In this document: one piece after another, positions 1 to 64,000 of the stretch | How positions within the stretch are numbered: position 1 is the stretch's first letter | How the letters are laid out: every line of letters begins with the position of its first letter | NCBI GenBank assembly: GCA_003167555.1 | Contig: PMSN01000025.1 | Span: 248,001 to 312,000 of the forward strand | DNA length: 64,000 nt | Direction of reading: 5' to 3' | DNA from: Spartobacteria bacterium | GTDB taxonomy: Bacteria; Verrucomicrobiota; Verrucomicrobiia; Chthoniobacterales; UBA10450 | Notes under the pieces: model-generated | Databases searched by the model: none | What the model saw: only the letters and a program-made list of their open reading frames with translations | What the model was told of the DNA's origin: nothing | Program-made: the position numbers and the translations under genes

Positions 1-2
1 CC

Positions 3-233
3 GTGGCGCTCACCGACGGGCAAAAGCAGCAGATCGCGGAGATCGATTCGACGTTCAAGGCGCGCATTGCGGAAAAGGAACTCTTCTTGAAGGATCAGCT
101 CGCGAAAGCGCAGACGGCGGGAAATTCCGAGGAGGCCGAGTCGCTCCAGAAGCAATTGACAATCGACATTCGCCGGTTGCACGAAGATTGCGAGAGCAAG
201 AAGGAAAAGCTGCGCGCGTCGTTTACGAAGTGA
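3..233 (+). CDS. Hypothetical coiled-coil protein (possibly 5'-truncated by the window edge)
   Basis: A 76-residue reading frame opens with GTG at base 3. Because it begins at the edge of the window it may be only the C-terminus of a longer protein. The sequence is almost entirely charged heptad-like helix rich in Glu, Lys, Gln and Ala, which predicts a coiled coil. It has no signal peptide, no membrane segment and no catalytic motif that I recognise. It is followed after about 20 bases by a palindromic repeat pair and then by the 3' end of a convergent desaturase gene. Function is unknown; the frame itself is credible because its codon use matches the neighbouring genes. Confidence 0.5.
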   Translation: MALTDGQKQQIAEIDSTFKARIAEKELFLKDQLAKAQTAGNSEEAESLQKQLTIDIRRLHEDCESKKEKLRASFTK

Positions 234-251
234 CGCAAAGTCGCGGGGAGT

Positions 252-341
252 GGTGGATCGTGCGCTCCGCGCGCGATGTTTTATTTTCTGCGGCTTCGCC
301 GCACCATTAATGGCATCGAGCGACGGAGCGCTCGATCCACC
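252..341. repeat. Inverted pair of REP-like palindromes (GGTGGATCG family)
   Basis: The left arm (252-278) reads GGTGGATCGTGCGCTCCGCG and onward; the right arm (314-341) is its near reverse complement. Each arm is itself close to palindromic. The right arm is a variant of the 28-base element found at 18300-18327 and 30440-30467. The pair sits between two converging reading frames, where it could form a large cruciform or act as a bidirectional terminator. Confidence 0.65.
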
Positions 342-344
342 GAA

Positions 345-1280
345 TCATGTCACGGACTGCGCGGAAGGCGCGGCCGTTTGTTTACGCTTTGGCAGGTTCG
401 GATCGAGAAAGCCGAGCATATGCGCGTGCTCGATGACGCGGACGCCTTCCTGTTTCTGCAACTCGGCAATCTGGCGATGGAACCTCTCCATCGTGGTCCA
501 GTGCACCTTCGGACGGAAATGATGTTCCGCGTGGTAGCCATTGTAGAAGAAGAGCCAATTATAGATCTTCCCGTAGCTGCTCACGCCCCAGGCTATCGGC
601 TTGTCCGGGTCCGCGCCGTAATGGCGGTAAAAACCATTCAAATAACTGAAGCAGTGGCCGAGATAGAAAAACGGCAGGAAATAGAAAAGCATGTAACGCC
701 AGTTAAACAGGAACATCACGAACAAGGTGGTAGCGAATGCGGCCAGTTCGATGTTGCCCCAAAAGAGATCGCCGTTGCCGCGCTTGCGCAGTTCCCGACG
801 GATCGCACCGACATCGTCCCGGAAAAAGCTGAGGAACACGTAACTCCATGGATTCTCCGCTTCGCCGTGGTGGCCATGTTTATAGATCGAAATCCAGTCA
901 ACGGTCTCGCCAGTTTCGTCAGGCCGATCGGCGTTGCCTTTATGGTGCTGCATGTGGACGGCGTCGTAGTAGGTCTGCGAAAAGCAACAGGCAACGGATT
1001 GCATGATCCCGAAAAGGCGATTGAGAAGGGGCAAGCGAAAGAACGCGTTGTGAATGAAGTTGTGTCCGATGCCGTTGATGTTCGCGTTGACCATCAGCGC
1101 GTAGATGAAGCCGAGGATCAGCATCACCCACAAAGGCGTGCGCGGATAAAGGAAGAAAAGCGCAAAAAAGTAGGTGAGATGGAACAGGCTCGCCAGTGCC
1201 GGAACAGCGTCCCAACGCGTGTACGCGAAGAGCTTCGAGTCAGTGGTGACTCGTTCGACTCGGATGGGATCGGGTTCCAT
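345..1280 (-). CDS. Membrane fatty acid desaturase family protein
   Basis: The 311-residue product carries the three histidine clusters of the membrane-bound di-iron fatty acid desaturase/hydroxylase superfamily: HNFIHNAFF (HxxxH), HMQHHKGN (HxxHH) and, near the C-terminus, HAEHHFRP (HxxHH). Hydrophobic segments lie before the first box and between the second and third, giving the usual four-helix membrane layout with the His boxes on the cytoplasmic side. The ATG at 1280 is followed by a short polar N-terminus. Substrate cannot be told from sequence: an acyl lipid, a carotenoid or a sphingoid base are all possible for this superfamily. The gene stands alone, divergent from prs and bounded on both sides by dispersed repeats. 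Confidence 0.85.
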   Translation of the reverse strand: MEPDPIRVERVTTDSKLFAYTRWDAVPALASLFHLTYFFALFFLYPRTPLWVMLILGFIYALMVNANINGIGHNFIHNAFFRLPLLNRLFGIMQSVACCFSQTYYDAVHMQHHKGNADRPDETGETVDWISIYKHGHHGEAENPWSYVFLSFFRDDVGAIRRELRKRGNGDLFWGNIELAAFATTLFVMFLFNWRYMLFYFLPFFYLGHCFSYLNGFYRHYGADPDKPIAWGVSSYGKIYNWLFFYNGYHAEHHFRPKVHWTTMERFHRQIAELQKQEGVRVIEHAHMLGFLDPNLPKRKQTAAPSAQSVT

Positions 1281-1344
1281 GGATTTCTAATTTGGATCGG
1301 GGACGGCGTAAATAGATCGCGGAAAACTCGCGGGTTGGCAAGAT

Positions 1345-1380
1345 GTCATCCTGAGGCTGGCGCCGCCGAAGGAGCCAGGG
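1345..1380. repeat. Half copy of the GTCATCCTGAG intergenic repeat
   Basis: The stretch starts GTCATCCTGAGGCTGGCGCC. It resembles one arm of the inverted elements at 31234-31334 and 61668-61824. No matching right arm is seen here, so it is a solitary or eroded copy. Confidence 0.4.
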
Positions 1381-1407
1381 AGCGTAGGCGTTTCTCAGTT
1401 ACTCAGT

Positions 1408-1479
1408 GGTAGGGACGGCGCGCTGCGCCGTCCACTCTTCGTGGCAGCGCCTCGGACGCCGCGGCGCGGCGTCCCTACC
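1408..1479. repeat. Inverted repeat pair (GGTAGGGACGGCGCG family)
   Basis: The left arm 1408-1433 (GGTAGGGACGGCGCGCTGCG...) is matched by a near reverse complement at 1454-1479 (ending GGCGTCCCTACC), with about 20 bases between. It lies just upstream of prs, inside a 5' extension of the prs reading frame. That argues against the extension being translated. Confidence 0.65.
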
Positions 1480-1551
1480 AAGACAGCACCGGACAATCCG
1501 CCATTGCCAATAGAGGCAGCGCGCGCCAAAGTTAGCGCCCCGTCCGAAATT

Positions 1552-2517
1552 ATGTTTGCGCTCCAACCCGAAATGAAGGTCTTCAGCGGCTCCGCCAATC
1601 GCGAGCTGGCCAAGCGTATTTGCGATTACATCGGCGCGCCGCTGGGGCAGGCGACGATCAGCTCATTTCCAGATGGCGAAACCTACGTCAAGATCGAGGA
1701 AAACATTCGCGGGCGTGACGTTTTCATCATTCAGCCGACCTGTCCGCCGACCAACGAGCATCTCATGGAGTTGCTCATCATGGTGGATGCCGCGCGCCGC
1801 GCCAGCGCCGATCGCATCACGGCGGTCATCCCGTTTTTCGGTTACGCGCGGCAGGACCGCAAAGATCAACCGCGCGTTCCCATCACGGCCAAGCTGGTGG
1901 CGAATCTTCTCCATGCCGCCGGGGTAAGCCGGGTGCTCACGATGGACCTGCACGCGCAACAAGTACAGGGCTTCTTCGACATCCCGGTGGACCATCTCTA
2001 TTCCATGCCGGTGCTGATCAAGTATCTGCGGACGCGTCTAACGCGAAAAACCGTCGTGGTTTCGCCGGATGTGGGCGGGTTGAAGATGGCGTCGGCGTAT
2101 TCGCAGGCGCTTGGAGCTAATCTGGCCATCGTCGCCAAGCAGCGGAAGAGCGCGAGCGAAACGAAAGCTCTGTATGTGATCGGCGAAGTGGAAGGATGCG
2201 ATGTGCTCTTGGTGGATGATATCACGGAGACGGGCGGGACGCTTGCCTCCGCCGCCACGATCTTGAAGGAGCATGGCGCACTGAAGATTTACGCGGGCGT
2301 TTCCCACGCAGTCCTGGTGGACGTCGCAATTCCCCGGTTGCAAAAGTCCGAGATCGAGGAATTAATAACCACGAACAGCACGCCCGTGCGCCCGGTGGAA
2401 GGATTTACGACCACCGTGCTTTGCGTCTCCGAGCTCCTCGGCGAAGGCATGAAACGAATTCACAACGACGAATCAGTTTCCTCGCTGTTCAAGATCGACA
2501 ACGGAAGCGGCAAATAG
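1552..2517 (+). CDS. prs: Ribose-phosphate pyrophosphokinase
   Basis: Makes PRPP from ribose 5-phosphate and ATP for nucleotide, His and Trp synthesis. Class I features are clear: the N-terminus MKVFSGSANRELAKRI, the ATP-binding FGYARQDRKD loop with its flexible neighbour, LTMDLHAQQVQGFFD, and the PRPP-binding loop VDDITETGGT near residue 221. From the ATG at 1552 the protein is 321 residues, close to the 310-320 expected; an ATG at 1573 is also possible. The frame stays open back to 1441, but that extension runs through the inverted repeat at 1408-1479 and has no similarity to the family, so I did not use it. rplY follows after 9 bases, so the two are co-transcribed. Confidence 0.95.
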   Translation: MFALQPEMKVFSGSANRELAKRICDYIGAPLGQATISSFPDGETYVKIEENIRGRDVFIIQPTCPPTNEHLMELLIMVDAARRASADRITAVIPFFGYARQDRKDQPRVPITAKLVANLLHAAGVSRVLTMDLHAQQVQGFFDIPVDHLYSMPVLIKYLRTRLTRKTVVVSPDVGGLKMASAYSQALGANLAIVAKQRKSASETKALYVIGEVEGCDVLLVDDITETGGTLASAATILKEHGALKIYAGVSHAVLVDVAIPRLQKSEIEELITTNSTPVRPVEGFTTTVLCVSELLGEGMKRIHNDESVSSLFKIDNGSGK

Positions 2518-2526
2518 GAACTCAAC

Positions 2527-3237
2527 ATGGCTAAGCAAGTTAAACTCATGGCGCAACGGCGGACGGTCACGGGACGGTCCGCGGTGCGGAAACTGAAGGC
2601 GCGCGGCGTAGTGCCGGCAATTATTTACGGCGCCAAGGACAAACCGGAAACGCTGCAGGTTTCCAAGCGCGACATTAACGCGATGCTGAGTCACGCTTCC
2701 GGCGAGAACATCCTGGTGGAACTCGAGATCGAGGGAGACGGCGGCAAGAACCGCCTCGCGCTCGTGCAGGAAGTGCAGCATTCACCCGTCGGCGGCGACG
2801 TTTTACATATCGACTTCCACGCCGTGTCGATGGACGAGGAGATCCAGGCCGATGTGCCCCTCGAGGTCGTGGGGACGGCGAATGGAGTGAAGAATTTTGG
2901 CGGTCTTCTCGAGCAGAACCTCCGCTCGCTCGCGATCGAATGTCTGCCACGCGACCTGCCGGATATCCTTACCGTGGATGTTTCCGCGCTCGAAATTGGC
3001 GATTCCATCCACGTGCGTGACATCGCGTTGCCCACGGGGGTGACGACGAAAATTCAGCCGGAGCTTACGGCCTTCTCGGTGCTTGCTCCGACGGTGGAGG
3101 AAGAGCCGGTCGTCGCTGAGGTGGAAGCTGCCGCCGGCCCCGAAGTGATTCGGGAGAAGAAGGAAGAACCGGAAGCCGCCGCGGCTGCAGGGGCAAAGGA
3201 TAAAGCGGCGCCAAAAGAAAAAGAACAGAAGAAGTAA
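2527..3237 (+). CDS. rplY: 50S ribosomal protein L25 (long CTC form)
   Basis: Binds 5S rRNA in the large subunit. The N-terminal L25 domain (about residues 1-95) includes RRTVTGRSAVRKLKARGVVPA and the stretch ending in VLHIDFHAVS. It is followed by the CTC-type beta domain (about 96-190; VPLEVVGTANGVKNFGG, then IGDSIHVRDIALP). A low-complexity Ala/Glu/Lys tail of about 40 residues ends in KDKAAPKEKEQKK. The length of 236 is normal for the long general-stress form. It sits 9 bases after prs and just upstream of pth, the common bacterial order prs-rplY-pth. Confidence 0.95.
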   Translation: MAKQVKLMAQRRTVTGRSAVRKLKARGVVPAIIYGAKDKPETLQVSKRDINAMLSHASGENILVELEIEGDGGKNRLALVQEVQHSPVGGDVLHIDFHAVSMDEEIQADVPLEVVGTANGVKNFGGLLEQNLRSLAIECLPRDLPDILTVDVSALEIGDSIHVRDIALPTGVTTKIQPELTAFSVLAPTVEEEPVVAEVEAAAGPEVIREKKEEPEAAAAAGAKDKAAPKEKEQKK

Positions 3238-3279
3238 TCCATTTTGGATTGTGGATTTTGGATTTTGGATTGAGCGGGT

Positions 3280-3861
3280 GTGGACGAAACAGCTCCACGG
3301 ATTCGTTTAGTTGCGGGCTTGGGGAATCCCGGCGCGGAGTACGCGCACACGCGGCACAACATCGGATTCGCCGTGGTCGATTTTCTCGCGTCGGAGTGGG
3401 GACTCGCCTGGGAGCGATCGAAGAATTGGAACCTCTTCTGGGCGAAAGGGGAGAAAGCGATCCTGATCAAGCCGGCGAGCTACATGAACCGCAGCGGCGA
3501 ACCGCTCGCGGCCATCGCGAATTTCTACAAGATTCCGCCCGCGGAAATCCTCGTGGTGCTGGACGATTTCGCGCTCGAGCTCGGACGGTTGCGTCTTCGC
3601 CTGGAAGGCGGCACCGGAGGCCACAACGGTCTCGAATCGATCATTGTCCATTTCGGCACCGAGGAGATTCCCCGCTTGCGGGTCGGGATCGGTTCGGCGC
3701 CGAGCGAGGGCGCGGTCGATCACGTGCTCGGCCGTTTCTTTGAAGAAGAGAGGCCCGTCGTCGAAAAAACCGTGACGCGCGCGGCCGAGGCGGTGAAATG
3801 CGCGATTGACAAAGGCGTGCTTTCCGCGATGAACCTTTTCAACAAATTTCCAGAATCATGA
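3280..3861 (+). CDS. pth: Peptidyl-tRNA hydrolase
   Basis: Releases tRNA from peptidyl-tRNA that drops off the ribosome. The family signature VAGLGNPGAEYAHTRHNIGF contains the catalytic His (about residue 26) and the substrate Asn. YMNRSGEPLAAIANFYKI, VVLDDFALELGR and GGTGGHNGLESIIVHFGTEE follow in the expected order. The length of 193 is typical. The start is a GTG at 3280; no ATG is available before the conserved N-terminus. The short AT-rich run between rplY and pth (TTTTGGATT repeated) is filler. The stop overlaps the rpsF start by four bases (ATGA), indicating translational coupling. Confidence 0.94.
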   Translation: MDETAPRIRLVAGLGNPGAEYAHTRHNIGFAVVDFLASEWGLAWERSKNWNLFWAKGEKAILIKPASYMNRSGEPLAAIANFYKIPPAEILVVLDDFALELGRLRLRLEGGTGGHNGLESIIVHFGTEEIPRLRVGIGSAPSEGAVDHVLGRFFEEERPVVEKTVTRAAEAVKCAIDKGVLSAMNLFNKFPES

Positions 3862-4187
3862 AGAACCGTTACGAAGCGTTGCTCGTCCTCAACACCCAGG
3901 GCAGGGACGATACAGTCAAGGATGTCGTCGACCGTCTTGAAGCCGAATTTCAAAAAGAAGGCGCGGAGATCGAGCAGGTCCAGAAGATGGACAAGCGCCA
4001 GTTCTCCTACGTCGCGGGCGAACTCGATGCCGGGCATTACGTGAATTTCGTTTTTCACGCCGACCCGCAGCTCATCACGAAACTGCGCGAGAAGTTCAAG
4101 CTCGACCCGGAAGTTTACCGGCAGCATTACCAGCGGCTTCGTCCGAAGGTCGAGCGCGCGCCGAAAAAGTTGGCCGAGGCCAAGTAA
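3858..4187 (+). CDS. rpsF: 30S ribosomal protein S6
   Basis: Small-subunit protein that binds with S18 on the platform. The product is 109 residues and starts MKNRYEALLVLNTQGRDD, the normal S6 beginning; the middle has KMDKRQFSYVAGELDAGHYV and the C-terminus is basic. It overlaps pth by four bases and precedes ssb by 18 bases, the common rpsF-ssb pairing. rpsR is not present after ssb, so the usual rpsF-ssb-rpsR-rplI operon is broken here. Confidence 0.93.
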   Translation: MKNRYEALLVLNTQGRDDTVKDVVDRLEAEFQKEGAEIEQVQKMDKRQFSYVAGELDAGHYVNFVFHADPQLITKLREKFKLDPEVYRQHYQRLRPKVERAPKKLAEAK

Positions 4188-4205
4188 TTTCGCTACAAAA
4201 GCGAA

Positions 4206-4667
4206 ATGGCCAGCTTCAATAAAGTCATCCTGCTCGGAAACCTCACGCGCGACCCCGAGGTGCGCTACACCCCCAAAGGCACGGCCGTCGCGGAATTGGG
4301 CATGGCGGTGAATCGCGTTTACACCGCCGAGAACGGCGAGAAACGCGAAGAAACCACTTTCGTCGACGTCACGCTCTGGGGCCGCACCGCTGAGATCGCC
4401 GGCGAATATTTGAAAAAGGGCCGCCCGGTTTTCATCGAGGGCCGCCTTCAACTCGACAGTTGGGAAGACAAGCAATCCGGTCAAAAACGGAGCAAACTCA
4501 AAGTAGTGGGCGAGGGGCTGCAACTTCTCGGGAGCCGGCCCGGCGGAAGTGGAAGCACGGGAGGCGGCGACGAAGAAGGTTCGAGCGCACCGCGTTCGTC
4601 GAGCAAGTCCGCACCCCCGCCGAAGGCTGTGCCCGCGGAACCGGACGACGACCAGATTCCCTTCTAG
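4206..4667 (+). CDS. ssb: Single-stranded DNA-binding protein
   Basis: Coats ssDNA in replication and recombination. The OB fold spans about residues 1-105 (MASFNKVILLGNLTRDPEVR, then FVDVTLWGRTAEIAGEYLKKG). A Gly/Ser/Pro-rich linker follows, then the acidic C-terminal tip DDDQIPF that recruits partner proteins. The length of 153 is typical. It is directly followed by an inverted repeat and then dprA, which also works on ssDNA. Confidence 0.95.
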   Translation: MASFNKVILLGNLTRDPEVRYTPKGTAVAELGMAVNRVYTAENGEKREETTFVDVTLWGRTAEIAGEYLKKGRPVFIEGRLQLDSWEDKQSGQKRSKLKVVGEGLQLLGSRPGGSGSTGGGDEEGSSAPRSSSKSAPPPKAVPAEPDDDQIPF

Positions 4668-4711
4668 AGCTTTACTGGATCTTCCAGTTTCCGGCGCGCA
4701 GTTGGAAAAAA

Positions 4712-4856
4712 GAAAACGCCGAACGCCCAACGCCGAACATCCAATGTCGAATTTGACCAGAAGGACGGATACGAGCGCTACGGTGAACCGATCTGCTCCT
4801 TGTCTTTTCATCTGCATTAAGCATTCGGCGTTCGGTGTTGGACGTTCGACGTTTTC
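4712..4856. repeat. Imperfect 35-base inverted repeat (GAAAACGCCGAACGCCCAAC family)
   Basis: The left arm 4712-4746 begins GAAAACGCCGAACGCCCAAC. The right arm 4821-4856 ends GACGTTCGACGTTTTC and is its imperfect reverse complement. About 75 bases lie between. The element fills the ssb-dprA gap and is probably an interspersed, non-coding repeat. Confidence 0.65.
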
Positions 4857-4875
4857 TTCATAGCAGCCACTCTCG

Positions 4876-5976
4876 ATGACCCCCACCGAAGCGTGCATCG
4901 CGCTCAACATGCTTCCGACGATGGGGCCGGTGCGCTTGCGCAAGCTCCTGGAAGTTCTTGAAACGCCCGAGCGCGTCCTGGCGGCGAAGCGAGATGCCTT
5001 GCGTGCGGTCGAAGGAATCGGCAACGACGTTGCGGATCAGATCGTTAATTGGGAAACCATTGTCGACCTGCCGGCGGAACTCGAACGCATCCGCGAGTTC
5101 GGCGCGAACATCATCACCGCTGAGTCGCCGCTCTATCCGCGCCAGCTCCGCGAAATCCATGCGCCACCGATCGTGCTCTACGTCTGGGGCGAACTCATCG
5201 AGCGCGACCAACACGCCATCGCTGTCATCGGTTCGCGGCGCACGACGCATTACGGAATGGAATCTGCGAAGAAGCTTTCCTATCAACTCGCCTACGCGGG
5301 TCTCACCATCATCAGTGGTCTGGCCCGCGGGATCGATACCGCCGCGCATCAAGGCGCGCTCGCGGCCAAGGGCCGCACGATCGCGGTCATCGGCTCTGGA
5401 TTGTCGAAACTTTATCCGCCCGAGAACGACGCGCTCGCGGAAAAAATTCGCAGCGGCAACGGCGCGATCGTTTCCGAGTTCTCGATGGAGATCGAACCCG
5501 ACCGCCAGACTTTTCCGATGCGCAATCGAATCATCAGCGGCTGGAGCCATGGGCTTTTGGTGGTCGAGGCTGGTCTCAACAGCGGCGCGCTCATTACCGT
5601 CGCGCAAGCGCTCGAGCAAGGCCGCTCGGTTTACGCGGTGCCGGGTCACATCAATGCGCCAAGCGCGCAGGGATCGAATCGTCTGATCCAGCAGGGCGCG
5701 AAACTCGTGATGGACGCGAGCGACCTGCTCGATGACTTGCAGATCCTCCTTCCCGAAACGAAGCCGTCGCCGGAAGCGGCCGTGCGTGCGCTGCCTCTCC
5801 TCACCGATGATGAGCGCCGCGTCTATGATGCGATTGAGGCCACGGAAACACCGATCGACGATATCGCGACGAAGTCCGAATTGCCGAGCGGGACGGTCTC
5901 GTCCATCCTCCTGCGTCTCGAACTGAAGCGATTAGTGAAGCAACTGCCTGGAAAATATTTCGTGAAGTTGGCGTAG
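4876..5976 (+). CDS. dprA: DNA-processing protein DprA (Smf)
   Basis: Loads RecA on incoming single strands during natural transformation. The N-terminal SAM/HhH-like region (about 1-70) is followed by the Rossmann-type DprA core with VIGSRRTTHYGMESAKKLSY, ISGLARGIDTAAHQGALA, IGSGLSKLYPPEN and PMRNRIISGWSHGLLVVEA. A C-terminal winged-helix domain (about 305-366) ends in LKRLVKQLPGKYFVKLA. The length of 366 is normal. The stop is immediately followed, with no spacer, by the ATG of an alcohol dehydrogenase. The last 106 bases of the gene recur, diverged, at 7008-7113. Confidence 0.94.
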   Translation: MTPTEACIALNMLPTMGPVRLRKLLEVLETPERVLAAKRDALRAVEGIGNDVADQIVNWETIVDLPAELERIREFGANIITAESPLYPRQLREIHAPPIVLYVWGELIERDQHAIAVIGSRRTTHYGMESAKKLSYQLAYAGLTIISGLARGIDTAAHQGALAAKGRTIAVIGSGLSKLYPPENDALAEKIRSGNGAIVSEFSMEIEPDRQTFPMRNRIISGWSHGLLVVEAGLNSGALITVAQALEQGRSVYAVPGHINAPSAQGSNRLIQQGAKLVMDASDLLDDLQILLPETKPSPEAAVRALPLLTDDERRVYDAIEATETPIDDIATKSELPSGTVSSILLRLELKRLVKQLPGKYFVKLA

Positions 5977-7005
5977 ATGAAGGCCGTTCGTTTGCTGAGA
6001 CCCGGCTCGCCTCTCGAAGAGCAGGAGATCGAGATCCCGTCTATCAGCCCGCGCGATGTTTTGATTCGCGTCAAAGCCGCCGGGATTTGCCATTCCGATG
6101 CGCACTACCGCGCGGGCGTTTCGCCAGTACATCCGTTGCCGCTCACGCTCGGGCATGAAGTTGCCGGCGTTGTCGAGAGAACGGGCGCGGACGTGCGGAG
6201 TTTCACAGCGGGTGAGCGGGTCTGCGTGCATTACCTCGTTACTTGCGGCCGGTGCAATTATTGCCGGACCGGCACTGAACAATTTTGCCCGACGGCCCAG
6301 ATGATCGGAAAACATCGCGACGGCGGCTTCGCGGAATGTATCACGGTGCCGGAGCACAGCGTCTTTCATTTGCCGGACGAAATTCCATTCGAACAAGGCG
6401 CGATCCTGATGTGTTCCTCGGCCACGTCGCTGCATGCGTTGAACAAAGCCCGGCTGCGCGCTGGCGAAACAGTGGCGGTCTTTGGCGTCGGCGGCCTGGG
6501 CATTTCGGCGGTGCAATTGGCCAGGCACTTCGGCGCCGCTGAAGTGTTCGCGGTCGATATCAATCCCACAAAGCTCGCGCTCGCGGAGCGGTTCGGCGCG
6601 ATTTCGGTGAACGCCGCGGTCAGCAATCCCGTCGAGCAGCTTCGAGAACTCGCGCGCGGACGCGGCGTGGATGTCGCGCTAGAATTAATCGGTTTGCCGC
6701 TCACGATGCGACAGGCGGTGCAGTCGCTGGCGATTCTCGGCCGGGCCGCGCTCGTTGGCCTCACGCAGGAAAGTTTCGAAGTCGCGTCCTACACCGAGCT
6801 CGTGAACAAGGAAGCCGAGATCATTGGAGTCTCCGATCATCTGGCGAGTGAAATTCCCGTGCTCATCGACCTGGCACGGACGGGAAAACTTGATCTGTCG
6901 CACGGCATCACCCGCACCGTTCCGCTCGAGGCCGGCGCCGTGAACGGCGTTCTGGATCGCCTCGAAGAATTCGGCGATGACGTTCGCGTCGTCATCACGC
7001 CGTAG
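5977..7005 (+). CDS. Zinc-dependent alcohol dehydrogenase family protein
   Basis: Medium-chain dehydrogenase/reductase of 342 residues. The catalytic-zinc region is AAGICHSDAHYRAG with LTLGHEVAGVVERTG; the structural zinc lobe CGRCNYCRTGTEQFC has four cysteines; the NAD(P)-binding turn is VFGVGGLGISAVQLARHFGA. The substrate is unknown. The ATG abuts the dprA stop codon, and a diverged copy of the dprA 3' end follows the gene. The dehydrogenase therefore looks like cargo inserted at the dprA terminus rather than an original neighbour. It is probably transcribed from the dprA operon. Confidence 0.88.
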   Translation: MKAVRLLRPGSPLEEQEIEIPSISPRDVLIRVKAAGICHSDAHYRAGVSPVHPLPLTLGHEVAGVVERTGADVRSFTAGERVCVHYLVTCGRCNYCRTGTEQFCPTAQMIGKHRDGGFAECITVPEHSVFHLPDEIPFEQGAILMCSSATSLHALNKARLRAGETVAVFGVGGLGISAVQLARHFGAAEVFAVDINPTKLALAERFGAISVNAAVSNPVEQLRELARGRGVDVALELIGLPLTMRQAVQSLAILGRAALVGLTQESFEVASYTELVNKEAEIIGVSDHLASEIPVLIDLARTGKLDLSHGITRTVPLEAGAVNGVLDRLEEFGDDVRVVITP

Positions 7006-7007
7006 AA

Positions 7008-7113
7008 GAAATCCGATTTGCCAAGCGCCGCGGTCTCTTCTACCCTCCTCCGCCTTGAGCTAAAGCGGCTCGTGAAACAGCCGCCCGGAAAATAATTCGC
7101 GACACTGGTGGAG
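7008..7113 (+). pseudogene. Second, diverged copy of the dprA 3' end
   Basis: These 106 bases align without gaps to 5871-5976, the end of dprA, with roughly three quarters of positions identical. In the dprA frame the copy reads KSDLPSAAVSSTLLRLEL, then KRLVKQPPGK, then a stop at 7093-7095, against KSELPSGTVSSILLRLEL and KRLVKQLPGK in the intact gene. Most differences are synonymous, so the copy descended from a functional dprA (a xenologue or old paralogue) rather than from random decay. There is no start codon and no upstream dprA sequence. Confidence 0.85.
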
Positions 7114-7173
7114 ACGCCTCCGTGACGTTCCGCTGGTTTTTTCAAGGCGATACGCTTTCCCTCACTGCAGAAA

Positions 7174-9954
7174 ATGTCCAAATCGCTCATCATCGCCGAG
7201 AAGCCCAGCGTCGCCGCCGACCTCGCCCGCGCGCTCGGCAAGGTCCCGAAAAAAGGGGACCACTTCGAGAACGACCAATACGTCATCTCTTCCGCGGTCG
7301 GGCACGTCGTGGAACTGCTGATGCCGGAAGACATCGATAAGAAAAAGTACGGCTTCTGGCGGCTCGAGACGCTGCCGATCATTCCGGAGAAATTCGAGCT
7401 CAAGCCGAGCGAAAGTTCCAAAGGCAAATTCGCGCAGTTGAAAAAGCTGATCGCGCGCAAAGACATCACAGAAGTCGTGAACGCCTGCGACGCCGGCCGC
7501 GAAGGTGAACTGATTTTTACCTACCTCACGCAGCTCGCAAAAAACAAGCACCCGGTGAAACGCCTCTGGCTGCAATCGATGACGCCGCAAGCCATTCGCG
7601 ATGGTTTCAGTAGACTGCGCGACGGCGCGGAAATGCAGGGACTGGCCGACGCCGCCCGTTCGCGGAGCGAGAGCGACTGGCTCATCGGCATCAACGGCAC
7701 GCGCGCGATCACTAAACGCATGTTCGGTTCGCGCGCCGGCAACGTCGCCTCGGTCGGTCGCGTCCAGACGCCCACGCTGGCGATCGTTTACGCGCGCGAA
7801 CTGGAGATTCGGAATTTTAAACCGCGCGGTTACTGGCGGGTGACGGCGAAATTCGGTCTCGCGAAAGGCGAATACGAAGGCGTTTACCAGCGAGAGAATT
7901 TCAAGAAGAACGACGACGAGCACGATCGGATCGATCGCATGTGGGATCAGGTGGCGGCGGAAGCGGTCGTCGCGGCGTGCCAGGGGCATCCGCTCGCGAG
8001 CGTTTCCGAAGAGAGAAAAGCCAGCTCGCAAATCGCACCGCGCCTTTACGATCTGACCACGCTGCAACGCGAGGCCAATGGCCGCTACGGATTCTCAGCC
8101 AAGCGCACTCTGCAAATCGCGCAGGCCCTTTACGAGCGGCACAAAATGCTGACTTATCCGCGCACGGATTCGCGCGCCCTGCCGGAAGATTATCTCCCGG
8201 TCGTGAAACAAACGCTCGGCAACCTTTCCGGTTCGCTCCAAACGCACGCTGAGAAAGTGCTCGCGCAAAACTGGGTCCGGCCTAACAAGCGCATCTTCAA
8301 CAACGCGCAGATCAGCGATCACTTCGCCATCATCCCGACCGCGTCGGAAGCGAAGCACCTCGATGAGGCGGAAACGAAAATTTACGAAATGGTCGCGCGG
8401 CGTTTCGTCGCCGTGTTTTTTCCCGCGGCCGAATTCGATATCACCACGCGCCTCAGCCAGATCGGCGCGCACAAATTCAAAACCGAAGGCAAAGTGCTCA
8501 CCTCCGCCGGCTGGCTCGAAGTTTACGGCAAGAGCACGGTCGATGACGACTCGGGCAAAGCGTTGCCAGCTCTGAGCGCGGAAGACAAGAACCAGGCGAA
8601 GACACTCGAAGCCACGTTGCACGCGGAGACAACCAAACCGCCGCCGCGTTACACAGAAGCGACGCTGCTTTTCGCTATGGAAACGGCGGGCAAACTAGTC
8701 GAGGACGAAGACGCAGCGGAAGCGATGAAAGAGCGCGGCCTCGGCACGCCGGCGACCCGCGCCAATATCATCGATGAGTTGATCGAGAAGAAGTTCATGG
8801 ATCGTCAGCAACGCGAGTTGGTCCCGACCTCGAAGGCCGAGCAGCTGATCGAGTTTCTCAGTGCGGTAAAGGTCACCGATATCATGAGTCCTGCGATGAC
8901 CGGTGAATGGGAGCATCAGTTGCGCTTGATGGAGCACGGAAAATTTCCGCGGGCGAAATTCATGGCCGAGATCGTCGAGGAGACGAAAGGCATCGTGGAA
9001 CGCGTGAAAGGTTTCGAGGAAGACGATTCCATCGCGCGCGAAACCGACATCGTTTCTCCGACCGACGGCAAGCCGTTGCGCGAAACGTTGCGCGGCTACA
9101 AGTCGCAGGACGGCGAGTTCATGCTCTACAAGGTCATCGGCGGCCGGAAAATGGAGGAGAGCGAAATTCGCGAGCTGGTCGAGAAAGGCGTCGTCGGTCC
9201 GCTCGACGGTTTCATTTCGAACAAGACCAGGGCCAATTTCGCCGCCACGCTCAAACTCGTGAAGGACGAAAAGACCGGGAAATGGAAAGCCGAATACGAT
9301 TTCGGCGACAAAGTGGACATCGGCTCAGTCGAATCATTCTGGACCGATCCCGCGACCGGCGGGGAATTATGCGAAGTCGGCTCGAGCTACGTGTTGCGCG
9401 AACGCGAGAACGGCGAATGGAAGCAGACGCTTCGCCTGCCGCGTCTCATGTGCAAAAAAGAAGTCACACGCGAACAGGCGGTGCGGCTGGTCGAGCAAGG
9501 CAAGACCGACCTGATCAAGGGATTCATTTCCAAGAAAGGCCGTCCCTTCGATGCATTCCTCGTGCGGAACGAGGCGAAGATTCGCTGGGAATTTCCGCCG
9601 CGCGTCGCGAAAACCGGCAAGGACGGCAAACCGGTCGAGCGCAAAGCGCGCGTGAAAGCCGATCTCTCGAAAGCGAAAGTCATCGGCGAAAGCAAGACGC
9701 ATGGCGGCGAGCTGGTCGAGCTGGACGACGCCTACTACGTGCGCAAGCCCGATCAGGATAATCGGCAGGTCTTCAAGCTCTCGAAAAAACTATGCGAGCA
9801 CGAGATTACGCCCGAGGAAGTGAAAGAACTCCTGAGCGAAGGAAGATCGCCGCTCATCGAAGATTTCGTGTCAAAACGCGGCAACAAATTCGGCGCCCAT
9901 CTCGTGCTCTCGCAAAAGAAAGACAAAGCCGAGTTCGAGTTCCCCCCGCGTTGA
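7174..9954 (+). CDS. topB: Type IA DNA topoisomerase (topoisomerase III-like) with three C-terminal repeats
   Basis: Relaxes or decatenates DNA by single-strand passage. The Toprim domain holds LIIAEKPSVAADLARALG (acidic Glu9) and CDAGREGELIF near 105-115. The catalytic tyrosine is Tyr328 in MLTYPRTDSRALPEDY; RGLGTPATRANIIDELIEKK follows. SVGRVQTPTLAIVYARE and the YPRTDSR form match topoisomerase III better than TopA. After residue about 610 there are three tandem repeats of about 90 residues, each ending in a pattern like F-[VI]-S-[KN]-K/R-x-x-x-F-x-A-x-L; two end in EFPPR. No C-terminal Cys4 zinc fingers are visible. At 926 residues it is longer than E. coli TopB. The 3' end is repeated at 10920-10998. 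Confidence 0.9.
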   Translation: MSKSLIIAEKPSVAADLARALGKVPKKGDHFENDQYVISSAVGHVVELLMPEDIDKKKYGFWRLETLPIIPEKFELKPSESSKGKFAQLKKLIARKDITEVVNACDAGREGELIFTYLTQLAKNKHPVKRLWLQSMTPQAIRDGFSRLRDGAEMQGLADAARSRSESDWLIGINGTRAITKRMFGSRAGNVASVGRVQTPTLAIVYARELEIRNFKPRGYWRVTAKFGLAKGEYEGVYQRENFKKNDDEHDRIDRMWDQVAAEAVVAACQGHPLASVSEERKASSQIAPRLYDLTTLQREANGRYGFSAKRTLQIAQALYERHKMLTYPRTDSRALPEDYLPVVKQTLGNLSGSLQTHAEKVLAQNWVRPNKRIFNNAQISDHFAIIPTASEAKHLDEAETKIYEMVARRFVAVFFPAAEFDITTRLSQIGAHKFKTEGKVLTSAGWLEVYGKSTVDDDSGKALPALSAEDKNQAKTLEATLHAETTKPPPRYTEATLLFAMETAGKLVEDEDAAEAMKERGLGTPATRANIIDELIEKKFMDRQQRELVPTSKAEQLIEFLSAVKVTDIMSPAMTGEWEHQLRLMEHGKFPRAKFMAEIVEETKGIVERVKGFEEDDSIARETDIVSPTDGKPLRETLRGYKSQDGEFMLYKVIGGRKMEESEIRELVEKGVVGPLDGFISNKTRANFAATLKLVKDEKTGKWKAEYDFGDKVDIGSVESFWTDPATGGELCEVGSSYVLRERENGEWKQTLRLPRLMCKKEVTREQAVRLVEQGKTDLIKGFISKKGRPFDAFLVRNEAKIRWEFPPRVAKTGKDGKPVERKARVKADLSKAKVIGESKTHGGELVELDDAYYVRKPDQDNRQVFKLSKKLCEHEITPEEVKELLSEGRSPLIEDFVSKRGNKFGAHLVLSQKKDKAEFEFPPR

Positions 9955-10017
9955 GGGCTTCGGTTCAAATGCCGGAAGAGCACCGCCTGTTGCCGAAAGC
10001 CAGCAACGCCCGCTTCT

Positions 10018-10710
10018 TCACTGGATGCGAACCGTTATTTCGTAGTTTTTCCCTTTTGCGAGGCCGACGCCCTGAAGAAAACCGCTGCTCGCTTTTTCGC
10101 TGATCTTGACCTCCGCCGTCATCATCGCGGATGCCGTCTTGGTTAATTCATAGGAGGAACTGGTCGATTCTCCCACTTGCAGGGCAAACTTCGTCGCGGC
10201 GTCCGGCACATCCACACTTTGCGAGGCAGGATTCGTCACCGCATGGGACGACTGCAGCTTGTTGTCCGGGCCGTAGAAGGCAACGGTGTAGGGGGGATTC
10301 TTGGGATCGCCGGTGAAATTGAGCTTGCGGCCGGGAACCGAAGCCGAAGGGCTCGGCGGCGGCTGGGCGTAGGCGGAAGATACCAGCGAAAACGATAGCT
10401 CCGTCCCAGCCATCGGCGGCGCGCTGCTCGGTGGGAGCGGGCTCGACGCAGGCACCGATTGCAACGTCCCGACCTGGAACATTGCCGGCAAGCCAACGCC
10501 GATGAAGAGCGCGCGCTTCAAATTCTTTTCCTTAAATGCCCAGGCTACGAGAGCGCCCACAGCCGCGAAACCAACCATCGCCACGCAATAGAAAACTGGC
10601 TGGGTGGTGATGGGTTGCGGGTTAGGCGAACTGTAATTGACGAATACCCGGACGAGGTTCGGAGCCACTCCCCCGAACGCTCCAAAGAAGATTGCAGATT
10701 TATTGGTCAT
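10018..10710 (-). CDS. Hypothetical membrane-anchored protein
   Basis: The product is 230 residues from the ATG at 10710, which has a good AGGAG Shine-Dalgarno 7 bases upstream; an in-frame ATG at 10734 lacks one. Two hydrophobic segments lie in the first 90 residues (around FYCVAMVGFAAVGALVAWAF and RALFIGVGLPAMFQV). A Pro/Ser/Ala-rich linker with SSAYAQPPPSPSAS follows, then an extracytoplasmic-looking domain of about 100 residues with KLNFTGDPKNPPYTVAFYG. I do not recognise the family. The gene is convergent with topB and is bracketed by direct repeats of the topB 3' end, so it is probably acquired cargo. Confidence 0.65.
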   Translation of the reverse strand: MTNKSAIFFGAFGGVAPNLVRVFVNYSSPNPQPITTQPVFYCVAMVGFAAVGALVAWAFKEKNLKRALFIGVGLPAMFQVGTLQSVPASSPLPPSSAPPMAGTELSFSLVSSAYAQPPPSPSASVPGRKLNFTGDPKNPPYTVAFYGPDNKLQSSHAVTNPASQSVDVPDAATKFALQVGESTSSSYELTKTASAMMTAEVKISEKASSGFLQGVGLAKGKNYEITVRIQ

Positions 10711-10919
10711 ATTAGTTACTCCTGTCTGCGGCATGATAGCCGCCTTCTGAAATTGGCTTTGCTGGCGAGGGGTTCGTGGCCACGGTTGCCTGCCGCTGGG
10801 CTGATGCGGCTGTGGGGGCGCGCTGGTTGGCGTGAATTCATGAGGGAATTTCCTGGGTGGTCGGTTGACTCAGTTAAGTCAGGAATTCAGGAATTTGGCG
10901 AGAAGAATTCTGTGTTTCG

Positions 10920-11000
10920 AAACGCGGCAACAAATTCGGCGCCCATCTCGTCCTCTCGCAAAAGAAAGACAAAGCCGGGTTCGAGTTCCCCCCGCGTTAA
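10920..11000 (+). pseudogene. Second, near-identical copy of the topB 3' end
   Basis: Bases 10920-10998 match 9874-9952 at all but two positions (offset 1046). They encode SKRGNKFGAHLVLSQKKDKA, then GFEFPPR and a TAA stop, against KAEFEFPPR and TGA in topB. A few codons further upstream are still recognisable (EEFCVSKR against EDFVSKR) before similarity is lost. No start codon is present. The flanks match the topB terminus only, so this is a 3'-end duplication. Confidence 0.9.
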
Positions 11001-11197
11001 CGGGCCGTTCTCTGCTTCGGTAGGGCGAGACTCTGTCGAGCCGAATGCAGCTCCTTGGGGCATGGGGTTCGGGTTTTTCACCACCGGAAGAGCGGGGGAT
11101 TCCAAGGGAAACCTCCGTTCCGTTCGGGGCGAATTTATTTAACAGCGCGAGAGTAGCGGGAAATTTCGTGGCGTGTCACGAAAAAAGTGAAGCCGAT

Positions 11198-11299
11198 AAA
11201 GCCAAACTTGGAGCAGACCAAGACCTGTTTTCGAACCGGCTCCAAGGCCTCGCCGACCTGCTCTTCCTTGGTAAACGGTCCATATCCCTCCTTGGCGTC
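11198..11299 (-). pseudogene. Aldo/keto reductase gene fragment
   Basis: Read on the minus strand, this stretch encodes IDAKEGYGPFTKEEQVGEAL followed by EPVRKQVLVCSKFGF. That is the family pattern of aldo/keto reductases around the active-site Tyr (D-x-A-x-x-Y-G-x-x-x-x-E-x-x-V-G-x-A-L, then V-x-x-x-[ST]-K-F-G-F). The first Asp-Ala codons start one base after the restriction gene's stop. No N- or C-terminal part of the enzyme is found nearby. It is therefore a remnant truncated on both sides. Confidence 0.7.
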
Positions 11300-12023
11300 A
11301 ATTCATGCGTAGCCAAATGTGTTCGATTTCGACCGGAGACGAACAACATGGTGGGACCAACCGACCGTGAGTTGAAATCAACTTATCAACGTTCGTGTCC
11401 GGTGAACCCGTGGCTCTCGAAAGGAGCTCGGCGGGATTCCAATGCCCCCCATCGGTACCATTCTTTGCGAGTAGGGCAAGGCGCGCATTGATAACTGAAA
11501 GCCAATATTGGAAAGACTCTGTCTGGACATACCCGATGATGAGCGCTCGCCGATTGCTCCGACCGTGTAGCCCATGCTTGAATCTCTCAATCGCGCCAGT
11601 TCGATGTCCTGGCAAACCGTGAACATATTCTAGGTCACTGCGGCGATTGTCCGGCGGAGTCGGGAGCCGTTTGCACTCAATGGGGAGTAATTGCTCGAAG
11701 TCATCATAGGTCCTTCCCTCGACGACAATGAGTCCAAGCGGCATGACGCCAATGTCTCCACGGCGGGCCGAACTCTGAAGAGGCTCTTGTAGGAACTGAA
11801 CGGCATCGAAGCACTGTCGGCGTGACGCGCTGTTGAGGTGGACGCACAGCGTTTGATTTAGATTTGGCTCGTCGGTCAGAGGCGGACGTGTCGGACGGTC
11901 CCGCCACACCGGAAGCTCACGCCCGATAAACGCGACGATCTCTCGGTGGAAGGCATCGGCATTTAATACTGTCGCATCCGGGGTGCCGACGGCGGGAGTC
12001 GGGCGTGGTTCGTCGGCGATCAT
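11298..12023 (-). CDS. Putative restriction endonuclease subunit, PD-(D/E)XK type
   Basis: A 241-residue protein encoded 8 bases downstream of an N6-adenine methyltransferase stop, so surely co-transcribed. The middle contains RRGDIGVMPLGLIVVEGRTY, DDFEQLL and PIECKRLPT: an Asp, then about 25 residues later E-x-K in a hydrophobic strand, the arrangement of PD-(D/E)XK nucleases. An upstream helix contains DEPNLNQTLC, which could supply the first acidic residue. No close family is recognised. Reading it as the restriction partner of the methyltransferase rests on position and this motif. The stop codon abuts the aldo/keto reductase fragment. Confidence 0.6.
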   Translation of the reverse strand: MIADEPRPTPAVGTPDATVLNADAFHREIVAFIGRELPVWRDRPTRPPLTDEPNLNQTLCVHLNSASRRQCFDAVQFLQEPLQSSARRGDIGVMPLGLIVVEGRTYDDFEQLLPIECKRLPTPPDNRRSDLEYVHGLPGHRTGAIERFKHGLHGRSNRRALIIGYVQTESFQYWLSVINARLALLAKNGTDGGHWNPAELLSRATGSPDTNVDKLISTHGRLVPPCCSSPVEIEHIWLRMN

Positions 12024-12031
12024 CCCAGGGT

Positions 12032-14911
12032 TCAGAAACCCAACGCCCGGAGGTCCGCCAGCGCCTCATCTGCATCGCGAAGCGCGATGGAACGCAGCCA
12101 GTAGCGCAGGCGATTTGGCTTGATGAGGAACAAGAACGGCCCATCGAAAAGGCGCAAGATGCGCACAGTGATGAGGGACGCGCTCTTTTTGGAACGCAGA
12201 AGCTTGGTTAGTTTTTCGCTAAGACTCTCTGCGTCTTTCCAATCAGGTTCCGCCTTACCGAAGACAAACGGCTGACAGCAGACCCCCGCCCAAGCTCTAG
12301 CTGGCAGCGGTCGCATCTTCTTATGCACAGCATTAATCTGCCGCGTGAAGATGCGCGCAAACTCGCGATGATCATCGAAATCCGTAGCTCGCATTATCTC
12401 AGCGTCATCTCCTATCCGCTGGTAGTCGCGGTAGTACTCGAAGACGTCGCTGATGATTATCTGATCGTTCTCAGTGAGGTCGAGGTCGGCTTCATCCGCA
12501 GGAAAAGGTAGTTCGTCGAACGCCTCCTTTTCGACTGAAGTGGCTTGTTTAATTCCCGCGTCAGAACTGGTAAGGCAGAGCCAACTTCTGTATAGCTCAT
12601 GGTGGTGTCGAAGCCGATTGGCGAGCTTCTCATGCGCTTCCAGCGGACCATTTGAACCACTTATGCCTAGGATCCTCTTTCCAAAAGTGATCTCGCCCCT
12701 CCGCTTGCTCCAATAGCCAAAGCGAAATTCGTCGGTGCGGGCGATTAGGATCAAGGGCGATTGGTAAATCAATTCTGACCCAGGGTCGACAAATCGCTTC
12801 TTGTCCTGAACGGTGATTAGCTGTGTGTCTATTTCGCCATCTGTCCCAATGGCTTTTGCTGGCAACACGCTTTTTCGCCATAAATAGTTCACAGTTTTGT
12901 CATTCTTTGGCGTCCCGACTTGGAAGCCAATACCGTGCTGCCACCCCATTTCCTTAAGATAGTCCTGTAAGTCACGGAGCTTCTTCAACCGCTCCACCAA
13001 ACTCACTGCCCGACAACCCCCAAAAAGATTGCAGCGCCATACAAAGTCCTTGGTCACAGCAATGTGCCGTGGCACCCACTGCATCTCATAGTAATCCAGT
13101 TCAAAACTCGATTCTGCCTTGGTGTGAACTGTCCGCCGAAAGATTGCATGGAGGATTGAACGCTCGGGGTTTGGAGTTTCCGCCTCGGCGAGGACTACGA
13201 CGACTTTCGGATCTTTGTTGAAAAGCCCACGAATAGGTGTGAAATCCAAGATCTCGCGAACATCCCAATGTTCAAAGACAGCGCGGCGAAAGGCAACGCT
13301 GCGGCGGTTGTAGAGAAAGTTGTCCTTTTGCAACAGGCAGAGCAGGCCGCCTTTTACGAGAGCCATCATGCTATGATGCAGGAACAGATAGGCCGATTGT
13401 TTATCGGGGAGACTGTGCTCGCCATGTTGAGCGAGGTATTCGTCGTAGGCTTGAGCCGTCGTTCCTTTGTCCGAAGCCGAACCAAACGGCGGATTGCCCA
13501 CCACGACGCCGATATTGCGGGGCAGTTTCCCCTCGCGTGCTTGTTGGAAGAAGCAAGCCTCCATCAGTGTCTTATTTTTCAAAGATGGAAAGAGCTTCCG
13601 CGTCTTGAGTATCGTTTGAGGAGTCAGCTCTTCGCACATAGCCAAACAAAGACTGAAGGCAGCAAGTTCAACGGCGGAGCCATCAACGTCTGTCCCGCGG
13701 ACGCGCTGCATGAGTGTGCGGAGCACGTCTACAGGTGGATGTTGCCAGTCATGTATCTTTCGCCAATGAAGGACCAGCCGCTTGAAGGATTCGACGAGAA
13801 AAACGCCTGATCCACAGGCCGGGTCAAAAACCACTTCCTTTTGCTTCTCAAGGCGATCCATCCGGTCAAGCGTGAGCGCTTCTTCTAACATCAGTCGCGC
13901 GAGGAAGGGCGGAGTGTAAACGCACGTGGTCTGGTCCTCTACGAAGAGCTGGTAGATGTGGCTGATCAGTTCGACCGGTAAGTCATGGAAGGAATAAAGC
14001 CGCCAGAGCGTCTGTTGTCCGCCGGCTTCGGTATTGCCCTCAATCAGTTCTGCAAACTTTTTTAGGTGTGTGGTCTGCAGCAGTTGCTGTTTCTCATCCT
14101 CCTCAATGGTGAAGACGTTGCCGTTGAATCGCTCAGTTTCGAGATACTTGAGAAGTTCAATGAGCGCGCCAGCATCGGCCAAAACATGAAAAAACTTCGA
14201 CGCGTCGGGTTTGAAGCGGGAAAAGAAATCAGGTTCGAGCCTGAAGACGTTTCGGTCCTCAAGGTACGCGACAAGAAGTGAAATGACCAGAAGACGGCGA
14301 CGCAGATTCCTCGCTAGCCGGCTTTCACTGGCTAAGCGCGTATCAAGAGCTTCAACGTTTCGGAGTAGCGTTTTGTGGGCGGCGTCTTCGGAAAGGAATC
14401 GTCCGGCGACGTTCCTATCATCCCAAAGCGTGCCGTTTGCCAGGCGCCGCATATCCCACCAAGGCTTGTCTTCGAGAAGGTCAGTAATCTCGCCGGCGGT
14501 ATTGATTCGATCGTAGAACGAATATTTCGGCTGAGCCTTCCCGGTATCAAAATCCGGCTTATGCCCACATCGAAAGATGTCCACGCGGCCAGACAAGCGG
14601 CGATAGACTAACGGAACCACCCCCCAGCTCCAGAGACGACGGTGCAGGTGGGCGAAGTCCTGATCGGTTCTGACCCCGTTACCGGAAGAATCGTCGAATA
14701 CCAGCGCTTCGGCGACTTTAGGCCGCCCGTCGCGGGCGCGGAAAAATACGTGGGAGGCGCCGAAAGACTTCGCTTTTTCCAAATGCACTCGCTCGTCGGC
14801 ACCGAGTGGGGACGCGTCTTCTAGATCGCTTACCGGACGCAGTCCCGACTCCAATAGACGGCGTGTCGCGCGTCCGGTCCGCCAAAATGTGATGCTTTCA
14901 GCTAGCTGCAC
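12032..14911 (-). CDS. N6-adenine DNA methyltransferase (Eco57I/type IIG-like)
   Basis: A 959-residue protein. An N-terminal region (about 1-330) contains DGRPKVAEALVF and LWSWGVVPLVYRRLSGRVD. The catalytic domain holds VYTPPFLARLMLEEAL, SAM-binding motif I FDPACGSGVFLVESF (about 370) and motif IV VVVGNPPFG (about 480), giving an N6-adenine specificity. About 400 further residues probably hold the target-recognition domain. The GTG start at 14911 is the first start codon after an in-frame stop two codons upstream. No nuclease motif is evident within it, and the partner downstream supplies a PD-(D/E)XK pattern. Together they form a two-gene restriction-modification cassette with lower GC than the flanking core genes. 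Confidence 0.85.
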   Translation of the reverse strand: MQLAESITFWRTGRATRRLLESGLRPVSDLEDASPLGADERVHLEKAKSFGASHVFFRARDGRPKVAEALVFDDSSGNGVRTDQDFAHLHRRLWSWGVVPLVYRRLSGRVDIFRCGHKPDFDTGKAQPKYSFYDRINTAGEITDLLEDKPWWDMRRLANGTLWDDRNVAGRFLSEDAAHKTLLRNVEALDTRLASESRLARNLRRRLLVISLLVAYLEDRNVFRLEPDFFSRFKPDASKFFHVLADAGALIELLKYLETERFNGNVFTIEEDEKQQLLQTTHLKKFAELIEGNTEAGGQQTLWRLYSFHDLPVELISHIYQLFVEDQTTCVYTPPFLARLMLEEALTLDRMDRLEKQKEVVFDPACGSGVFLVESFKRLVLHWRKIHDWQHPPVDVLRTLMQRVRGTDVDGSAVELAAFSLCLAMCEELTPQTILKTRKLFPSLKNKTLMEACFFQQAREGKLPRNIGVVVGNPPFGSASDKGTTAQAYDEYLAQHGEHSLPDKQSAYLFLHHSMMALVKGGLLCLLQKDNFLYNRRSVAFRRAVFEHWDVREILDFTPIRGLFNKDPKVVVVLAEAETPNPERSILHAIFRRTVHTKAESSFELDYYEMQWVPRHIAVTKDFVWRCNLFGGCRAVSLVERLKKLRDLQDYLKEMGWQHGIGFQVGTPKNDKTVNYLWRKSVLPAKAIGTDGEIDTQLITVQDKKRFVDPGSELIYQSPLILIARTDEFRFGYWSKRRGEITFGKRILGISGSNGPLEAHEKLANRLRHHHELYRSWLCLTSSDAGIKQATSVEKEAFDELPFPADEADLDLTENDQIIISDVFEYYRDYQRIGDDAEIMRATDFDDHREFARIFTRQINAVHKKMRPLPARAWAGVCCQPFVFGKAEPDWKDAESLSEKLTKLLRSKKSASLITVRILRLFDGPFLFLIKPNRLRYWLRSIALRDADEALADLRALGF

Positions 14912-15029
14912 GCTCGATCATAGTAAGGGGTTCATCGTTCTCAAGCTGCTTCGCCTGCGGTAGGCTGCAATTTTTCTGGCGAATCGATTGGCGTTCATCG
15001 GTAGCCACGCTGACGTTAAATTCCTTCAT
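14898..15029 (-). CDS. Possible small ORF upstream of the methyltransferase
   Basis: A 43-codon frame starting MKEFNVSVATDERQSIRQKN ends in TGA 14 bases inside the methyltransferase gene, in another frame. The overlap resembles translational coupling, and a short leader protein or C-protein-like controller would fit here. It has no helix-turn-helix that I can see and only a poorly spaced purine run before the ATG. It may be chance. Confidence 0.25.
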   Translation of the reverse strand: MKEFNVSVATDERQSIRQKNCSLPQAKQLENDEPLTMIERAAS

Positions 15030-15214
15030 CTCTCAAAATCTGCCAGTGGCGGTAGGACATCCGCTGTCCTATCCTGGAAATTCTTCAACAAGAAATGGAA
15101 GTTTGCGCGCATTACGCGATTCCAACGCCACAACAGTTTTTGTGTTTGCGCTGGCTGCCGCAGGGGGGAAAGCGAGGATGGAGGATCGAGGATTGAGGAT
15201 GGAGGCGGTTCCAT

Positions 15215-15640
15215 TCATTTCTCGTCGCGCTCGAGTCCGGTGAACGTACGAAGAAACTTTTCGAACTGCGGCACGTAGCGGGAAAGAATCGCTTTGGCAA
15301 TTTCGGTCGCGGTTTCCTCCTTGTAGGCATGGGTGGTCCGGTTGCGACTCTGGATCATCGCCATCCATTCCTCGTCTTCTTCGATCAAGCCTTTGGCAAA
15401 GGCTTCGCGCGTCGCATGCTTGGAGCCGTAAAGATTGCTGGCGCCGTGGGATTCCAAAAAATCCTTGAACGTGATCCAGCCCAGTTCGTGCGTGAACTCA
15501 AAAGTGTGGATGAGACCTAGCCGTTCCAAGTCCGACAACTTTCGGTCTGTCGCGATGGTCGCGGCCCTAGACAGCTGCCAGAACGCCTTGCGAAAGCTGT
15601 GCAGGCGTTGCCGCCATCGCACATCAGGGTTCTGCGCCAT
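15215..15640 (-). CDS. HEPN-domain protein, HI0074-type nucleotidyltransferase substrate-binding family
   Basis: A 141-residue all-helical protein with FRKAFWQLSRAATIATDRKL, IHTFEFTHELGWITFKDFLE and, near residue 100, QSRNRTTHAYKE. The last segment contains the R-x4-H signature (RNRTTH) of HEPN proteins. The family is normally encoded next to a small MNT-fold nucleotidyltransferase, with which it forms a type VII toxin-antitoxin or AMPylation pair. No such partner (GSxxxG..D.D motif) is found on either side here, so it is an orphan. It lies beside the restriction-modification genes in what looks like a small defence cluster. Confidence 0.75.
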   Translation of the reverse strand: MAQNPDVRWRQRLHSFRKAFWQLSRAATIATDRKLSDLERLGLIHTFEFTHELGWITFKDFLESHGASNLYGSKHATREAFAKGLIEEDEEWMAMIQSRNRTTHAYKEETATEIAKAILSRYVPQFEKFLRTFTGLERDEK

Positions 15641-15788
15641 GGATCAGAGATTACCCGGAAACGGTTCGGATCGCAGCGAATTTTTCAAGCACAGAGGGCT
15701 CTGGCCAGATTGCTCTGCGCGAGCCCGCCCGGACAAGACGCGCCGACGGAGCGGCGCGGCTACAGAGCGAGAGGCCGCGGCCAATTCC

Positions 15789-15818
15789 GCTCTTAATGAT
15801 TGGCGATGCCGGGAAGCA
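15789..15818 (-). repeat. Second copy of the 3' end of the 15924-16391 membrane-protein gene
   Basis: Bases 15789-15818 repeat 15921-15949 with a few differences and one extra T. On the minus strand both copies encode LLPGIANH followed by a stop. The copies are about 130 bases apart and enclose an AAAGTAGAAA-type repeat. Confidence 0.6.
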
Positions 15819-15824
15819 GGCACT

Positions 15825-15872
15825 CAAAAGTAGAAATTAGAAAGTAGGAAGTAGAAAAGACAGAGGGCAGGG
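15825..15872. repeat. AAAGTAGAAA-type dispersed repeat, copy 1
   Basis: The segment begins CAAAAGTAGAAATTAGAAAG and runs into GACAGAGGGCAGGGG. It matches 16460-16512 closely (same order of short AGTAGAAA units followed by GGAGGGCAGG or GAGGGCAGG). The two copies flank the membrane-protein gene at 15924-16391. Confidence 0.6.
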
Positions 15873-15923
15873 GACGGACGTCGGAAGACAGAGAGAGAAA
15901 AAACGCTGGAGGAGCGGATTGCT

Positions 15924-16391
15924 CTAATGATTCGCGATGCCGGGAAGGAGACTGAGGCGGAGTGCGCCGAGCTGGAGCGCAAGCACGACAATCGATATTC
16001 CGAGGCCGGCGTACCACCGGACGCCGGATCGAAAGACGAGGGATTGCACAATGACGAAGCACGAGGCGAGTCCGACTACGATCGTCATCGCGATCTCAAC
16101 GGCAGAGTAATGGCCGCGAAGGATTGACGCCCAGCCGAGCAGGTAGAGCCAGATGAACACCATGATCGCGAGCCAAAACAGGGCGACGGGAAGCGCTGTC
16201 CATTTCGCGCTGCCGCGCTGGCGAAAGCCGAGATAAACGGTCAGCCAGGACGGTGCGGTTTGGACCAGGTGTCTGAGGACGCCGGAGCTGACGCTGCCGA
16301 CGACGAGCAGGGCTGCGATGGTGACGAGGGAGGCGAGCGCGAGAGCTTTCGCGTGCCGCTGCTGTGGAGGAGGCAAGGCGTTGTTCATCAT
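15924..16391 (-). CDS. Hypothetical four-helix integral membrane protein
   Basis: A 155-residue protein with four strong hydrophobic segments: ALASLVTIAALLVVGSVSSG, LPVALFWLAIMVFIWLYLLG, IAMTIVVGLASCFVIVQSLV and LGISIVVLALQLGALRLSLL. Charged loops are short, and I recognise no family or catalytic motif. The start ATG-ATG lies at the 5' end next to an AGTAGAAA repeat. The last eight codons and stop occur again 130 bases downstream. It has no operon partners. Confidence 0.6.
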   Translation of the reverse strand: MMNNALPPPQQRHAKALALASLVTIAALLVVGSVSSGVLRHLVQTAPSWLTVYLGFRQRGSAKWTALPVALFWLAIMVFIWLYLLGWASILRGHYSAVEIAMTIVVGLASCFVIVQSLVFRSGVRWYAGLGISIVVLALQLGALRLSLLPGIANH

Positions 16392-16459
16392 TATTGTGAT
16401 GCAGCACGGGCGCTGTTTGGATTCAACTGGAAGTCGGAAGGCGGAGGACAGAGGACGTT

Positions 16460-16512
16460 CAAAAGTAGAAAGTAGAAAGTAGAAATTAGAAAGTAGAAAA
16501 GATGGAGGGCAG
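16460..16512. repeat. AAAGTAGAAA-type dispersed repeat, copy 2
   Basis: The segment begins CAAAAGTAGAAAGTAGAAAG and ends in GATGGAGGGCAGG. It is longer by one AGTAGAAA unit than the copy at 15825-15872. Both are direct, not inverted. Confidence 0.6.
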
Positions 16513-16545
16513 GCGGCAGGGAGGGCAGAGGACGGAGAAAGCAGC

Positions 16546-16564
16546 GGCAGGCGGAGCGCCTGCC
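16546..16564. repeat. Short palindrome GGCAGGCGGAGCGCCTGCC
   Basis: A 19-base near-perfect palindrome in the 730-base gene-poor stretch between 16392 and 17121. It resembles REP-like hairpins elsewhere in the window. That stretch otherwise holds the AGTAGAAA repeat, a decayed gene (16679-16935) and a degenerate CTTCGACTGCGCTCAGCATG repeat near 16982-17005. Confidence 0.45.
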
Positions 16565-16678
16565 CTACAATTTTGCGGAGGTGACACGATCGAGGAGGCG
16601 ATTTGCATGCTCGAGGAGCGACGTGGCGAATGCGAAAGGTTGATCCTGTAGCGGCGCTCTCTAAGCGCCGAGCGAACG

Positions 16679-16935
16679 TCAGGCGACAGTCAATTCGGCC
16701 CGCTTGAGGGCGATTTCGAAAACGTCGAGAAGCTGCTTCTTTTGTTCCTGCGCCGACCGAGTCGCATCCAGCTTTCGCTCCAAGGCGAGGCCGGAGAGCG
16801 GCTCGGCCAGGCGGAGCAGTCGCTCGCCCCCGGCAACTTCACCAGCTCGATCTGGATGGTGTCGCGATTGGCCACGAACTGATTGTCATCAGAACCCTAG
16901 AATTGCAACATGCGATCGAGGTTCTCTGGCTGACA
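16679..16935 (-). pseudogene. Decayed gene fragment of unknown family (C-terminal part)
   Basis: On the minus strand, successive frames give NLDRMLQF, a stop, SDDNQFVANRDTIQIELVK, a frame change, then VAGGERLLRLAEPLSGLALE, RKLDATRSAQEQKKQLLDVF and EIALKRAELTVA with a TGA stop at 16679-16681. Joined, these make one sensible helical C-terminus, so at least two disabling changes are present (one stop or frameshift near 16905 and one frameshift near 16835). The upstream part is lost in repeat sequence. The family is not recognised. Sequencing error could explain one change but hardly both. Confidence 0.55.
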
Positions 16936-17078
16936 CGGCCCGAGAAGAAGAGACCGCGCGGCATTTTTCAGGGGAGAGATGCTTCGACTGCGCTCAGCAT
17001 GACAGGAGGGGACGCGCGCGCCATCAATTGAAATGCGCCGCGAATTTTTTCGCTGTAAAAAATTTCTCGCGCAAAGCG

Positions 17079-17107
17079 TTGACGCCACAACTTATGGTGT
17101 GTTACTT
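17079..17107 (+). promoter_or_regulatory. Possible nrdR promoter with a palindromic spacer
   Basis: TTGACG at 17079-17084 and TTACTT at 17102-17107 are 17 bases apart, just upstream of the nrdR ATG at 17122. The spacer is the imperfect palindrome CACAACTTATGGTGTG (17086-17101). It is of the size of an NrdR box but matches the consensus only loosely. Autoregulation is a guess. Confidence 0.3.
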
Positions 17108-17121
17108 ACTCGGCCGACACT

Positions 17122-17685
17122 ATGCGTTGTCCCAAGTGCGGTTTTCGTGACGATAAGGTCATCGACTCTCGCCAGTCTCGTGATAGTTCCAGCATCCGCC
17201 GCCGCCGCGTTTGTTTACAGTGCGCGTACCGCTTCACCACTTACGAGCAAATCGAGCGCTCCGATCTGCGCGTGATCAAACGCGACCGCACCCATGAACC
17301 GTTCGATCGCCGCAAACTCGTGAGCAGCCTGGCGAAAGCGTGCGAGAAACGCTCGATCAGTCTCGTGACGCTCGAGACGGCGGTGGATGAGATCGTGCAT
17401 GAATTGGAAACGAGCGGGCGCGAAGTTTCGTCGGCGACGATCGGCACGAAGGTGCTGGAGAAATTGCGCGTGATCGATGAGGTGGCGTATCTGCGCTACG
17501 CGTCGGTCCATCGCCGGTTCGAGGAGGTGGATGAATTTGTGGATGCGATCCAGGCGCTCGGTCGCCGGATCAAGCCGAACAGTCTTCAACCTGAATTGTT
17601 CGCGCCGGAGACGGCGCCACCTGCATCGCATCCCGCCACGGCGGGAGCGCGCGAGGCCGAAGCCAATACTCATGGTCGCGTTTAA
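17122..17685 (+). CDS. nrdR: Transcriptional repressor NrdR
   Basis: Represses ribonucleotide reductase genes in response to (d)ATP. The N-terminal zinc ribbon is MRCPKCGFRDDKVIDSR with the second Cys pair in RRRVCLQCAYRFTTYE. The ATP-cone (about 50-140) has VIKRDRTHEPFDRRKLVSSL and AYLRYASVHRRFEEVDEF. The core ends near residue 155 like other NrdRs; a low-complexity tail of about 30 residues is added. The stop lies 14 bases inside the next gene, indicating coupling. No nrd gene is in the window. Confidence 0.95.
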   Translation: MRCPKCGFRDDKVIDSRQSRDSSSIRRRRVCLQCAYRFTTYEQIERSDLRVIKRDRTHEPFDRRKLVSSLAKACEKRSISLVTLETAVDEIVHELETSGREVSSATIGTKVLEKLRVIDEVAYLRYASVHRRFEEVDEFVDAIQALGRRIKPNSLQPELFAPETAPPASHPATAGAREAEANTHGRV

Positions 17686-18232
17686 GGAAGAATTTCCCTA
17701 TCTGCGGTGCGACTCGGGACAGCTCTTCGAGTTCGACCAGGCCTGGCTGCACGCGGCGATCACGCGCGCGGCGAGCGAGGCGGGTTATCCGAAATGGTGG
17801 CTGACGGATCACGTCACGGAGAGCATCGCGTTTTATCTGCGGCTGCGAAACGACGAGTCGGTGGTGCCGTTCGATCAGCTTTCCCAAACGGTCCGCTACG
17901 TTTTGAAAGTGATCGGCTACAAGGAAATCGTGCCGTTCTTCGTGCCGGCGCCGCCGCCGGTTTCGTTTTCTCTGCTGGAGATCGCGCAGGAAGCGGGCGC
18001 GGGATATGAGCTGGCATTTTTCGATGGGCTGGAAAAGAAGATCAGCGCGCTGGTGAATGCGCGGGCCGACAGTCTGCACCTGTGCGATTTGCAAGCGTGC
18101 GTGAAGCATCTCCGCGGCGCGAAGACCTGGACGCGGACGTGCGATACTTTGCGCGAGGAAGTGGTTTGTTTCGTGCGCGAGAAGCTGGCGTCGAATCCGG
18201 AGCTGGAACATCTGCGCTGCTTCGTGCGCTGA
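17672..18232 (+). CDS. Conserved-looking hypothetical protein coupled to nrdR
   Basis: A 186-residue protein starting MVAFKEEFPYLRCDSGQLFE. The ATG at 17672 overlaps the nrdR end by 14 bases; a longer frame back to 17477 lies wholly inside nrdR and is not used. The segment AWLHAAITRAASEAGYPKWW, with the later DQLSQTVRYVLKVIGYKEI, has the feel of an ATP-cone-like helical domain, but I cannot assign it. No signal peptide or membrane segment. Its tight coupling to nrdR suggests a role in nucleotide control, an inference from position only. Confidence 0.7.
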   Translation: MVAFKEEFPYLRCDSGQLFEFDQAWLHAAITRAASEAGYPKWWLTDHVTESIAFYLRLRNDESVVPFDQLSQTVRYVLKVIGYKEIVPFFVPAPPPVSFSLLEIAQEAGAGYELAFFDGLEKKISALVNARADSLHLCDLQACVKHLRGAKTWTRTCDTLREEVVCFVREKLASNPELEHLRCFVR

Positions 18233-18327
18233 GGTGGAGCGAGCGCTCCGCCGCTCGATTTTTGTTCCTCGCCCCGAAAGCTTGCGGGGCCACTTCTGTC
18301 ATCGCGCGACGGAGCGCGCGATCCACC
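18233..18327. repeat. Inverted pair of REP-like palindromes
   Basis: The left arm 18233-18259 starts GGTGGAGCGAGCGCTCCGCC. The right arm 18300-18327 is the 28-base element starting CATCGCGCGACGGAGCGCGC and ending GATCCACC. The right arm is identical to 30440-30467 and a variant of 314-341. Confidence 0.7.
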
Positions 18328-18370
18328 AAAAAATCGTTCGAGGAATCGCGAGGGGAGTGCAAAATAGCGC

Positions 18371-18709
18371 GTGACCATTTTCGAAAAAATTGTCCGGCGC
18401 GAAATTCCGGCGGACATCGTCTGGGAAGACGACGAAGTGCTGGCGTTTCGCGATGTGAATCCGCAGGCGCCGGTGCATGTGCTGATCGTGCCGAAGCGCG
18501 TGGTGCCGAGATTAGCGGACGCCACGCCGGCGGATGAAGCACTCCTTGGGAAGCTGCTGCTCGCGGCGCGCGCGGTCGCGGAGAAGCTGGATTTGGTGAA
18601 GTCGGGCTATCGCGTGGTGATCAACAGCGGGCCGGATGCGGGTGAATCAGTGCCGCACTTGCATTTGCATGTGCTGGGGAAACGGGCGCTGGCCTGGCCG
18701 CCGGGGTAA
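18371..18709 (+). CDS. HIT-family (HinT-like) purine nucleoside phosphoramidase
   Basis: Hydrolyses AMP-lysine or AMP-NH2 type phosphoramidates. The 112 residues carry TIFEKIVRREIPADIVWEDD, VLAFRDVNPQAPVHVLIVPK and, near the end, the histidine triad ESVPHLHLHVLGKR, as in HinT/protein kinase C inhibitor-like proteins. The GTG at 18371 gives the normal family N-terminus. Stands alone after a repeat pair; the L,D-transpeptidase gene ends 2 bases downstream on the other strand. Confidence 0.92.
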   Translation: MTIFEKIVRREIPADIVWEDDEVLAFRDVNPQAPVHVLIVPKRVVPRLADATPADEALLGKLLLAARAVAEKLDLVKSGYRVVINSGPDAGESVPHLHLHVLGKRALAWPPG

Positions 18710-18711
18710 GG

Positions 18712-19551
18712 CTACTGCGATGTCTTGGAAGGTGCCCGCTTCAATCGAGCACGAGTGGGAGTGGGAGAAGGCGTAGGAGTAGGGGAAGGAACAGGAGTAA
18801 GAGCGCGAGAACGAACAGGCGCAGGGGTAGGAGAACGAACAGGCGCAAGAGCAGAAGAACGAACAGGAGCCGGAGCAGGAGAACGAACGGGAGCAAGAGC
18901 AGGAGAACGAACGGGGGCGGGAGCACTAACAGACGGAGGGCCATTGTTGGGCTCGTTGCGAGAATACGATTCGGGGTCCGATTCCTTCACGACGACCGGC
19001 GTTCCCACAGGCGAGTTATCAAAGAAGATGTCGGCCATTCCTCGCGGCAAACGGATGCAACCGTGCGAAGCCGCATAGGGCGGAACGTAACCTTGGTGCA
19101 TGGCGTAGCCGCTCCGGAAAAACATGGCGTAGGGCATGCGCGCGCCGTCGAAATGCGAGCCACGCGGCCGTGAATCTTTCCGGGAATCGACATTCGATTT
19201 TGTGACGTTGCCGAAGTCGTCCACATAATCGCCGAACACGGTCGAGACGTGATCCTTGTCTTTCGAGAGCACTTGATAGTGGCCTGGCGGAGTCGAGAAC
19301 CCCTTCTTGCCGGTGGAGACGGTCGATTCGCCGACGAGCTGTTTCCCTTTGAAAAAATAAGCGCGCTGATTGGTGATGCTGACCACGATTTTCGGCGATC
19401 CAGAGATTCCATCACCATTCCAATAACCGGGCGGCGGAGTGGGAGCGACCACAGGGGCCGCGGTGGGCTTGCTTGGCATTTCCGCGCAACTGGCGAAGAA
19501 CGCGACTACGCACAGAGCAAGCGCGCTTCGAAACAGGAAAGGGCCGGTCAT
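18712..19551 (-). CDS. L,D-transpeptidase (YkuD) lipoprotein with a repeat tail
   Basis: A 279-residue protein from the ATG at 19551, chosen because it opens a lipoprotein signal peptide (LFRSALALCVVAFFASCAE, lipobox Cys about residue 21). A frame reaching 19707 adds a polar leader that would bury the signal. The YkuD domain (about 50-190) has IVVSITNQRAYFFKGKQLVG, TPPGHYQVLSKDKDH, MHQGYVPPY and the catalytic SHGCIRLPRG with its active-site Cys. The last 80 residues are tandem APVRSPAL/APAPVRSP octapeptides rich in Pro. It probably cross-links peptidoglycan or attaches outer-membrane proteins at the cell wall, with the tail spanning the wall. Confidence 0.88.
   Translation of the reverse strand: MTGPFLFRSALALCVVAFFASCAEMPSKPTAAPVVAPTPPPGYWNGDGISGSPKIVVSITNQRAYFFKGKQLVGESTVSTGKKGFSTPPGHYQVLSKDKDHVSTVFGDYVDDFGNVTKSNVDSRKDSRPRGSHFDGARMPYAMFFRSGYAMHQGYVPPYAASHGCIRLPRGMADIFFDNSPVGTPVVVKESDPESYSRNEPNNGPPSVSAPAPVRSPALAPVRSPAPAPVRSSALAPVRSPTPAPVRSRALTPVPSPTPTPSPTPTRARLKRAPSKTSQ
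18809..18928. repeat. 24-base tandem repeat inside the L,D-transpeptidase gene
   Basis: Five imperfect copies of a 24-base unit beginning GAACGAAC(A/G)GG encode the octapeptide repeat of the protein's tail. Shorter GGAGTAGG-type units continue toward 18760. Such arrays change copy number by slippage. Confidence 0.7.
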
Positions 19552-19723
19552 AAAGTTGCGGATAGTAATGCGTTCCTCCCCGGGTTCAACACGAAAGACA
19601 GCGGCCCGTTGCGATCCCCAAATCGCCGCCAAACCCCGCCCCGGAAAAATGACGCTGGCAGGCCACGGGTTGTTCTTGCTCACCCGCCGAGTTCCTGATT
19701 CCCTCACGTCCAGAGGATTCCAT

Positions 19724-20011
19724 ATGTATCACCGCTTTTGTGCCCTGTTCATCGTTGTCTGCTTCGCCGTCGCGGCGGCCGGTTGCGCTTCCAAATCACA
19801 AAGGGACAAGGAGGAGGTTCTCCTGCCGTTGCAAACTGGCAGTTCGCTTCATCGCCGCATCGTGGTGGATGACGAGAGCAGTTTCAAGAAAGTCGAACGC
19901 GAATCCAAGCGTTCATCGAAGAAGCGCAAGAAAACGGAAAAAACGGAAGTTGCGCCGACCGAACCTGAAAAACCGGAAGAAACGGCATCGCCTCCCGAGA
20001 AATTCCGATAA
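19724..20011 (+). CDS. Small hypothetical lipoprotein
   Basis: A 95-residue protein with start MYHRFCALFIVVCFAVAAAG followed by CASKS, a lipoprotein signal with lipobox AAGC. AGAGGA lies 8 bases before the ATG. The mature part is highly charged (KKVERESKRSSKKRKKTEKT, then Pro/Glu repeats) and probably disordered. The family is not recognised. It is divergent from the L,D-transpeptidase and just upstream of another exported protein, so an envelope role is likely. Confidence 0.65.
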   Translation: MYHRFCALFIVVCFAVAAAGCASKSQRDKEEVLLPLQTGSSLHRRIVVDDESSFKKVERESKRSSKKRKKTEKTEVAPTEPEKPEETASPPEKFR

Positions 20012-20056
20012 ATCTGGCCGGGCCGCGAATATTTGCGGGCATCAAAAAGGACCCCC

Positions 20057-20524
20057 ATGCGTAGGCTCGCTTCATTCGCTGTCGTTATCGCGCTGCTGGC
20101 TGCAGCGAGCGCACTTAGCCATGCCGACCTGCCTCGGACAGCGGTGCGGGGAATTCCAAAAGTTGGCGGCGGGCAGACGGTCGAGCGATTCGTGTTGATG
20201 GAGACGATTCACATCGATCACCCGAATATGCGTCGCGCTGATGCGATGGAGTACTGGATGCTGCCTGGACAGTTCGTTCCGGTAAGCGAAGACAGCGAGG
20301 GCGTTTATTACCAGGCCACAAGCGGTTTTCGGATCTTTCGCGGATCGATGGGGCAAAAGGTCGTTCATGGTGGGCTCTACGTGAGCAAGACGCGCCGGGA
20401 CCGGATCTTGCCCTATGTGGGGAATGCCAAGGAGCTGGGCGAGTCCCTGCAGATCGATACGATCCAATTGCTGCTGGACGTGCGGCAAAAGCTCAAGGTC
20501 GCGCACGCGGAACGGAAAGGATGA
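20057..20524 (+). CDS. Hypothetical exported protein
   Basis: A 155-residue protein with signal peptide MRRLASFAVVIALLAAASAL ending before SHADLP. AAAAAGGA lies before the ATG at 20057; an earlier in-frame start at 20033 lacks a ribosome site. The mature sequence contains GGGQTVERFVLMETIHIDHP and a segment of beta character, YYQATSGFRIFRGSMGQKVV. No family is recognised. It lies 45 bases after the small lipoprotein gene on the same strand. Confidence 0.65.
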   Translation: MRRLASFAVVIALLAAASALSHADLPRTAVRGIPKVGGGQTVERFVLMETIHIDHPNMRRADAMEYWMLPGQFVPVSEDSEGVYYQATSGFRIFRGSMGQKVVHGGLYVSKTRRDRILPYVGNAKELGESLQIDTIQLLLDVRQKLKVAHAERKG

Positions 20525-20583
20525 TCGGTTCCCAGTAAATTTGGAAACAAAACGGGCCGTTCGTAAAATCGCGCGGCCGGAAA

Positions 20584-20674
20584 TGGCGGTGAGGGAGGGA
20601 TTCGAACCCTCGGTACCCTTTTGGAGTACGGCGCTTTAGCAAAGCGCTGCTTTCGACCACTCAGCCACCTCACC
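20584..20674 (-). tRNA. tRNA-Ser(GCU) with encoded CCA
   Basis: On the minus strand the acceptor stem GGTGAGG pairs with CCTCACC, with discriminator G and CCA encoded. The anticodon arm GCGCTTTGCTAAAGCGC presents GCT. The long variable arm (GTACTCCAAAAGGGTAC) marks a class II serine tRNA, and GGTTCGAATCC is the T arm. Both D and T arms are intact. It stands alone between two protein genes. Confidence 0.95.
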
Positions 20675-20746
20675 AATTCGGGTCGGAAGAATATGGCGAG
20701 CGATTGGTGATTGCCAATTGCCAATTGCCAATGGATTGGGTCAGGC

Positions 20747-21928
20747 GTGATCACTGAAGCCGAAGCCCTCGCCCACATTCTCAAGAAGGTCGCGCCGCTT
20801 CCTTCACAGACGGCGCCACTCGGGGAAGCGAGAGAAGCATTCGCTGCGCGGGACGTTTTCGCGCGACTGGCGCTTCCGGTTTTCGACAATTCGGCGATGG
20901 ATGGTTACGCAGTTATCGCGGGTTCCTGCCGAGCGGGAGAAAGCCAGCGCGTCATCGGCGAACAGCCTGCCGGCATGGATCGCGGGTTTCGGATCGGGCC
21001 GGGAGAAGCAGTCCGCATTTTTACCGGCGCGCCACTCCCGGCGGGCGCAGATGCGATCGTGATGCAGGAAGATGTTCGTGCGGAGGGATCGAATATTTTC
21101 ATTGAGACGAAGGTTGAAGCCGGAGAATTCATTCGCCGGCGCGGTTCGGATTTGAGTGAGGGGCAGAAGATCGTCGGAGCGGGGGACCGGCTGCGAGCGC
21201 AAACGCTCTCGTTGCTGGCCGCGCAAGGATTGGGCGAGATCGAGGTGGGAGGCGATGTGCGCGCTGCGATCATTACGACGGGAGATGAATTGGTGAGGCC
21301 GAATGAGACGCTGAGCACAGGGCAAATCTACGAGAGCAACTCGACGCTGGTGCAGGCGCTGTTCGAGAAATGCGGCGCTTGTGTCGCTCTCCGCGAACAT
21401 TGCGCGGATGATCCCGCAGCAATCGAAGCGGGACTGCGCCGAGCATTCGCGCATCACGTGCTTGTTATCGTGGGCGGGGTCTCGGTCGGCGCCCGCGATT
21501 TTGTCCGGGCGGCCCTGAATTCGGCCGGCGCGCAAACTGATCTGTGGCGCGTGTCGGTCAAACCCGGAAAACCGTTTCTCTTCGGGCGCGCCGGGCCATG
21601 CGCGATCTTCGGTTTACCGGGCAATCCCGTTTCCGCTTTTGTGACCTTCCTTCTGTTTGTGCGCCCGGCGATTCTCCGAATGATGGGCGCGAGTGACGAT
21701 CGACTTTCGTTGCCAAGCTTCGATGCGCAGCTCACTGAAGAAGTGCGGAACCCGAGCGACCGTCCGCATTACGTGCGCGGCCAGGTGGTTCGCGGGAAAT
21801 TTACGCCGGTGGGCCGCCAGGAATCCCACGCCCTCTTCGGCTTGAGCCGGGCGAACGCGCTCCTGCGAGTCGCACCCGGCGAAACTCTGCCGGGCGGCGC
21901 TGTCGCTCCCATTCTCGCACTCGATTGA
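20747..21928 (+). CDS. moeA: Molybdopterin molybdenumtransferase
   Basis: Inserts molybdate into adenylylated molybdopterin in Moco synthesis. The family landmarks are in order: PVFDNSAMDGYAVIAGS near residue 45, FTGAPLPAGADAIVMQED, RRRGSDLSEGQKIVGAGDRL, VRAAIITTGDELVRPNETLS, the MoCF-type GGVSVGARDFVRAAL, VSVKPGKPFLFGRAGPCAIF and GLPGNPVSAFVTFLLFVRP. The GTG at 20747 gives 393 residues, the usual length; the frame upstream is CCAATTG filler. No other moa/moe gene is nearby. Confidence 0.93.
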   Translation: MITEAEALAHILKKVAPLPSQTAPLGEAREAFAARDVFARLALPVFDNSAMDGYAVIAGSCRAGESQRVIGEQPAGMDRGFRIGPGEAVRIFTGAPLPAGADAIVMQEDVRAEGSNIFIETKVEAGEFIRRRGSDLSEGQKIVGAGDRLRAQTLSLLAAQGLGEIEVGGDVRAAIITTGDELVRPNETLSTGQIYESNSTLVQALFEKCGACVALREHCADDPAAIEAGLRRAFAHHVLVIVGGVSVGARDFVRAALNSAGAQTDLWRVSVKPGKPFLFGRAGPCAIFGLPGNPVSAFVTFLLFVRPAILRMMGASDDRLSLPSFDAQLTEEVRNPSDRPHYVRGQVVRGKFTPVGRQESHALFGLSRANALLRVAPGETLPGGAVAPILALD

Positions 21929-21953
21929 AATCGCAATTAGGCCCGCGCGGCGG

Positions 21954-21981
21954 TTGACACCCTGCCCGAGCATTTTAGCTT
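21954..21981 (+). promoter_or_regulatory. Possible promoter for the MarR-family gene
   Basis: A perfect TTGACA at 21954-21959 is followed after 16 bases by TAGCTT (21976-21981), a weak -10. Transcription would begin about 21988, right at the TTG used as start, which favours the ATG at 22016 or a leaderless message. Confidence 0.4.
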
Positions 21982-21988
21982 AAGCACG

Positions 21989-22537
21989 TTGAACACCGCC
22001 ACCGCTACGCAACTGATGCTGAATGGAACCGATCAGTTCCGCGCCGACGCTGAGCGGCTCGCTCACATCATCCTTGAGATGCAGCGTCGTTTCGTCCTGC
22101 ACCTTTGCAAAGAGCTGGCGCCGGGCAATGTCTCCTTCCCGCAGTTCTTCCTCCTTGCCGCCCTGGATCATAAGGAAATCCTCACCATGTCCGAGATCGC
22201 GCGGAAAATGGGACACACGACGGCAGCCGCGAGCGGTTTGGTGGCGCGGCTGGAGAACCTTGGCTACGTGGTCCGGTCGGTCGCGCGCGAAGACCGGCGC
22301 AAAGTGATGGTTTGCATAACCGAAAAGGGTTCCGCGCTGGTCCGCCGCATTCGGGAAGAAATGGTGGGCAATCTGATGAAGGTGATGACGCAGCTCACGC
22401 CCGGCGAACAGAAGGCGTGGCTCCAGATCTACAGCAAGATCTACGACTACTGCCAGGCGAAGGATGACCCGCCGCTGCGCAGCAAATCGCGACGGGACCT
22501 GCTGGCCTCGCGCCGTTTCGAAAATGGAACGCGCTAA
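21989..22537 (+). CDS. MarR-family transcriptional regulator
   Basis: A 182-residue winged-helix protein. FFLLAALDHKEILTMSEIAR leads into the recognition helix region GHTTAAASGLVARLENLGYV, and the wing VVRSVAREDRRKVMVCITEK carries the typical D-x-R of MarR proteins. The N-terminal helix includes ADAERLAHIILEMQRRF. The TTG at 21989 is used provisionally; ATG at 22016 would shorten it by nine residues and fits the promoter better. It lies just upstream of a TolC-type channel on the same strand, a common arrangement for repressors of efflux genes. Confidence 0.88.
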   Translation: MNTATATQLMLNGTDQFRADAERLAHIILEMQRRFVLHLCKELAPGNVSFPQFFLLAALDHKEILTMSEIARKMGHTTAAASGLVARLENLGYVVRSVAREDRRKVMVCITEKGSALVRRIREEMVGNLMKVMTQLTPGEQKAWLQIYSKIYDYCQAKDDPPLRSKSRRDLLASRRFENGTR

Positions 22538-22614
22538 TCCCGATCACGGGAACAATCGAGCGGGCGCATAAGCAATTCCAAATTCTTAAGCAACTATTTG
22601 GCAGGAGTTTAAGT

Positions 22615-22620
22615 TATAAT
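22615..22620 (+). promoter_or_regulatory. Consensus -10 box upstream of the TolC gene
   Basis: TATAAT lies 94 bases before the TolC-family start, in an AT-rich pocket of an otherwise GC-rich region. No good -35 is found at 16-18 bases, so it may need an activator or be repressed by the adjacent MarR protein. Confidence 0.4.
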
Positions 22621-22713
22621 CAGCGAACACGGCACACGGAATGCATAGGACTCAGCGCTAAACCCCTCGACCGCGTCTTTCCAGCCGAAATCATTTTTTC
22701 CCGCACTTTTTCC

Positions 22714-24291
22714 ATGCGAAAATTTTCCTACTCTGTCCTGATCCTCATCGCGCTCGTTGCTCTCGATCGACTCTTCGCCGGATCGGATGCCGGCGTGAGC
22801 GTCCGTTCCCAGGTGCCACGTTTCACGCTCAACGATGCCATTCTGACCGCGCTCCGACAGAACCCCAGCATCCAGATTACGCGGCAGGAAATCGAGCGAA
22901 CTAAGGGTCTCTACATTCAGATGCGCGCGGAAGTGTTGCCGAAAATTGCCATGACGGGCCAATTTCAGGATATCGATCCGCACCTGCAAGTGAACCACGG
23001 AGCACCCAGCGAAACGGGTGCAACGCCGACGCCGGTGCCGACAGCCACTCCCATCGGAGGCAGCTCGAGTAGTTTCAGTAGTTTCAGCTCAGTCGAGCGC
23101 TCGTACAATGTGCAAATTCAAGCGACCCAGGCGATCTTCACCGGCGGTCGGATTATTTCCCAGATCCGCGCAGCGGATTTCACTCGCGACAGCAGCTATT
23201 ACGGGTTTCGAAATGCCATCGACCTGGTTGTGTCCACGGTGCGCCAGCAATTTTATCAGGTCCTGCTCAATCGCGCGTTGATCGGCGTGCAGGAAGAATC
23301 GGTGAACCTGCTCAAGAGCCAGCTCCAGGATCAACAGAATCGGTTTGAGGCCGGCACGGTGCCGCGCTTCAACGTCCTCCAGGCGCAAGTCGCACTCTCG
23401 AATCAATACCCATTTTTGATCGCCGCGCAGAACAACTATCGCATCTCGCAGCTACAGCTCGCAAAAACGCTCGGACTCGATTTCGATCCGAATCGAGGCG
23501 ACGGCCCGCCCTTGGAAGCAGTGGGCGAGTTGCAGTATCAACCGCGTCACATGTTGCTCGCGAGGGCGATCGAGCTAGCCAAGGAGCGCCGCCCATTTCT
23601 TAAACAACAGAAGGCCGTTGTCCTCAGTAATAAGCAGCAGGTCCGCGTCGCGCAATCCGGATATTACCCGCAAGTCAGTGCCTCGGGCGGGTCTGAAGTG
23701 CGCAGCTCGGCGTTCAGCGATAATCCGCGTGATGTCAGCAGCGGCTACATTTTTGGCGCGACCGGGAGCTGGGCGATATGGGATTGGGGCGCGACCTACG
23801 GCCAGGTCAAACAGGCGCGCGCCATTCTGGAAGAATCGAAAATCACGCTCGATGATGACCAGCGGCAGGTCGAGCTGGAGGTGCAGCAACAGGATTCAAA
23901 TTTGAAACAAAGCGCCGAGTTGGTTAAAGCCACGGAACAAAGTGTGGGGCAAGCTGAGGAGGCTCTGCGTCTGGCCAGCGCGCGCTTGAGCGCGGGCGCG
24001 GGGACACAGTTGGAAGTTCTCGATTCGCGCGTGCAGGTCACCCAGGCGCAATCAAACCGGCTCCAAGCGCTCTATAACTACAGTGCCGCGCTGGCGGAAT
24101 TCGACCGCGTTACAGCCACCGAAGTCATTTACTCGAACGAGCTCGATGAGCCGAGAACGCGACAGAAGTTGAGGACCGATGCCGCGCCTACGCCTCCACC
24201 GAAACCGGGTCCGCTGGAATTGAACCACGCGGGAATCCGCCAGCCGGTTGAGACGAAGCGTTCTTCCCGTACCACGACTTCCAGTAAGTGA
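22714..24291 (+). CDS. TolC-family outer-membrane efflux channel
   Basis: A 525-residue protein with an N-terminal signal (SYSVLILIALVALDRLFAGS). It contains two outer-membrane efflux repeats: FTLNDAILTALRQNPSIQIT at the start of the first, LKSQLQDQQNRFEAGTVPRF with NVLQAQVALSNQ at its end, and in the second AEEALRLASARLSAGAGTQL with EVLDSRVQVTQAQSN. These long alpha-helical hairpins form the periplasmic tunnel. The tail is Pro/Thr-rich. No inner-membrane pump or adaptor gene is adjacent, so its partner is elsewhere. pgeF starts inside its stop (GTGA overlap). Confidence 0.9.
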   Translation: MRKFSYSVLILIALVALDRLFAGSDAGVSVRSQVPRFTLNDAILTALRQNPSIQITRQEIERTKGLYIQMRAEVLPKIAMTGQFQDIDPHLQVNHGAPSETGATPTPVPTATPIGGSSSSFSSFSSVERSYNVQIQATQAIFTGGRIISQIRAADFTRDSSYYGFRNAIDLVVSTVRQQFYQVLLNRALIGVQEESVNLLKSQLQDQQNRFEAGTVPRFNVLQAQVALSNQYPFLIAAQNNYRISQLQLAKTLGLDFDPNRGDGPPLEAVGELQYQPRHMLLARAIELAKERRPFLKQQKAVVLSNKQQVRVAQSGYYPQVSASGGSEVRSSAFSDNPRDVSSGYIFGATGSWAIWDWGATYGQVKQARAILEESKITLDDDQRQVELEVQQQDSNLKQSAELVKATEQSVGQAEEALRLASARLSAGAGTQLEVLDSRVQVTQAQSNRLQALYNYSAALAEFDRVTATEVIYSNELDEPRTRQKLRTDAAPTPPPKPGPLELNHAGIRQPVETKRSSRTTTSSK

Positions 24292-24953
24292 ACGCGGGTC
24301 AGCTTCCGGCTGAATATTTTCCGGCGCTCGGCGGGTTGCCCGATGTCGTTCACGGTTTCACCCTGCGTGTTCCCGGTGTCGAGATCTCGCACGACAAACA
24401 AGAAGCGCTCGCGCGCTTGGACGGCGTGCACCGGGAGATTCGGCGCGCACATGGAGTGGACCGCATGCCGTTCGTTACAGCAGAGCAGGTGCACGGGAGA
24501 AAAATTGGCGTGCTCGATTCATCGCCCGAGAGCGACAAGTGTTTTGCCGGCTGCGATGGCGTGATCACAAACCAATCCGGCATTTGCCTCGGCATTTACG
24601 TCGCCGATTGCTGCGCCGTCTATCTCGTGGATCCGGTACGCAAAGCGATCGGACTCGTGCACTCCGGGAAAAAAGGAACGGAGCTGGGCATCATCCAAGT
24701 CGCGATCAGGACGATGGCGGAACGGTTCGGCTCGATCGCATCGGATTTGGTAGTGCAACTCAGTCCGTGCATTCGTCCACCGCATTACGAAATTGATTTC
24801 GCCGGAGAGATTCTGCGGCAGTGTCGCGACCTCGGCGTCACAACCGTGCACGATTGCGGCATGTGCACGGCGTGCGATCTCGATCGCTACTATTCCTATC
24901 GCGCCGAAAAGGGACGCACCGGCCGCATGCTCGCGTTCCTGACGCTTCTGTAG
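24288..24953 (+). CDS. pgeF: Peptidoglycan editing factor PgeF / laccase-domain protein
   Basis: A 221-residue member of the YfiH/PgeF (formerly polyphenol oxidase) family, which removes wrongly incorporated amino acids from peptidoglycan precursors or acts as a purine nucleoside enzyme. The metal-site motifs are present: FVTAEQVHGRKIGV, IYVADCCAVYLVDP, IGLVHSGKKGTELGI and CTACDLDRYYSYRAEKGRTG. It is a little shorter than most (about 240). Its GTG start overlaps the TolC-gene stop by four bases. Confidence 0.88.
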   Translation: MNAGQLPAEYFPALGGLPDVVHGFTLRVPGVEISHDKQEALARLDGVHREIRRAHGVDRMPFVTAEQVHGRKIGVLDSSPESDKCFAGCDGVITNQSGICLGIYVADCCAVYLVDPVRKAIGLVHSGKKGTELGIIQVAIRTMAERFGSIASDLVVQLSPCIRPPHYEIDFAGEILRQCRDLGVTTVHDCGMCTACDLDRYYSYRAEKGRTGRMLAFLTLL

Positions 24954-24962
24954 CCGCCGAGC

Positions 24963-25748
24963 CTAATCTTCCGTCGGCGCGCCGCCGTACGAAACGATCC
25001 CGCGCTTCCCCGCATTGGCGACGAAGTCAAAGAATTCGCGGCCGGCTGGGCCGAATTCCATCTCGGCCGCTTTCTCCAACGCCTGCTTGGTATTGAGTCC
25101 GCTTCGATAAAGCAGCTTGAACGCGCGCTTGATTTCATCGCGCGTGGCGGCGCTCAAATCCGCCCGGCGCAAACCGACGACGTTGATGCCGTAAACCTGG
25201 TCTTTTGCCGCGCCCAGAAACGGCGGAAGATTTTTCGTGAATCGCCCCTCGGCCATGACGAGACGCCCAATCCGAATCCCCTGATGAAAGCGCGAACCGC
25301 CGCCGATGAACGCCTGGTCATCAATGCGAACATACCCGCCCAGCATCCCACCAGGCGCTATGATCACGCGATTTCCGACCGTGCAATTGTGGCCAATGTG
25401 CGTGCCGACCATGAGGAAGTTCCCGTCGCCGAGAACGGTCACACTTCCTTCGGCGGTCCCGCGATGAATAGTGCAATGCTCCCGAACCACATTGTCCTGG
25501 CCAATTTCGACGAAGCTTTTCGCTTTCGAATCGAAGCTCAAATCCTGCGGGGCAGTTCCAATGACCGTCGCGTGTCCGATAAGATTCCCGGCACCCATCT
25601 TCACGGACCCTTCAATCACGACATGTGATTGAATATGGCATTTCTCTCCAATGATCGCGCCGGCGCCGATGATGGAGTAGGGTCCGATCTCCACCTCGGC
25701 GCCGATCTGCGCGCCGGGATCCACAATCGCGGTCGGATGAATTTTCAC
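24963..25748 (-). CDS. lpxA: Acyl-ACP--UDP-N-acetylglucosamine O-acyltransferase
   Basis: First step of lipid A synthesis. The left-handed beta-helix is built of hexapeptide repeats from IHPTAIVDPGAQIGAEVEIG onward; the catalytic His lies in VGTHIGHNCTVGNRVIIAPG. The C-terminal helical domain contains GLNTKQALEKAAEM. 261 residues is standard. The ATG overlaps the radC stop by four bases. It shows that the organism makes lipopolysaccharide or at least lipid A; lpxD, lpxB and lpxC are not in the window. Confidence 0.94.
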   Translation of the reverse strand: MKIHPTAIVDPGAQIGAEVEIGPYSIIGAGAIIGEKCHIQSHVVIEGSVKMGAGNLIGHATVIGTAPQDLSFDSKAKSFVEIGQDNVVREHCTIHRGTAEGSVTVLGDGNFLMVGTHIGHNCTVGNRVIIAPGGMLGGYVRIDDQAFIGGGSRFHQGIRIGRLVMAEGRFTKNLPPFLGAAKDQVYGINVVGLRRADLSAATRDEIKRAFKLLYRSGLNTKQALEKAAEMEFGPAGREFFDFVANAGKRGIVSYGGAPTED

Positions 25749-26458
25749 AGCACGCCCGCTTCCTTGAAACTGAAGTAGGGCGCCTGGCCTTCGGACGGCG
25801 CGCCGATGATGATGTGATCGAGCAACTTGATCTGGAGAAGCTCGGCGGCTTCGACCAAACGTCTCGTTAGGCTGTGATCGGATTGGCTGGGCGAAGGATC
25901 GCCCGACGGATGGTTGTGCACGACGATGACGGCGTAGGCGGACGAGATCACCGCGGGTCGAAACACGTCGCGCGGATGGGCGATGCTCTCGTTCACGCTG
26001 CCGAGCGAAACCTCTTCCATCCGAATCAAGTGATAACGCGTGTCGAGCAGGATTACGCGCAAAGATTCTTTGTGCAGAGCTCGCATTTCCGCCGCTACCA
26101 GATCGTTCACGAGTTCGGGTGAGTCGATCTTTTGCCGCGACAAACGTTCATTTGCGAGACGCCGGCCCAGATCGAAAGCGGCTGCGAGCTGAATCGCTTT
26201 GGCTTCACCGATACCCGGGATGGCCTCGATCTCTTTCACCGTGCAGCGGCTCAAGCCCGAGAGCGAACCGTAGCGCTGCAGAAGTTGGCGCGCGACATCC
26301 ACCGCGTTCGCGCCCGGCAAACCAGTTCGCAACAGGATCGCGATCAATTCTGGATCGATCAGCGCCGACGCGCCGTGCGCCAGAAGTTTTTCGCGTGGCC
26401 GCTCACCCTGCGGCATCTCGCGAATCTTTAACGTGGGGGCGCGATCGCTTGCTTTCAT
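25745..26458 (-). CDS. radC: RadC-family JAB/MPN+ protein
   Basis: A 237-residue protein with the RadC helix-hairpin-helix (IEAIPGIGEAKAIQLAAAFD) and the JAMM metalloprotease-like site VHNHPSGDPSPSQSD with its His-x-His and Ser-Asp ligands. DHIIIGAPSEGQAPYFSFKE closes the domain. The biochemical role of RadC is unsettled; it is associated with DNA repair and with mobile elements. Cotranscribed with lpxA (ATGA overlap). Confidence 0.93.
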   Translation of the reverse strand: MKASDRAPTLKIREMPQGERPREKLLAHGASALIDPELIAILLRTGLPGANAVDVARQLLQRYGSLSGLSRCTVKEIEAIPGIGEAKAIQLAAAFDLGRRLANERLSRQKIDSPELVNDLVAAEMRALHKESLRVILLDTRYHLIRMEEVSLGSVNESIAHPRDVFRPAVISSAYAVIVVHNHPSGDPSPSQSDHSLTRRLVEAAELLQIKLLDHIIIGAPSEGQAPYFSFKEAGVL

Positions 26459-26501
26459 CTGCTCCTAAGTCGGGGCACAAAGGCCCCTCCCACATTCCGG
26501 A

Positions 26502-27527
26502 TCAGGCACGGAATTGGTCGAGCAATTCCCGGAGGGCGTCACCGAATTGGAAAAGGGAATCGATGGACTGACTGGCCGGGAGAACCTCCAATTCACGTTG
26601 GGCCTCACGCACCAAATCTTCTCCCGCATCGACCGACGCCTTGAGCGCGCCATTGGAAGCTTCCATCTTCAACAACTTCGCGATCGCGCTCGATTTCTCC
26701 TCGAGGATCAATTCGCAATATTTCTCGCGCTCAGCCGAAGGCGCGGAGCTGAGGAGCGTCAAGACCGGCAACGTCATTTTCCCTTTGCGCAAATCCGTGC
26801 CGAGCGTTTTGCCGATGTCGGTTTCGTTGCCCGCGATGTCGAGACAGTCGTCGTAAATTTGGTAAGCCGAACCGATCTTGCGTCCGAAATCTTTCAGCCC
26901 GCGCACCGTTTCGGGATCGGCGCCGTTCAACACCGCGCCCAACTCCGCCGCGGCCGCGAAGAGCGACCCGGTTTTCATCTCGATGATTCGCAAATAATCC
27001 TCGATGCCCAGGTGCAAATCGAAGCGGCGCTGCGTTTGAATGATTTCTCCCGAACAAACCTGGCGCGCCGCGCGCGCAATCGTGCGGCTGATTTCCGCGT
27101 TGTCGAAATTGGTCGAGAGGTTGAGCGCTTGCGCGAAAAGACAATCGCCCAGGAGAACGCTCAACGAATTCCCCCAGCGCGCGTTCACGGTCGGCTGGGC
27201 GCGGCGGCGTTCCGCTTCGTCGATAATGTCGTCGTGCACGAGCGTGGCGATATGGATCAGTTCGACGATCACCGCGAGATCGAGATGAAGTGAAGTGACG
27301 CCGCCGGTCGCGCCGCCGCTCAATAAAGCCATGAGCGGGCGGAGCCGTTTCCCGCGGCTGCCGATCGCGTAGGTGACGTAACCCTCAATCGCCGGGTCGA
27401 ACGCGGTCGCCTGTTGCGCGATGCGCTTTTCCACTTCTTCGAGCTCGGTTTGCAGGCCCACCGTCACCCGCGCCAAGGCTCGGTCGGGAGACGCGACGGG
27501 CGCGCGCGATTGGGCAAAAACTTCCAC
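26502..27527 (-). CDS. Polyprenyl diphosphate synthase (trans-isoprenyl)
   Basis: A 341-residue trans-prenyl transferase. The first Asp-rich motif is LVHDDIIDEAERRRAQPTVN and the second YQIYDDCLDIAGNETDIGKT, with SRGKRLRPLMALLSGGA binding the pyrophosphate. The residues before the first motif (IVELIHIATL) suggest a long-chain (C35-C50) product such as the quinone side chain. The chain length cannot be fixed from sequence. Its partner in isoprenoid supply, ispE, is at 29574. Confidence 0.9.
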   Translation of the reverse strand: MEVFAQSRAPVASPDRALARVTVGLQTELEEVEKRIAQQATAFDPAIEGYVTYAIGSRGKRLRPLMALLSGGATGGVTSLHLDLAVIVELIHIATLVHDDIIDEAERRRAQPTVNARWGNSLSVLLGDCLFAQALNLSTNFDNAEISRTIARAARQVCSGEIIQTQRRFDLHLGIEDYLRIIEMKTGSLFAAAAELGAVLNGADPETVRGLKDFGRKIGSAYQIYDDCLDIAGNETDIGKTLGTDLRKGKMTLPVLTLLSSAPSAEREKYCELILEEKSSAIAKLLKMEASNGALKASVDAGEDLVREAQRELEVLPASQSIDSLFQFGDALRELLDQFRA

Positions 27528-27556
27528 AAACTCAGGATAGAAGGACGGTCTCGGGA

Positions 27557-27607
27557 GCGCAAGCGTCCAGCTTGCGATTCGACGATGGATGCAAGCTGGA
27601 CGCTCGC
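27557..27607. repeat. Inverted repeat GCAAGCGTCCAGCTTGC
   Basis: Left arm 27557-27575 (GCGCAAGCGTCCAGCTTGC) and right arm 27591-27607 (GCAAGCTGGACGCTCGC) are near reverse complements separated by 15 bases, between two same-strand genes. Probably a dispersed hairpin, perhaps an attenuator. Confidence 0.55.
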
Positions 27608-27608
27608 A

Positions 27609-28085
27609 CTACTTGGCCGCGGCCATCGTCGCGGGCACCGCCTGTTTGACCGTTAGTTTTTGCGCGAGCAGGACTCCGAAGTTGTAGAGCAGTTGCACCG
27701 CGCCCGGCGCCATGAAAAACAAATCGCGCAGGGTGTCCGGCGAGATCGTCCAGAGGATCACTTCGCCTTCGGCAAACGCTTCTTCGTCGGAGGCGGTCCG
27801 GAGAAAGACGTCCTTCGCGCCCCACCATTGGCCCGGGCCGAGCGTGGCGACATGCGCCTTGCCGAAGTTGTCGTTTCGGCGCGAGATGTGGACGCGGCCC
27901 GTAATCACGCAAAAAACACTATCGGCCGGTTGACCCGCGCTGATGATGGTCTGCTGATTGTATTCGGCAAACGTTCCGTTGACTTGCAACTCCGCGACAA
28001 ATTCGCGGCTCACATCGGTGAGCAGCCCGCCCTGGGGCAGGCTCAATTGCCGCGCGCGCGCTTGTTGTTCGGACAAAATATTCAT
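27609..28085 (-). CDS. Cyclic-nucleotide-binding-domain protein
   Basis: A 158-residue protein consisting of one cNMP-binding (CRP-type) beta-roll: FAEYNQQTIISAGQPADSVF, CVITGRVHISRRNDNFGKAH and ATLGPGQWWGAKDVFLRTAS. There is no helix-turn-helix, so it is not a DNA-binding CRP. The phosphate-binding cassette is only loosely conserved. A regulatory or scaffold role is likely. It is encoded between the prenyl synthase and lipoate ligase homologue genes on the same strand. Confidence 0.8.
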   Translation of the reverse strand: MNILSEQQARARQLSLPQGGLLTDVSREFVAELQVNGTFAEYNQQTIISAGQPADSVFCVITGRVHISRRNDNFGKAHVATLGPGQWWGAKDVFLRTASDEEAFAEGEVILWTISPDTLRDLFFMAPGAVQLLYNFGVLLAQKLTVKQAVPATMAAAK

Positions 28086-28154
28086 TGGCTCGGAGACGTG
28101 CTGTGTTTCGAATACAGCAACCAGGCGGCGGAGACAACCATTTCGGTGGTCAGC

Positions 28155-28814
28155 TCATCGCCGCATCAGCCATTCGGTCGTTCCATATTTTGCCTGAGCA
28201 ATCGCGTGAGCGCGCTCGATTGATTCTCGCGAAAGAGATTTGGTTTCGAACCGATCGCAAAGCGTGCGCGCGAAGGCGCCGGCGAACCGCCGCGGCAAGT
28301 CCGCGCATTGAATGCTTCCCTGGTGCAACAGGCCGAGGCGAGAGCGTCGCTGCGCCGCGCCCGCGATCTTGCGGCCATCGCTGATTACATCGGCGCGGAC
28401 GGCATTCGCGAAACAATGCTCCGAAACTTTTGGCGTCGCGGAGGTCGCGAGCGTTGCTTCCACGCCGTTAGCCTGCAATGCCCGGCAAATCGCGTCGTGC
28501 ACGTCTGAATAAATCTTCAGCGACGAGCGGCTAAAGAAGGCGTGTCCGGCCGGAATGATGACCGAATAAGTGAGGTCTTCTCCATGCAAGACGACGCCGC
28601 CCCCTGTCCAGCGACGCACAATCTCGCGGTTCGGACTTTGCTCGGCGACTTCGGCATACAATCCAAAATAACCGAAGGAGAGCGCGGGACCTCGCCAGCG
28701 ATAAAATCGGATCGATGGAGCGGTGGCAGATTCCAGAAGCGCTTCGTCGACCGCCATGTTCAGCGACGCGGGTCGTGGCTCTGTGTCGTCGTAGACGTGC
28801 AACTCGCCGAGCAT
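28155..28814 (-). CDS. Lipoate-protein ligase A / octanoyltransferase family protein
   Basis: A 219-residue member of the BPL/LplA/LipB fold. It contains SLNMAVDEALLESATAPSIR, FYRWRGPALSFGYF, RRWTGGGVVLHGEDLTYSVI and the lysine motif GRKIAGAAQRRSR, which binds the lipoyl-AMP or octanoyl group. Length is shorter than E. coli LplA (no C-terminal accessory domain), as in LipM/LplA-N forms. Which activity it has is not certain. It starts 17 bases after the pyrF stop. Confidence 0.85.
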   Translation of the reverse strand: MLGELHVYDDTEPRPASLNMAVDEALLESATAPSIRFYRWRGPALSFGYFGLYAEVAEQSPNREIVRRWTGGGVVLHGEDLTYSVIIPAGHAFFSRSSLKIYSDVHDAICRALQANGVEATLATSATPKVSEHCFANAVRADVISDGRKIAGAAQRRSRLGLLHQGSIQCADLPRRFAGAFARTLCDRFETKSLSRESIERAHAIAQAKYGTTEWLMRR

Positions 28815-28831
28815 GTTCGCTGCTTCGAAAA

Positions 28832-29536
28832 TCAGTCCGCGATCTCGTCGAGCAGCCTTTCGACGGCTGCACGCGGATCGGCGGCGGCGGTGATCGGTCG
28901 ACCGATGACGAGATAATCGGCGCCGCTTTTCAGCGCCTCGGCTGGAGTGGTGAACCGTTTTTGATCGTCCGCTGCAGCCCAGGCAGGACGAACACCGGGC
29001 GTGATCAACGTGATTTCGCTGCCGAGCCGTTCGCGCAGAACGCGCACCTCATGCGGGCTTGTGATCAATCCACCGATCCCGCAATCCTTGCCGAGCTGGC
29101 CGAGTCGAATCACCTGGCTCTCGAGCGTCGAGCTCACACCTGTCTCGCTCAACGTTTCCTGGGTGGAGCTGGTCAGGACCGTCACGCCGAGAAGCGAAAG
29201 ACTGGGCGATTTTGCCGACGCCGCTGCCTCGAGCATGGCGCGGCCGCCACTGAGATGGATCGTCAACATCTGGACGCCGAGCTCGCCAGCAGCGCCGACC
29301 GCTTTGGCGACTGTGTTCGGGATGTCGTGCAGCTTAAGGTCGAGAAAAATTTTTGCCCCCGTCGCCGCGACCGCGCGCACGATTTCCGGTCCTGCCGCCG
29401 TGTAAAGCTGCAAACCGATTTTGTAGATGGAAACCGCGTCCGATAAGACGGAGACCAGCGCGAGCGCTTTTGCGGGCGTGGGGAAATCGAGCGCCACGAT
29501 GAGGCGATCCCGGACGCTGGTCATGGCCGACTTCAT
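28832..29536 (-). CDS. pyrF: Orotidine 5'-phosphate decarboxylase
   Basis: Final step of UMP synthesis. The 234-residue TIM barrel has LIVALDFPTPAKAL, the catalytic KIFLDLKLHDIPNTVAKAVG (Lys-x-x-x-x-Asp-x-Lys-x-x-Asp array), GVTVLTSSTQETLSETG and ITPGVRPAW near the phosphate gripper. Group I type. The lipoate ligase homologue follows 17 bases later. ispE diverges from it after about 37 bases. Confidence 0.94.
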   Translation of the reverse strand: MKSAMTSVRDRLIVALDFPTPAKALALVSVLSDAVSIYKIGLQLYTAAGPEIVRAVAATGAKIFLDLKLHDIPNTVAKAVGAAGELGVQMLTIHLSGGRAMLEAAASAKSPSLSLLGVTVLTSSTQETLSETGVSSTLESQVIRLGQLGKDCGIGGLITSPHEVRVLRERLGSEITLITPGVRPAWAAADDQKRFTTPAEALKSGADYLVIGRPITAAADPRAAVERLLDEIAD

Positions 29537-29573
29537 TCTGTAATTCTGCGCGAGATGATGGAGAGATAAAGAT

Positions 29574-30437
29574 ATGCAGCTTTATGCGCCCGCGAAGATC
29601 AATCTTTCGCTCGAGATAAAAGGACGGCGGGAAGACGGTTTTCACGAAATCGAAACCTTGATGGCGCCCATCTCTTTGGCGGATCGACTGACGATCGAAC
29701 GGACGATTGAAACGGAGGGCATCGATTTTTTTTGTGACGACGCGGCATTGCCGGCCGGCGAAGACAATCTGGTGGTCCGAGCGGCAAAACTTTTCCGCAA
29801 GAGCACGGAGACCAGCGGGGGACTTAAGATTTCGCTCGAGAAAAAAATTCCACACGGCGCAGGACTGGGTGGGGGGAGCAGCGACGCAGCCACGACTTTG
29901 CTGGGACTGAACGAACTGTTCGCGACTCGGCTCGGCCAAAAGGATCTCATGGAACTCGCCGCTCAGCTCGGATCGGACGTTCCGTTTTTTATCGCGCAGT
30001 CCGCCGCCGTTTGCCGCGGGCGCGGCGAGATTGTTAGTCCGGTGAAGTTGCCGGTCGCGCTCCGTCTTCTGCTGGTGAAGCCGGATTTCGGTGTGCCGAC
30101 GCCCTCAGCTTACGCGCGATGGAAAGATTCTCGTGCGTTAGCAGGAGTGGATTACGCGGCGCAGGAGTTTTCCGGTGTGCGTTTCACGACTGATCTCGAG
30201 CGGCCGGTCTTCGAGAAATTTATCCTGCTCGCCTATCTGAAGACGTGGTTGCGACAGCAGCCGGAGGTCGGAGTGGCGTTGCTCTCCGGTTCCGGCTCGA
30301 CGGTTTTCGCTGTGCTGCGCGATGGAGCGGAGGCGGATCACCTGGGGGAAAGAGTTCGGACCGAGATCGATCCGACAACGTGGACGTTTGCTTGCGAGAC
30401 GACTCCGATCAAATGGCGGCAAGGCCGCGCAGAATAA
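29574..30437 (+). CDS. ispE: 4-diphosphocytidyl-2-C-methyl-D-erythritol kinase
   Basis: Phosphorylates CDP-ME in the non-mevalonate isoprenoid pathway. The 287-residue GHMP kinase has YAPAKINLSLEIKGRREDGF with HEIETLM, the ATP loop KKIPHGAGLGGGSSDAATTL and the C-terminal GVALLSGSGSTVFAVL. The start MQLYAPAKINL at 29574 is standard. It shows that isoprenoids are made by the DXP route. Confidence 0.94.
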   Translation: MQLYAPAKINLSLEIKGRREDGFHEIETLMAPISLADRLTIERTIETEGIDFFCDDAALPAGEDNLVVRAAKLFRKSTETSGGLKISLEKKIPHGAGLGGGSSDAATTLLGLNELFATRLGQKDLMELAAQLGSDVPFFIAQSAAVCRGRGEIVSPVKLPVALRLLLVKPDFGVPTPSAYARWKDSRALAGVDYAAQEFSGVRFTTDLERPVFEKFILLAYLKTWLRQQPEVGVALLSGSGSTVFAVLRDGAEADHLGERVRTEIDPTTWTFACETTPIKWRQGRAE

Positions 30438-30439
30438 AA

Positions 30440-30467
30440 CATCGCGCGACGGAGCGCGCGATCCACC
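30440..30467. repeat. 28-base REP-like palindrome
   Basis: Starts CATCGCGCGACGGAGCGCGC and ends GATCCACC. It is identical over all 28 bases to 18300-18327. It lies between the convergent ispE and sdhB stops and its last base is the first base of the sdhB stop complement, so it is probably a bidirectional terminator or REP element. Confidence 0.75.
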
Positions 30468-31222
30468 TACTCGCCCGCGTTCCGACGCAGACTCGCGATC
30501 GCATATTCGCGATTGAGTTTCGCGATGAGGCTCGCGCTGATTTGGGCAGGGCAGACCGCTTCGCACTCGTAGGTATTCGTGCAATTGCCGAAACCTTCGG
30601 CGTCCATCGCGGTGACCATTTTCAAAACGCGGCTGGTTCTTTCCGGCTGGCCCTGCGGCAGAAAGGCGAGATGCGAAACTTTGGCTGCGGTGAAGAGCAT
30701 CGCCGACGCATTCGGACACGCGGCCGCGCAGGCGCCGCAGCCGATGCACGCGGCGGCTTCCATCGCGCGATCGGCCTCATGTTTCGGGACCAGAGTTGAA
30801 TTCGCCTCGGGCGCGGAACCGGCACGTGCGGAGATGAACCCGCCCGCCTGCACGATCCGGTCGAGCGCGCCGCGATCGACCACGAGATCTTTGATGAGCG
30901 GAAAAGGTTTGGCGCGGAACGGTTCCACCACAATCGTGGCGCTGTCCTTGAACCGCCGCATGTAAACTTCGCACGCCGCGCCCGGATGATCGGGGCCATG
31001 CGCCTCACCATTGATCGTGAGCGAGCAAGTGCCGCAGATTCCTTCTCGGCAATCCGAATCGAACGCGATCGGTTCCTCGCCGCGAGCGACCAGACGCTCG
31101 TTGACGACGTCGAGCATCTCGAGAAACGACATGTTTGGCGAAACGTCTGTCGCTTCGTACGCGACGAGCTTGCCTTTCGTCTTGGGATCTTTCTGCCGCC
31201 AGACTTTGAGTTTGAAGTTCAT
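30467..31222 (-). CDS. sdhB: Succinate dehydrogenase/fumarate reductase iron-sulfur subunit
   Basis: Carries electrons from the flavoprotein to the quinone. The [2Fe-2S] cluster ligands lie in DSDCREGICGTCSLTING with a fourth Cys in HPGAACEVYMRR. The [4Fe-4S] and [3Fe-4S] ligands are in CIGCGACAAACPNASAM and TYECEAVCPAQISASLIAKL. 251 residues; non-classical (Bacteroidetes/epsilon-like, b558) type. Encoded after sdhA with a 115-base gap filled by an inverted repeat. Confidence 0.93.
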   Translation of the reverse strand: MNFKLKVWRQKDPKTKGKLVAYEATDVSPNMSFLEMLDVVNERLVARGEEPIAFDSDCREGICGTCSLTINGEAHGPDHPGAACEVYMRRFKDSATIVVEPFRAKPFPLIKDLVVDRGALDRIVQAGGFISARAGSAPEANSTLVPKHEADRAMEAAACIGCGACAAACPNASAMLFTAAKVSHLAFLPQGQPERTSRVLKMVTAMDAEGFGNCTNTYECEAVCPAQISASLIAKLNREYAIASLRRNAGE

Positions 31223-31233
31223 GCTATTGTGCC

Positions 31234-31334
31234 GTCATCCCGAGCGCAGTCGAGGGACCCCGCGTTGTTTTCGTGCGACGCGGAAAGGCAGAATACGGGG
31301 TCCTTCGACTCCGCTACGCTTCGCTCAGGATGAC
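31234..31334. repeat. Inverted repeat of the GTCATCCTGAG / CTTCGACT family
   Basis: Left arm 31234-31262 (GTCATCCCGAGCGCAGTCGA...) and right arm 31296-31334 (CGGGGTCCTTCGACTCCGCT ... CAGGATGAC) pair imperfectly around about 33 bases. The element lies between sdhA and sdhB inside the operon, so it must be transcribed. The same family occurs at 61668-61824 and as half copies at 1345-1380 and near 16982. Confidence 0.7.
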
Positions 31335-31337
31335 AGA

Positions 31338-33263
31338 TCACTTGTAGTTCCTTTGTGTCAGCTGGACTGTCTCGAAGACCAGCGGTTCGCGATGTAATTT
31401 CGGTGCGGCGACCGACCCGTTACCCTGGTATTCCCACGCGAAGACATCAGCGAAGTTTTCATCGTCGCGTAGCGCCTCGCCATCGGGCGTCTGATGTTCC
31501 TCGCGAAAATGTCCGCCGCAAGATTCGTCGCGGGTAAGGGCATCGGTGCACATGAGTTCGGCGAACTCCAGGAAATCGGCCACGCGGCCACCGCGCTCGA
31601 GCGATTGATTAAATTCCTCGCCGTCGCCTGGCACCCGGACATCGCGCCAAAATTCTTCCCGCAGCCCGGGAATGCGGCCGATCGCTTCGCGCAGTCCGGC
31701 GGCGTTGCGCGCCATTCCGCATTTGTCCCAGAGAAGGAGACCCAGCTCGCGATGAAACGAATCGACTGAGCGCTTTCCATTGATGGCGAGCAGCTTTTCT
31801 GTTCGCGCGCGAACTTCGCCTTCCGCTTTGCGGAACTCGGGATGATCCGGCGACGGCCGCTTGCCGATCTGGGGCGCCAGGTAAACGGGCAATGTGTAGG
31901 GGAGAACGAAGTAGCCATCGGCTAATCCTTGCATGAGCGCGCTCGCGCCGAGCCGGTTCGCGCCGTGATCGGAAAAATTTGCCTCACCGATCACATGCAA
32001 ACCCGGGACGTTGCTCATTAGATTGTAATCCACCCACAAGCCGCCCATCGTGTAATGCACGGCCGGATAGATTCGCATCGGGCGTTCGTAGGCATTTTCG
32101 CCGGTGATCTTTTCGTAAATGTGAAAAAGATTTCCGTAGCGTTCGTGGATTGTTTTTTCTCCCAGGCGGGCAATCGCATCGGCGAAGTCCAGGTAAACGC
32201 CGCGGCCGCTCTCGCCCACGCCGCGGCCTTCGTCGCAAACTTCCTTGGCGCTGCGGGAAGAAATATCGCGCGGCGCCAGGTTCCCGAAGCTGGGATATTT
32301 TCGCTCGAGATAATAATCGCGCTCGTCCTCGGGAATCTGTTTGGGCGGACGCTTGTCGCCCGGTTTTTTCGGAACCCAGACGCGTCCGTCATTACGAAGC
32401 GACTCCGACATCAACGTCAATTTCGATTGATGCGTGCCGCTGACCGGGATGCAGGTCGGATGAATTTGGGTGTAGCAAGGGTTGGCGAAGAGCGCGCCTT
32501 TTTTGTAGGCGCGATAGGTGGCGGTGACGTTGCAGCCGCGCGCGTTGGTCGAAAGATAAAAAACATTTCCGTAACCGCCAGTCGCGAGCACGACGGCGTC
32601 GCCCGCGTGCGCTTCGATTTTTCCGGTGACGAGACTGCGCGTGATGATGCCTTTGGCGTGGCCATCGACCAGCACGAGATCGAGCATTTCTGTTTGCGGA
32701 AACATCTCGACGGTTCCGGCCGCGATCTGCCGGCAAAGCGCCTGATACGCGCCGAGCAGAAGTTGCTGTCCAGTCTGGCCGCGCGCGTAAAACGTGCGGG
32801 AAACTTGGGCGCCGCCGAAGGAACGGTTCGCCAGCAGCCCGCCATATTCGCGCGCGAACGGCACGCCCTGCTCGACGCATTGATCTATGATCAGGTTACT
32901 GACTTCGGCGAGACGATAGACATTCGCTTCGCGCGCACGGAAGTCGCCGCCTTTGATCGTGTCGTAAAAGAGACGGAAAACGCTGTCGCCATCGTTCTGA
33001 TAATTTTTGGCGGCGTTGATTCCGCCCTGCGCGGCGATGCTATGCGCGCGGCGCGGGCTGTCCTGGTAACAGAAGCACTTCACGTTGTAGCCCAGTTCGC
33101 CCAGCGTCGCGGCCGCCGATCCGCCGGCCAGTCCGCTTCCCACCACGATGATTTCAAATTTCCGGCGATTGTTCGGGCTGACCAGGCGGGCGTGGTCCTT
33201 GTGCTGGGTCCACTTCTGCGCGAGCGGGCCCGAGGGGATTTTGGAATCGAGGCCGCCGATCAT
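31338..33263 (-). CDS. sdhA: Succinate dehydrogenase flavoprotein subunit
   Basis: Oxidises succinate using covalent FAD. The dinucleotide fold is [20 protein letters not shown]; the FAD-attachment His is in [32 protein letters not shown] and the substrate-site [15 protein letters not shown] follow. The ATG at 33263 overlaps the sdhC stop by four bases (ATGA) and gives 641 residues, normal for the type; the frame remains open to 33338 but that is inside sdhC. Order C-A-B is the usual one for cytochrome b558-type enzymes. Confidence 0.95.
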
Positions 33264-34024
33264 AACTGTTGCGCCGGCTTCACCAGATGGAGCAGCACGG
33301 CGACGGGAATCGAGGTGTATCCGATAAAAATGAGCCACGCGAAAACGCGGCCGGCCGTCGCGAGACGAGGCGTGAGTTTTTTGTCATTCAAGCCGAGGGA
33401 TTGAAAAAAGCTCGAGGTCCCGTGGCTGAGATGGAGGGCGAGCAGAAACATTCCCAGGATGTAAAAGCCGGAGACGAAAATATTCTGAAAGCCGTAGACC
33501 ATCATCGAATAAACGTCGTAGCGATTGAGCGGATCGGCCTTGAGCAAAAGGAAACGCGGATCGGTCACGCGCACGGTGAAATGGGCGAGGTGATAAAGGA
33601 TGAAGGCCAGGACGATGAGCCCACTCATCGCCATGTAACGTGAGGCAAACGTCGCCTTGATGTAGTCTTTCTTTTTATAGGACACGGGCCGGGCGCGCCG
33701 GTTTTCGATCGCCAGACTGATCGTGAAATAAATATGCAGCAGCACGTTTACGAGGAGAAAGGCGCGGATGACCCAAAGAAGCGGGCCCAGCTCGCGCAGA
33801 TGCTCGGCGTAGCCATTGACCCAATCCGGTCCGAGAAAAATCTGGAGGTTCCCGAGGAGATGTCCGACGACGAACAGGATGAGAACCACGCCGGTCGCGG
33901 CCACGATGAATTTCTTGCCGATGGATGAACGACAAAATGAAGAAAACGCGGTCACAGGCTTGAGGTTCCAGCCCTCGGCCGCTGGATAGCTGAGATTAGA
34001 AGTCGACCTAGTGCTGTCAAGCAT
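33260..34024 (-). CDS. sdhC: Succinate dehydrogenase cytochrome b558 subunit
   Basis: A 254-residue membrane anchor. The family motif [20 protein letters not shown] is followed by [50 protein letters not shown] and [18 protein letters not shown]: five membrane helices with His ligands for two haems. One polypeptide replaces SdhC+SdhD of the E. coli enzyme. The ATG at 34024 sits against a GCCGGG/CCCGGC hairpin, and a GTG at 33955 ([15 protein letters not shown]) would give a more usual N-terminus. Confidence 0.92.
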
Positions 34025-34101
34025 GCCGGGCGGGTGAAGTCCCGGCAGACGATGTTTGACCTGAGATTTTCAGGCGATAGGATTCCCCGTTTGCGAAACC
34101 C

Positions 34102-34130
34102 TTGACGCAAATGCATCGCACGAAGAATCA
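34102..34130 (+). promoter_or_regulatory. Possible promoter for the glycan locus plus-strand pair
   Basis: TTGACG at 34102-34107 and GAATCA at 34125-34130 are 17 bases apart, with the coding start 24 bases downstream. The -10 is weak. The divergent sdhC starts 78 bases away on the other side. Confidence 0.3.
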
Positions 34131-34153
34131 TTGTTCGCCCCAGGACATCAATT

Positions 34154-35932
34154 GTGACTGGGAAATCATCTCAACCTGCGCTTCTGACCGGGCGTTCCGT
34201 CTTCCTGCGTGCATTAATTTTGTGCGCTTCGGCTCTTCCGGTTCTCTTCCTGGTCTTGCTCGTGCATAGATACGCGGTTCCGATTCCAGCGCTCGACGAT
34301 TGGGAAATGGCCCCCTTGATTGCCAAGGCTCACACTGGCGGGTTGAGCTTCTCCGACATCTTCCTCCAGCAACAGGAGTCGCGGACTCTTTTTCCGAAGC
34401 TCATCTTCATCCTCTTCGCGCTCGGTCGTTATTGGGATCCGCGTGTGGAGATGATGTTCTCGATCCTGATTTGTTCTCTGACCGCCTTGGGAATTTACCT
34501 GCTGCTGCGGAAATCGGCGTTGTCCGCGATCGCGACGGGCGTTGCTCTCTTCCTCGCTGCCCTGCTGATCTTTTCGCCCGTGCAACAGGAGTTATGGCTG
34601 CTGGCTTCGGGCTTTCCGTCGTTCGTCCCGGCGCTTTGCATCGTCTGGGGACTCGTCGTGATCCGGACGAATCTTTCCATCCGGTTGAAATTCCTTCTCT
34701 GTCTGGCTCTGGCGATTTTCAGCTCTTTCACGTTGGCGAATGGCTTGCTCGCCTGGGGATTGACCTTCCCGGTTTTGTTTCTCACGCAACGACCGCAGGC
34801 GTGGAAACGGTGGCTGGCTGCATGGGCAGTGATGTGCGCGGCGTGCGCGGCGCTCTACTTCTGGGATTACACCAAACCGCATGACCTGCCGCCCTTCGCG
34901 CCGCCCCACTCGCCCCTTGCGTACTTCCAATATCTTTTTCTCTTCCTCGGTTCCGGGCTGGCCCGGTCTGGGACCGAGAACCCGCTCATGGCTTCGACCC
35001 TAGTCGGCGCGGTTCTGCTGCTCCTTTATTTGAGCGCGCTGGCCTATGCGTTTTTTCGAAGAGGCGATCGAGAAGATCGAAGCTCGGTTTTTCCCTGGCT
35101 CGCGTTGGGTTTCTATTCGATCGGCAGCGGTTGTCTCGCCGCGCTCGGCCGGATTGAATGGGGTGTGGCCCAGGCGCTCGAATCGCGGTACGTGGCCTTT
35201 TCGCTTTACCTCGTCGTGGCGGTGATCGCTCTCGTCGCGATTGCAGCGGGAGAAATCTGGAAATCAACCGGCCGATCTGGCGCCCGCCTGGGATTATTCA
35301 CGGCTGTTGTTTTCCTCGGGGCGACTTATTTGACGCTGGATTTTCTCTGTGCCGCGGCCTCCGTTCCGCTCTTTCGATTGCGCTCGGCCGCGGGCCGCCT
35401 CGGGCATGGAGCTGTTTTGTTCGGCCAGGTGCTCGATACTTCGGAAGTCATCCGGAATGTAAACTACCCGCGTGCGCATTTTGTCTTGCAAAACGCGGAC
35501 CGGCTCGATCGCTTGCACCTGCTGCGAACACCTCTGATTCGCACGAGAGAGATCAACGCTCTTCGGCACACAGATGCGGACGATACGACGGCCGCGGGCT
35601 GGTTCGATGGCCTGACCACATCGAGCGAAAGTCTGGTCACGGCATGGGGCTGGGCGGCGTTGACAGGGAAAGGAAGATCGTCGGATTGCGTGGTGCTCGC
35701 CTATGGAAATGAAAGGGGAGAATGGATCGCGTTCGCGTTGTCGAACTCAATCGAAAGCCGGCCGGACGTTGTAGGTCTTCTAAAAGACCCGGAGCTGCTG
35801 TGGAGCGGATGGCGCGCCTCGTTTCCGCGCAATACCGTTCCGAGCGGCGCGCGGATTTCGGCGTGGGCCGTCGACGCGAAGGACGAGAAGCTCTACCGTT
35901 TAAAGGAGAGCAGCCCGCAGCCGAAGCTGTGA
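34154..35932 (+). CDS. Polytopic membrane protein, probable GT-C glycosyltransferase (paralogue 1 of 4)
   Basis: 592 residues. TM1 (about 18-40) is followed by an outside loop with PIPALDDWEMAPLIAKAHTG and DIFLQQQESRTLFPKL, then about ten more membrane helices and a soluble C-terminal domain of about 110 residues. The acidic pair in the first loop (DDW) is where GT-C enzymes keep their catalytic acid. The same loop pattern (D-[DEQ]-[WF], D-L/I-F-x-Q-x-[NE]-E-[SH]-R) occurs in three more proteins at 47-53 kb. The C-terminal domain (AWGWAALTGKGRSSDCVVLA ... RPDVVGLL ... SGARISAWAVDAKD) is a GWA-type beta-sandwich. Lipid-linked sugar donor is presumed. The stop overlaps the next start by four bases. 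Confidence 0.65.
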   Translation: MTGKSSQPALLTGRSVFLRALILCASALPVLFLVLLVHRYAVPIPALDDWEMAPLIAKAHTGGLSFSDIFLQQQESRTLFPKLIFILFALGRYWDPRVEMMFSILICSLTALGIYLLLRKSALSAIATGVALFLAALLIFSPVQQELWLLASGFPSFVPALCIVWGLVVIRTNLSIRLKFLLCLALAIFSSFTLANGLLAWGLTFPVLFLTQRPQAWKRWLAAWAVMCAACAALYFWDYTKPHDLPPFAPPHSPLAYFQYLFLFLGSGLARSGTENPLMASTLVGAVLLLLYLSALAYAFFRRGDREDRSSVFPWLALGFYSIGSGCLAALGRIEWGVAQALESRYVAFSLYLVVAVIALVAIAAGEIWKSTGRSGARLGLFTAVVFLGATYLTLDFLCAAASVPLFRLRSAAGRLGHGAVLFGQVLDTSEVIRNVNYPRAHFVLQNADRLDRLHLLRTPLIRTREINALRHTDADDTTAAGWFDGLTTSSESLVTAWGWAALTGKGRSSDCVVLAYGNERGEWIAFALSNSIESRPDVVGLLKDPELLWSGWRASFPRNTVPSGARISAWAVDAKDEKLYRLKESSPQPKL

Positions 35933-37737
35933 ATTCGCCCGACTCGGAGGCCGATGTTCTGGACGTGTGGAGCGAAACGTTTCCGGCTTTTTGTGCTGAG
36001 TGCAGGTTGACCCTTCCGGAAGCATCGGCGGCTGAAGCGGCGACGAGTGAGGCCGGCGCCGCGCGTTTCGTTCTCGCTCTTCTGCGCGAAAGCCGATGGC
36101 TTCGTTGGCGTTTTCCAACTGCGCTTTCTTCCGGCGAGAAAGGCAAGTTCTGCCGATGGCTCTGCCGGCGGGGTGCGCGAAAATTCAATCTTTCCGAGCA
36201 GGCACTCAAGAAAATCCGCGGCGCGTTCCGGCATCGCCCCGGCAAACACATCCGCGACATTTATCTGCGCGACACGGCCCTCCAGCGCTTTGCCCCGCTC
36301 GGTCTTGTTCCCTTGGGTCAACGAAACTTTTTTGGCTGGCTCACGAGTTACGGTCGAGCGGATCAGGGGGCGCGCGACGAAGAAATTCTCTGGTTCCTCT
36401 ACGAATCCACCGAAGAATTGGAGAACGGTTTTGCTCTGAGCTATCTCGTCAACCCGGAGTGGCAAAAAGAATTTCCGCTGGCGCTCACTCCGCGCAGTTG
36501 GAAAGCGTTCCGCCGATCGCTCGCAGAGCGATATTCAAATTTTTTCCGCCGGAAATCACTGGGTCGCTTTCCGCAACTCCTTCCGCAACCCGAGCAGGCT
36601 TTTCTGGAACGCTCCGTTGCGAGACACGAGAAAACCCGCGGCCTGGAGGGCGTCAATATCCTTAGCCATTTTTGTTATCCATCGGGGATTCAACAGGCGG
36701 CGTTTTTCGCGAAGGCGGCGCTCGAGCGTTGCGGCGTGCGGACATCCTGCCGCGACGTGCCGGTGCCGATCAAGACCGAGCTGCTCGATCGCGCGGACTG
36801 GCTCGGGCTCGAGATTTATCCCATCACCATAATCAACGTGGCGCCGACGCCATATTTCGCCTCGGTCTACGAACACAGCGGACTGGCCCGGCGCGAGAAT
36901 GTTTACCGCATCGCCTATTGGAATTGGGAACTGGAATCGATCCCGGCAGAATGGGTCGAACTCGCTCCGTTGCTCGATGAGATCTGGTCGCCGACGGAAT
37001 TTGTCGCACAAGCGATGCGTTCGCGGATGCCGTTGCCGGTTTTCAATATCGAACCGGGCGTCGAGATCGGCCAAATCGAATCGGTTCCAAGAGAGTCTCT
37101 CGGTGTCCCCAATGACCATTACGTTTTCCTTTTCATGTTCGACATGTACAGCGAGATCGAACGCAAGAATCCGTTGGCGATCATTCGCGCTTTTCGCGCT
37201 GCGTTTTCGCCGCGGGAAAAAGCGACGCTTGTCATCAAGACGAGCCGCGGAAAGGCCGATCGCGAGGGGCTCGAGCGCTTGCAGAAAGGGGCGCGCGACA
37301 GCGGCGTCATCCTGATCGATCAAGTTGTCTCTCGCGCGAAGGCCTACGGTTTTCTCGAGATGTGCGATTGCTTTGTCTCGCTTCATCGCTCGGAAGGTTT
37401 CGGGCTTGGATTGGCGGAAGCAATGCTTCTCGGGAAGCCGGCCATCGCCACAAATTACTCCGGCAACCTTTCGTTCATGAATGCCGGGAACAGTCTGTTG
37501 GTTGACTATCAGCTCACCGAGATTGCGCAGAGCGGGCCGATCTACGCGAAAGGAAGCTTTTGGGCGGAACCTTCCGAGGCGCATGCGGTCGAACGCATGC
37601 GTGAGGTGTTTTCAGATCGTGACAAGGCGGCTTCGTTGGGGGCCCGCGCAAGAACCGGGCTGAGGGAAAAGCTTTCCCTGAAGACGGCGGGGGATCGAAT
37701 GTTGAAACATCTTCGGGAAATCCAAGCGGCGCGTTGA
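35929..37737 (+). CDS. Glycosyltransferase family 4 (GT-B)
   Basis: 602 residues from the GTG at 35929, which overlaps the upstream stop (GTGA); a frame back to 35722 lies inside the preceding gene and is rejected. About 230 N-terminal residues form a helical region of unknown role (RDEEILWFLYESTEELENGF). The GT-B body begins near NILSHFCYPSGIQQAAFFAK, with RIAYWNWELESIPAEW, FMFDMYSEIERKNPLAIIRA and the donor-site HRSEGFGLGLAEAMLLGKPA followed by IATNYSGNLSFM (E-x7-E). Similar in donor domain to the protein at 42145-44394. Cytoplasmic enzyme, sugar unknown. Confidence 0.88.
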   Translation: MNSPDSEADVLDVWSETFPAFCAECRLTLPEASAAEAATSEAGAARFVLALLRESRWLRWRFPTALSSGEKGKFCRWLCRRGARKFNLSEQALKKIRGAFRHRPGKHIRDIYLRDTALQRFAPLGLVPLGQRNFFGWLTSYGRADQGARDEEILWFLYESTEELENGFALSYLVNPEWQKEFPLALTPRSWKAFRRSLAERYSNFFRRKSLGRFPQLLPQPEQAFLERSVARHEKTRGLEGVNILSHFCYPSGIQQAAFFAKAALERCGVRTSCRDVPVPIKTELLDRADWLGLEIYPITIINVAPTPYFASVYEHSGLARRENVYRIAYWNWELESIPAEWVELAPLLDEIWSPTEFVAQAMRSRMPLPVFNIEPGVEIGQIESVPRESLGVPNDHYVFLFMFDMYSEIERKNPLAIIRAFRAAFSPREKATLVIKTSRGKADREGLERLQKGARDSGVILIDQVVSRAKAYGFLEMCDCFVSLHRSEGFGLGLAEAMLLGKPAIATNYSGNLSFMNAGNSLLVDYQLTEIAQSGPIYAKGSFWAEPSEAHAVERMREVFSDRDKAASLGARARTGLREKLSLKTAGDRMLKHLREIQAAR

Positions 37738-37752
37738 ACGACGTTGGTTAAC

Positions 37753-39720
37753 TCAGACTTTCGGTCGAAACGCTATCGTCTGAAGGGAGACAACTTTCCG
37801 GAAAGGAAAATCGTCGTAGGGCCGCCCGCCGCGCCAGTGGTGATGACCTTGTGGCGAAAGATAAAACGTTTCGAGGTCGTTTCTAAGCCGCTCGAGCAAT
37901 TCTTCGAGGGCAGTATCTGAGCTCGGGCGATTTTCCAGTTGAGCTTGTTGCTCGAGAATGTGACGAGCGGTCGTGAGGTCGTACTCCTGGGCGACCCCTT
38001 GCAGGACCAAATCGAAACAATGAACGGACGCGCCGCCCGGAGCGAGAAACTCAGCGATGGCGCGAAAGCAATTTGCCGCGGCTTCGATCGACAGGTGCTC
38101 CAGGACGGAGACGGACAATATCGCGTCGAACGAGGAGGGAGGGAACGTCTGCATTTGAGGTTCGAAATACCCGCGCACGATTTTCACGTTCGGAAATAAT
38201 TCGACGTATCTTTCGTAGTCCGTCGGCCCGTTCCCAAAGCCATCATAGGGATCGACCAGGGTGGTGGTGTAACCCAACTCACTCAAAAATCCGCTGACGA
38301 TCGGTTCCCCGCCGCCGATTTCGAGCAGGCGCGCAGGTGGCGGGACCAAACGAAGGAGCGTCTTCACCGCCCAAGGGCGCTGCACATTTTTCAGGTCGCC
38401 ATCCGTTGGGGCGATCTCAGGGAGGAGATCCACGCTTTCGCAATAATCGCGCACCGTGGCGTAGCTCGTCTTGGAAGCCGGCGCCGCCCTCGCAAACCTT
38501 GCCACGATCCGCGCGGCGTCGTCGGGATAACTAAGAACCGCAGGGATGGCGTAATAGGCTTTTTGCTGGGCCTCGCGGATCTGTCGGTAAAAGCGATCGA
38601 GCGTTACGGTATTTTTTTTCCAATCGAAATGTGTCCTACGAAAATCCAACGCCCCCGCGCCGAGCCGCTCTCTCAGGTGTTGGTCGCCGCGCAGCGTTTG
38701 CACCGCCTCCACGATGTTGAGCGCATCGACCTTCGGAAGCACCCAGGCCTCTTCGCCATGGCGAACGAAGCGTCCAATGTTTGTCTCCGGGACAATCACC
38801 GGCCGGCCCATGGCAAAGAACTCTGGAAGTTTTCCGGGCAATCGATATTCATTAAACGGATTGTCCGCCCCCGGCTGGATGAGAACATCGGCGAGGCTGA
38901 GCACGCGAGCGATCTCCTTGTATTCCACGTAACCGAGGTCGATGGAAATTCTGCGCGCCCATTCTTCATCCGGGCCGAGGAATGGGCAGAAGTCACGGCC
39001 GGTGCGCACCAAGGTGGCGGGTGTACCTTCTCGATCCAGAATGGCGGCGGCAAGATAAAGGCTGCGCACGTCGCGCGCATTGGCTGAATGGACATTGCCG
39101 GTGTAGCAAAGGACCACGCTGTTGGCCTCGATGCCGAGCCGATCGAGATAATCATTGTCGCGCGGCCGCGGGAAAAAAATCTCTTCGTCCGCGCCCGGCC
39201 AGAGAACGAGTTTGGGAATCTCGAGGGGCACAAATCGATCGAGCCGATCCATGATCATGGTGACGCCAGCCGCGGAAGCGATAAAGCCGCGATACTTGCG
39301 CGGGTGGGAAAGGTTCGGAGGAATTTCGACGGAATGGGAACGCGCCAATTCTTCGAAGGAAGCGCCCAGGTTTACCTCGAGAATGAGTTCCTCATTGTCT
39401 TCGAGATGAACAAAGAGCGCGAACGCGCAAAAGCCCGCGAGCTTCTCGCAGAAAAGGCGCACATTTTCCCGGGGCGTCCACGCGTGCACGACATCGGGCG
39501 CGCGTCCATTTTCAAAAACACGGGCCCAGTCCCCATCGACTTCGGCAAAGCGGCGGACGGAATAATTTTGTTCGCCTAACGACGCGCCGCTGTCTTCGCC
39601 TTCCGGGATCGCCACCGCTGTCGCATGCCCGATTGCAGCGAGCTGGTTCGCGAAATTGTGCACGTGCACGGCGCTGTTCGCGCGGAAGTCGTGGTAAAGA
39701 ACGAAGAGAATATTACTCAT
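37753..39720 (-). CDS. Bifunctional glycosyltransferase (GT4) - SAM methyltransferase
   Basis: 655 residues from the ATG at 39720, which overlaps the previous stop by 8 bases; a longer frame to 39936 lies inside the upstream gene. The N-terminal part (1 to about 390) is GT-B: MSNILFVLYHDFRANSAVHV, ARPDN-type donor region SLADVLIQPGADNPFNEYRL, PGKLPEFFAMGRPVIVPETN. The C-terminal part (about 430-655) is a class I methyltransferase: PPARLLEIGGGEPIVSGFLS, LVDPYDGFGN and SFDAILSVSVLEHLSIEAAA. It may add a sugar and then O-methylate it to cap a chain. The C-terminus meets the convergent GT4 gene after 15 bases. Confidence 0.88.
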   Translation of the reverse strand: MSNILFVLYHDFRANSAVHVHNFANQLAAIGHATAVAIPEGEDSGASLGEQNYSVRRFAEVDGDWARVFENGRAPDVVHAWTPRENVRLFCEKLAGFCAFALFVHLEDNEELILEVNLGASFEELARSHSVEIPPNLSHPRKYRGFIASAAGVTMIMDRLDRFVPLEIPKLVLWPGADEEIFFPRPRDNDYLDRLGIEANSVVLCYTGNVHSANARDVRSLYLAAAILDREGTPATLVRTGRDFCPFLGPDEEWARRISIDLGYVEYKEIARVLSLADVLIQPGADNPFNEYRLPGKLPEFFAMGRPVIVPETNIGRFVRHGEEAWVLPKVDALNIVEAVQTLRGDQHLRERLGAGALDFRRTHFDWKKNTVTLDRFYRQIREAQQKAYYAIPAVLSYPDDAARIVARFARAAPASKTSYATVRDYCESVDLLPEIAPTDGDLKNVQRPWAVKTLLRLVPPPARLLEIGGGEPIVSGFLSELGYTTTLVDPYDGFGNGPTDYERYVELFPNVKIVRGYFEPQMQTFPPSSFDAILSVSVLEHLSIEAAANCFRAIAEFLAPGGASVHCFDLVLQGVAQEYDLTTARHILEQQAQLENRPSSDTALEELLERLRNDLETFYLSPQGHHHWRGGRPYDDFPFRKVVSLQTIAFRPKV

Positions 39721-42145
39721 CAGTCCGCGGGCTGTAATCGCCCCGTTCCAGATCGAGGTTCGGATTGTAGTACGGATCGCCGCGCTCGATGACGTCCTCC
39801 CACCGATCGAGCAAAAGCGTCCGGTCCACCATGTCGTAATAGGTTTTGCGCGAGGTCCACTCGTGATGCAGGACGACGGCCTGCGGAGTGTAGATGATGC
39901 GCAGGTCGCGATCTCGGAGGCGCAGGCAAAGATCAACGTCCTGGTAGGCCGTGAAAAAATGTTCGCTGAACCCGCCCAGCTCGCAGAAGAGCGACTTGCG
40001 AATCATCAGACACGCGGCAGTGAGGGCGGAGACTTCGCGCGCGCAGACGAGACTGCCGGCGTAGCCATCCACGCCGATCGGAAAATCCCGCATGATGTGA
40101 TCGGCCGTTCCGCGCATGCCGAGCGCCACGCCGGCATGTTGGACCGTGCGATCTTCATAAACCAGCAAGGCGCCGACTGCGCCGACATCCGGCTGTTCCG
40201 CGTAATAAACGAGATGCTGGATCCAATCTTCGCTCACGATCTCGGTGTCGTTGTTGAGGAAGAGGAGAAAATCGCCGGTCGCCGCGGCCGCACCGCGGTT
40301 GTTGGCGCGCGAAAAATTAAAGGGATTGGGAAATTCAATCCGGCGCACCGGGTATTCCTTCAAAAGGCGGAGGGCATCGGCGTCTGTCGTTTCGTTATCG
40401 ATCGCGATGATTTCAAAATCGGGATAGGACGTTTTCTCCAAGATGCTTTTCAGACAACGCCCCAGAACTTCTGGCGCGTCTTTCGTCGGGATGATGATGC
40501 TGACCCGTGGAAATGTGTCCCGCTTCGCCGGCTTGATTCTCAATCGATGAGGCAAACCCGCCGGCTCGGCTTGCGCTGGAAGCCTCACCCTTGCGAGATG
40601 CGCATTCACCGCGCGCTGCTGCAACGCATCGATCCCCGGCTTCGCATCGCTTTTCTCCGCGATGCTCCCGGCGGTTTTGCGCCAGTGATAAAGAATCTTC
40701 GGAATGTGAGCGATCGCCGCGCCCGTCTCACTCGCGCGCAGCACGAATTCAAAATCCTGCACGCCATCAAAAGCGGAATCAAAGCGCGTCTTCACGGCCA
40801 GTTCTCTCCGGACACAAAGGAAATGGCCGACGTACATCGCGCCGCGGAAATATTCCGGCGACCAGTCGGGCTTGAAGAACGGCTCAATCAACGCGCCGCT
40901 GGCATGGTCGAGTTTGTCCTCGTCAGAATAAACAACGTCGCAGCCTTCGCGCATCTTATCCGCGACCGACTCGAGCGCGGAGGGTTCGAGGAGATCGTCG
41001 TGATCGAGGAAACAAACATAATCGCCGCGCGCAAGATCGAGCGCCTGATTGGTGGCGGCGCTGATGCCCGCGTTCGCCGCGAACTCAACCCGCACCCGTG
41101 GGCTAACGCGGCTCAGTTTTTCCAGCAGCTTCTTCGTCTCTCGATTCGGCGAGCCATCATCGGCGATGCACCACTCCCAATCGGCGAACGTTTGGTTGAG
41201 AAGGCTGAGCGCCGCTTCGGCGAGCCATTCCGGCCTGGTGTCAAAGGTCGGGGTGAGGACGCTGAAGAGCGGAGTGCCGGGCGGCGCCTGGCGGGCGTGT
41301 TCTTCCAGGAGCGGTTCGAGAAGTTCGAAGGCCTTGTTGGCTGAAAGCGGCCGTAATCGTGGGATCTCTTCGATGATGCCAATGTTGCCGCGCTTGCGAG
41401 TGTCTATCTCCCCGGAAGTGTCGCGTTCGCCTTGCAGTTCGTGTTCGAAAAACGGCTGCCAATCCGATCCTTGCTCGATGAGTTCCAGACGCACCGTGGA
41501 GGAGCCGCGAGGGACGGGAATTTCGATCGTGAATCCGCAGCGGCGTGCCGCCGGCCAATCGCGATTGGTTCGAACCACATCCGGCCGCTCGAGACCGTAG
41601 TGCCCTAGCCGACCCTTTCGGCCGATTTTGGCGCGCACCCCTGCGATCGCTTTGCCGCTGCGCGAAAAGCACCAGCCCTTGATGAGCAGAATCTCGCGGC
41701 TTGTTTTCCATTCTTTCGGCAGATCGAGCGCAAAAGCCAGATCGGCGGCGATGCCGTTCGCGTCGGGCTGTGATTTTCGAGAACGGTTGAAAAGTTTCCA
41801 AATCGGTTTGACCACGCGCCACGCGGCCGAGCATTGAATTTGCTCGAGCAAAGTTTCTCGGCTTTTCAGGCGCGCGGTCGCATCGGCGCGTCTGACCTTG
41901 TAGTGCCAAGTCTCTTGCTCCGCGCGATCGAGCCGCGCCTGCGCGGCCGTGGCGTCGGTCTTGAGCAGGCGAACCAGAGTCTTGATCGAGTTCAGTTGCC
42001 GGTTGGAGGATTCCAAGGCAGTTACCGGGTTCGGGAATGCCGAGTCGCGCCGAGACGAGAGAAGTTTTCGAAGCTCGACGAGAGAACCCCGAAGCCGGTC
42101 GAGTTCTGCCTGAATATCCCGGAAATGATCGCCGCGGTCCGGCAT
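39713..42145 (-). CDS. Double GT2 (GT-A) glycosyltransferase with coiled-coil and beta-sandwich N-terminus
   Basis: 810 residues. About 1-110 is coiled coil; then a CSAAWRVVKPIWKLFNRSRK helix; then a beta-sandwich (about 155-260: KEWKTSREILLIKGWCFSRS, AGVRAKIGRKG, ERPDVV, RRCGFTIEIPVPRGSSTVRL). Two GT2 domains follow: the first with FSVLTPTFDTRPEWLAEA, CIADDGSPN and CFLDHDDLLEP; the second with RVSIIIPTKDAPEVLGRCLK and LFLNNDTEIVSEDW, and HHEWTSRKTY near the end. Such doubles usually make disaccharide units. The N-terminal module also appears in the methyltransferase at 53085. ATG overlaps the upstream TAA by one base. Confidence 0.88.
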   Translation of the reverse strand: MPDRGDHFRDIQAELDRLRGSLVELRKLLSSRRDSAFPNPVTALESSNRQLNSIKTLVRLLKTDATAAQARLDRAEQETWHYKVRRADATARLKSRETLLEQIQCSAAWRVVKPIWKLFNRSRKSQPDANGIAADLAFALDLPKEWKTSREILLIKGWCFSRSGKAIAGVRAKIGRKGRLGHYGLERPDVVRTNRDWPAARRCGFTIEIPVPRGSSTVRLELIEQGSDWQPFFEHELQGERDTSGEIDTRKRGNIGIIEEIPRLRPLSANKAFELLEPLLEEHARQAPPGTPLFSVLTPTFDTRPEWLAEAALSLLNQTFADWEWCIADDGSPNRETKKLLEKLSRVSPRVRVEFAANAGISAATNQALDLARGDYVCFLDHDDLLEPSALESVADKMREGCDVVYSDEDKLDHASGALIEPFFKPDWSPEYFRGAMYVGHFLCVRRELAVKTRFDSAFDGVQDFEFVLRASETGAAIAHIPKILYHWRKTAGSIAEKSDAKPGIDALQQRAVNAHLARVRLPAQAEPAGLPHRLRIKPAKRDTFPRVSIIIPTKDAPEVLGRCLKSILEKTSYPDFEIIAIDNETTDADALRLLKEYPVRRIEFPNPFNFSRANNRGAAAATGDFLLFLNNDTEIVSEDWIQHLVYYAEQPDVGAVGALLVYEDRTVQHAGVALGMRGTADHIMRDFPIGVDGYAGSLVCAREVSALTAACLMIRKSLFCELGGFSEHFFTAYQDVDLCLRLRDRDLRIIYTPQAVVLHHEWTSRKTYYDMVDRTLLLDRWEDVIERGDPYYNPNLDLERGDYSPRTDE

Positions 42146-44394
42146 TACGAATGCGCTGAAGTGGATTGGTTTTCGCGAAGCCGATGCAAGAGCGCGCGGT
42201 TCTCGTTCTCCAAAGCCTCCACTCTCTCCTGGAGCAGAGCGGGGGAGAGCGAACGGCGGCTGCGGCGCTGCCGGATGATTTCGATGCGAGCGCGCAGGAC
42301 AGGTCCGGCCACTTCCGGGGAATGAAGCACGCGCATGTCTTCCGCCGCCCGTTGCCCACGGGCACGCGCTTCGTCGGGGTGAGTGTAAACATCTCGGAGC
42401 AGCCGGGCCGCTTCCACGAGGTCCGGCTCAGACCAGTGCGAATCGGCGGGATAGGGTTCGCGTTCCTCTCCGACTTCGCACCGTCGCGCGGAGCAGAGGA
42501 AGCTGTTTTCCGGGGTCATGAATTCAAGGTTGCCCGAGTACGCCGTCGCGATGACTGGCTTCCCGAGCGCCATCGCTTCCGCGATACTCAACCCGTATCC
42601 CTCCGAACGGTGGAGCGACACGTAACAATCCGCCTGCGCCAGCAGCGTGCTCTTTTTGGTCTCCGAAAGGTAACCATCCACCAAAATAATATCGTGCCGG
42701 TTCCGCGCGGCGTATTTCATCTTTTCCATTTCCAGGATTCTTTTGTCGCCGTTGATGGTTTTGATCACGAGCACAGGCCCTTCGTCCGGAGCGAACGCGC
42801 GGGTAAAAGCCGTGATGAGTCCCAATGGATTCTTGCGTTCCAGCACACTGAGTAAATCGAAGACGAAGAGGAACAGGAAACGATCCGGCATCCCAAGGTC
42901 CGCCCGGGAGATTGAAGTGTCGATCGTCGGCGGCAGGATCGGAAGGTGGAATTTGAAAACAGGCTTGGGCGAAACCTTTAGCAAAGTCTTTCGCATGAAC
43001 TCGCTCGCCACCCAGATTTCGTCCACGTAGTTGAAGGCGCCGTGCAATGACTCGGGAAAATCTTCCACCTCCCAGAACCAGACCCCGATCGAGTAACGGC
43101 CGTGAAGCAGGCTCGGGCCATTCTTCTCCGCGAAGGCCGGCATCTGATCGGCATTGATGCAGATGAGGTTGAGATCGGCCGCGCTCGCTTTTGATTCTCG
43201 CTCGACGAACGGATGAGTTTGGCGATTCGCCGTGTCCTCGTAGGAGATCGTATTGAATGGGATTTCGGCCGCTTCGAGGCCTGCGACGAGCAGCCGCGCT
43301 GCCTCGCCAATGCCGAGTTCGGCATTGAAATATCCGGCGATATTTACGGCGGGCGACGAGGGAGGAGCGGAGCCATTTGGGCCGTGCCGTTTCGCATCGA
43401 GCGGCATCAGGGCGGCGGGCAGATTGAGTTCGGACTGCCCGAAGACGACATACCAGCTCTGAAACGCGGCCGCGTCGGTCCCGGCCGGGTCGGGAAAAGC
43501 AGCGCGCACGTCCTTGCGGGCCGCATGAATGGCAAGCATGTATCGCGTAACGGCCGGGCCTTGCCTGCCCATCGGCTCGTTCAACCACTCCATAAACGCT
43601 TGCTCGCCGCCCGGGCCAAACGGACTCGGCGGCTCCGGCGCCAATCCCTTTTTGAATGCTTCCAGCGCCTCTTGATAGAGCCGCCGCATGTGATGATCGA
43701 TTGGTAATCCGCTCGGCAAACAATCGAAGCGATACGGCGTTAGTTTCAGATCGTTAAAGCCCGCGCGCAGGAGGTTGTCGCGGTACTCATCGCAAATCTT
43801 CGCCACGGCCAGATGCTCACTCAGAAGAATCCGCGGCGTCAGTCCCTGGTCCTTGCTCAACAAATGCGGTTTATCGGGATCGTAACCGCGAAAATTAAAA
43901 AACCGGAGAGGTTTTCCATTTACTTCGTAATGGTCGCCCGCCCAAACGAAAGTCCGCTCCAGAAGATTCCAATAGCCAACGTTCCAGCCCGGATCGTCCG
44001 CGATTTCCTCAGATCCTTCTGGCCCCAGAACGATTGAATTCTCTCCGGTCAGTTTTGGGAAACGATCGAGTGGGGCAAAAATCTCTATCTCCGGCGAAAA
44101 ATAAATCGAGAGGCGCGCGCCGGATCGCCGCAGTCTCCGCAAGAGCGGCGGCCTGACGAGGTCCACGAGTTCGGACCCGCTGTGAAGCATCGGAAGCCGA
44201 TGCGCCTCGCCCGGCTCGAGATCGATGTCCTCAAGACCAAGCAGCTCAACCCCGCCCGCGGATGGCGCCTCCTCGACCGGTCCATCGAGGACAAGAATGA
44301 AAAACGCGACCTCAGGCTGGTAACATTTGAAGGAATGAGCCAGGACACGAGCGCTCGCGAGCTGCTTTCGCAGCACGATCGTGCAGCCCGCCAT
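42145..44394 (-). CDS. Two-domain glycosyltransferase (N-terminal GT-A-like, C-terminal GT4)
   Basis: 749 residues from the ATG at 44394, preceded by GAGGG; the frame can be extended only to a TTG at 44427. The N-terminal domain (about 1-250: MAGCTIVLRKQLASARVLAH, VAFFILVLDGP, ARLSIYFSPEIEIFAPLDRF) resembles nucleotide-diphospho-sugar transferases of the GT8 sort. The C-terminal GT4 part begins at VNIAGYFNAELGIGEAARLL, with IGVWFWEVEDFPESLHGAF, FVFDLLSVLERKNPLGLITA and HRSEGYGLSIAEAMALGKPV followed by IATAYSGNLEFM. A coiled coil closes the protein. It is the first gene of a three-gene minus-strand set with its stop overlapping the next start. Confidence 0.85.
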   Translation of the reverse strand: MAGCTIVLRKQLASARVLAHSFKCYQPEVAFFILVLDGPVEEAPSAGGVELLGLEDIDLEPGEAHRLPMLHSGSELVDLVRPPLLRRLRRSGARLSIYFSPEIEIFAPLDRFPKLTGENSIVLGPEGSEEIADDPGWNVGYWNLLERTFVWAGDHYEVNGKPLRFFNFRGYDPDKPHLLSKDQGLTPRILLSEHLAVAKICDEYRDNLLRAGFNDLKLTPYRFDCLPSGLPIDHHMRRLYQEALEAFKKGLAPEPPSPFGPGGEQAFMEWLNEPMGRQGPAVTRYMLAIHAARKDVRAAFPDPAGTDAAAFQSWYVVFGQSELNLPAALMPLDAKRHGPNGSAPPSSPAVNIAGYFNAELGIGEAARLLVAGLEAAEIPFNTISYEDTANRQTHPFVERESKASAADLNLICINADQMPAFAEKNGPSLLHGRYSIGVWFWEVEDFPESLHGAFNYVDEIWVASEFMRKTLLKVSPKPVFKFHLPILPPTIDTSISRADLGMPDRFLFLFVFDLLSVLERKNPLGLITAFTRAFAPDEGPVLVIKTINGDKRILEMEKMKYAARNRHDIILVDGYLSETKKSTLLAQADCYVSLHRSEGYGLSIAEAMALGKPVIATAYSGNLEFMTPENSFLCSARRCEVGEEREPYPADSHWSEPDLVEAARLLRDVYTHPDEARARGQRAAEDMRVLHSPEVAGPVLRARIEIIRQRRSRRSLSPALLQERVEALENENRALLHRLRENQSTSAHS

Positions 44395-44503
44395 CGACTT
44401 TACCCTCACAGCTTCGAATCGTAGCAATGATTCCGTCCGCCGTCGAGAGAGAGGCTTCTAACCTGGCGTGCCGTTAGCGTTGAATTCTGGCGGGCGGCGC
44501 TCT

Positions 44504-47440
44504 TTACTGGAAGATGTAGGCTTCCACTACCCCCACGCCGGTGCCGCTGTTTTTGCCGCGGACGACGGCAGTGTAGTTGCCGCGCGGCAATCCAGTTTTG
44601 TAAATAGCGGATTCTGCATCGTTGGTCGGTTGCAGACCGACGGCTTGAATCGCGGCCGCATCCGGCGATGATTTCCAATCATCATTCGAGGAGATCGTGG
44701 TTCCGTTGCCATCGTGTAATTCGAGCGTCGGATCGCTCAACGGATTGGTAATTCCCGCGGCGCTGAGCGAAGGCCCGATTCCGCGCACCACTACTTTTGT
44801 CGCGCCGGCGCCACCGAGATAAATGAAGCCACCGATCATTACGTTGTCACCAGTCTGGATGAAGCCGCGGGTGGCGATATTCGCCAGCGTAGAAGGATAG
44901 ATAGCATCCAGGTCGTAGACTTCTACAACAGCAATACCGGTCGCATTGTTGGCACCACTGACGATTGCGGTATAGTTGCCCGGCGCAAGCGTTGCGATGA
45001 TCGCAGACTCGGCGTCATTGAGCGGAGCGATCCCTGTGGCCACAATGTCGATCGCTTGGTTTGAATCAACGGCTCCGCCGATCTGGGTAGTGCGCCAGTT
45101 ATCATTGCTGGCAATCGTCGCGCCTCTCGCATCATGAAGCTCGAGCTTCGGATCCTGTAATACGCCGGCAACAGCTCCGCTTAGTGAGGGACCGATCGCT
45201 CGGATGATCACCCTCTTGGGCGATGGACCTTGGATAATGAAGCCGCCAATAAGCACGTTCTCGCCGGTACCGACTGGCAGACGAGTTGAGATGTTGAGCG
45301 CGACTGCTGGCGGAGGGATCGTAGCGAAAGTGGTCCCGCCAACTGTTAAGATATGGGTTCCATCAACCGCAGTCGCTCCGACTGCAGCGTCGGCAGCCTG
45401 TGGAGCACCGTCGAGAGAAGGCGTCGCGCCGCTCGCCGCAAAAGCGACGTAGGCGGGGATCGGAACTGTTTCGCCTGGAGCCCCCGCTAACAATATTGTT
45501 GGCGGAATCATCAGAACCACGCCCACCAAAGGAGCGGAAGTGGCCTCGGTATTAGCGCTTGGCGATTTAACGGTCTGCGTGCCATCCGAGCGAGGGATAA
45601 CGAGACTATTCAACTGCGCGACATTTTGCGCTCCGATAATGTCGTTGAAATAGACGCTGTTTGTCGGGAAAAACTGGTTACCGCTGAATTGGAGGCGATT
45701 GAACGGCGGGCCATCTTTATTCTCTCTGTCGCCATCGTAAATTATTGTTCCACCCACATTGTTGCTAAAAACACAGTTTTGAATCACGCCGCTGATATCA
45801 TAGCCAGGAAGGCCGTTCGCGGGAGGGCTAGGGGCGCTCGTAATCCCAGCACCCAAGCCGGCGCCGTTGATGCGATTATCGACGACGCTGCTTCCGTTCA
45901 TATTCAACGTCGAGCCGAAGAGTGTAAAAGCCGTCCCCTGTTCGCCCGAGGTGCAGTGTGAAATAGTGCTGTTCGTAATGTTGCCGGCAGAGCCCTGAAT
46001 AAGCTGAATACCGGCGCCGGAATTAGTGGTTCTGCAATTCTCGACGATGGAGTTGTCCATCGTTAGATCAACAAATGTTCCCAGGAAGGCCCCGCCAACT
46101 CCGGGTAGTGACGTGTCACCGATGGCTGCGGCGTCGGACATCACCACACGAGTGAGTTTGACGATGCCCCGATTACTTTCCGGTGTTCCATTAGGCGTCG
46201 CGCCCCCGAGGCCGTAAGCGAAGTTCAGGTCGCCGCCTGCGAAAATACATCCTCCTTGCCGAGCGCTGGCGACACTCGTGCCTGATCCTTGGATCAGCGT
46301 GTCGGTGATTATCAATTGGATGGGCCGATGATTTGTGGGTGGATTCTCAGATGAGAGTGCAATGATCGCGCCGCCGAGCCCCTCGTCGCCTCCGTTCCCG
46401 GTCGCGGTATTACCTTTGAACACACACCCGTTGATTTCTGTGATCGCCAGGTAATTGCTAAAAGCGCCTCCTTGCCGGGAAGTATTATTATTGAAGCGAC
46501 AATTATAAATTTTTGCCGTCGTCTGTCCCTCGAAGTGAACCGCTCCACCCAAAGCCGGCGCCGGGGGCGGATTAAACGCCGGATCGAATTGGGCAACGTT
46601 CCCGTTGAACGCACTATCACGGACGATAACATCGACCGAGGGCGTCGATACCGGATCTTTCCAGGAGCCAATGGCATAAATCGCTCCGCCGACATAGCCG
46701 GCCTGGTTATTGTCGAACGTGCAGTTACTCACTCTCAAGGTGGCGTCATTGACGAAAATGCCCCCGCCCGCTGCTTTCGGAGAATGATTGGGCAAATTCA
46801 CGCGGTTACTTGCAAAACGCGAGTTACTCACGTAAACGCGCGATCCGATTACACTCATGCCGGCGCCAAAGTTAGGCGACGTGTTACTTGTCCAGGTACA
46901 CGAATCGAAGGAAATTACGGATCCCGCTATCCATTGCGCGCCACCCCCCGTCCCGGGGCCTGGAGAGTTGGCGGCATTATTTTGGAACGTACACGACTTG
47001 AAAATCGCCTGCGCGTTGACCAGGGTCATCGCCCCGCCAATAAAACCAGTCTGCGACATACCATTGGCAAAAGTCAGCCGTTCAAAAGTGATGGGACCAA
47101 CCTTGGCCAAACTTGACGGCGCATATCGCAGGATGTCAGTCGAGCCTCCGCCGGTAAAAGTCACCGCGGCCCCGGTAGCTGCGCGAATCGTGAACGCTTT
47201 TGGCGACGGTAGATCGTAGATGGTATAGCCGCCTGACGGAGCTTGGTAAGTACCCGCCGCCATTTCGATGACGCCTCCGTCGACAACTGCGGAGACGGCG
47301 GCCTGTAAATCCGGCGTATCTCCCGGAACGTGGACGATCTGCTGCCCGTGTAACGAGCTTGCCAGTGCCACCCATCCAAAGATGGAAGCGATGAAGGTCG
47401 ATCGCAGGCGTCGACCCGGCTGAACAGGAAAAAGAGTCAT
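44504..47440 (-). CDS. Secreted parallel beta-helix protein with two C-terminal 110-residue domains
   Basis: 978 residues with an N-terminal signal (FIASIFGWVALASSLHG). About 30-640 is a right-handed parallel beta-helix like those of pectin lyases and adhesins, with repeating short strands such as FKSCTFQNNAAN, VSNSRFASNRVN, VSNCTFDNNQAG and IYNCRFNNNTSR. No pectinase catalytic residues are obvious. The last 230 residues are two copies of a domain: LNISTRLPVGTGENVLIGGF ... VIIRAIGPSLSG ... PKLELHDARGATIASNDNWR ... ESAIIATLAPGNYTAIVSGA, and LANIATRGFIQTGDNVMIGG ... GNYTAVVRGKNSGTGVGVVE. The same domain makes up the protein at 58133-59035. A surface or sorting role is likely. Confidence 0.8.
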   Translation of the reverse strand: MTLFPVQPGRRLRSTFIASIFGWVALASSLHGQQIVHVPGDTPDLQAAVSAVVDGGVIEMAAGTYQAPSGGYTIYDLPSPKAFTIRAATGAAVTFTGGGSTDILRYAPSSLAKVGPITFERLTFANGMSQTGFIGGAMTLVNAQAIFKSCTFQNNAANSPGPGTGGGAQWIAGSVISFDSCTWTSNTSPNFGAGMSVIGSRVYVSNSRFASNRVNLPNHSPKAAGGGIFVNDATLRVSNCTFDNNQAGYVGGAIYAIGSWKDPVSTPSVDVIVRDSAFNGNVAQFDPAFNPPPAPALGGAVHFEGQTTAKIYNCRFNNNTSRQGGAFSNYLAITEINGCVFKGNTATGNGGDEGLGGAIIALSSENPPTNHRPIQLIITDTLIQGSGTSVASARQGGCIFAGGDLNFAYGLGGATPNGTPESNRGIVKLTRVVMSDAAAIGDTSLPGVGGAFLGTFVDLTMDNSIVENCRTTNSGAGIQLIQGSAGNITNSTISHCTSGEQGTAFTLFGSTLNMNGSSVVDNRINGAGLGAGITSAPSPPANGLPGYDISGVIQNCVFSNNVGGTIIYDGDRENKDGPPFNRLQFSGNQFFPTNSVYFNDIIGAQNVAQLNSLVIPRSDGTQTVKSPSANTEATSAPLVGVVLMIPPTILLAGAPGETVPIPAYVAFAASGATPSLDGAPQAADAAVGATAVDGTHILTVGGTTFATIPPPAVALNISTRLPVGTGENVLIGGFIIQGPSPKRVIIRAIGPSLSGAVAGVLQDPKLELHDARGATIASNDNWRTTQIGGAVDSNQAIDIVATGIAPLNDAESAIIATLAPGNYTAIVSGANNATGIAVVEVYDLDAIYPSTLANIATRGFIQTGDNVMIGGFIYLGGAGATKVVVRGIGPSLSAAGITNPLSDPTLELHDGNGTTISSNDDWKSSPDAAAIQAVGLQPTNDAESAIYKTGLPRGNYTAVVRGKNSGTGVGVVEAYIFQ

Positions 47441-47530
47441 CGTAAATGTCTAAAGGTTAATTGTTCGGACTAAACACGTTTTTGTCGCAGATGCCATACC
47501 AATTCCGGGCCGGACTGCGTCGCTTTCCGA

Positions 47531-49282
47531 TTAGTGTAGAATTATCGGCGTATCGAGCGGATAGAGGGTCGCTCTCTTGGCGTCGAAGGCCCATGCTCTT
47601 ATTAGATGATCGCCGGGGGGTACTAGAGAACGATCAAAATGGCAAATCCACCCGCAGGCGGTCAGCGTCGTGCTATGAAGCGCCCGTGCGACGTCTAGCC
47701 GCTCTTGGGTTTCGTCCGCGACGCGAAATGCGATGGCGTTTCCTTGACCAGGTGTCTCGTAGCTCAACACAACGCAATCAGCGGGTCTGTCGCGTTTGGG
47801 TAGCGTAGCCCAACCCACAAATTTGCACGTTTGCCCTTCAACTGTCAGATAATCGAGGTATCCGACCAATTTAGATTCGGTATTTAGTTTCGATATTTCC
47901 GCGCTCCGTAACATCGAGGGATGGAACAACCCGATGCTATCCTCCATGTTGGCGAACATCCTGGCTTGAGACGCCTCCGCCATCAGATATTTGTCGTGAA
48001 TTGTCCCATCGTCGAGCACATTGGAAAAGAGGAGCGCTCCCTTTCCCCACAGCCGGGTTCTTTGGCTTTGTGCCATCAAGCTTTGGCCCCATGAGAATGC
48101 CACGAGCGTCAAGAGTATGAACCCGGTAAGCAACCCTGTTTCTACTCTCGCTAACCCCTCGGTGGACATTTTGTTTCTCGGCCGCAAACGAATTTCGTTG
48201 GCCACGATTGCCACTAAACCGATCGCGGCGACGGAGAGATAAAGGGAAAAGGAAGTGTAACGCGAATCAAGTCCTTGGTTGACGCCGAAACCGATGCGAG
48301 CCACGGCGGCAAGACAAGCGCTAAGGAAAGCGTAGGCCCCGATCGTCAGCCAGGGAATCATTCGCTTTCGAAGAGATGAGTCCCGCACATAGCGAAGTAA
48401 ATAGAGGGCAGCTGCTCCATAAAGAGCGAGCAGGACGGTTCCGATGAGAGCTGCTGGAAGAATCGCTTCGGTGCGGTCCGCGCGCCAGAGATGCGCCCCC
48501 ACAAAAGTGGTTACGTAAAGATAATAGTCCAGCAAACCAACCGCAACGCCGGGAACTTGGGCGGGGTGCCGGAAGCCCACGAAGTAAAGGCAAAGAACGG
48601 CCGTACCTAAAGCAACCCATGCGAAGAGCCAGCACGCTGACCGTTTGAACTGCTGGGCGGGCTCAAAAGAGAGCGCGATGGGAAAGGTCAATGCCCAGAG
48701 TAGAACGCCCCCGCCAAACGAGAAGGTGCTCACGATGGCGAGGACGGCACAAAGGACATATTTTTTCCAGACGTTCAGCGACGAGATCGCAACTAATAGG
48801 CCGCAGGCGAAAAGAAAATTGCAGAGCAAGAGAACAAATTGAAACCCCCATACCCAGTTCTCCGCCTGGACCGGAGAGAACAGCAGCAGATTTACCAGGA
48901 AGGCCAGGGCAAGCGCTTTCTCAATCGACCCCGTGATCGTCCGTCTGATGACAACCCAGAGAGTTATGGCAGTGAAACCAGCAAGCAAGGCAGAGAAGAA
49001 CATCTCCGCCCGCACATCGCCGTGAGAAAAATAGGCGAAAGCGATAAAGAGTAAGCGCGGGAAAAAGTAGCGATGCTCGTTATGTTGTCGGAATAGATCG
49101 GAAAAGTTAATCGTGTGTTCGTGTGCCTTCACGAGGAGGGGTGCCAAGGTAAACTCGTCCGCGTAGGGAACGTTCACGCCATATTTCGCGACCAGCGACA
49201 GCAGGTAAATTACCGGAAGAAGCGGCAGAACGAAGAACGCCAGGTTGCGCCAGAAGCCGCGCTTCTGCAGCGTTGCGCGCAT
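47531..49282 (-). CDS. Polytopic membrane protein, probable GT-C glycosyltransferase (paralogue 2 of 4)
   Basis: 583 residues: TM1 (FLAFFVLPLLPVIYLLS-like segment, about 12-32), then the outside loop NVPYADEFTLAPLLVKAHEH and DLFRQHNEHRYFFPRLLFIA. About ten membrane helices follow and a 110-residue C-terminal domain with KFVGWATLPKRDRPADCVVL, ERLDVARALHSTTLTACGWI and PPGDHLIRAWAFDAKRATLY. Closest to the protein at 34154 in both the loop and the tail. The DE pair of the loop is the candidate catalytic acid. Downstream partner of two further paralogues on the minus strand. Confidence 0.65.
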   Translation of the reverse strand: MRATLQKRGFWRNLAFFVLPLLPVIYLLSLVAKYGVNVPYADEFTLAPLLVKAHEHTINFSDLFRQHNEHRYFFPRLLFIAFAYFSHGDVRAEMFFSALLAGFTAITLWVVIRRTITGSIEKALALAFLVNLLLFSPVQAENWVWGFQFVLLLCNFLFACGLLVAISSLNVWKKYVLCAVLAIVSTFSFGGGVLLWALTFPIALSFEPAQQFKRSACWLFAWVALGTAVLCLYFVGFRHPAQVPGVAVGLLDYYLYVTTFVGAHLWRADRTEAILPAALIGTVLLALYGAAALYLLRYVRDSSLRKRMIPWLTIGAYAFLSACLAAVARIGFGVNQGLDSRYTSFSLYLSVAAIGLVAIVANEIRLRPRNKMSTEGLARVETGLLTGFILLTLVAFSWGQSLMAQSQRTRLWGKGALLFSNVLDDGTIHDKYLMAEASQARMFANMEDSIGLFHPSMLRSAEISKLNTESKLVGYLDYLTVEGQTCKFVGWATLPKRDRPADCVVLSYETPGQGNAIAFRVADETQERLDVARALHSTTLTACGWICHFDRSLVPPGDHLIRAWAFDAKRATLYPLDTPIILH

Positions 49283-49357
49283 TACTTCCTACCGGGCTTG
49301 CTCTTCATCCGGACGAGCTTACTAGGAAAACTGCCTCGCACAATGTCGCAACGCGCG

Positions 49358-51172
49358 TTACAAACTCGGCCGGTCCACCCGAACGGCACCCTCCATTGGA
49401 AACGCTTGTTGTGCCTCCCAGTCGATCGCCCATGCCTTTATGGTCACGCCGTGCGGAGGCAATTTCGAGATATCGATTTCTTGATCGAATCCGGCCTTGC
49501 GCGAAAGGAGGCCGTAAGCTTGTGCCACTTCGGGCGTCACTCGCCCCGTGGGAATCGCCGTGAAAGGATGAAATGAATTGCCTGGTCCCTCCCAGCCCAA
49601 CGCGACGTAATCCGCTCCGGCATGTTTGAGTGGGTTGCGGGCCCAACCAGCAAAGCGCACGTGGCCGTCCGTCCGGAGTTCCGCCACATCCACGTGGCCG
49701 GTTTCGAGTTTGGCGTCGGCGGGGACGTTGGCGATTGTTTGTCGAAGAGAGTCGCTGACTTTCGGCAGCTTAAGCAAGCCCGCGGCCCGCATCTGTTCGA
49801 CATACGGCGGGAATCCATCCGGATAAGGATAGGCCAGGAAAATTTCCGGATTCTCCGGCAACGCGTTGATCCAAATGACGGCGGTTCGCGCCCGCCTTCG
49901 ATTAGCTTGAAATTCTTTCACGCGAGTCGATTCATCCGAGAACATTTCAATCCAGGCGACTGCCAGGAGCGTGTAACAGACGGCCACGCCAATCAGAAAG
50001 CGGGTTCGCCACAGCGGGTGGGAACGGATTCGATCTTCGTAAAGGTTAAGAACAAGACCGATTACCGCTACATAGGCAAAGGCCGAGGTGGCGTTGTAGC
50101 GTATGCTGGAGAAGCCGTTGAACGAAGTATTGAAGAAGATGTCGTCGACGACCCCGATATTGACTCGGCCGATGGCCGTAAGTGCGCCGCTGGACAGCGC
50201 AAAAGCAAGAAGCAACAGCCACGGGTAATACACGGACCAGCGCTCTTTATTTTTCCTCAGCACCACGAAAGCGCCAGCGACTGCGGCGGTAATGAGCAAG
50301 CTGGCAAGTGCGCCAGTCAGGCGGGCATTCACAAAGGGCGAGCGCACCACCGCCCCGAGCCAGACGATAATGAATTCCAAAACTTGCGGGAGCTGAGCCA
50401 GGCGTGCCGAAGGTGGAGCGATTTCGGGGCGCTGATACCGGATGAAATAACAAGCAATCGCAATCAAACTGACGGCGGCATAGAGAACGAAGCAGAGGTA
50501 GAATCGAGCCGTTCTTCGCAATCGCTCTTCGCGAATGGGAATGGGAACTGCGAATACCCAAAGAAGCATCCCGTGGGCGAATGTGTAGGTGGAGATAAGG
50601 ACGAGGAGCGAATTACAGACAGTCTTTAACAGCAAAGGCCAACGTGAGAGATTGATGGCGCAGCAGCCGAACAAACAGAGGAACGGGATAAAAATTTCAA
50701 AGACGAAGCCGGAAAGAAAATTCTCGTACTGGGATGGTGCAAAGAGAAACAAGTTGATCAGCAGCCACGGAACGAGCACCTGAGGAAGCGAAAGGCTCGC
50801 GCGCCGGCGCAAATACGCCAGGGCATACGCGGAGGCGGCACAAGCACAGAGAAAAGTCAGAGCCATGCCCTGACGGACGTCCCATCCGGCGACGGATGCG
50901 ATGGCGATGTGGATGAGGCGTGGTACAACTTTTCTGCTTTCGTTATGCTGAGCGAAGAGATCGCCCCAGGTAAGCGTCCGCTGAGCGTAGTGCAGCAGAG
51001 CCATGCCGGGCGTATCCCATTCGTCCCAAATCGGAATATTGACCCAATGCTTTTTCTGGACGCCGAAAGCGAGCAACGCCGGCGCGACCGCACCGGCCAA
51101 AAGTAGCCAAAGCGTCGCGGGAACGGATCGAGCACGTGCGACAATGGATGGTTTAACTGTGTTGTTTTTCAA
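49358..51172 (-). CDS. Polytopic membrane protein, probable GT-C glycosyltransferase (paralogue 3 of 4)
   Basis: 604 residues with a TTG start at 51172 that overlaps the previous gene by 20 bases. The first outside loop has VNIPIWDEWDTPGMALLHYA and DLFAQHNESRKVVPRLIHIA. About ten membrane helices follow and a C-terminal domain with HVRFAGWARNPLKHAGADYV, and PPHGVTIKAWAIDWEAQQAF. The DEW pair matches the conserved acidic site of its paralogues. The start codon is uncertain because no Shine-Dalgarno is seen. Confidence 0.63.
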   Translation of the reverse strand: MKNNTVKPSIVARARSVPATLWLLLAGAVAPALLAFGVQKKHWVNIPIWDEWDTPGMALLHYAQRTLTWGDLFAQHNESRKVVPRLIHIAIASVAGWDVRQGMALTFLCACAASAYALAYLRRRASLSLPQVLVPWLLINLFLFAPSQYENFLSGFVFEIFIPFLCLFGCCAINLSRWPLLLKTVCNSLLVLISTYTFAHGMLLWVFAVPIPIREERLRRTARFYLCFVLYAAVSLIAIACYFIRYQRPEIAPPSARLAQLPQVLEFIIVWLGAVVRSPFVNARLTGALASLLITAAVAGAFVVLRKNKERWSVYYPWLLLLAFALSSGALTAIGRVNIGVVDDIFFNTSFNGFSSIRYNATSAFAYVAVIGLVLNLYEDRIRSHPLWRTRFLIGVAVCYTLLAVAWIEMFSDESTRVKEFQANRRRARTAVIWINALPENPEIFLAYPYPDGFPPYVEQMRAAGLLKLPKVSDSLRQTIANVPADAKLETGHVDVAELRTDGHVRFAGWARNPLKHAGADYVALGWEGPGNSFHPFTAIPTGRVTPEVAQAYGLLSRKAGFDQEIDISKLPPHGVTIKAWAIDWEAQQAFPMEGAVRVDRPSL

Positions 51173-53018
51173 TTTTGTAAATGGGCGTTAAAAGCTCGCC
51201 CGCCGTTGCGATTGCGAAAAGGACGAGACCGAAAATGAAGAGATTTTTTCCATTCGATACGGTCCGTTGCGCGTAATAGCCGAGCCGTCCCAGCTCGCGC
51301 GGTTCTCGAAAGACAAACCAATGTTCCGCGCTGTCATCGTGCGCGATAATGCGCACGTTGCGGCCCGGCAGCGGAACAATAGCCGATCGCCAGATTTCAT
51401 TAAGTTTCGCTTTGAGTTTAATCGCCGCTTCCTTTCCCGTTTCGTCACCGCGCAAGGAGAGAGACATCGCCCCATGCAGAGAACCGGCAACTTCAAACTG
51501 CAAGTAAGGCAGCTTCGACCGAAAACTCTCACTCTCCATTGAGCCACGAGCTTTCGGCCCCAATTGAGAATATGATCCCCAGGTCTTTTCATACGGAGGA
51601 TTCGTGATCTCGGCTGAATAACCATTAGCGACGAAGGCGCCGCCTGTTTCGTGGCGTATCTTGATCGACAACGGTGGCCTTACTATTGTTGGTAGGATTT
51701 CGCGAATGGTCGGATCGTCGAGCAACTCCGCCAGTCGGTTTGCATGAGGATAAGGAAGATCGCCGGTCAAATATTTCCGGTCACGGGTTGCGACATAACC
51801 TCGCACGTTTTCCTCCATGGGAAGCAAAGCTTCCTTGCCCGGTCCGGAGGAGAGCTTCTGGAAACCAAGCCCGGCCGCTCCGCCGAGTGAGCCGGCAATC
51901 CAGATCGCACCGAAAACGAGCGCAGTGGCCCTTCGCTTTCCCTTCCAGGGTATGCTTCTGACGAGGGCGACGACACAGAGCGCGTTGAGAACCGCGCCGA
52001 GTCCGAGGATGTCCATGTACCGCGAGGCAATTGCAATATTTCCATCCTCTCCCCGCCCGTAGGCGGTTGCAGCCGCTTGAGCGATCACCCACACGCCCAT
52101 TGCGAATAGTATTTCCGTGCGCGATCGAGAGAGGGGTTCGCTCGTTCTCGCCATCAAAAACGTGCAGAGGGCCCACGGCAGGTACATCACAACGATCAAG
52201 ATCGGCAGTGCGCAATAAGGCCACGCCAGAGACCTCGCGAAAACCTTCAACCAGGCACCGGCGGATGCGGCCTTGAGCGCCTCATGCGGTGGATGAGTAA
52301 CTTGAAAGCAGAGCCCGAGAAGAACCACGGTGAGGCAGAACACGCAGGTGGGCGCCGCCTCGCTGAAACGGCGCCGTCTTGATAGCAACCGTATCGCTTC
52401 AAGAACGAGGACAACTCCTGCGGCGAAGAATCCCGACGCCATGCTCAAACAAGCCAGAACCGCGCCGATGACGCCAAGCCACCAATTCCGCGAGTAGGCG
52501 GGAAAGAATCCCAGGCCCCAGATGGCGAGAAACGAGAAGAAGAGCAAAAAATAAAAAGCGGATTGAAATCCCCAGAGCGTGTTTTCGTGCGCATAGGGCA
52601 GCGCCAACCAAACCGTCACGGCCGCCAGAACAGGAACGCGATATTCGCTCCCCAGGATTCTCAGGAGACATGCGGCAACTCCCAGCCCAATAAATCCGCA
52701 GAGCACTGCATTCACCGTCATTTCCAGCAATCCGTCCCACTGGCCATTAGCCTGCAGGAGGCCAAGAGCCAGTAATCGCGACAGAACAATTCGGTGTTCG
52801 TTGTGAGCCGCAAACAGATCTGACCAGCGCAGACTATTTTCCAGCCATGGCTTGAACAGGCGGGCGGCCTCCCCATCCCATTGATCGTGGAGTGGCAACG
52901 CGCTTCCATATCCCGAAATCAACCAGAGCCTCGCGCCAACAATGATGGCGAAGAGGGTGACCCATGGCACCCAGCCGAGGGCGCGCGGTGCAAATTGTTT
53001 TAGCTCGGATGTCCGCAC
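51153..53018 (-). CDS. Polytopic membrane protein, probable GT-C glycosyltransferase (paralogue 4 of 4, different tail)
   Basis: 621 residues from a GTG at 53018. The loop SALPLHDQWDGEAARLFKPW with DLFAAHNEHRIVLSRLLALG matches the other three paralogues, but the acidic pair is D-Q rather than D-E or D-D. The C-terminal part differs: a beta-rich domain of about 150 residues (YLQFEVAGSLHGAMSLSLRG, NVRIIAHDDSAEHWFVFREP) then one last membrane helix (NLFIFGLVLFAIATAGELL). It is first of the three-gene minus-strand set and divergent from the methyltransferase at 53085. Confidence 0.63.
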   Translation of the reverse strand: MRTSELKQFAPRALGWVPWVTLFAIIVGARLWLISGYGSALPLHDQWDGEAARLFKPWLENSLRWSDLFAAHNEHRIVLSRLLALGLLQANGQWDGLLEMTVNAVLCGFIGLGVAACLLRILGSEYRVPVLAAVTVWLALPYAHENTLWGFQSAFYFLLFFSFLAIWGLGFFPAYSRNWWLGVIGAVLACLSMASGFFAAGVVLVLEAIRLLSRRRRFSEAAPTCVFCLTVVLLGLCFQVTHPPHEALKAASAGAWLKVFARSLAWPYCALPILIVVMYLPWALCTFLMARTSEPLSRSRTEILFAMGVWVIAQAAATAYGRGEDGNIAIASRYMDILGLGAVLNALCVVALVRSIPWKGKRRATALVFGAIWIAGSLGGAAGLGFQKLSSGPGKEALLPMEENVRGYVATRDRKYLTGDLPYPHANRLAELLDDPTIREILPTIVRPPLSIKIRHETGGAFVANGYSAEITNPPYEKTWGSYSQLGPKARGSMESESFRSKLPYLQFEVAGSLHGAMSLSLRGDETGKEAAIKLKAKLNEIWRSAIVPLPGRNVRIIAHDDSAEHWFVFREPRELGRLGYYAQRTVSNGKNLFIFGLVLFAIATAGELLTPIYKIEKQHS

Positions 53019-53084
53019 GCGCCGCCGATTATCTATCGGCCGGAGGCGGACGACAAGCGAAGTCTTGTCATACCCAATTGGGGG

Positions 53085-54566
53085 TTGCGGCAGAACCGCA
53101 CGCCTACATATTTTCCTATTCGCACTTTTAAGACAGAGCTACAACGCCTGCGGACGGCGATCGATCATTTGGCAGTCAGTCCATATGGGGCAAAGACACC
53201 CAACTCGACCGATTCGGCCATCGCTGAAGCATCGCTCGCTCTTGATTCCCTTGAGCGGCGACTGCACTTTGCGCAGGAAGAACTGTCGCAAGATCAGGAG
53301 CGTGCCCGCGCGGCTTCGGAATTGTCTTGGAACCTGCGAAGGCGGCTCGCCGATGAGACCGCCAAGGTACGCGAGCGCGACAATCGGCTACACGAGATTG
53401 AAGACTCAGTGGTTTGGAAGATAACCAAGCCGCTGTGGAAGCTTCTCCGCCGTCGCAATCGGCATCCGATCCAGTACCGCAACTCCGAATTTTCCTACAC
53501 TGTCGAATGGCCTCGTTTTTGGAAAACAAGTCGCACGAAACTGCTGGTCGAGGGCTGGTGCTTTCTGCTCAACCACCGCGAATTGGCCGGTGTGCGAGCA
53601 CAAATCGGCGGCAAGGTCTACCCCGCCCAGTATGGAATCAAGCGGCCTGATTTAACGCGAGAAGGCTCTGACTTTCCGGCAGCTCGAAACAGTGGATTCA
53701 GTGTCGAGGTCCCCGTCATTTCCGGCCGTTCGATTCTGCAACTCGAAGCCATCGAAGAGGGCGACGAGTGGTACTGTTTTGCGGAGCGCGAGATTGTCCG
53801 CGACGCGACCAAGGCAATCGACGAGGTGCCATTGCCACCATCTCGGCTGATGGTCGCAGTCGCCGGACACGATGATGACGACGAGTTCAGGCGGAGCCGA
53901 ATCAGCGGGCCGAAGCAGATGTTGAAAGATCTGGCCATTGCCGGGATCGACGTTGGTCAAATCGCCGACGTACTCGACTTCGGCTGCGGGTGCGGGCGTT
54001 TTCTCGCCGGATGGTTGGTACTCCAGACTCACATGCGTTTGTACGGCTGCGATTACAACCCGGAGCTCGTCCGGTGGTGCGATGCCAACCTGCCCGGGGT
54101 TTCGGTCCGAGAAAATCAGTTGGGCAAACCATTGCCCTATCCGCCAGGTTCATTCGACTTGATCTACCTGATATCGGTCATGACTCATCTGACTCTCCGT
54201 GAGCAACAACAACTCGTCAGCGAGTTCCGGCGTGCCGTGCGAGCCGGAGGTTACGTTTACGTCACCTTTCACGGTGAACCGTTTTACGAACAACTGTTCG
54301 CTCGAGTGGAGAATGGCGAGGAGCAGTTCCGCAGAACCGGCTTCCTGATCGGCGCTGATGAGAAAGAAGGCACCAATGATTGCTGGACGTTACAGTCTCC
54401 CGAAAACGTCATCGACTTGTTTCAGGGATTTACACTGATAAAACATTTCCGCGCCAGCGAGCGAGGTCCAACCGATGTAGGGTCGTGGCAGGACTCGATG
54501 ATTTTCCAAGCCAAGGCTTTTTCGAACGGAACTGCGACCGCAACTGCCGGTTGCCGAAATACGTAA
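53085..54566 (+). CDS. SAM methyltransferase with coiled-coil and beta-sandwich N-terminus
   Basis: 493 residues from a TTG at 53085 (start uncertain). About 1-110 is coiled coil, followed by EIEDSVVWKITKPLWKLLRR and a beta-sandwich (WPRFWKTSRTKLLVEGWCFL, AGVRAQIGGKV, KRPDLTREG, ARNSGFSVEVPVISGRSILQ). This N-terminal half is the same module as in the double GT2 protein at 39713. The C-terminal half is a class I methyltransferase: DVLDFGCGCGRFLAGWLVLQ, LYGCDYNPELVRWCDANLPG and SFDLIYLISVMTHLTLREQQ. It may modify the glycan made by the locus. A GACAAG/CTTGTC hairpin lies at 53052-53069 upstream. Confidence 0.82.
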   Translation: MRQNRTPTYFPIRTFKTELQRLRTAIDHLAVSPYGAKTPNSTDSAIAEASLALDSLERRLHFAQEELSQDQERARAASELSWNLRRRLADETAKVRERDNRLHEIEDSVVWKITKPLWKLLRRRNRHPIQYRNSEFSYTVEWPRFWKTSRTKLLVEGWCFLLNHRELAGVRAQIGGKVYPAQYGIKRPDLTREGSDFPAARNSGFSVEVPVISGRSILQLEAIEEGDEWYCFAEREIVRDATKAIDEVPLPPSRLMVAVAGHDDDDEFRRSRISGPKQMLKDLAIAGIDVGQIADVLDFGCGCGRFLAGWLVLQTHMRLYGCDYNPELVRWCDANLPGVSVRENQLGKPLPYPPGSFDLIYLISVMTHLTLREQQQLVSEFRRAVRAGGYVYVTFHGEPFYEQLFARVENGEEQFRRTGFLIGADEKEGTNDCWTLQSPENVIDLFQGFTLIKHFRASERGPTDVGSWQDSMIFQAKAFSNGTATATAGCRNT

Positions 54567-54961
54567 CTTAATAGTCCGCCAGGCTCGCGGCCGGCAGTGA
54601 GCGGCTATTTTCCCGAAAAATACGCAGTCGGCGAGTACGTGAGCGGGATCATCGATGTGACTTGGGCGAAGTCTTGATGATTCGCGTGATTTGAGACCGC
54701 GACCATTAACTCATCTGGCGGAAGCGGAATTTCCACGGACGTCCGTCGTCAGCGGAAATTTCCTACTACCGTCTGGCGAAAATCTAGCGGCTTATAGGTT
54801 CCTGACAAAGGGTTATAAGAGGCGCCGCGGATGGCCTTCCGTTTTCAGAGGCCCGCGGTGGTGCGGATCCGGTGAATAGGTGGCCATGGTGCCGTCAGAT
54901 TTTCGCCTCCGGTTCGCTGGTGAGGAGTCGGGCGGCGATTGCGTCTATATCGCCCTTACGG
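54567..54961. other. 395-base stretch without a convincing gene
   Basis: Directly after the methyltransferase stop the same frame reads on for about 36 codons (SGYFPEKYAVGEYVSGIIDV and TWAKS, then stop), which looks protein-like and could be a lost C-terminus or a remnant. The rest shows no gene, RNA or repeat that I can support. Confidence 0.4.
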
Positions 54962-55528
54962 CTAGTGACAAATACCGTTAAAGTAGCAGTGCAGATTGTC
55001 TAGCCCGTTCTGTACTTCATTTCTGGTTCCGAAGACTAGGTATGCCTTGCGGGAAACTACCGTCCCTTGGGGTACCGATCCATAGTCCTGCGAAATGAAA
55101 GACCACCAGCTCGTGTCAGAACCGTCGGTCGACCCCCCAAAATTATTCCATACAAACCAAGCCGTCGTACTGTTTAAGATATCCGGTGAATACAGGCCGA
55201 TTGCGTTGCCGGTGCTAGGATCTTCCAGCACCACTGGCTGCCTTCGCCAGCGCGGTTCATTTGGGTTCCCAGGATTAAGTTGGGTCCAACTGCCGGCGGC
55301 GGCCGCGGTGGGCAACGTGTACTCGTAGAAGTTAGAGAACGAAGGTGGCATCCAGCCCGACGGTGACTCGAGTTGCATGCCATTTCCGGCTATGTAGGCA
55401 GGAGTTTCGTTTTGAGCGCTGGGGATAAAAAAATACGAATTGAATTCGACAATGTTGTCTGGGAAGTCGCGCTTCTTGATGGCCCTGTGAGCATGCCTTT
55501 CACTCCGCGCGCTGAAGCGTCGCTCGAT
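54962..55528 (-). pseudogene. 5'-truncated paralogue of the RCC1-protein N-terminal domain
   Basis: The minus-strand frame is open from a TAA at 55529-55531 to the stop at 54962, but has no ATG, GTG or TTG before codon 51 (ATG at 55378). From that ATG it encodes 138 residues, including NAIGLYSPDILNSTTAWFVW, SWWSFISQDYGS and RKAYLVFGTRNEVQNGLDNL. These match the region YAMAFYAPELLQPYGDVGVA and RAYLVIGNLDQVKQGLASVH of the neighbouring RCC1 protein. It looks like a partial duplicate that lost its beginning and its propeller. A functional short protein from 55378 cannot be excluded. Confidence 0.55.
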
Positions 55529-55675
55529 TTAGTGGTAGTCGATTGGCAGGATGTTGCAGAACGTATTGCAGCGGACATTCTGAGCAGGGATGCTTTTACG
55601 AAGCGCGAGCCAGTAGTGTTCGAGGCAAAGGCCGAACTGAAAACACCTCTAAGCAGATTCGCGCAAAGAATCTGA
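55412..55675 (+). CDS. Possible small hypothetical protein
   Basis: An 87-residue frame beginning at a TTG with AGGAG a few bases upstream (an earlier TTG at 55373 lacks it). It reads SAGDKKIRIEFDNVVWEVAL, then DLVVVDWQDVAERIAADILS, with good amphipathic pattern. It overlaps, in antisense, the open part of the RCC1-type fragment, so only one of the two can be coding there. No family is recognised. Confidence 0.35.
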   Translation: MSAGDKKIRIEFDNVVWEVALLDGPVSMPFTPRAEASLDLVVVDWQDVAERIAADILSRDAFTKREPVVFEAKAELKTPLSRFAQRI

Positions 55676-55737
55676 ATGGGATCGTGGTCCAAGTGACGTT
55701 GCTCTTCGGCCCCGGCTCAGTCAAAAGGGGGAAGTGT

Positions 55738-58131
55738 TCAAAAACTGCTTCGCACTGGCACTGTCTGAGTCGATTGATTGCCTGGAATCCCGAGTTGTCC
55801 TGACTGATTGTCTCCGGTGACGAAGACCGCTCGATCTGAATTACGAATCATTATGCTAAAGTTTCCTCCCGCGGCGAGGTCGTTGATGTCATTCATGCTG
55901 TCTGGCCCGGCTTTCATCACCAGTGGCGGTGACTGAGCCACACTGGTGGAACCTGTGCCTAGCTGTCCCCGGCCGTTGTAACCCCATCCATACACGTTGC
56001 CATCCTGACTGTGTGCGATGCAGTGGGCCGACCCCGCCGCAATCGCATCGATCGAATATTCTGGGCCGATGGCGATAGGCGTCGCGATTGAAAGGGCGCC
56101 TCCCGCAGGAAGGCCAAGCTGTGAAAAGGCATTGCTGCCCCAGCCGAAAACCCTTCCGTATCTGGCCAGCGCGATACAAAATCCTGATGAACCGCACGCA
56201 ACCTGAGTCACGCCGACTAACGGAATGCTCGCGTTGTTATTGTCAACGTGTTGGACTTGGACGGGGTAGGCACTGTCTTTCGTAAAACCGTTCCCGAGCG
56301 CGCCGTTCGCTCCTGCTCCCCAAGTCCAAACGGCGCCGTCCGCATCGACCGCGGCCAGGGTGCCTCCGCCCGCGGCGATCGATACGACGCCAGTCAAATA
56401 ATCATTGGGAGTTGCACTCTTCTGGACTCGCGCGGGAGTGTAGCGGGATGTAGTTGTGCCGTTACCGAGACGTCCATTCCAGTTAACTCCCCATGTCCAA
56501 ACCTGACCGTCAGTATCTATGGTGGCGTAGACACCAGCGCCAACGGCAACAGCATGTTTACCGAGGCGTGATGGCGTTGTGATACGATTGGGTATCGGAA
56601 CCTGGACCGGACTCGCGATGTTGTCGCCGCTTGTCCCGTCGCCGCGCGCACCATATTGATTAGACCCCCAGACCCACAAAGAGCCATCGTTCTTAACCGC
56701 GAATGAAGTGTAGTCACCGGCAGCTACCTCCGTTACCGTGTTGTCCAAGCTGTGGATTTGCGTTGGCGGTGACGGTGCGGCGGGAGTCCCAAGTTGGCCG
56801 TAGGCGTTTTGGCCCGAAGCGTTGACGGTTCTGGCTGTAAACACGAGCATGTGCTGCATCCCACCGGCTGGTTTCGCCACGGTGCTCCTTCCTTCGCTGC
56901 GACCAGAGCTGATGTAATGGTCGATGGCCCCTTGATAATTTGTGGCGCCATACACATTGGCGACGTCTGGATTTAGTTGCAAGTATTGCGCAGTCGAAAA
57001 GGTCTTTGATCCCCTCAGCCCTTGAGCGATCCCTTGCGCCAGCCAGTGGGTCTGTGCGGCTAGCGGGGTGGTAAGCGAAGTCCCGAGACCGTTGATAGCT
57101 ATGTAGTCGCGCCAATCGAACACCTCCGGGTCAAGGTCCCCGAACTGTAGATGAACACTGGCTAGTCCCTGCTTTACCTGGTCGAGGTTACCGATCACGA
57201 GATACGCACGGTCGTTCGTAGTGCCGGGACCATTGAAGCTGTCGTATCGATTAACGAGGCCAAAATGCACACAGGCAAAATCCGGGTCGGGCCGACTCGG
57301 ATCTTTCGGATCGGGATAAAACGGATCTGGAGGAACAACCAACCACCAATTAGCGACGCCGACATCGCCATATGGTTGCAGCAGTTCCGGCGCGTAGAAT
57401 GCCATCGCATAGTTGCCGTCGGCGGTCGATACCACCTTGATGCGGTCATCTACTCCGGCGAGCGCCCGAATGTTTCTGTAATCCTTCGAAACCGCATCCC
57501 ACGACCGGACCGACGAAAAATCGTAGTTCACTACCGCGATGACATAGTTCATTCCCTTCAGGACCGGCTCCGGAATAAACTGCTCCATCAGATACTCGAT
57601 TACATTCGGAATACCCGCGAAGCCGATTGTGACTGTCTTGTGGGCGCGATAATTGGACAAAGGCCCGGTGTAGGCCGGGCAAGGCAGCCATTGAGCAGGA
57701 TCACCGCAGAGATCTTCCGGTTTTAGGCTTTCATGGAACGTGTAGTACCAAGCCATTTGCGTCGTAGCTTCTAGTCGGTTGCCGCTGGCGGTGATCGACA
57801 ACAACCGGCTGGTAGAGGTAGGCGACTTTCCATCGTCAAAACTACCAGCTTCGTAAGGATTGTAGCAGATATAGCGATTAAAGAATTGGGAATCGAGCTG
57901 CAATTGTCGGCCATGGTCCCAATCGTTGATAAATTCCTTGTTCCCCCATTTGATGGAGGAAACGGCGCCGCCGAACTGACTCGACGTCGACACAGTCAGC
58001 GGCTGGCCAAAAACTGGAACCGCAGAACTAATCGTCGCATTGCCATTGACCTGGGCATGAATAGTTGCCAGTCCACAGAGTAAAGCACCTATGGTTCCGG
58101 TGATTGCGCCAGCTCTCGGAATGGATCGCAT
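55738..58131 (-). CDS. Secreted RCC1-repeat (beta-propeller) protein
   Basis: 797 residues with a signal peptide (AITGTIGALLCGLATIHAQ). About 30-420 is a domain of unknown family. From about 430 to the end are seven RCC1/BLIP-II-like blades with the W-G-x-N-x-x-G-x-L-G pattern: DGSLWVWGSNQYGARGDGT, DGQVWTWGVNWNGRLGNGT, DGAVWTWGAGANGALGNGF, YGRVFGWGSNAFSQLGLP and DGNVYGWGYNGRGQLGTGS. Protein binding at the cell surface is likely. It starts one base after the stop of the gene at 58133, so the two are co-transcribed. Confidence 0.85.
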   Translation of the reverse strand: MRSIPRAGAITGTIGALLCGLATIHAQVNGNATISSAVPVFGQPLTVSTSSQFGGAVSSIKWGNKEFINDWDHGRQLQLDSQFFNRYICYNPYEAGSFDDGKSPTSTSRLLSITASGNRLEATTQMAWYYTFHESLKPEDLCGDPAQWLPCPAYTGPLSNYRAHKTVTIGFAGIPNVIEYLMEQFIPEPVLKGMNYVIAVVNYDFSSVRSWDAVSKDYRNIRALAGVDDRIKVVSTADGNYAMAFYAPELLQPYGDVGVANWWLVVPPDPFYPDPKDPSRPDPDFACVHFGLVNRYDSFNGPGTTNDRAYLVIGNLDQVKQGLASVHLQFGDLDPEVFDWRDYIAINGLGTSLTTPLAAQTHWLAQGIAQGLRGSKTFSTAQYLQLNPDVANVYGATNYQGAIDHYISSGRSEGRSTVAKPAGGMQHMLVFTARTVNASGQNAYGQLGTPAAPSPPTQIHSLDNTVTEVAAGDYTSFAVKNDGSLWVWGSNQYGARGDGTSGDNIASPVQVPIPNRITTPSRLGKHAVAVGAGVYATIDTDGQVWTWGVNWNGRLGNGTTTSRYTPARVQKSATPNDYLTGVVSIAAGGGTLAAVDADGAVWTWGAGANGALGNGFTKDSAYPVQVQHVDNNNASIPLVGVTQVACGSSGFCIALARYGRVFGWGSNAFSQLGLPAGGALSIATPIAIGPEYSIDAIAAGSAHCIAHSQDGNVYGWGYNGRGQLGTGSTSVAQSPPLVMKAGPDSMNDINDLAAGGNFSIMIRNSDRAVFVTGDNQSGQLGIPGNQSTQTVPVRSSF

Positions 58132-58132
58132 G

Positions 58133-59035
58133 TTAGTTAAGCTGATACGCCTCGACTACGGCGACACCTGTTGTGTTGTTTTTGCCGCGCACGACAGCCG
58201 TATAATTACCCGGAGTGAGCTGGCGAAGGATCGCAGCCTCACGCGGATCGGACGGCGGGATGGTGCTGTCGATGATCGCCTGTTTGTTCGGCGAATCCTG
58301 CCAATTGTCGTTGCTTTCTATGATGCTGCCCTGGCCGTCGTGCAGCTCCAGTGTGGGGTCTTGCAGCGTGTTCGGAATGTTGGGCAGGCTTGGGCCGATC
58401 GCGCGGAAAAGAACGTTCGTCGTCCCGCTGCCAACTACAATTGTGCCGCAAATCAGAACGTTGTCGCCTTGGTCAACGAATCCGCGGGTGGAGATGTTAG
58501 CCAGCTTCGAGTCCACCGTCAGGTCAAGATCATAGACTTCTACCACGCCGACGCCAGTGGTTCCGCCTTTACCGGCAAGCACAGCGGTGTAATTGCCCGG
58601 ATTCAGGCTCTTAACGATGGCAGACTCATAATCGTTGCCCGGTGGAATTGTGGTCGCTTGTAATTCGTCCTGCTGCGTGTCTCTCCAGTTCTCATTTGCT
58701 GTGACCGCACCGGACGACTCATGCAATTCCAGGGTTGGGTCAGCCAGGTTTTCGTTCACCGGCAATGATGGACCAATCCCGCGCGTTATGATTTTCTTCG
58801 GCTGCGTCCCCGTCACGATGAAACCTGCGATCAGCACGTTGTTACCAGTGCCGACCGCGAGTCGCGTGGAGATGTTAGCGAGATGAACTGCCGGCGCCGC
58901 AGCGCTAACGGATGCGGGTTTTGCATGGATGACCGACTGCGCGGTAAGGCCGTTGTAAGCGATAAAGAACGCCAAAAATGCAACCGCCGCCAAACTCGAC
59001 ATCCGGTTTAGAACGCGGGGAAACCGGCGTGACAT
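58133..59035 (-). CDS. Secreted protein built of two 110-residue repeat domains
   Basis: 300 residues from the ATG at 59035, chosen because it starts a signal peptide (MSSLAAVAFLAFFIAYNGLT follows); the frame extends to 59107. The mature protein is two copies of the domain also found in the beta-helix protein: LANISTRLAVGTGNNVLIAG ... DPTLELHESSGAVTANENWR ... GNYTAVLAGKGGTTGVGVVE, and LANISTRGFVDQGDNVLICG ... DPTLELHDGQGSIIESNDNW ... GNYTAVVRGKNNTTGVAVVE. It has no other domain. It may be a stand-alone partner for the RCC1 protein encoded immediately downstream. Confidence 0.8.
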   Translation of the reverse strand: MSRRFPRVLNRMSSLAAVAFLAFFIAYNGLTAQSVIHAKPASVSAAAPAVHLANISTRLAVGTGNNVLIAGFIVTGTQPKKIITRGIGPSLPVNENLADPTLELHESSGAVTANENWRDTQQDELQATTIPPGNDYESAIVKSLNPGNYTAVLAGKGGTTGVGVVEVYDLDLTVDSKLANISTRGFVDQGDNVLICGTIVVGSGTTNVLFRAIGPSLPNIPNTLQDPTLELHDGQGSIIESNDNWQDSPNKQAIIDSTIPPSDPREAAILRQLTPGNYTAVVRGKNNTTGVAVVEAYQLN

Positions 59036-59257
59036 TTTCCGGATAATCCATCCTTGTCTACGCGAGTCAGGCCTGAGGAATTCGAATAAGGAGCGTGAAG
59101 GAAACATCTGTTAGGACAGCGTTACGGCTGGTCGTATTTATGTCGCGTGCGGCTTTAGAACAAGCTATTTTTGCGCCACTTTCGTAAATCAACCCATTAT
59201 CAGAGCTCCGCGTTTTTGCGTGGTGACCAAGTCCGATGTGAGCGGTCGCTTCGGAAA

Positions 59258-60076
59258 CTACTGGCGACTCGTCGCCTGGGGTGAGGTACCCCGCGTGCCC
59301 TCGGGTGGCCCTTGCGGCCGCCGATAATCTCCGGCGCTGAAATATTTTTCGAGCCAGATGTAGAGGCAGATGAAGAGGTAGCGGCCGCCCATTTCCTTGA
59401 TTTTTAACTTCGGCGTGCCCGTGCGCCGGTTGCGCCAGGTGATGGGTATCGTGGTCCAACTGAAGCCGCGCACGATTGCCTTGAGCGGGATCTCCACGGT
59501 GATGTTGAAATGCGGCGCGATCAGTGGGCGGCAGCCCTCAATTACTTCTCTGCGGTACGCTTTGAAGGCGTTCGTTGTGTCGTTCAGTTTGATCCGGAAG
59601 AGAACCTTCAGGAAATAATTCGCGAGACGGTTCAGGAACAATTTGAATTTTGGGTAATCGATGACGCCGCCGCCTTTGATGAACCGGCTGCCGAAGACGC
59701 AATCGTAGCCTTCGTTTAGTTTATTCCAGTAGCGGACCACATCGCGGGAATCGTCGGATTCATCGGCCATCATGACCACCACGGCGTCGCCCTTCATTTG
59801 ATCGAGGCCGCAGATTACCGCGCGGCCGAATCCGTTCCGGCCGGGATTCTGAGTCGGGGCCAGAGTGGGGATGCGCGAGCGCAAATCCTGGAGGATTTCC
59901 CACGTCCGATCGCTGCTGCCGTCATCGACCACCACAATTTCGTGCGGCACGTGATTGAGACGCAGCTCAACATGAAGTTTCTCGACGGTGGAAGCGATGC
60001 ATCCTTCCTCGTCGCGAGCCGGGATCACGACTGAAAGAAGTTTCAGCCCGTTTCCGATGGGGGGCTCGGCGTTCAT
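59258..60076 (-). CDS. GT2 glycosyltransferase, dolichyl/polyprenyl-phosphate mannose synthase-like
   Basis: 272 residues from the ATG at 60076, overlapping the epimerase stop by four bases; longer frames lie inside that gene. The GT-A fold has LLSVVIPARDEEGCIASTVE, HEIVVVDDGSSDRTWEILQD and the DxD-like MMADESDDSRDVVRYWNKLN; a TPKLKIKEMGGRYLFICLYI segment near the end may associate with the membrane. The family charges polyprenyl phosphate with a sugar. That lipid-linked sugar is exactly the donor that GT-C enzymes use, which fits the four paralogues in the locus. Confidence 0.88.
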   Translation of the reverse strand: MNAEPPIGNGLKLLSVVIPARDEEGCIASTVEKLHVELRLNHVPHEIVVVDDGSSDRTWEILQDLRSRIPTLAPTQNPGRNGFGRAVICGLDQMKGDAVVVMMADESDDSRDVVRYWNKLNEGYDCVFGSRFIKGGGVIDYPKFKLFLNRLANYFLKVLFRIKLNDTTNAFKAYRREVIEGCRPLIAPHFNITVEIPLKAIVRGFSWTTIPITWRNRRTGTPKLKIKEMGGRYLFICLYIWLEKYFSAGDYRRPQGPPEGTRGTSPQATSRQ

Positions 60077-61143
60077 AAAATGGCGGACATTTCCAGCCAA
60101 TGCGGATGGGCCTCGGCATGTTGCGCGATTTCTTCGAGGATCGTTTTCAACGCCGTGGCGGGGCGCCATGCCCAGGTTTCGGCGGCCAGGCGCGAATCCA
60201 TTACGAGCCAAGGGACATCGAACGGTCGTGGAGTCGGATCGCTCGCGACTTCGTGGGCGCCGGAGCGCGCTGCGCACCACGCGCTCAATTGCGCCAACGA
60301 CATGCTGTTCTCTTTTCCTCCGCCGAAATTCACGATGCGCGGCGTCGCGGAACCGGCGGTGGCGAATTGCTTTTGCAAAACAGGGAGAAGGTCGCGCGGA
60401 TGCAGGCAATCGCGGGTTTGATGTCCCGCGCCGTCGAAGCCGATATACTTCAGCGGCGCGCGTCGCAAATACGCATGAATCCAGAAGGAGAATATTCCCT
60501 GATCGGCGCGACCGAACTGCCCGGCCCCGGCCAGGACACCGCACCGGTTGATCCAGACCGGGAACTCAAAGGTCTCGCCGTATTCCCGCGCCACATGTTC
60601 CGAGGCGAGCTTGGAGCTTCCGTAGAGCGAGATCGGCGGTGCGGAGGAAAAATTTTCGGCGATGCCGTGCGCACTGGCGCCGGCTGGAAGCAAACCGGTG
60701 TGGTCGGGTTCGAAAGCCGCGTCTTTCACGATCACAGGTATTTCGACGAGCGCCTTCACGGAATAAACGCGGCTCGTGCTCAACAAGGTGAATCCTGCCC
60801 GGTGTTTCTTCGCCAGCTCGAGCAGGTTGATTGTTCCGTATAGATTGTGTTCGATCAGCTGGCGGCTGCTCGTGGCGCCATCAACTCCCGCGAGCACACT
60901 CGGGTTCGCGGCCGCATCGATGATCCAATCGATCGCGCGGATGGATTCGAGATCGCTCTGCGCGCGGACGTCGGCGTGAAAAAGTTTCACGCCTCGTTTC
61001 CGCAACGGCTCGATGTTCAGGTGGCTGCCGGCGCGGCTGAAATTATCGAACCCGACGATCTCGATCGTGGAATCGAGGTCGAGCAGACCAGTCGCGAGGC
61101 TGCTTCCCGCAAAACCGCAAATGCCTGAGACGAGAATCTTCAT
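60073..61143 (-). CDS. NAD-dependent sugar-nucleotide epimerase/dehydratase
   Basis: 356 residues from the ATG at 61143; the frame extends to 61347 but with an arginine-rich, implausible leader. MKILVSGICGFAGSSLATGL is the NAD-binding turn; the S-Y-K-type catalytic set lies in STSRVYSVKALVE and ISLYGSSKLASEHVAREYGE. The overall pattern is close to CDP-paratose/tyvelose 2-epimerase-like members of the extended SDR family. It probably supplies an unusual deoxysugar to the glycan. Coupled to the GT2 gene downstream. Confidence 0.87.
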   Translation of the reverse strand: MKILVSGICGFAGSSLATGLLDLDSTIEIVGFDNFSRAGSHLNIEPLRKRGVKLFHADVRAQSDLESIRAIDWIIDAAANPSVLAGVDGATSSRQLIEHNLYGTINLLELAKKHRAGFTLLSTSRVYSVKALVEIPVIVKDAAFEPDHTGLLPAGASAHGIAENFSSAPPISLYGSSKLASEHVAREYGETFEFPVWINRCGVLAGAGQFGRADQGIFSFWIHAYLRRAPLKYIGFDGAGHQTRDCLHPRDLLPVLQKQFATAGSATPRIVNFGGGKENSMSLAQLSAWCAARSGAHEVASDPTPRPFDVPWLVMDSRLAAETWAWRPATALKTILEEIAQHAEAHPHWLEMSAIL

Positions 61144-61186
61144 CTCAAAAAATCCACGCCCAACAATGCCTTTGTCGTCTGGCCAT

Positions 61187-61612
61187 CTATCCGGAAGTAT
61201 CGCTGACTGTTTTGCCGCTCCGCGCGTCGCTTTCGTCCGCGATCGCGATCGCCTCAATCTCGACGCGCGCGTTTTTCGGCAACGTCGAGACCCCGACGGT
61301 GGATCGCGCCGGCGGCTGGCTCGTGAAGTAGGTCGCGTAAATCTCATTCATTTTCGGAAAATCAGCGAAGTCGGCCAGGAAGACGGTCGTCTTCACGACG
61401 TTGGCCAGAGTGAGTTGTTCCGCCTTCAAGACGGCCGACAAATTGTCGAGGACGCGGCGCGTTTGCTCGGAGATATCTTCCGAAACGATCTGCCCGGTTT
61501 TCGGATCGAGCGGGACCTGGCCGGCGCAAAATATCATCGACCCGGCCCGGACGGCCTGGGAGTACGGCCCGATGGCCGCCGGCGCCTCGGTGGTGGAAAT
61601 GATCTTCTTCAT
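61187..61612 (-). CDS. ridA: RidA-family (YjgF) enamine/imine deaminase
   Basis: 141 residues of the Rid family, which hydrolyses reactive 2-aminoacrylate and similar enamines. AAIGPYSQAVRAGSMIFCAG, QVPLDPKTGQIVSEDISEQT and the active-site PPARSTVGVSTLPKNARVEI (Arg of RidA proper) are present. A slightly long, Ser/Asp-rich C-terminus is added. It stands alone, followed upstream by a long inverted repeat. Confidence 0.9.
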   Translation of the reverse strand: MKKIISTTEAPAAIGPYSQAVRAGSMIFCAGQVPLDPKTGQIVSEDISEQTRRVLDNLSAVLKAEQLTLANVVKTTVFLADFADFPKMNEIYATYFTSQPPARSTVGVSTLPKNARVEIEAIAIADESDARSGKTVSDTSG

Positions 61613-61667
61613 CCGGCGACCCTAGCGGGAAAAATCTCGTGCACAATCTCAGAGCGTAGCGATAGTT

Positions 61668-61824
61668 GTCATCCTGAGCCGCGCAGACGGCGAAGGACCT
61701 CTCAGTCGCACTACGCGTCACGCAAGTGGACATTACGGCTCCATCCGAAAATGGCGCCGAGCATAGCGCGGAAGCGTTAGACCCAGTGTGAGGTCCCTCG
61801 CCGTCTGACGCGGCTCGGGATGAC
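61668..61824. repeat. Long inverted repeat of the GTCATCCTGAG family
   Basis: Left arm 61668-61702 (GTCATCCTGAGCCGCGCAGA...) and right arm 61789-61824 (TGAGGTCCCTCGCCGTCTGA ... CGGGATGAC) pair with few mismatches; the 86 bases between hold no gene. It fills most of the 290-base gap between ridA and secA, so secA's promoter must lie within or just beside it. Confidence 0.7.
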
Positions 61825-61902
61825 ACGCAGTGCCACCGTCGACCCGCAATCCGCTGGCGCTTGCGGTTGTTTCCGAAGGAAATGCGTCAATATTACCGCA
61901 CA

Positions 61903-64000
61903 TCATGGTTGGCTGGATCTTGAAGAAAATACTTGGCTCAAAAAATCAGCGCGAAATCAAGCGCATGGCGCCCATGGTCCAGCGAATCAACGAGCTGGAC
62001 GAACAGTTCAAAGCGCTCTCGGACGACGATCTCCGCGCCAAGACCGCGGCTTGGAAAACGGAGCTGGCTGCGATTTCCGATTTGCTGGAGCAATGGGCGA
62101 AGCTCGACGAAATTTTGCCGGAAGCATTCGCGGTCGTGAAAAACGCGGCGCGCCGGCTGATGGAGCGCCAGCAGACCTTCAGCGTCTGCGATCAGCCGAT
62201 GACCTGGAACATGGTGCACTTCGACGTGCAGCTCGTGGGCGGCATGGTTCTGCATCGCGGCAAGATCGCGGAGATGGCGACGGGTGAAGGCAAGACACTC
62301 GTCGCGACGTTGCCGCTTTATTTGAACGCGCTCACCGGAAAGGGCGCGCACCTCGTGACCGTGAACGATTATCTCGCGCGCCGCGACGCCGAGTGGATGG
62401 GGGAGCTCTATAGTTTTCTCGGCCTCACCTGCGGTTGCATTCAACACGATCAGCCGCCAGACCTGCGTCGCGAGCAGTACGGGATGGACATCACCTACGG
62501 CACGAACAGCGAGTTCGGCTTCGATTACCTGCGCGACAACGGCATGGCCACGACGCGCGAGCAGCAGGTCCAGCGCGGCTACAATTACGCCATCGTCGAC
62601 GAAGTCGATTCCATCCTGATCGACGAAGCGCGCACGCCGCTCATCATCAGCGGACCGAGCACCGTTTCGACGCATCAATACGACAAGTGGAAGCCGCTCG
62701 TGGACCAGCTGGTGCGTAAACAAACCATGTTGTGCAATCGCCTGTCGAGTGACGCGAAGGAACTTTTCGAGCAGGGCAAGAACGAAGAGGGCGGCCTCGT
62801 TCTGTTCAAGGTGAAACTCGGCCAGCCGCGCAACAAGCAACTCCTGCGCATGATGGAAGACCCCGAGAAGCGCAGGGCGATGGACAAGGCCGAGCTCTCG
62901 TTTTACCAGGACACGCGCAAGGAGGAACTCTTCGCGCTGAAGGAAGAGCTCTTCTTCACGATCGACGAGAAATCGAACGAGTCCGATCTCTCCGAACAAG
63001 GCCGCGCGTTCCTGAATCCGGACGAGCCCGATTCGTTCGTGCTCCCGGACTTGATCAGCGAATTTACCGAGATCGATTTGGACAAATCGCTTTCCGACGA
63101 AGAGAAAGAGAAAGCGAAGGTCGAGCGCCAGCAGCATTGCGACGCGCAGGCCGAACGCATCCACAACATCTCGCAACTCCTCCGCGCCTTCTGCCTTTTC
63201 GAGAAAGACGTCGCTTACGTTATCGAGGAAAACAAAGTCGTCATCGTGGACGAATACACCGGCCGCAAGATGCCGGGCCGCCGCTGGAGCGATGGCTTGC
63301 ACCAGGCGGTCGAAGCGAAGGAAGGCGTCCAGATCGACCGCGAGACACAGACCCTCGCCACGATCACGATCCAGAATTATTTCCGGCTTTATCACAAACT
63401 CGCCGGCATGACGGGCACCGCGGAAACCGAAGCGAACGAATTCCACGACATCTACAAGCTCGATGTCATGGTTATCCCAACGAACCGGCCCGTTGCGCGC
63501 AAAGACGCGAACGATCGCATCTACAAAACGCGGCGCGAAAAATACAACGCGGTCATCAACGAGATCAAGGAACGGCACGGGAAAGCGCAGCCGGTCCTGG
63601 TCGGCACCGTTAGCGTGGAAGCCTCCGAGTTGCTCAGCCGGATGCTGAAACGCGAGAAAGTTCCGCATAACGTTTTGAACGCGAAGTATCACATGCAGGA
63701 GGCCGAGATCGTGCAGCGCGCCGGCCAGGCGGGAACGGTCACGATCTCAACTAATATGGCCGGCCGCGGCACCGACATTAAGCTCGGCGAAGACGTCCCC
63801 GGTCGCGGCGGACTTTTCGTCATCGGCACCGAGCGGCACGAATCGCGCCGGATCGACCGGCAGTTGCGCGGACGTTGCGCGCGCCAGGGCGACCCGGGTG
63901 GCTCGCGCTTCTACGTCAGCTTCGAGGACGATCTCATGCGCAACTTCGGTGCGGCCGATCGCATGACGAAAATCATGGAGCGCTTCGGCCTCGAGGAAGG
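61903..64000 (+). CDS. secA: Preprotein translocase ATPase SecA (3' end beyond the window)
   Basis: The motor of Sec-dependent export. The frame starts [20 protein letters not shown] at an ATG at 61903 and runs open for 699 codons to the last base, so the protein is incomplete. It contains ATP-binding [20 protein letters not shown] (about 126), [20 protein letters not shown] (about 232), the preprotein cross-linking domain, [40 protein letters not shown] and NBD2 motifs [13 protein letters not shown] and [20 protein letters not shown]. The acidic insertion in NBD1 (about 310-400) is longer than in E. coli. The many exported proteins in the window depend on it. Confidence 0.96.

Follow-up and report, generated by a model that had tools for sequence, protein, structure and literature searches.

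The window, by which we mean the whole 64,000-nucleotide stretch analyzed, comes from a species (G000) of a Chthoniobacterales genus of soil bacteria that is uncultured and known from metagenome-assembled genomes. Its dprA and topA genes are separated by an inserted alcohol dehydrogenase gene and by a second, decayed copy of the dprA 3′ end (Table 1). The dprA product is the sole PF02481 match in the genome, and its C-terminal winged helix spans residues 301–360. As the first-pass annotation had recorded, the dehydrogenase start codon (ATG at 5977) directly abuts the dprA stop codon (TAG, 5974–5976). The dehydrogenase stop codon occupies 7003–7005, and the second copy of the dprA end, referred to below as the remnant, begins 2 bases further on.

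Table 1. Genes and features of the dprA–topA locus, in coordinates of the window
Feature	Coordinates	Strand	Evidence
dprA (DNA-processing protein A), intact, 366 aa	4876–5976	+	PF02481 258.5 bits; PF17782 DprA_WH 54.8 bits; TIGR00732 above cut-off
Copy 1: intact dprA 3′ end, coding retained, promoter-like element gone	5871–5976	+	Alignment; 8/8 genus members without element
Inserted zinc-dependent medium-chain alcohol dehydrogenase, 342 aa	5977–7005	+	PF08240 112.3 bits; PF00107 86.9 bits
Copy 2 (remnant): displaced non-coding dprA 3′ end, in-frame TAA at 7093–7095	7008–7113	+	Alignment, protein search
Putative topA promoter kept in remnant: TTGCCA (7018–7023), 17-base spacer, TACCCT (7041–7046)	7018–7046	+	
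Old dprA–topA spacer, still joined to remnant	7114–7173	+	Alignment to sister-clade spacers
topA, type IA DNA topoisomerase, 926 aa	7174–9954	+	PF01131 380.9 bits

The two dprA ends align without gaps, as had been claimed, with 78 of 106 bases identical (73.6%) and about 30% identity in the flanks on the same diagonal. Homology runs from about codon 333 of dprA through the stop, with background identity on either side. In a protein search of the whole genome, the remnant was recovered as a second dprA match (residues 300–365, E = 5.4e-8), within which two stops lie in frame, one TAG that belongs to the dehydrogenase and one TAA. From codon 333 onward, about 15 differences between the copies are silent and 11 change an amino acid or a stop, so that the earlier description of the changes as mostly synonymous is only roughly right. 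In the remnant a tyrosine codon has become TAA and the dprA stop is missing; it is thus not a working gene end. That it might still be coding was ruled out by this TAA and by frame breaks in other species. A chance resemblance is excluded by the presence of the same remnant, with the same place and left boundary, in seven other species of the genus. In one of these (G002, locus L035) identity between the intact end and the remnant reaches 86%, more than in the other species, and the two ends have GAGTTGCCAAG and GTCAAACAGTTGCCC in common; gene conversion between them is possible.

The order dprA, dehydrogenase, decayed dprA end, topA is found in all eight sampled species of the genus, and the remnant starts at the same point in each. 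In other genera and families of Chthoniobacterales there is no dehydrogenase at the locus and topA mostly follows dprA directly; the spacer between them is short in other genera of the family, usually 40–150 bases. The first 325 codons of dprA recover the genus as a single clade (support 99/98). Since the arrangement is present throughout this clade and absent elsewhere, we place a single insertion ahead of the divergence of its sampled members. The genus-wide distribution rules out a recent transfer. Most of the assemblies are metagenomic. The genomes are related, so the counts given here and below are not counts of independent events. The flush junction between dprA and the dehydrogenase is shared by G000 and G001, and the other six species have a gap of 46 bases to about 1.9 kb. 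One of these gaps (G006, L112, 4409–6067) holds an open reading frame of 552 amino acids seen in that species only. In G003 and G004 (L032, L037), palindromic REP-like pieces (gtagccgcttcgct.tgcgaagcg) lie on both sides of the dehydrogenase. In G005 (L036/L120) a unit of about 212 bases is present three times in tandem 3′ of the dehydrogenase, and each unit consists of dehydrogenase codons 304–342 with the stop plus palindromic filler; here another gene 3′ end is multiplied at the same locus.

We then asked which of the two ends is the older. The match of the DNA following the remnant to sister-clade dprA–topA spacers beats 300 of 300 shuffles in G000, G001 and G002, and 292 of 300 in G003. 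Because the remnant still runs directly into the old spacer and on to topA, it is the original end; the upstream intact end is the new copy and may stem from the same genome or from a relative. This bears out the proposal that the dehydrogenase was inserted and that 7008–7113 is a displaced dprA end. For a recent import bringing in a foreign dprA end we found no support: the arrangement is genus-wide, it is the sister clade that the intact ends resemble most (76%), with no remote clade nearer, and trees of the short tail do not separate the ends. Two outcomes had been named in advance as counting against the proposed donor segment, namely conservation of the dehydrogenase through the clade, which is what we found, and grouping of both ends together, which the tail tree of 102 columns does not reject (AU p = 0.345 for a single clade of intact ends and remnants).

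The retention of the remnant led us to the dprA ends of relatives. In many of them, the last 30 or so codons contain a promoter-like motif, TTGCCA-17-TAnnnT, in a fixed register at codons 336–345. The element was first spotted by eye and then tested on a first set of genomes, so that only the set from other families, described below, is independent. In the first set it occurs in register in the dprA ends of 32 of 70 relatives without the insertion, including all nine members of the sister clade, where synonymous randomization expects it at 0–0.2% per gene. We also measured silent-site change, as parsimony changes scaled by the number of sequences, in the sister clade, picked by phylogeny, and in a second set picked by motif. 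Across codons 335–348 of sister-clade dprA the mean is 0.137 versus a gene mean of 0.337, and of 343 windows the slowest synonymous ones of the whole gene begin at codons 328–336. The same slowing is seen in other clades with the element and in none of the clades without it. Within the family, outgroups that have the element mostly lack a site in the spacer (24 of 27), and 22 of the 32 members without it show a promoter-like TTGCAA-17-TCGATT or TAGTTG there, a count that is descriptive because the pattern was read off the same sequences. In Udaeobacter-like relatives (e.g. L056, L063, L085) the dprA–topA spacer contains a strongly conserved block, TTGCAAA...GGGTTCGATTCCTGCCCCATG, that ends at the topA start; this block is likely to serve topA as an alternative promoter whose leader is very short.

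With the element known in advance, we scored 74 genomes outside the family. It was present in 34 of the 58 genomes in which topA lies next to dprA versus 1 of the 16 in which it does not (Fisher p = 1.6e-4), using a pattern widened to TTGCC[AC]-17-TAnnnT to admit one genome (G047). The elements start 90–99 bases upstream of the dprA stop. One family (f7) has the element in 13/13 genomes with topA adjacent and in 0/4 without, and two genera of this family, g20 and g225, each show the contrast internally. A site of this type lies in the spacer in another nine genomes with adjacent topA, and 13 of the 58 have neither form. The lone carrier among the 16 genomes without adjacent topA (G046, L224) has TTGCCA-17-TAAGCT in its dprA end.

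Within the genus, the coding sequence and the element, found together in a single segment in all nine sister-clade members, are parted between the two copies. All eight remnants keep the element, in the form TTGC(C/G)A, 17 bases, TACCCT (TAACCT in G001), and none of the eight intact ends does. Conversely, copy 1 is coding in all eight species, and the frame of copy 2 is broken in the copies compared in detail. In copy 1 of the window the bases at the register of the element read TTGCCG (5881–5886) and CATCCT (5904–5909). All eight intact ends have C or G in place of the initial T of the second hexamer, each time through the silent third position of a serine codon, and seven of the eight also carry changes in the first hexamer. 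Silent-site change in the intact copy shows no slowing (0.337 versus a gene mean of 0.301, rank 250 of 353). Beyond the element, remnants of the two subclades of the genus cannot be aligned with each other: the 32-nt element of the remnant is 80% identical between subclades compared with 55% for third codon positions of dprA, and the sequence that directly follows it matches no better than shuffled DNA. Silent differences between the copies are accounted for by coding constraint on the intact copy and by the promoter-like element in the remnant, and there is no need for the earlier inference that one copy, before it arrived, had evolved inside a working dprA.

To judge whether the element resembles a promoter, we used calibration sites from the same bacteria. 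Upstream of open reading frames (464 kb), TTG[AC]..-N-TA...T is in weak excess at spacings of 16–18, and since this excess is only weak, calibration was based on tmRNA and RNase P RNA instead. Upstream regions of tmRNA in the family carry TTGC..-16/18-TA...T in 7 of 11 genomes, where shuffles expect 0.09. RNase P RNA genes often have the −10 form TAnnnT in their upstream regions, with the two-hexamer layout in 2/9. A strict E. coli-style promoter scan found nothing at the locus; TACCCT fits half of the E. coli −10 consensus. TTTGCSA-17-TACNCT has only 2 exact matches in the 4.2 Mb genome, ruling out a genome-wide repeat. From the sequence comparisons, we infer that the element is a sigma-70-type promoter of topA.

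Taken together, the data make it likely that a segment combining dprA coding sequence with a putative topA promoter was duplicated so that it flanked the inserted gene on either side, each copy keeping one of the two jobs, a case of subfunctionalization. In Chthoniobacterales, the last 30 or so dprA codons would double as the putative topA promoter. The dehydrogenase would have entered between dprA and topA before the sampled members of the genus split, so that a dual-purpose segment stood at either end of it, the first serving as the end of dprA and the second preceding topA. Thereafter the upstream copy would have gone on encoding protein while silent changes erased its promoter, and the downstream copy would have kept the promoter and the old spacer and lost the reading frame. 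Two routes would fit the direct repeat of a gene end flanking the insert, and the insertion may have followed either: a tandem duplication that took in the gene, or a single crossover with a DNA molecule bearing a dprA end. The broader statement, that this is a natural, genus-wide bacterial subfunctionalization of a coding and neighbor-promoter segment, triggered by gene insertion and built on an ancient, order-wide topA promoter inside dprA, we regard as probable.

It is unlikely that the element is a different kind of regulatory DNA site, such as an operator, a terminator or a topA leader element, and not a core promoter. The spacer bases GTCTCTTC beside the second hexamer are also conserved, which would suit such a site. 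Against this, two hexamers with a 17-base spacer reproduce the layout of tmRNA promoters in the same family, and relatives without the element usually have another two-hexamer site in the spacer. A terminator role was ruled out, as the remnant has no terminator-like site; the only one within 5700–7300 is on the opposite strand, inside the dehydrogenase.

We consider it quite improbable that recombination with a donor segment is the whole explanation, a dprA end plus dehydrogenase from a related lineage having replaced the native end and left the remnant as debris with no role. The contiguity of the remnant with the old spacer does make copy 1 a newcomer or a new copy, and the dehydrogenase is nearer to one from a different family of the class (G222, 68%) than to its counterparts within its own family (56–63%). 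Dehydrogenases of the same subfamily are present at other loci in some family members, and the copies checked adjoin neither dprA nor topA. Debris should decay evenly, however, and here a 29-nt element is kept in eight of eight remnants while the rest is unalignable between subclades. Nor do the intact ends approach any distant clade or separate from the remnants in the tail tree, and the dehydrogenase tree resolves no origin or donor lineage. Highly improbable is insertion by a mobile element of the integrase type that carried a copy of the dprA 3′ end as its attachment site and later lost all but the dehydrogenase: integrative elements at gene 3′ ends do leave a restored end on one side and a displaced end on the other, as seen here, but there is no integrase gene between dprA and topA in the regions examined, only the dehydrogenase lies between the ends in the window, other relatives show a short spacer and no occupied site of this kind, and integration by itself leaves the selective retention of the element unexplained.

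Duplication of a coding and promoter segment, followed by complementary loss, can be compared with known arrangements. In Mycobacterium tuberculosis, a promoter inside recA drives recX (PMC3062782); there, as here, the promoter of a downstream gene lies inside the preceding coding sequence, but the recA/recX overlap persists, whereas here the overlapping segment appears to have been duplicated around an insert and its functions separated. In the dprA-smg-topA cluster of Neisseria meningitidis, dprA and topA are co-transcribed and a promoter is predicted within the dprA open reading frame; since a dprA null mutant still contains TopA protein, topA can be transcribed on its own (PMC5817196). The two systems are alike in that dprA and topA are neighbors with a predicted promoter inside dprA. 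They differ in that the N. meningitidis promoter is predicted in mid-dprA, where homology to the present element is not established, and in that no duplication is found there (PMC5817196). As in the duplication-degeneration-complementation model, each copy would have lost one of two ancestral functions so that both are needed; that model concerns whole genes, whereas here the unit is a segment of about 100 bp with coding sequence and a neighbor's promoter. Promoters inside an upstream gene are thus already known; for the division of roles by duplication around an insert, no earlier report was found in the open-access literature.

The genes dprA and topA are neighbors in many phyla, and codons that overlap a neighbor's promoter are thought to lock gene neighborhoods. 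In the bacteria studied here, four states can be compared side by side: the overlap, a promoter in the spacer instead, topA moved away, and the overlap split by duplication. They would constitute a natural experiment on how operons open, on the codon-choice cost of a promoter, and on why dprA and topA stay neighbors. The locus would also show a route by which a gene can be inserted into a tight gene pair with neither neighbor harmed.

Follow-up and report, generated by a model that had tools for sequence, protein, structure and literature searches.

A second topB 3′ end in a Spartobacteria genome: possible relic of a displaced allele

How does a conserved gene come to be followed, about 1 kb downstream, by a second copy of its own 3′ end? 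The question is raised by a 64,000-nucleotide stretch of a Spartobacteria bacterium genome (GCA_003167555.1, contig PMSN01000025.1, positions 248,001 to 312,000; hereafter the window), in which the DNA topoisomerase gene topB is complete and its last codons recur beyond an unrelated convergent gene. A first-pass annotation had read this layout as the trace of a small element that integrated at the topB terminus and restored it. The relevant features, in window coordinates, are as follows.

4876..5976, plus strand: dprA, core gene upstream; topB is directly next in outgroups
5977..7005, plus strand: adh, alcohol-dehydrogenase-like gene inserted behind dprA in the genus
7009..7107, plus strand: dprA 3′ relic, 33 aa at 76%, decayed, directly before topB
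7174..9954, plus strand: topB, long-type DNA topoisomerase of 926 aa (Topoisom_bac plus C-terminal repeats), the allele now in place
9868..9954, plus strand: copy 1, the final 29 topB codons counting the stop (28 codons plus stop)
10018..10710 (possible start to 10734), minus strand: orphan gene, an ORF convergent to topB
10914..11000, plus strand: copy 2, 5′-truncated topB 3′ end with stop codon TAA, a probable relic
11020..11042, plus strand: GTAG-tagged REP palindrome, with 75 exact copies of its 20-base core genome-wide
11062..11186, minus strand: element E, a repeat of ~110 bp resembling a promoter plus leader
11298..12023, minus strand: 241 aa ORF, not found in 57 relatives
12032..14911, minus strand: type IIG-like restriction-methyltransferase gene, not found in 57 relatives
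15215..15640, minus strand: HI0074/HepT-like gene, 54% to a gene in the same gap of relative G007
17122..17685, plus strand: nrdR, core gene closing the gap in relatives

The repeated topB end and the DNA gained behind it

Recomputing the repeat reproduced the annotated 79-base core, in which 9874–9952 recurs at 10920–10998 with two differences and an offset of 1046. It had been described as exact; over the full homology, 9868–9954 and 10914–11000, 82 of 87 bases are identical (94%), stop codon included, and five differ. Also as annotated, the second copy keeps a stop and a single convergent gene lies between the two. A chance origin was discarded on the strength of the match (BLAST E about 1e-33), and assembly collapse is unlikely, since the longest identical stretch is just 32 bases.

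The five differences leave the protein nearly unchanged: four are silent (three synonymous codons and the stop, TGA in copy 1 and TAA in copy 2), and one converts E to G. Eight bases are common to both copies but different in G003, the closest relative, so that copies 1 and 2 have common ancestry after the G003 split. Where the two differ synonymously, at three codons, it is copy 2 and not copy 1 that shows the G003 (ancestral) state, and the first codons of copy 2 (GTT TCG) are those of G003; changes private to copy 2 are the E-to-G replacement and TGA to TAA. If both copies had diverged from one duplicate, a split with three silent changes on the copy 1 side and two changes on the copy 2 side would be mildly unlikely (p about 0.04–0.07). 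The flanks directly 3′ of the two stops align well by eye, but their likeness is not significant (p 0.15). Immediately left of the copy 2 joint lies a near-match, GAAGAATTC/GAAGATTTC, which could be microhomology and is only suggestive.

Copy 2 sits inside a longer stretch of new DNA, whose extent, to about 16,670, the annotation had overlooked. In an alignment to G003, window positions 9955 and about 16,670 correspond to points only ~140 bp apart, and in most other close relatives nrdR begins about 65 to 1040 bp after topB. These relatives are the empty sites that the annotation had proposed to look for: they have a single topB end, lack the orphan gene and carry nrdR a short way downstream. 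The window has thus gained DNA downstream of topB and been left with an additional gene end. That part of the insertion reading stands. A small site-specific element bounded by the two repeats does not, as the gain is ~6.7 kb rather than 1.05 kb, and no third topB-end repeat was found at the far border (~16,670). The absence of an integrase was borne out: no site-specific recombinase was found in 9955–16680 or elsewhere on the contig, and the ten PF00589 tyrosine-recombinase matches of this genome are on its other contigs.

The gain comprises the orphan gene, the second topB end, the REP palindrome (of the GTAG class, PMC3733652), element E, the 241 aa ORF, and the type IIG-like and HepT-like genes. 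No Pfam, NCBIfam or PADLOC family was assigned to the orphan product, for which a low-confidence model (mean pLDDT 49) predicts three N-terminal helices followed by a small beta region. Searches of genome contigs, viral contigs and plasmids yielded no relatives; the sole one found, distant and 23–29% identical, belongs to another genus of the family. The 241 aa ORF lies beside the type IIG-like gene as a partner ORF. The HepT/HI0074-like gene lacks an MNT partner in the window, while in G007 MNT follows HepT (L087:9834-10594). With a HepT-like relative in the same G007 gap, part of the gap content may be older and lost elsewhere. An Rfam scan of the window stretch gave nothing above threshold.

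Other relatives also carry DNA between topB and nrdR: 3.7 kb in G006 (an acetyltransferase and a TIR protein), 7.6 kb in G007 and 1.7 kb in G021, none with a topB-end repeat. Judged from these gap sequences, the topB–nrdR gap is a hot spot for extra DNA. A Y1 transposase gene lies in the G007 gap (L087:4308-4799).

Element E was found only in this genus, where four genomes together contain six copies, five lying in the topB–nrdR gap; the copies other than that of the window are L087:5596-5709, 6591-6704 and 7478-7572 (all G007), L039:4520-4642 and L088:9868-9982. Every copy adjoins, on the upstream side, a different and unrelated minus-strand gene. Element E looks like a promoter with a conserved leader; a consensus promoter scan did not call it. 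The 0.9–1 kb spacing of the G007 copies had raised the suspicion of an integron-like array, which was rejected because E lacks a conserved stem and is not near any integrase.

Gene-end relics in relatives and at dprA

We surveyed about 70 relatives (73 loci) for topB relics, using the family's long and short topB types, which share about 50% protein identity, as queries against the gaps. At least five further genomes have truncated topB 3′ ends downstream of topB and on its strand, for the most part with accessory genes in between. G024 has a long-type topB, followed by 154 nt that match a short-type topB 3′ end at 81% (E 3e-35), best that of its own genus g6, in which G044 and G050 are still short-type. 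G003, also long-type, has a short-type tail behind topB (78 nt at 81%, E 4e-14). In G080 two relics lie 0.96 and 6.7 kb downstream of topB; their ends, RTTAVSESKQTS and RTTAVSQSKQTS, resemble that of G083 (RTTAASESKQTS) and are unlike that of its own topB (DHAHSGSKQVPSRRGS). G011 and G094 have one relic each, 3.5 kb and 2.5 kb behind topB, respectively. Because the long and short types are so little alike, the G024 and G003 relics are not duplicates of the present topB; by allele type, they are the tails of topB genes that stood there before.

All surveyed relics are on the topB strand and, with the exception of the decayed G003 relic, reach the gene end. Their start points vary, from about 29 to 90 codons before the topB end, which argues against a fixed recombination core. 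Where genes intervene between topB and a relic, most run opposite to topB, as they do in the window; G024 and G003 have no gene in between, their relics directly following topB. No surveyed genome carries a pair of full topB genes at this locus, and no remains of topB 5′ parts were found among the relics, all of which are short. An old tandem duplication of topB, which the first-pass annotation had named as the history that would refute its reading, also found no counterpart, as no surveyed locus contains a long downstream topB copy. Two sets of apparent hits were discarded: relics obtained with the G085 query, whose topB passes across N's and continues in an unrelated frame, and downstream matches in G098, G099 and G004, which are their own frameshifted topB.

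The gene itself appears to have been exchanged at this locus. The topB type switches at the same position within genus g1 and within g6, and amino acid identity of topB is 86% between genera (G024) and 85% within the genus (G001), as compared with 84% and 95%, respectively, for dprA.

A parallel case lies next door. Gene order is dprA–adh–[dprA 3′ relic]–topB in the genus and dprA–topB in outgroup genera, where neither adh nor relic is present, so that an empty site of the kind predicted for topB exists at the neighboring gene as well; the relic occupies the place of the dprA end in the outgroups. In a control covering 298 ORFs of 300+ aa in the examined loci, only topB and dprA gave such relics, together with repeated surface-protein and TPR-like paralogues in G003. 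The same structure at dprA shows that the process is not confined to an att site in topB.

Three further observations concern these loci. Upstream of topB in G005 (L017) the adh 3′ end is repeated three more times in tandem with a period of ~212 bp, which shows that tandem duplication also occurs nearby. Two minus-strand ORFs between topB and the relic in G011 (L050) look like the ends of RHS-repeat genes, a family with displaced 3′ ends. And G003 has an internal topB fragment of 434 bp (G003:C10:182898-183330, L034), 89% identical to its own topB, 36 kb away from it in opposite orientation and abutting a repeated surface-protein gene fragment.

A proposed displacement route and its alternatives

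We consider copy 2 to be probably the 3′ end of a former resident topB, left behind when an incoming topB allele displaced it together with new genes. The donor DNA would have brought in a topB allele, in this case one close to the resident, followed by new genes. On the left it would have joined by homologous recombination in or upstream of topB, and on the right by illegitimate joining inside the last codons of the resident gene. The outcome would be a complete new topB, the cargo downstream of it and, as a fossil, the 3′ end of the old gene. An event of this one-sided kind would account for the observations jointly. We infer that the route was homology-facilitated illegitimate recombination and that the orphan gene came in the same event as the topB replacement. 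Such events would have recurred at topB across the family, with one at dprA in the ancestor of the genus. Leftover ends of former alleles are present in G024, G003 and G080, with a weaker signal from copy 2 in the window. An illegitimate junction at short or no homology may have formed on one side: the 5′ truncation of the relics varies, and the near-match at the window joint is suggestive only. The type switches and the topB and dprA distances are consistent with homologous crossover in the anchor gene. Counted against displacement are the position of element E, which is on the far side of the relic and would have no gene to serve unless the orphan gene is driven from it across the relic, the lack of significant likeness between the flanks after the two stops, and the tandem adh ends in G005.

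The closeness of the two copies is what gives a plain local duplication its place here. Template switching, or tandem duplication and later deletion, could have put a topB end 1 kb downstream, in the leader of the orphan gene, with no foreign topB involved. The copies are 94% identical, and their eight shared differences from G003 place the origin of copy 2 in or near this lineage; the GAAGAATTC/GAAGATTTC pair could have served as microhomology, the REP palindrome lies 20 bases beyond copy 2, and the G005 adh copies offer a precedent. However, copying the current gene cannot give the relics of other alleles found at the same place in G024, G003 and G080, and the dprA case points to displacement too. 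We regard local duplication as unlikely, though still plausible, for the window.

Insertion of a second topB with its cargo beside the old one, followed by deletion of the old gene from its 5′ side down to its 3′ end, would yield the same final layout, relics of other alleles included. It requires an extra step, and the lack of paired full genes and of 5′ remains among these short relics makes it quite improbable. Less credible still is the annotation's own reading, site-specific integration at the topB 3′ end of a small element mobilised in trans. The order of complete gene, cargo and displaced end fits it, and the tyrosine-recombinase matches elsewhere in the genome might supply the enzyme. 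But there is no fixed core, the outer border and other occupied sites have no repeat, and dprA shows the same structure; moreover, relics of another topB type would not arise from an integration that rebuilds the end of the gene it enters. We hold it to be very improbable.

Under the displacement reading, dprA–topB–nrdR may form a standing entry port in this bacterial family, at which DNA anchored on dprA or topB repeatedly swaps the allele and adds accessory genes, the stacked 3′ relics being an ordered record. We advance this generalization more tentatively than the displacement itself.

Relation to known systems and significance

Within the limited literature searched, the process is known in kind and its setting at housekeeping genes is new; repeated displacement at such genes with stacked 3′ relics was not found there. 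At Vibrio cholerae T6SS effector genes, sequential displacement leaves immunity genes and effector 3′ ends, and homology-facilitated illegitimate recombination has been proposed for it (PMC5361080). The likeness is a conserved upstream anchor, a new module coming in and the old gene's 3′ end shifted back (PMC5361080); here, in contrast, topB or dprA, both housekeeping genes, serves as the anchor, the relics have no toxin or immunity role, and most of the cargo lies on the other strand. C-terminal displacement in rhs and cdi genes leaves rows of orphaned 3′ regions behind an intact gene (PMC5361080; PMC3150448); rhs tips are variable toxin ends, whereas the topB relic consists of the final codons of the conserved gene itself. 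Events with one homologous and one illegitimate end have likewise been reported from transformable bacteria and from conjugating E. coli, as homology-facilitated illegitimate recombination (PMC3240628). That process is known from laboratory events, whereas here it is read from fossils, with the right junction within the anchor gene. Elements that integrate at the 3′ end of a gene also restore it whole and leave the displaced end at a distance, but here there is no integrase and no fixed core, and the relics are of different alleles.

Accessory genes that enter chromosomes without an integrase are difficult to trace, since a clean homologous exchange is scarless. Relic gene ends downstream of a conserved gene record that such events took place, in which order, and from which allele. 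If the pattern is general, same-strand 3′ relics of core genes would allow such acquisitions to be counted across bacteria, and a relic scan would tell the displacement route from the integrase-made islands that it mimics.
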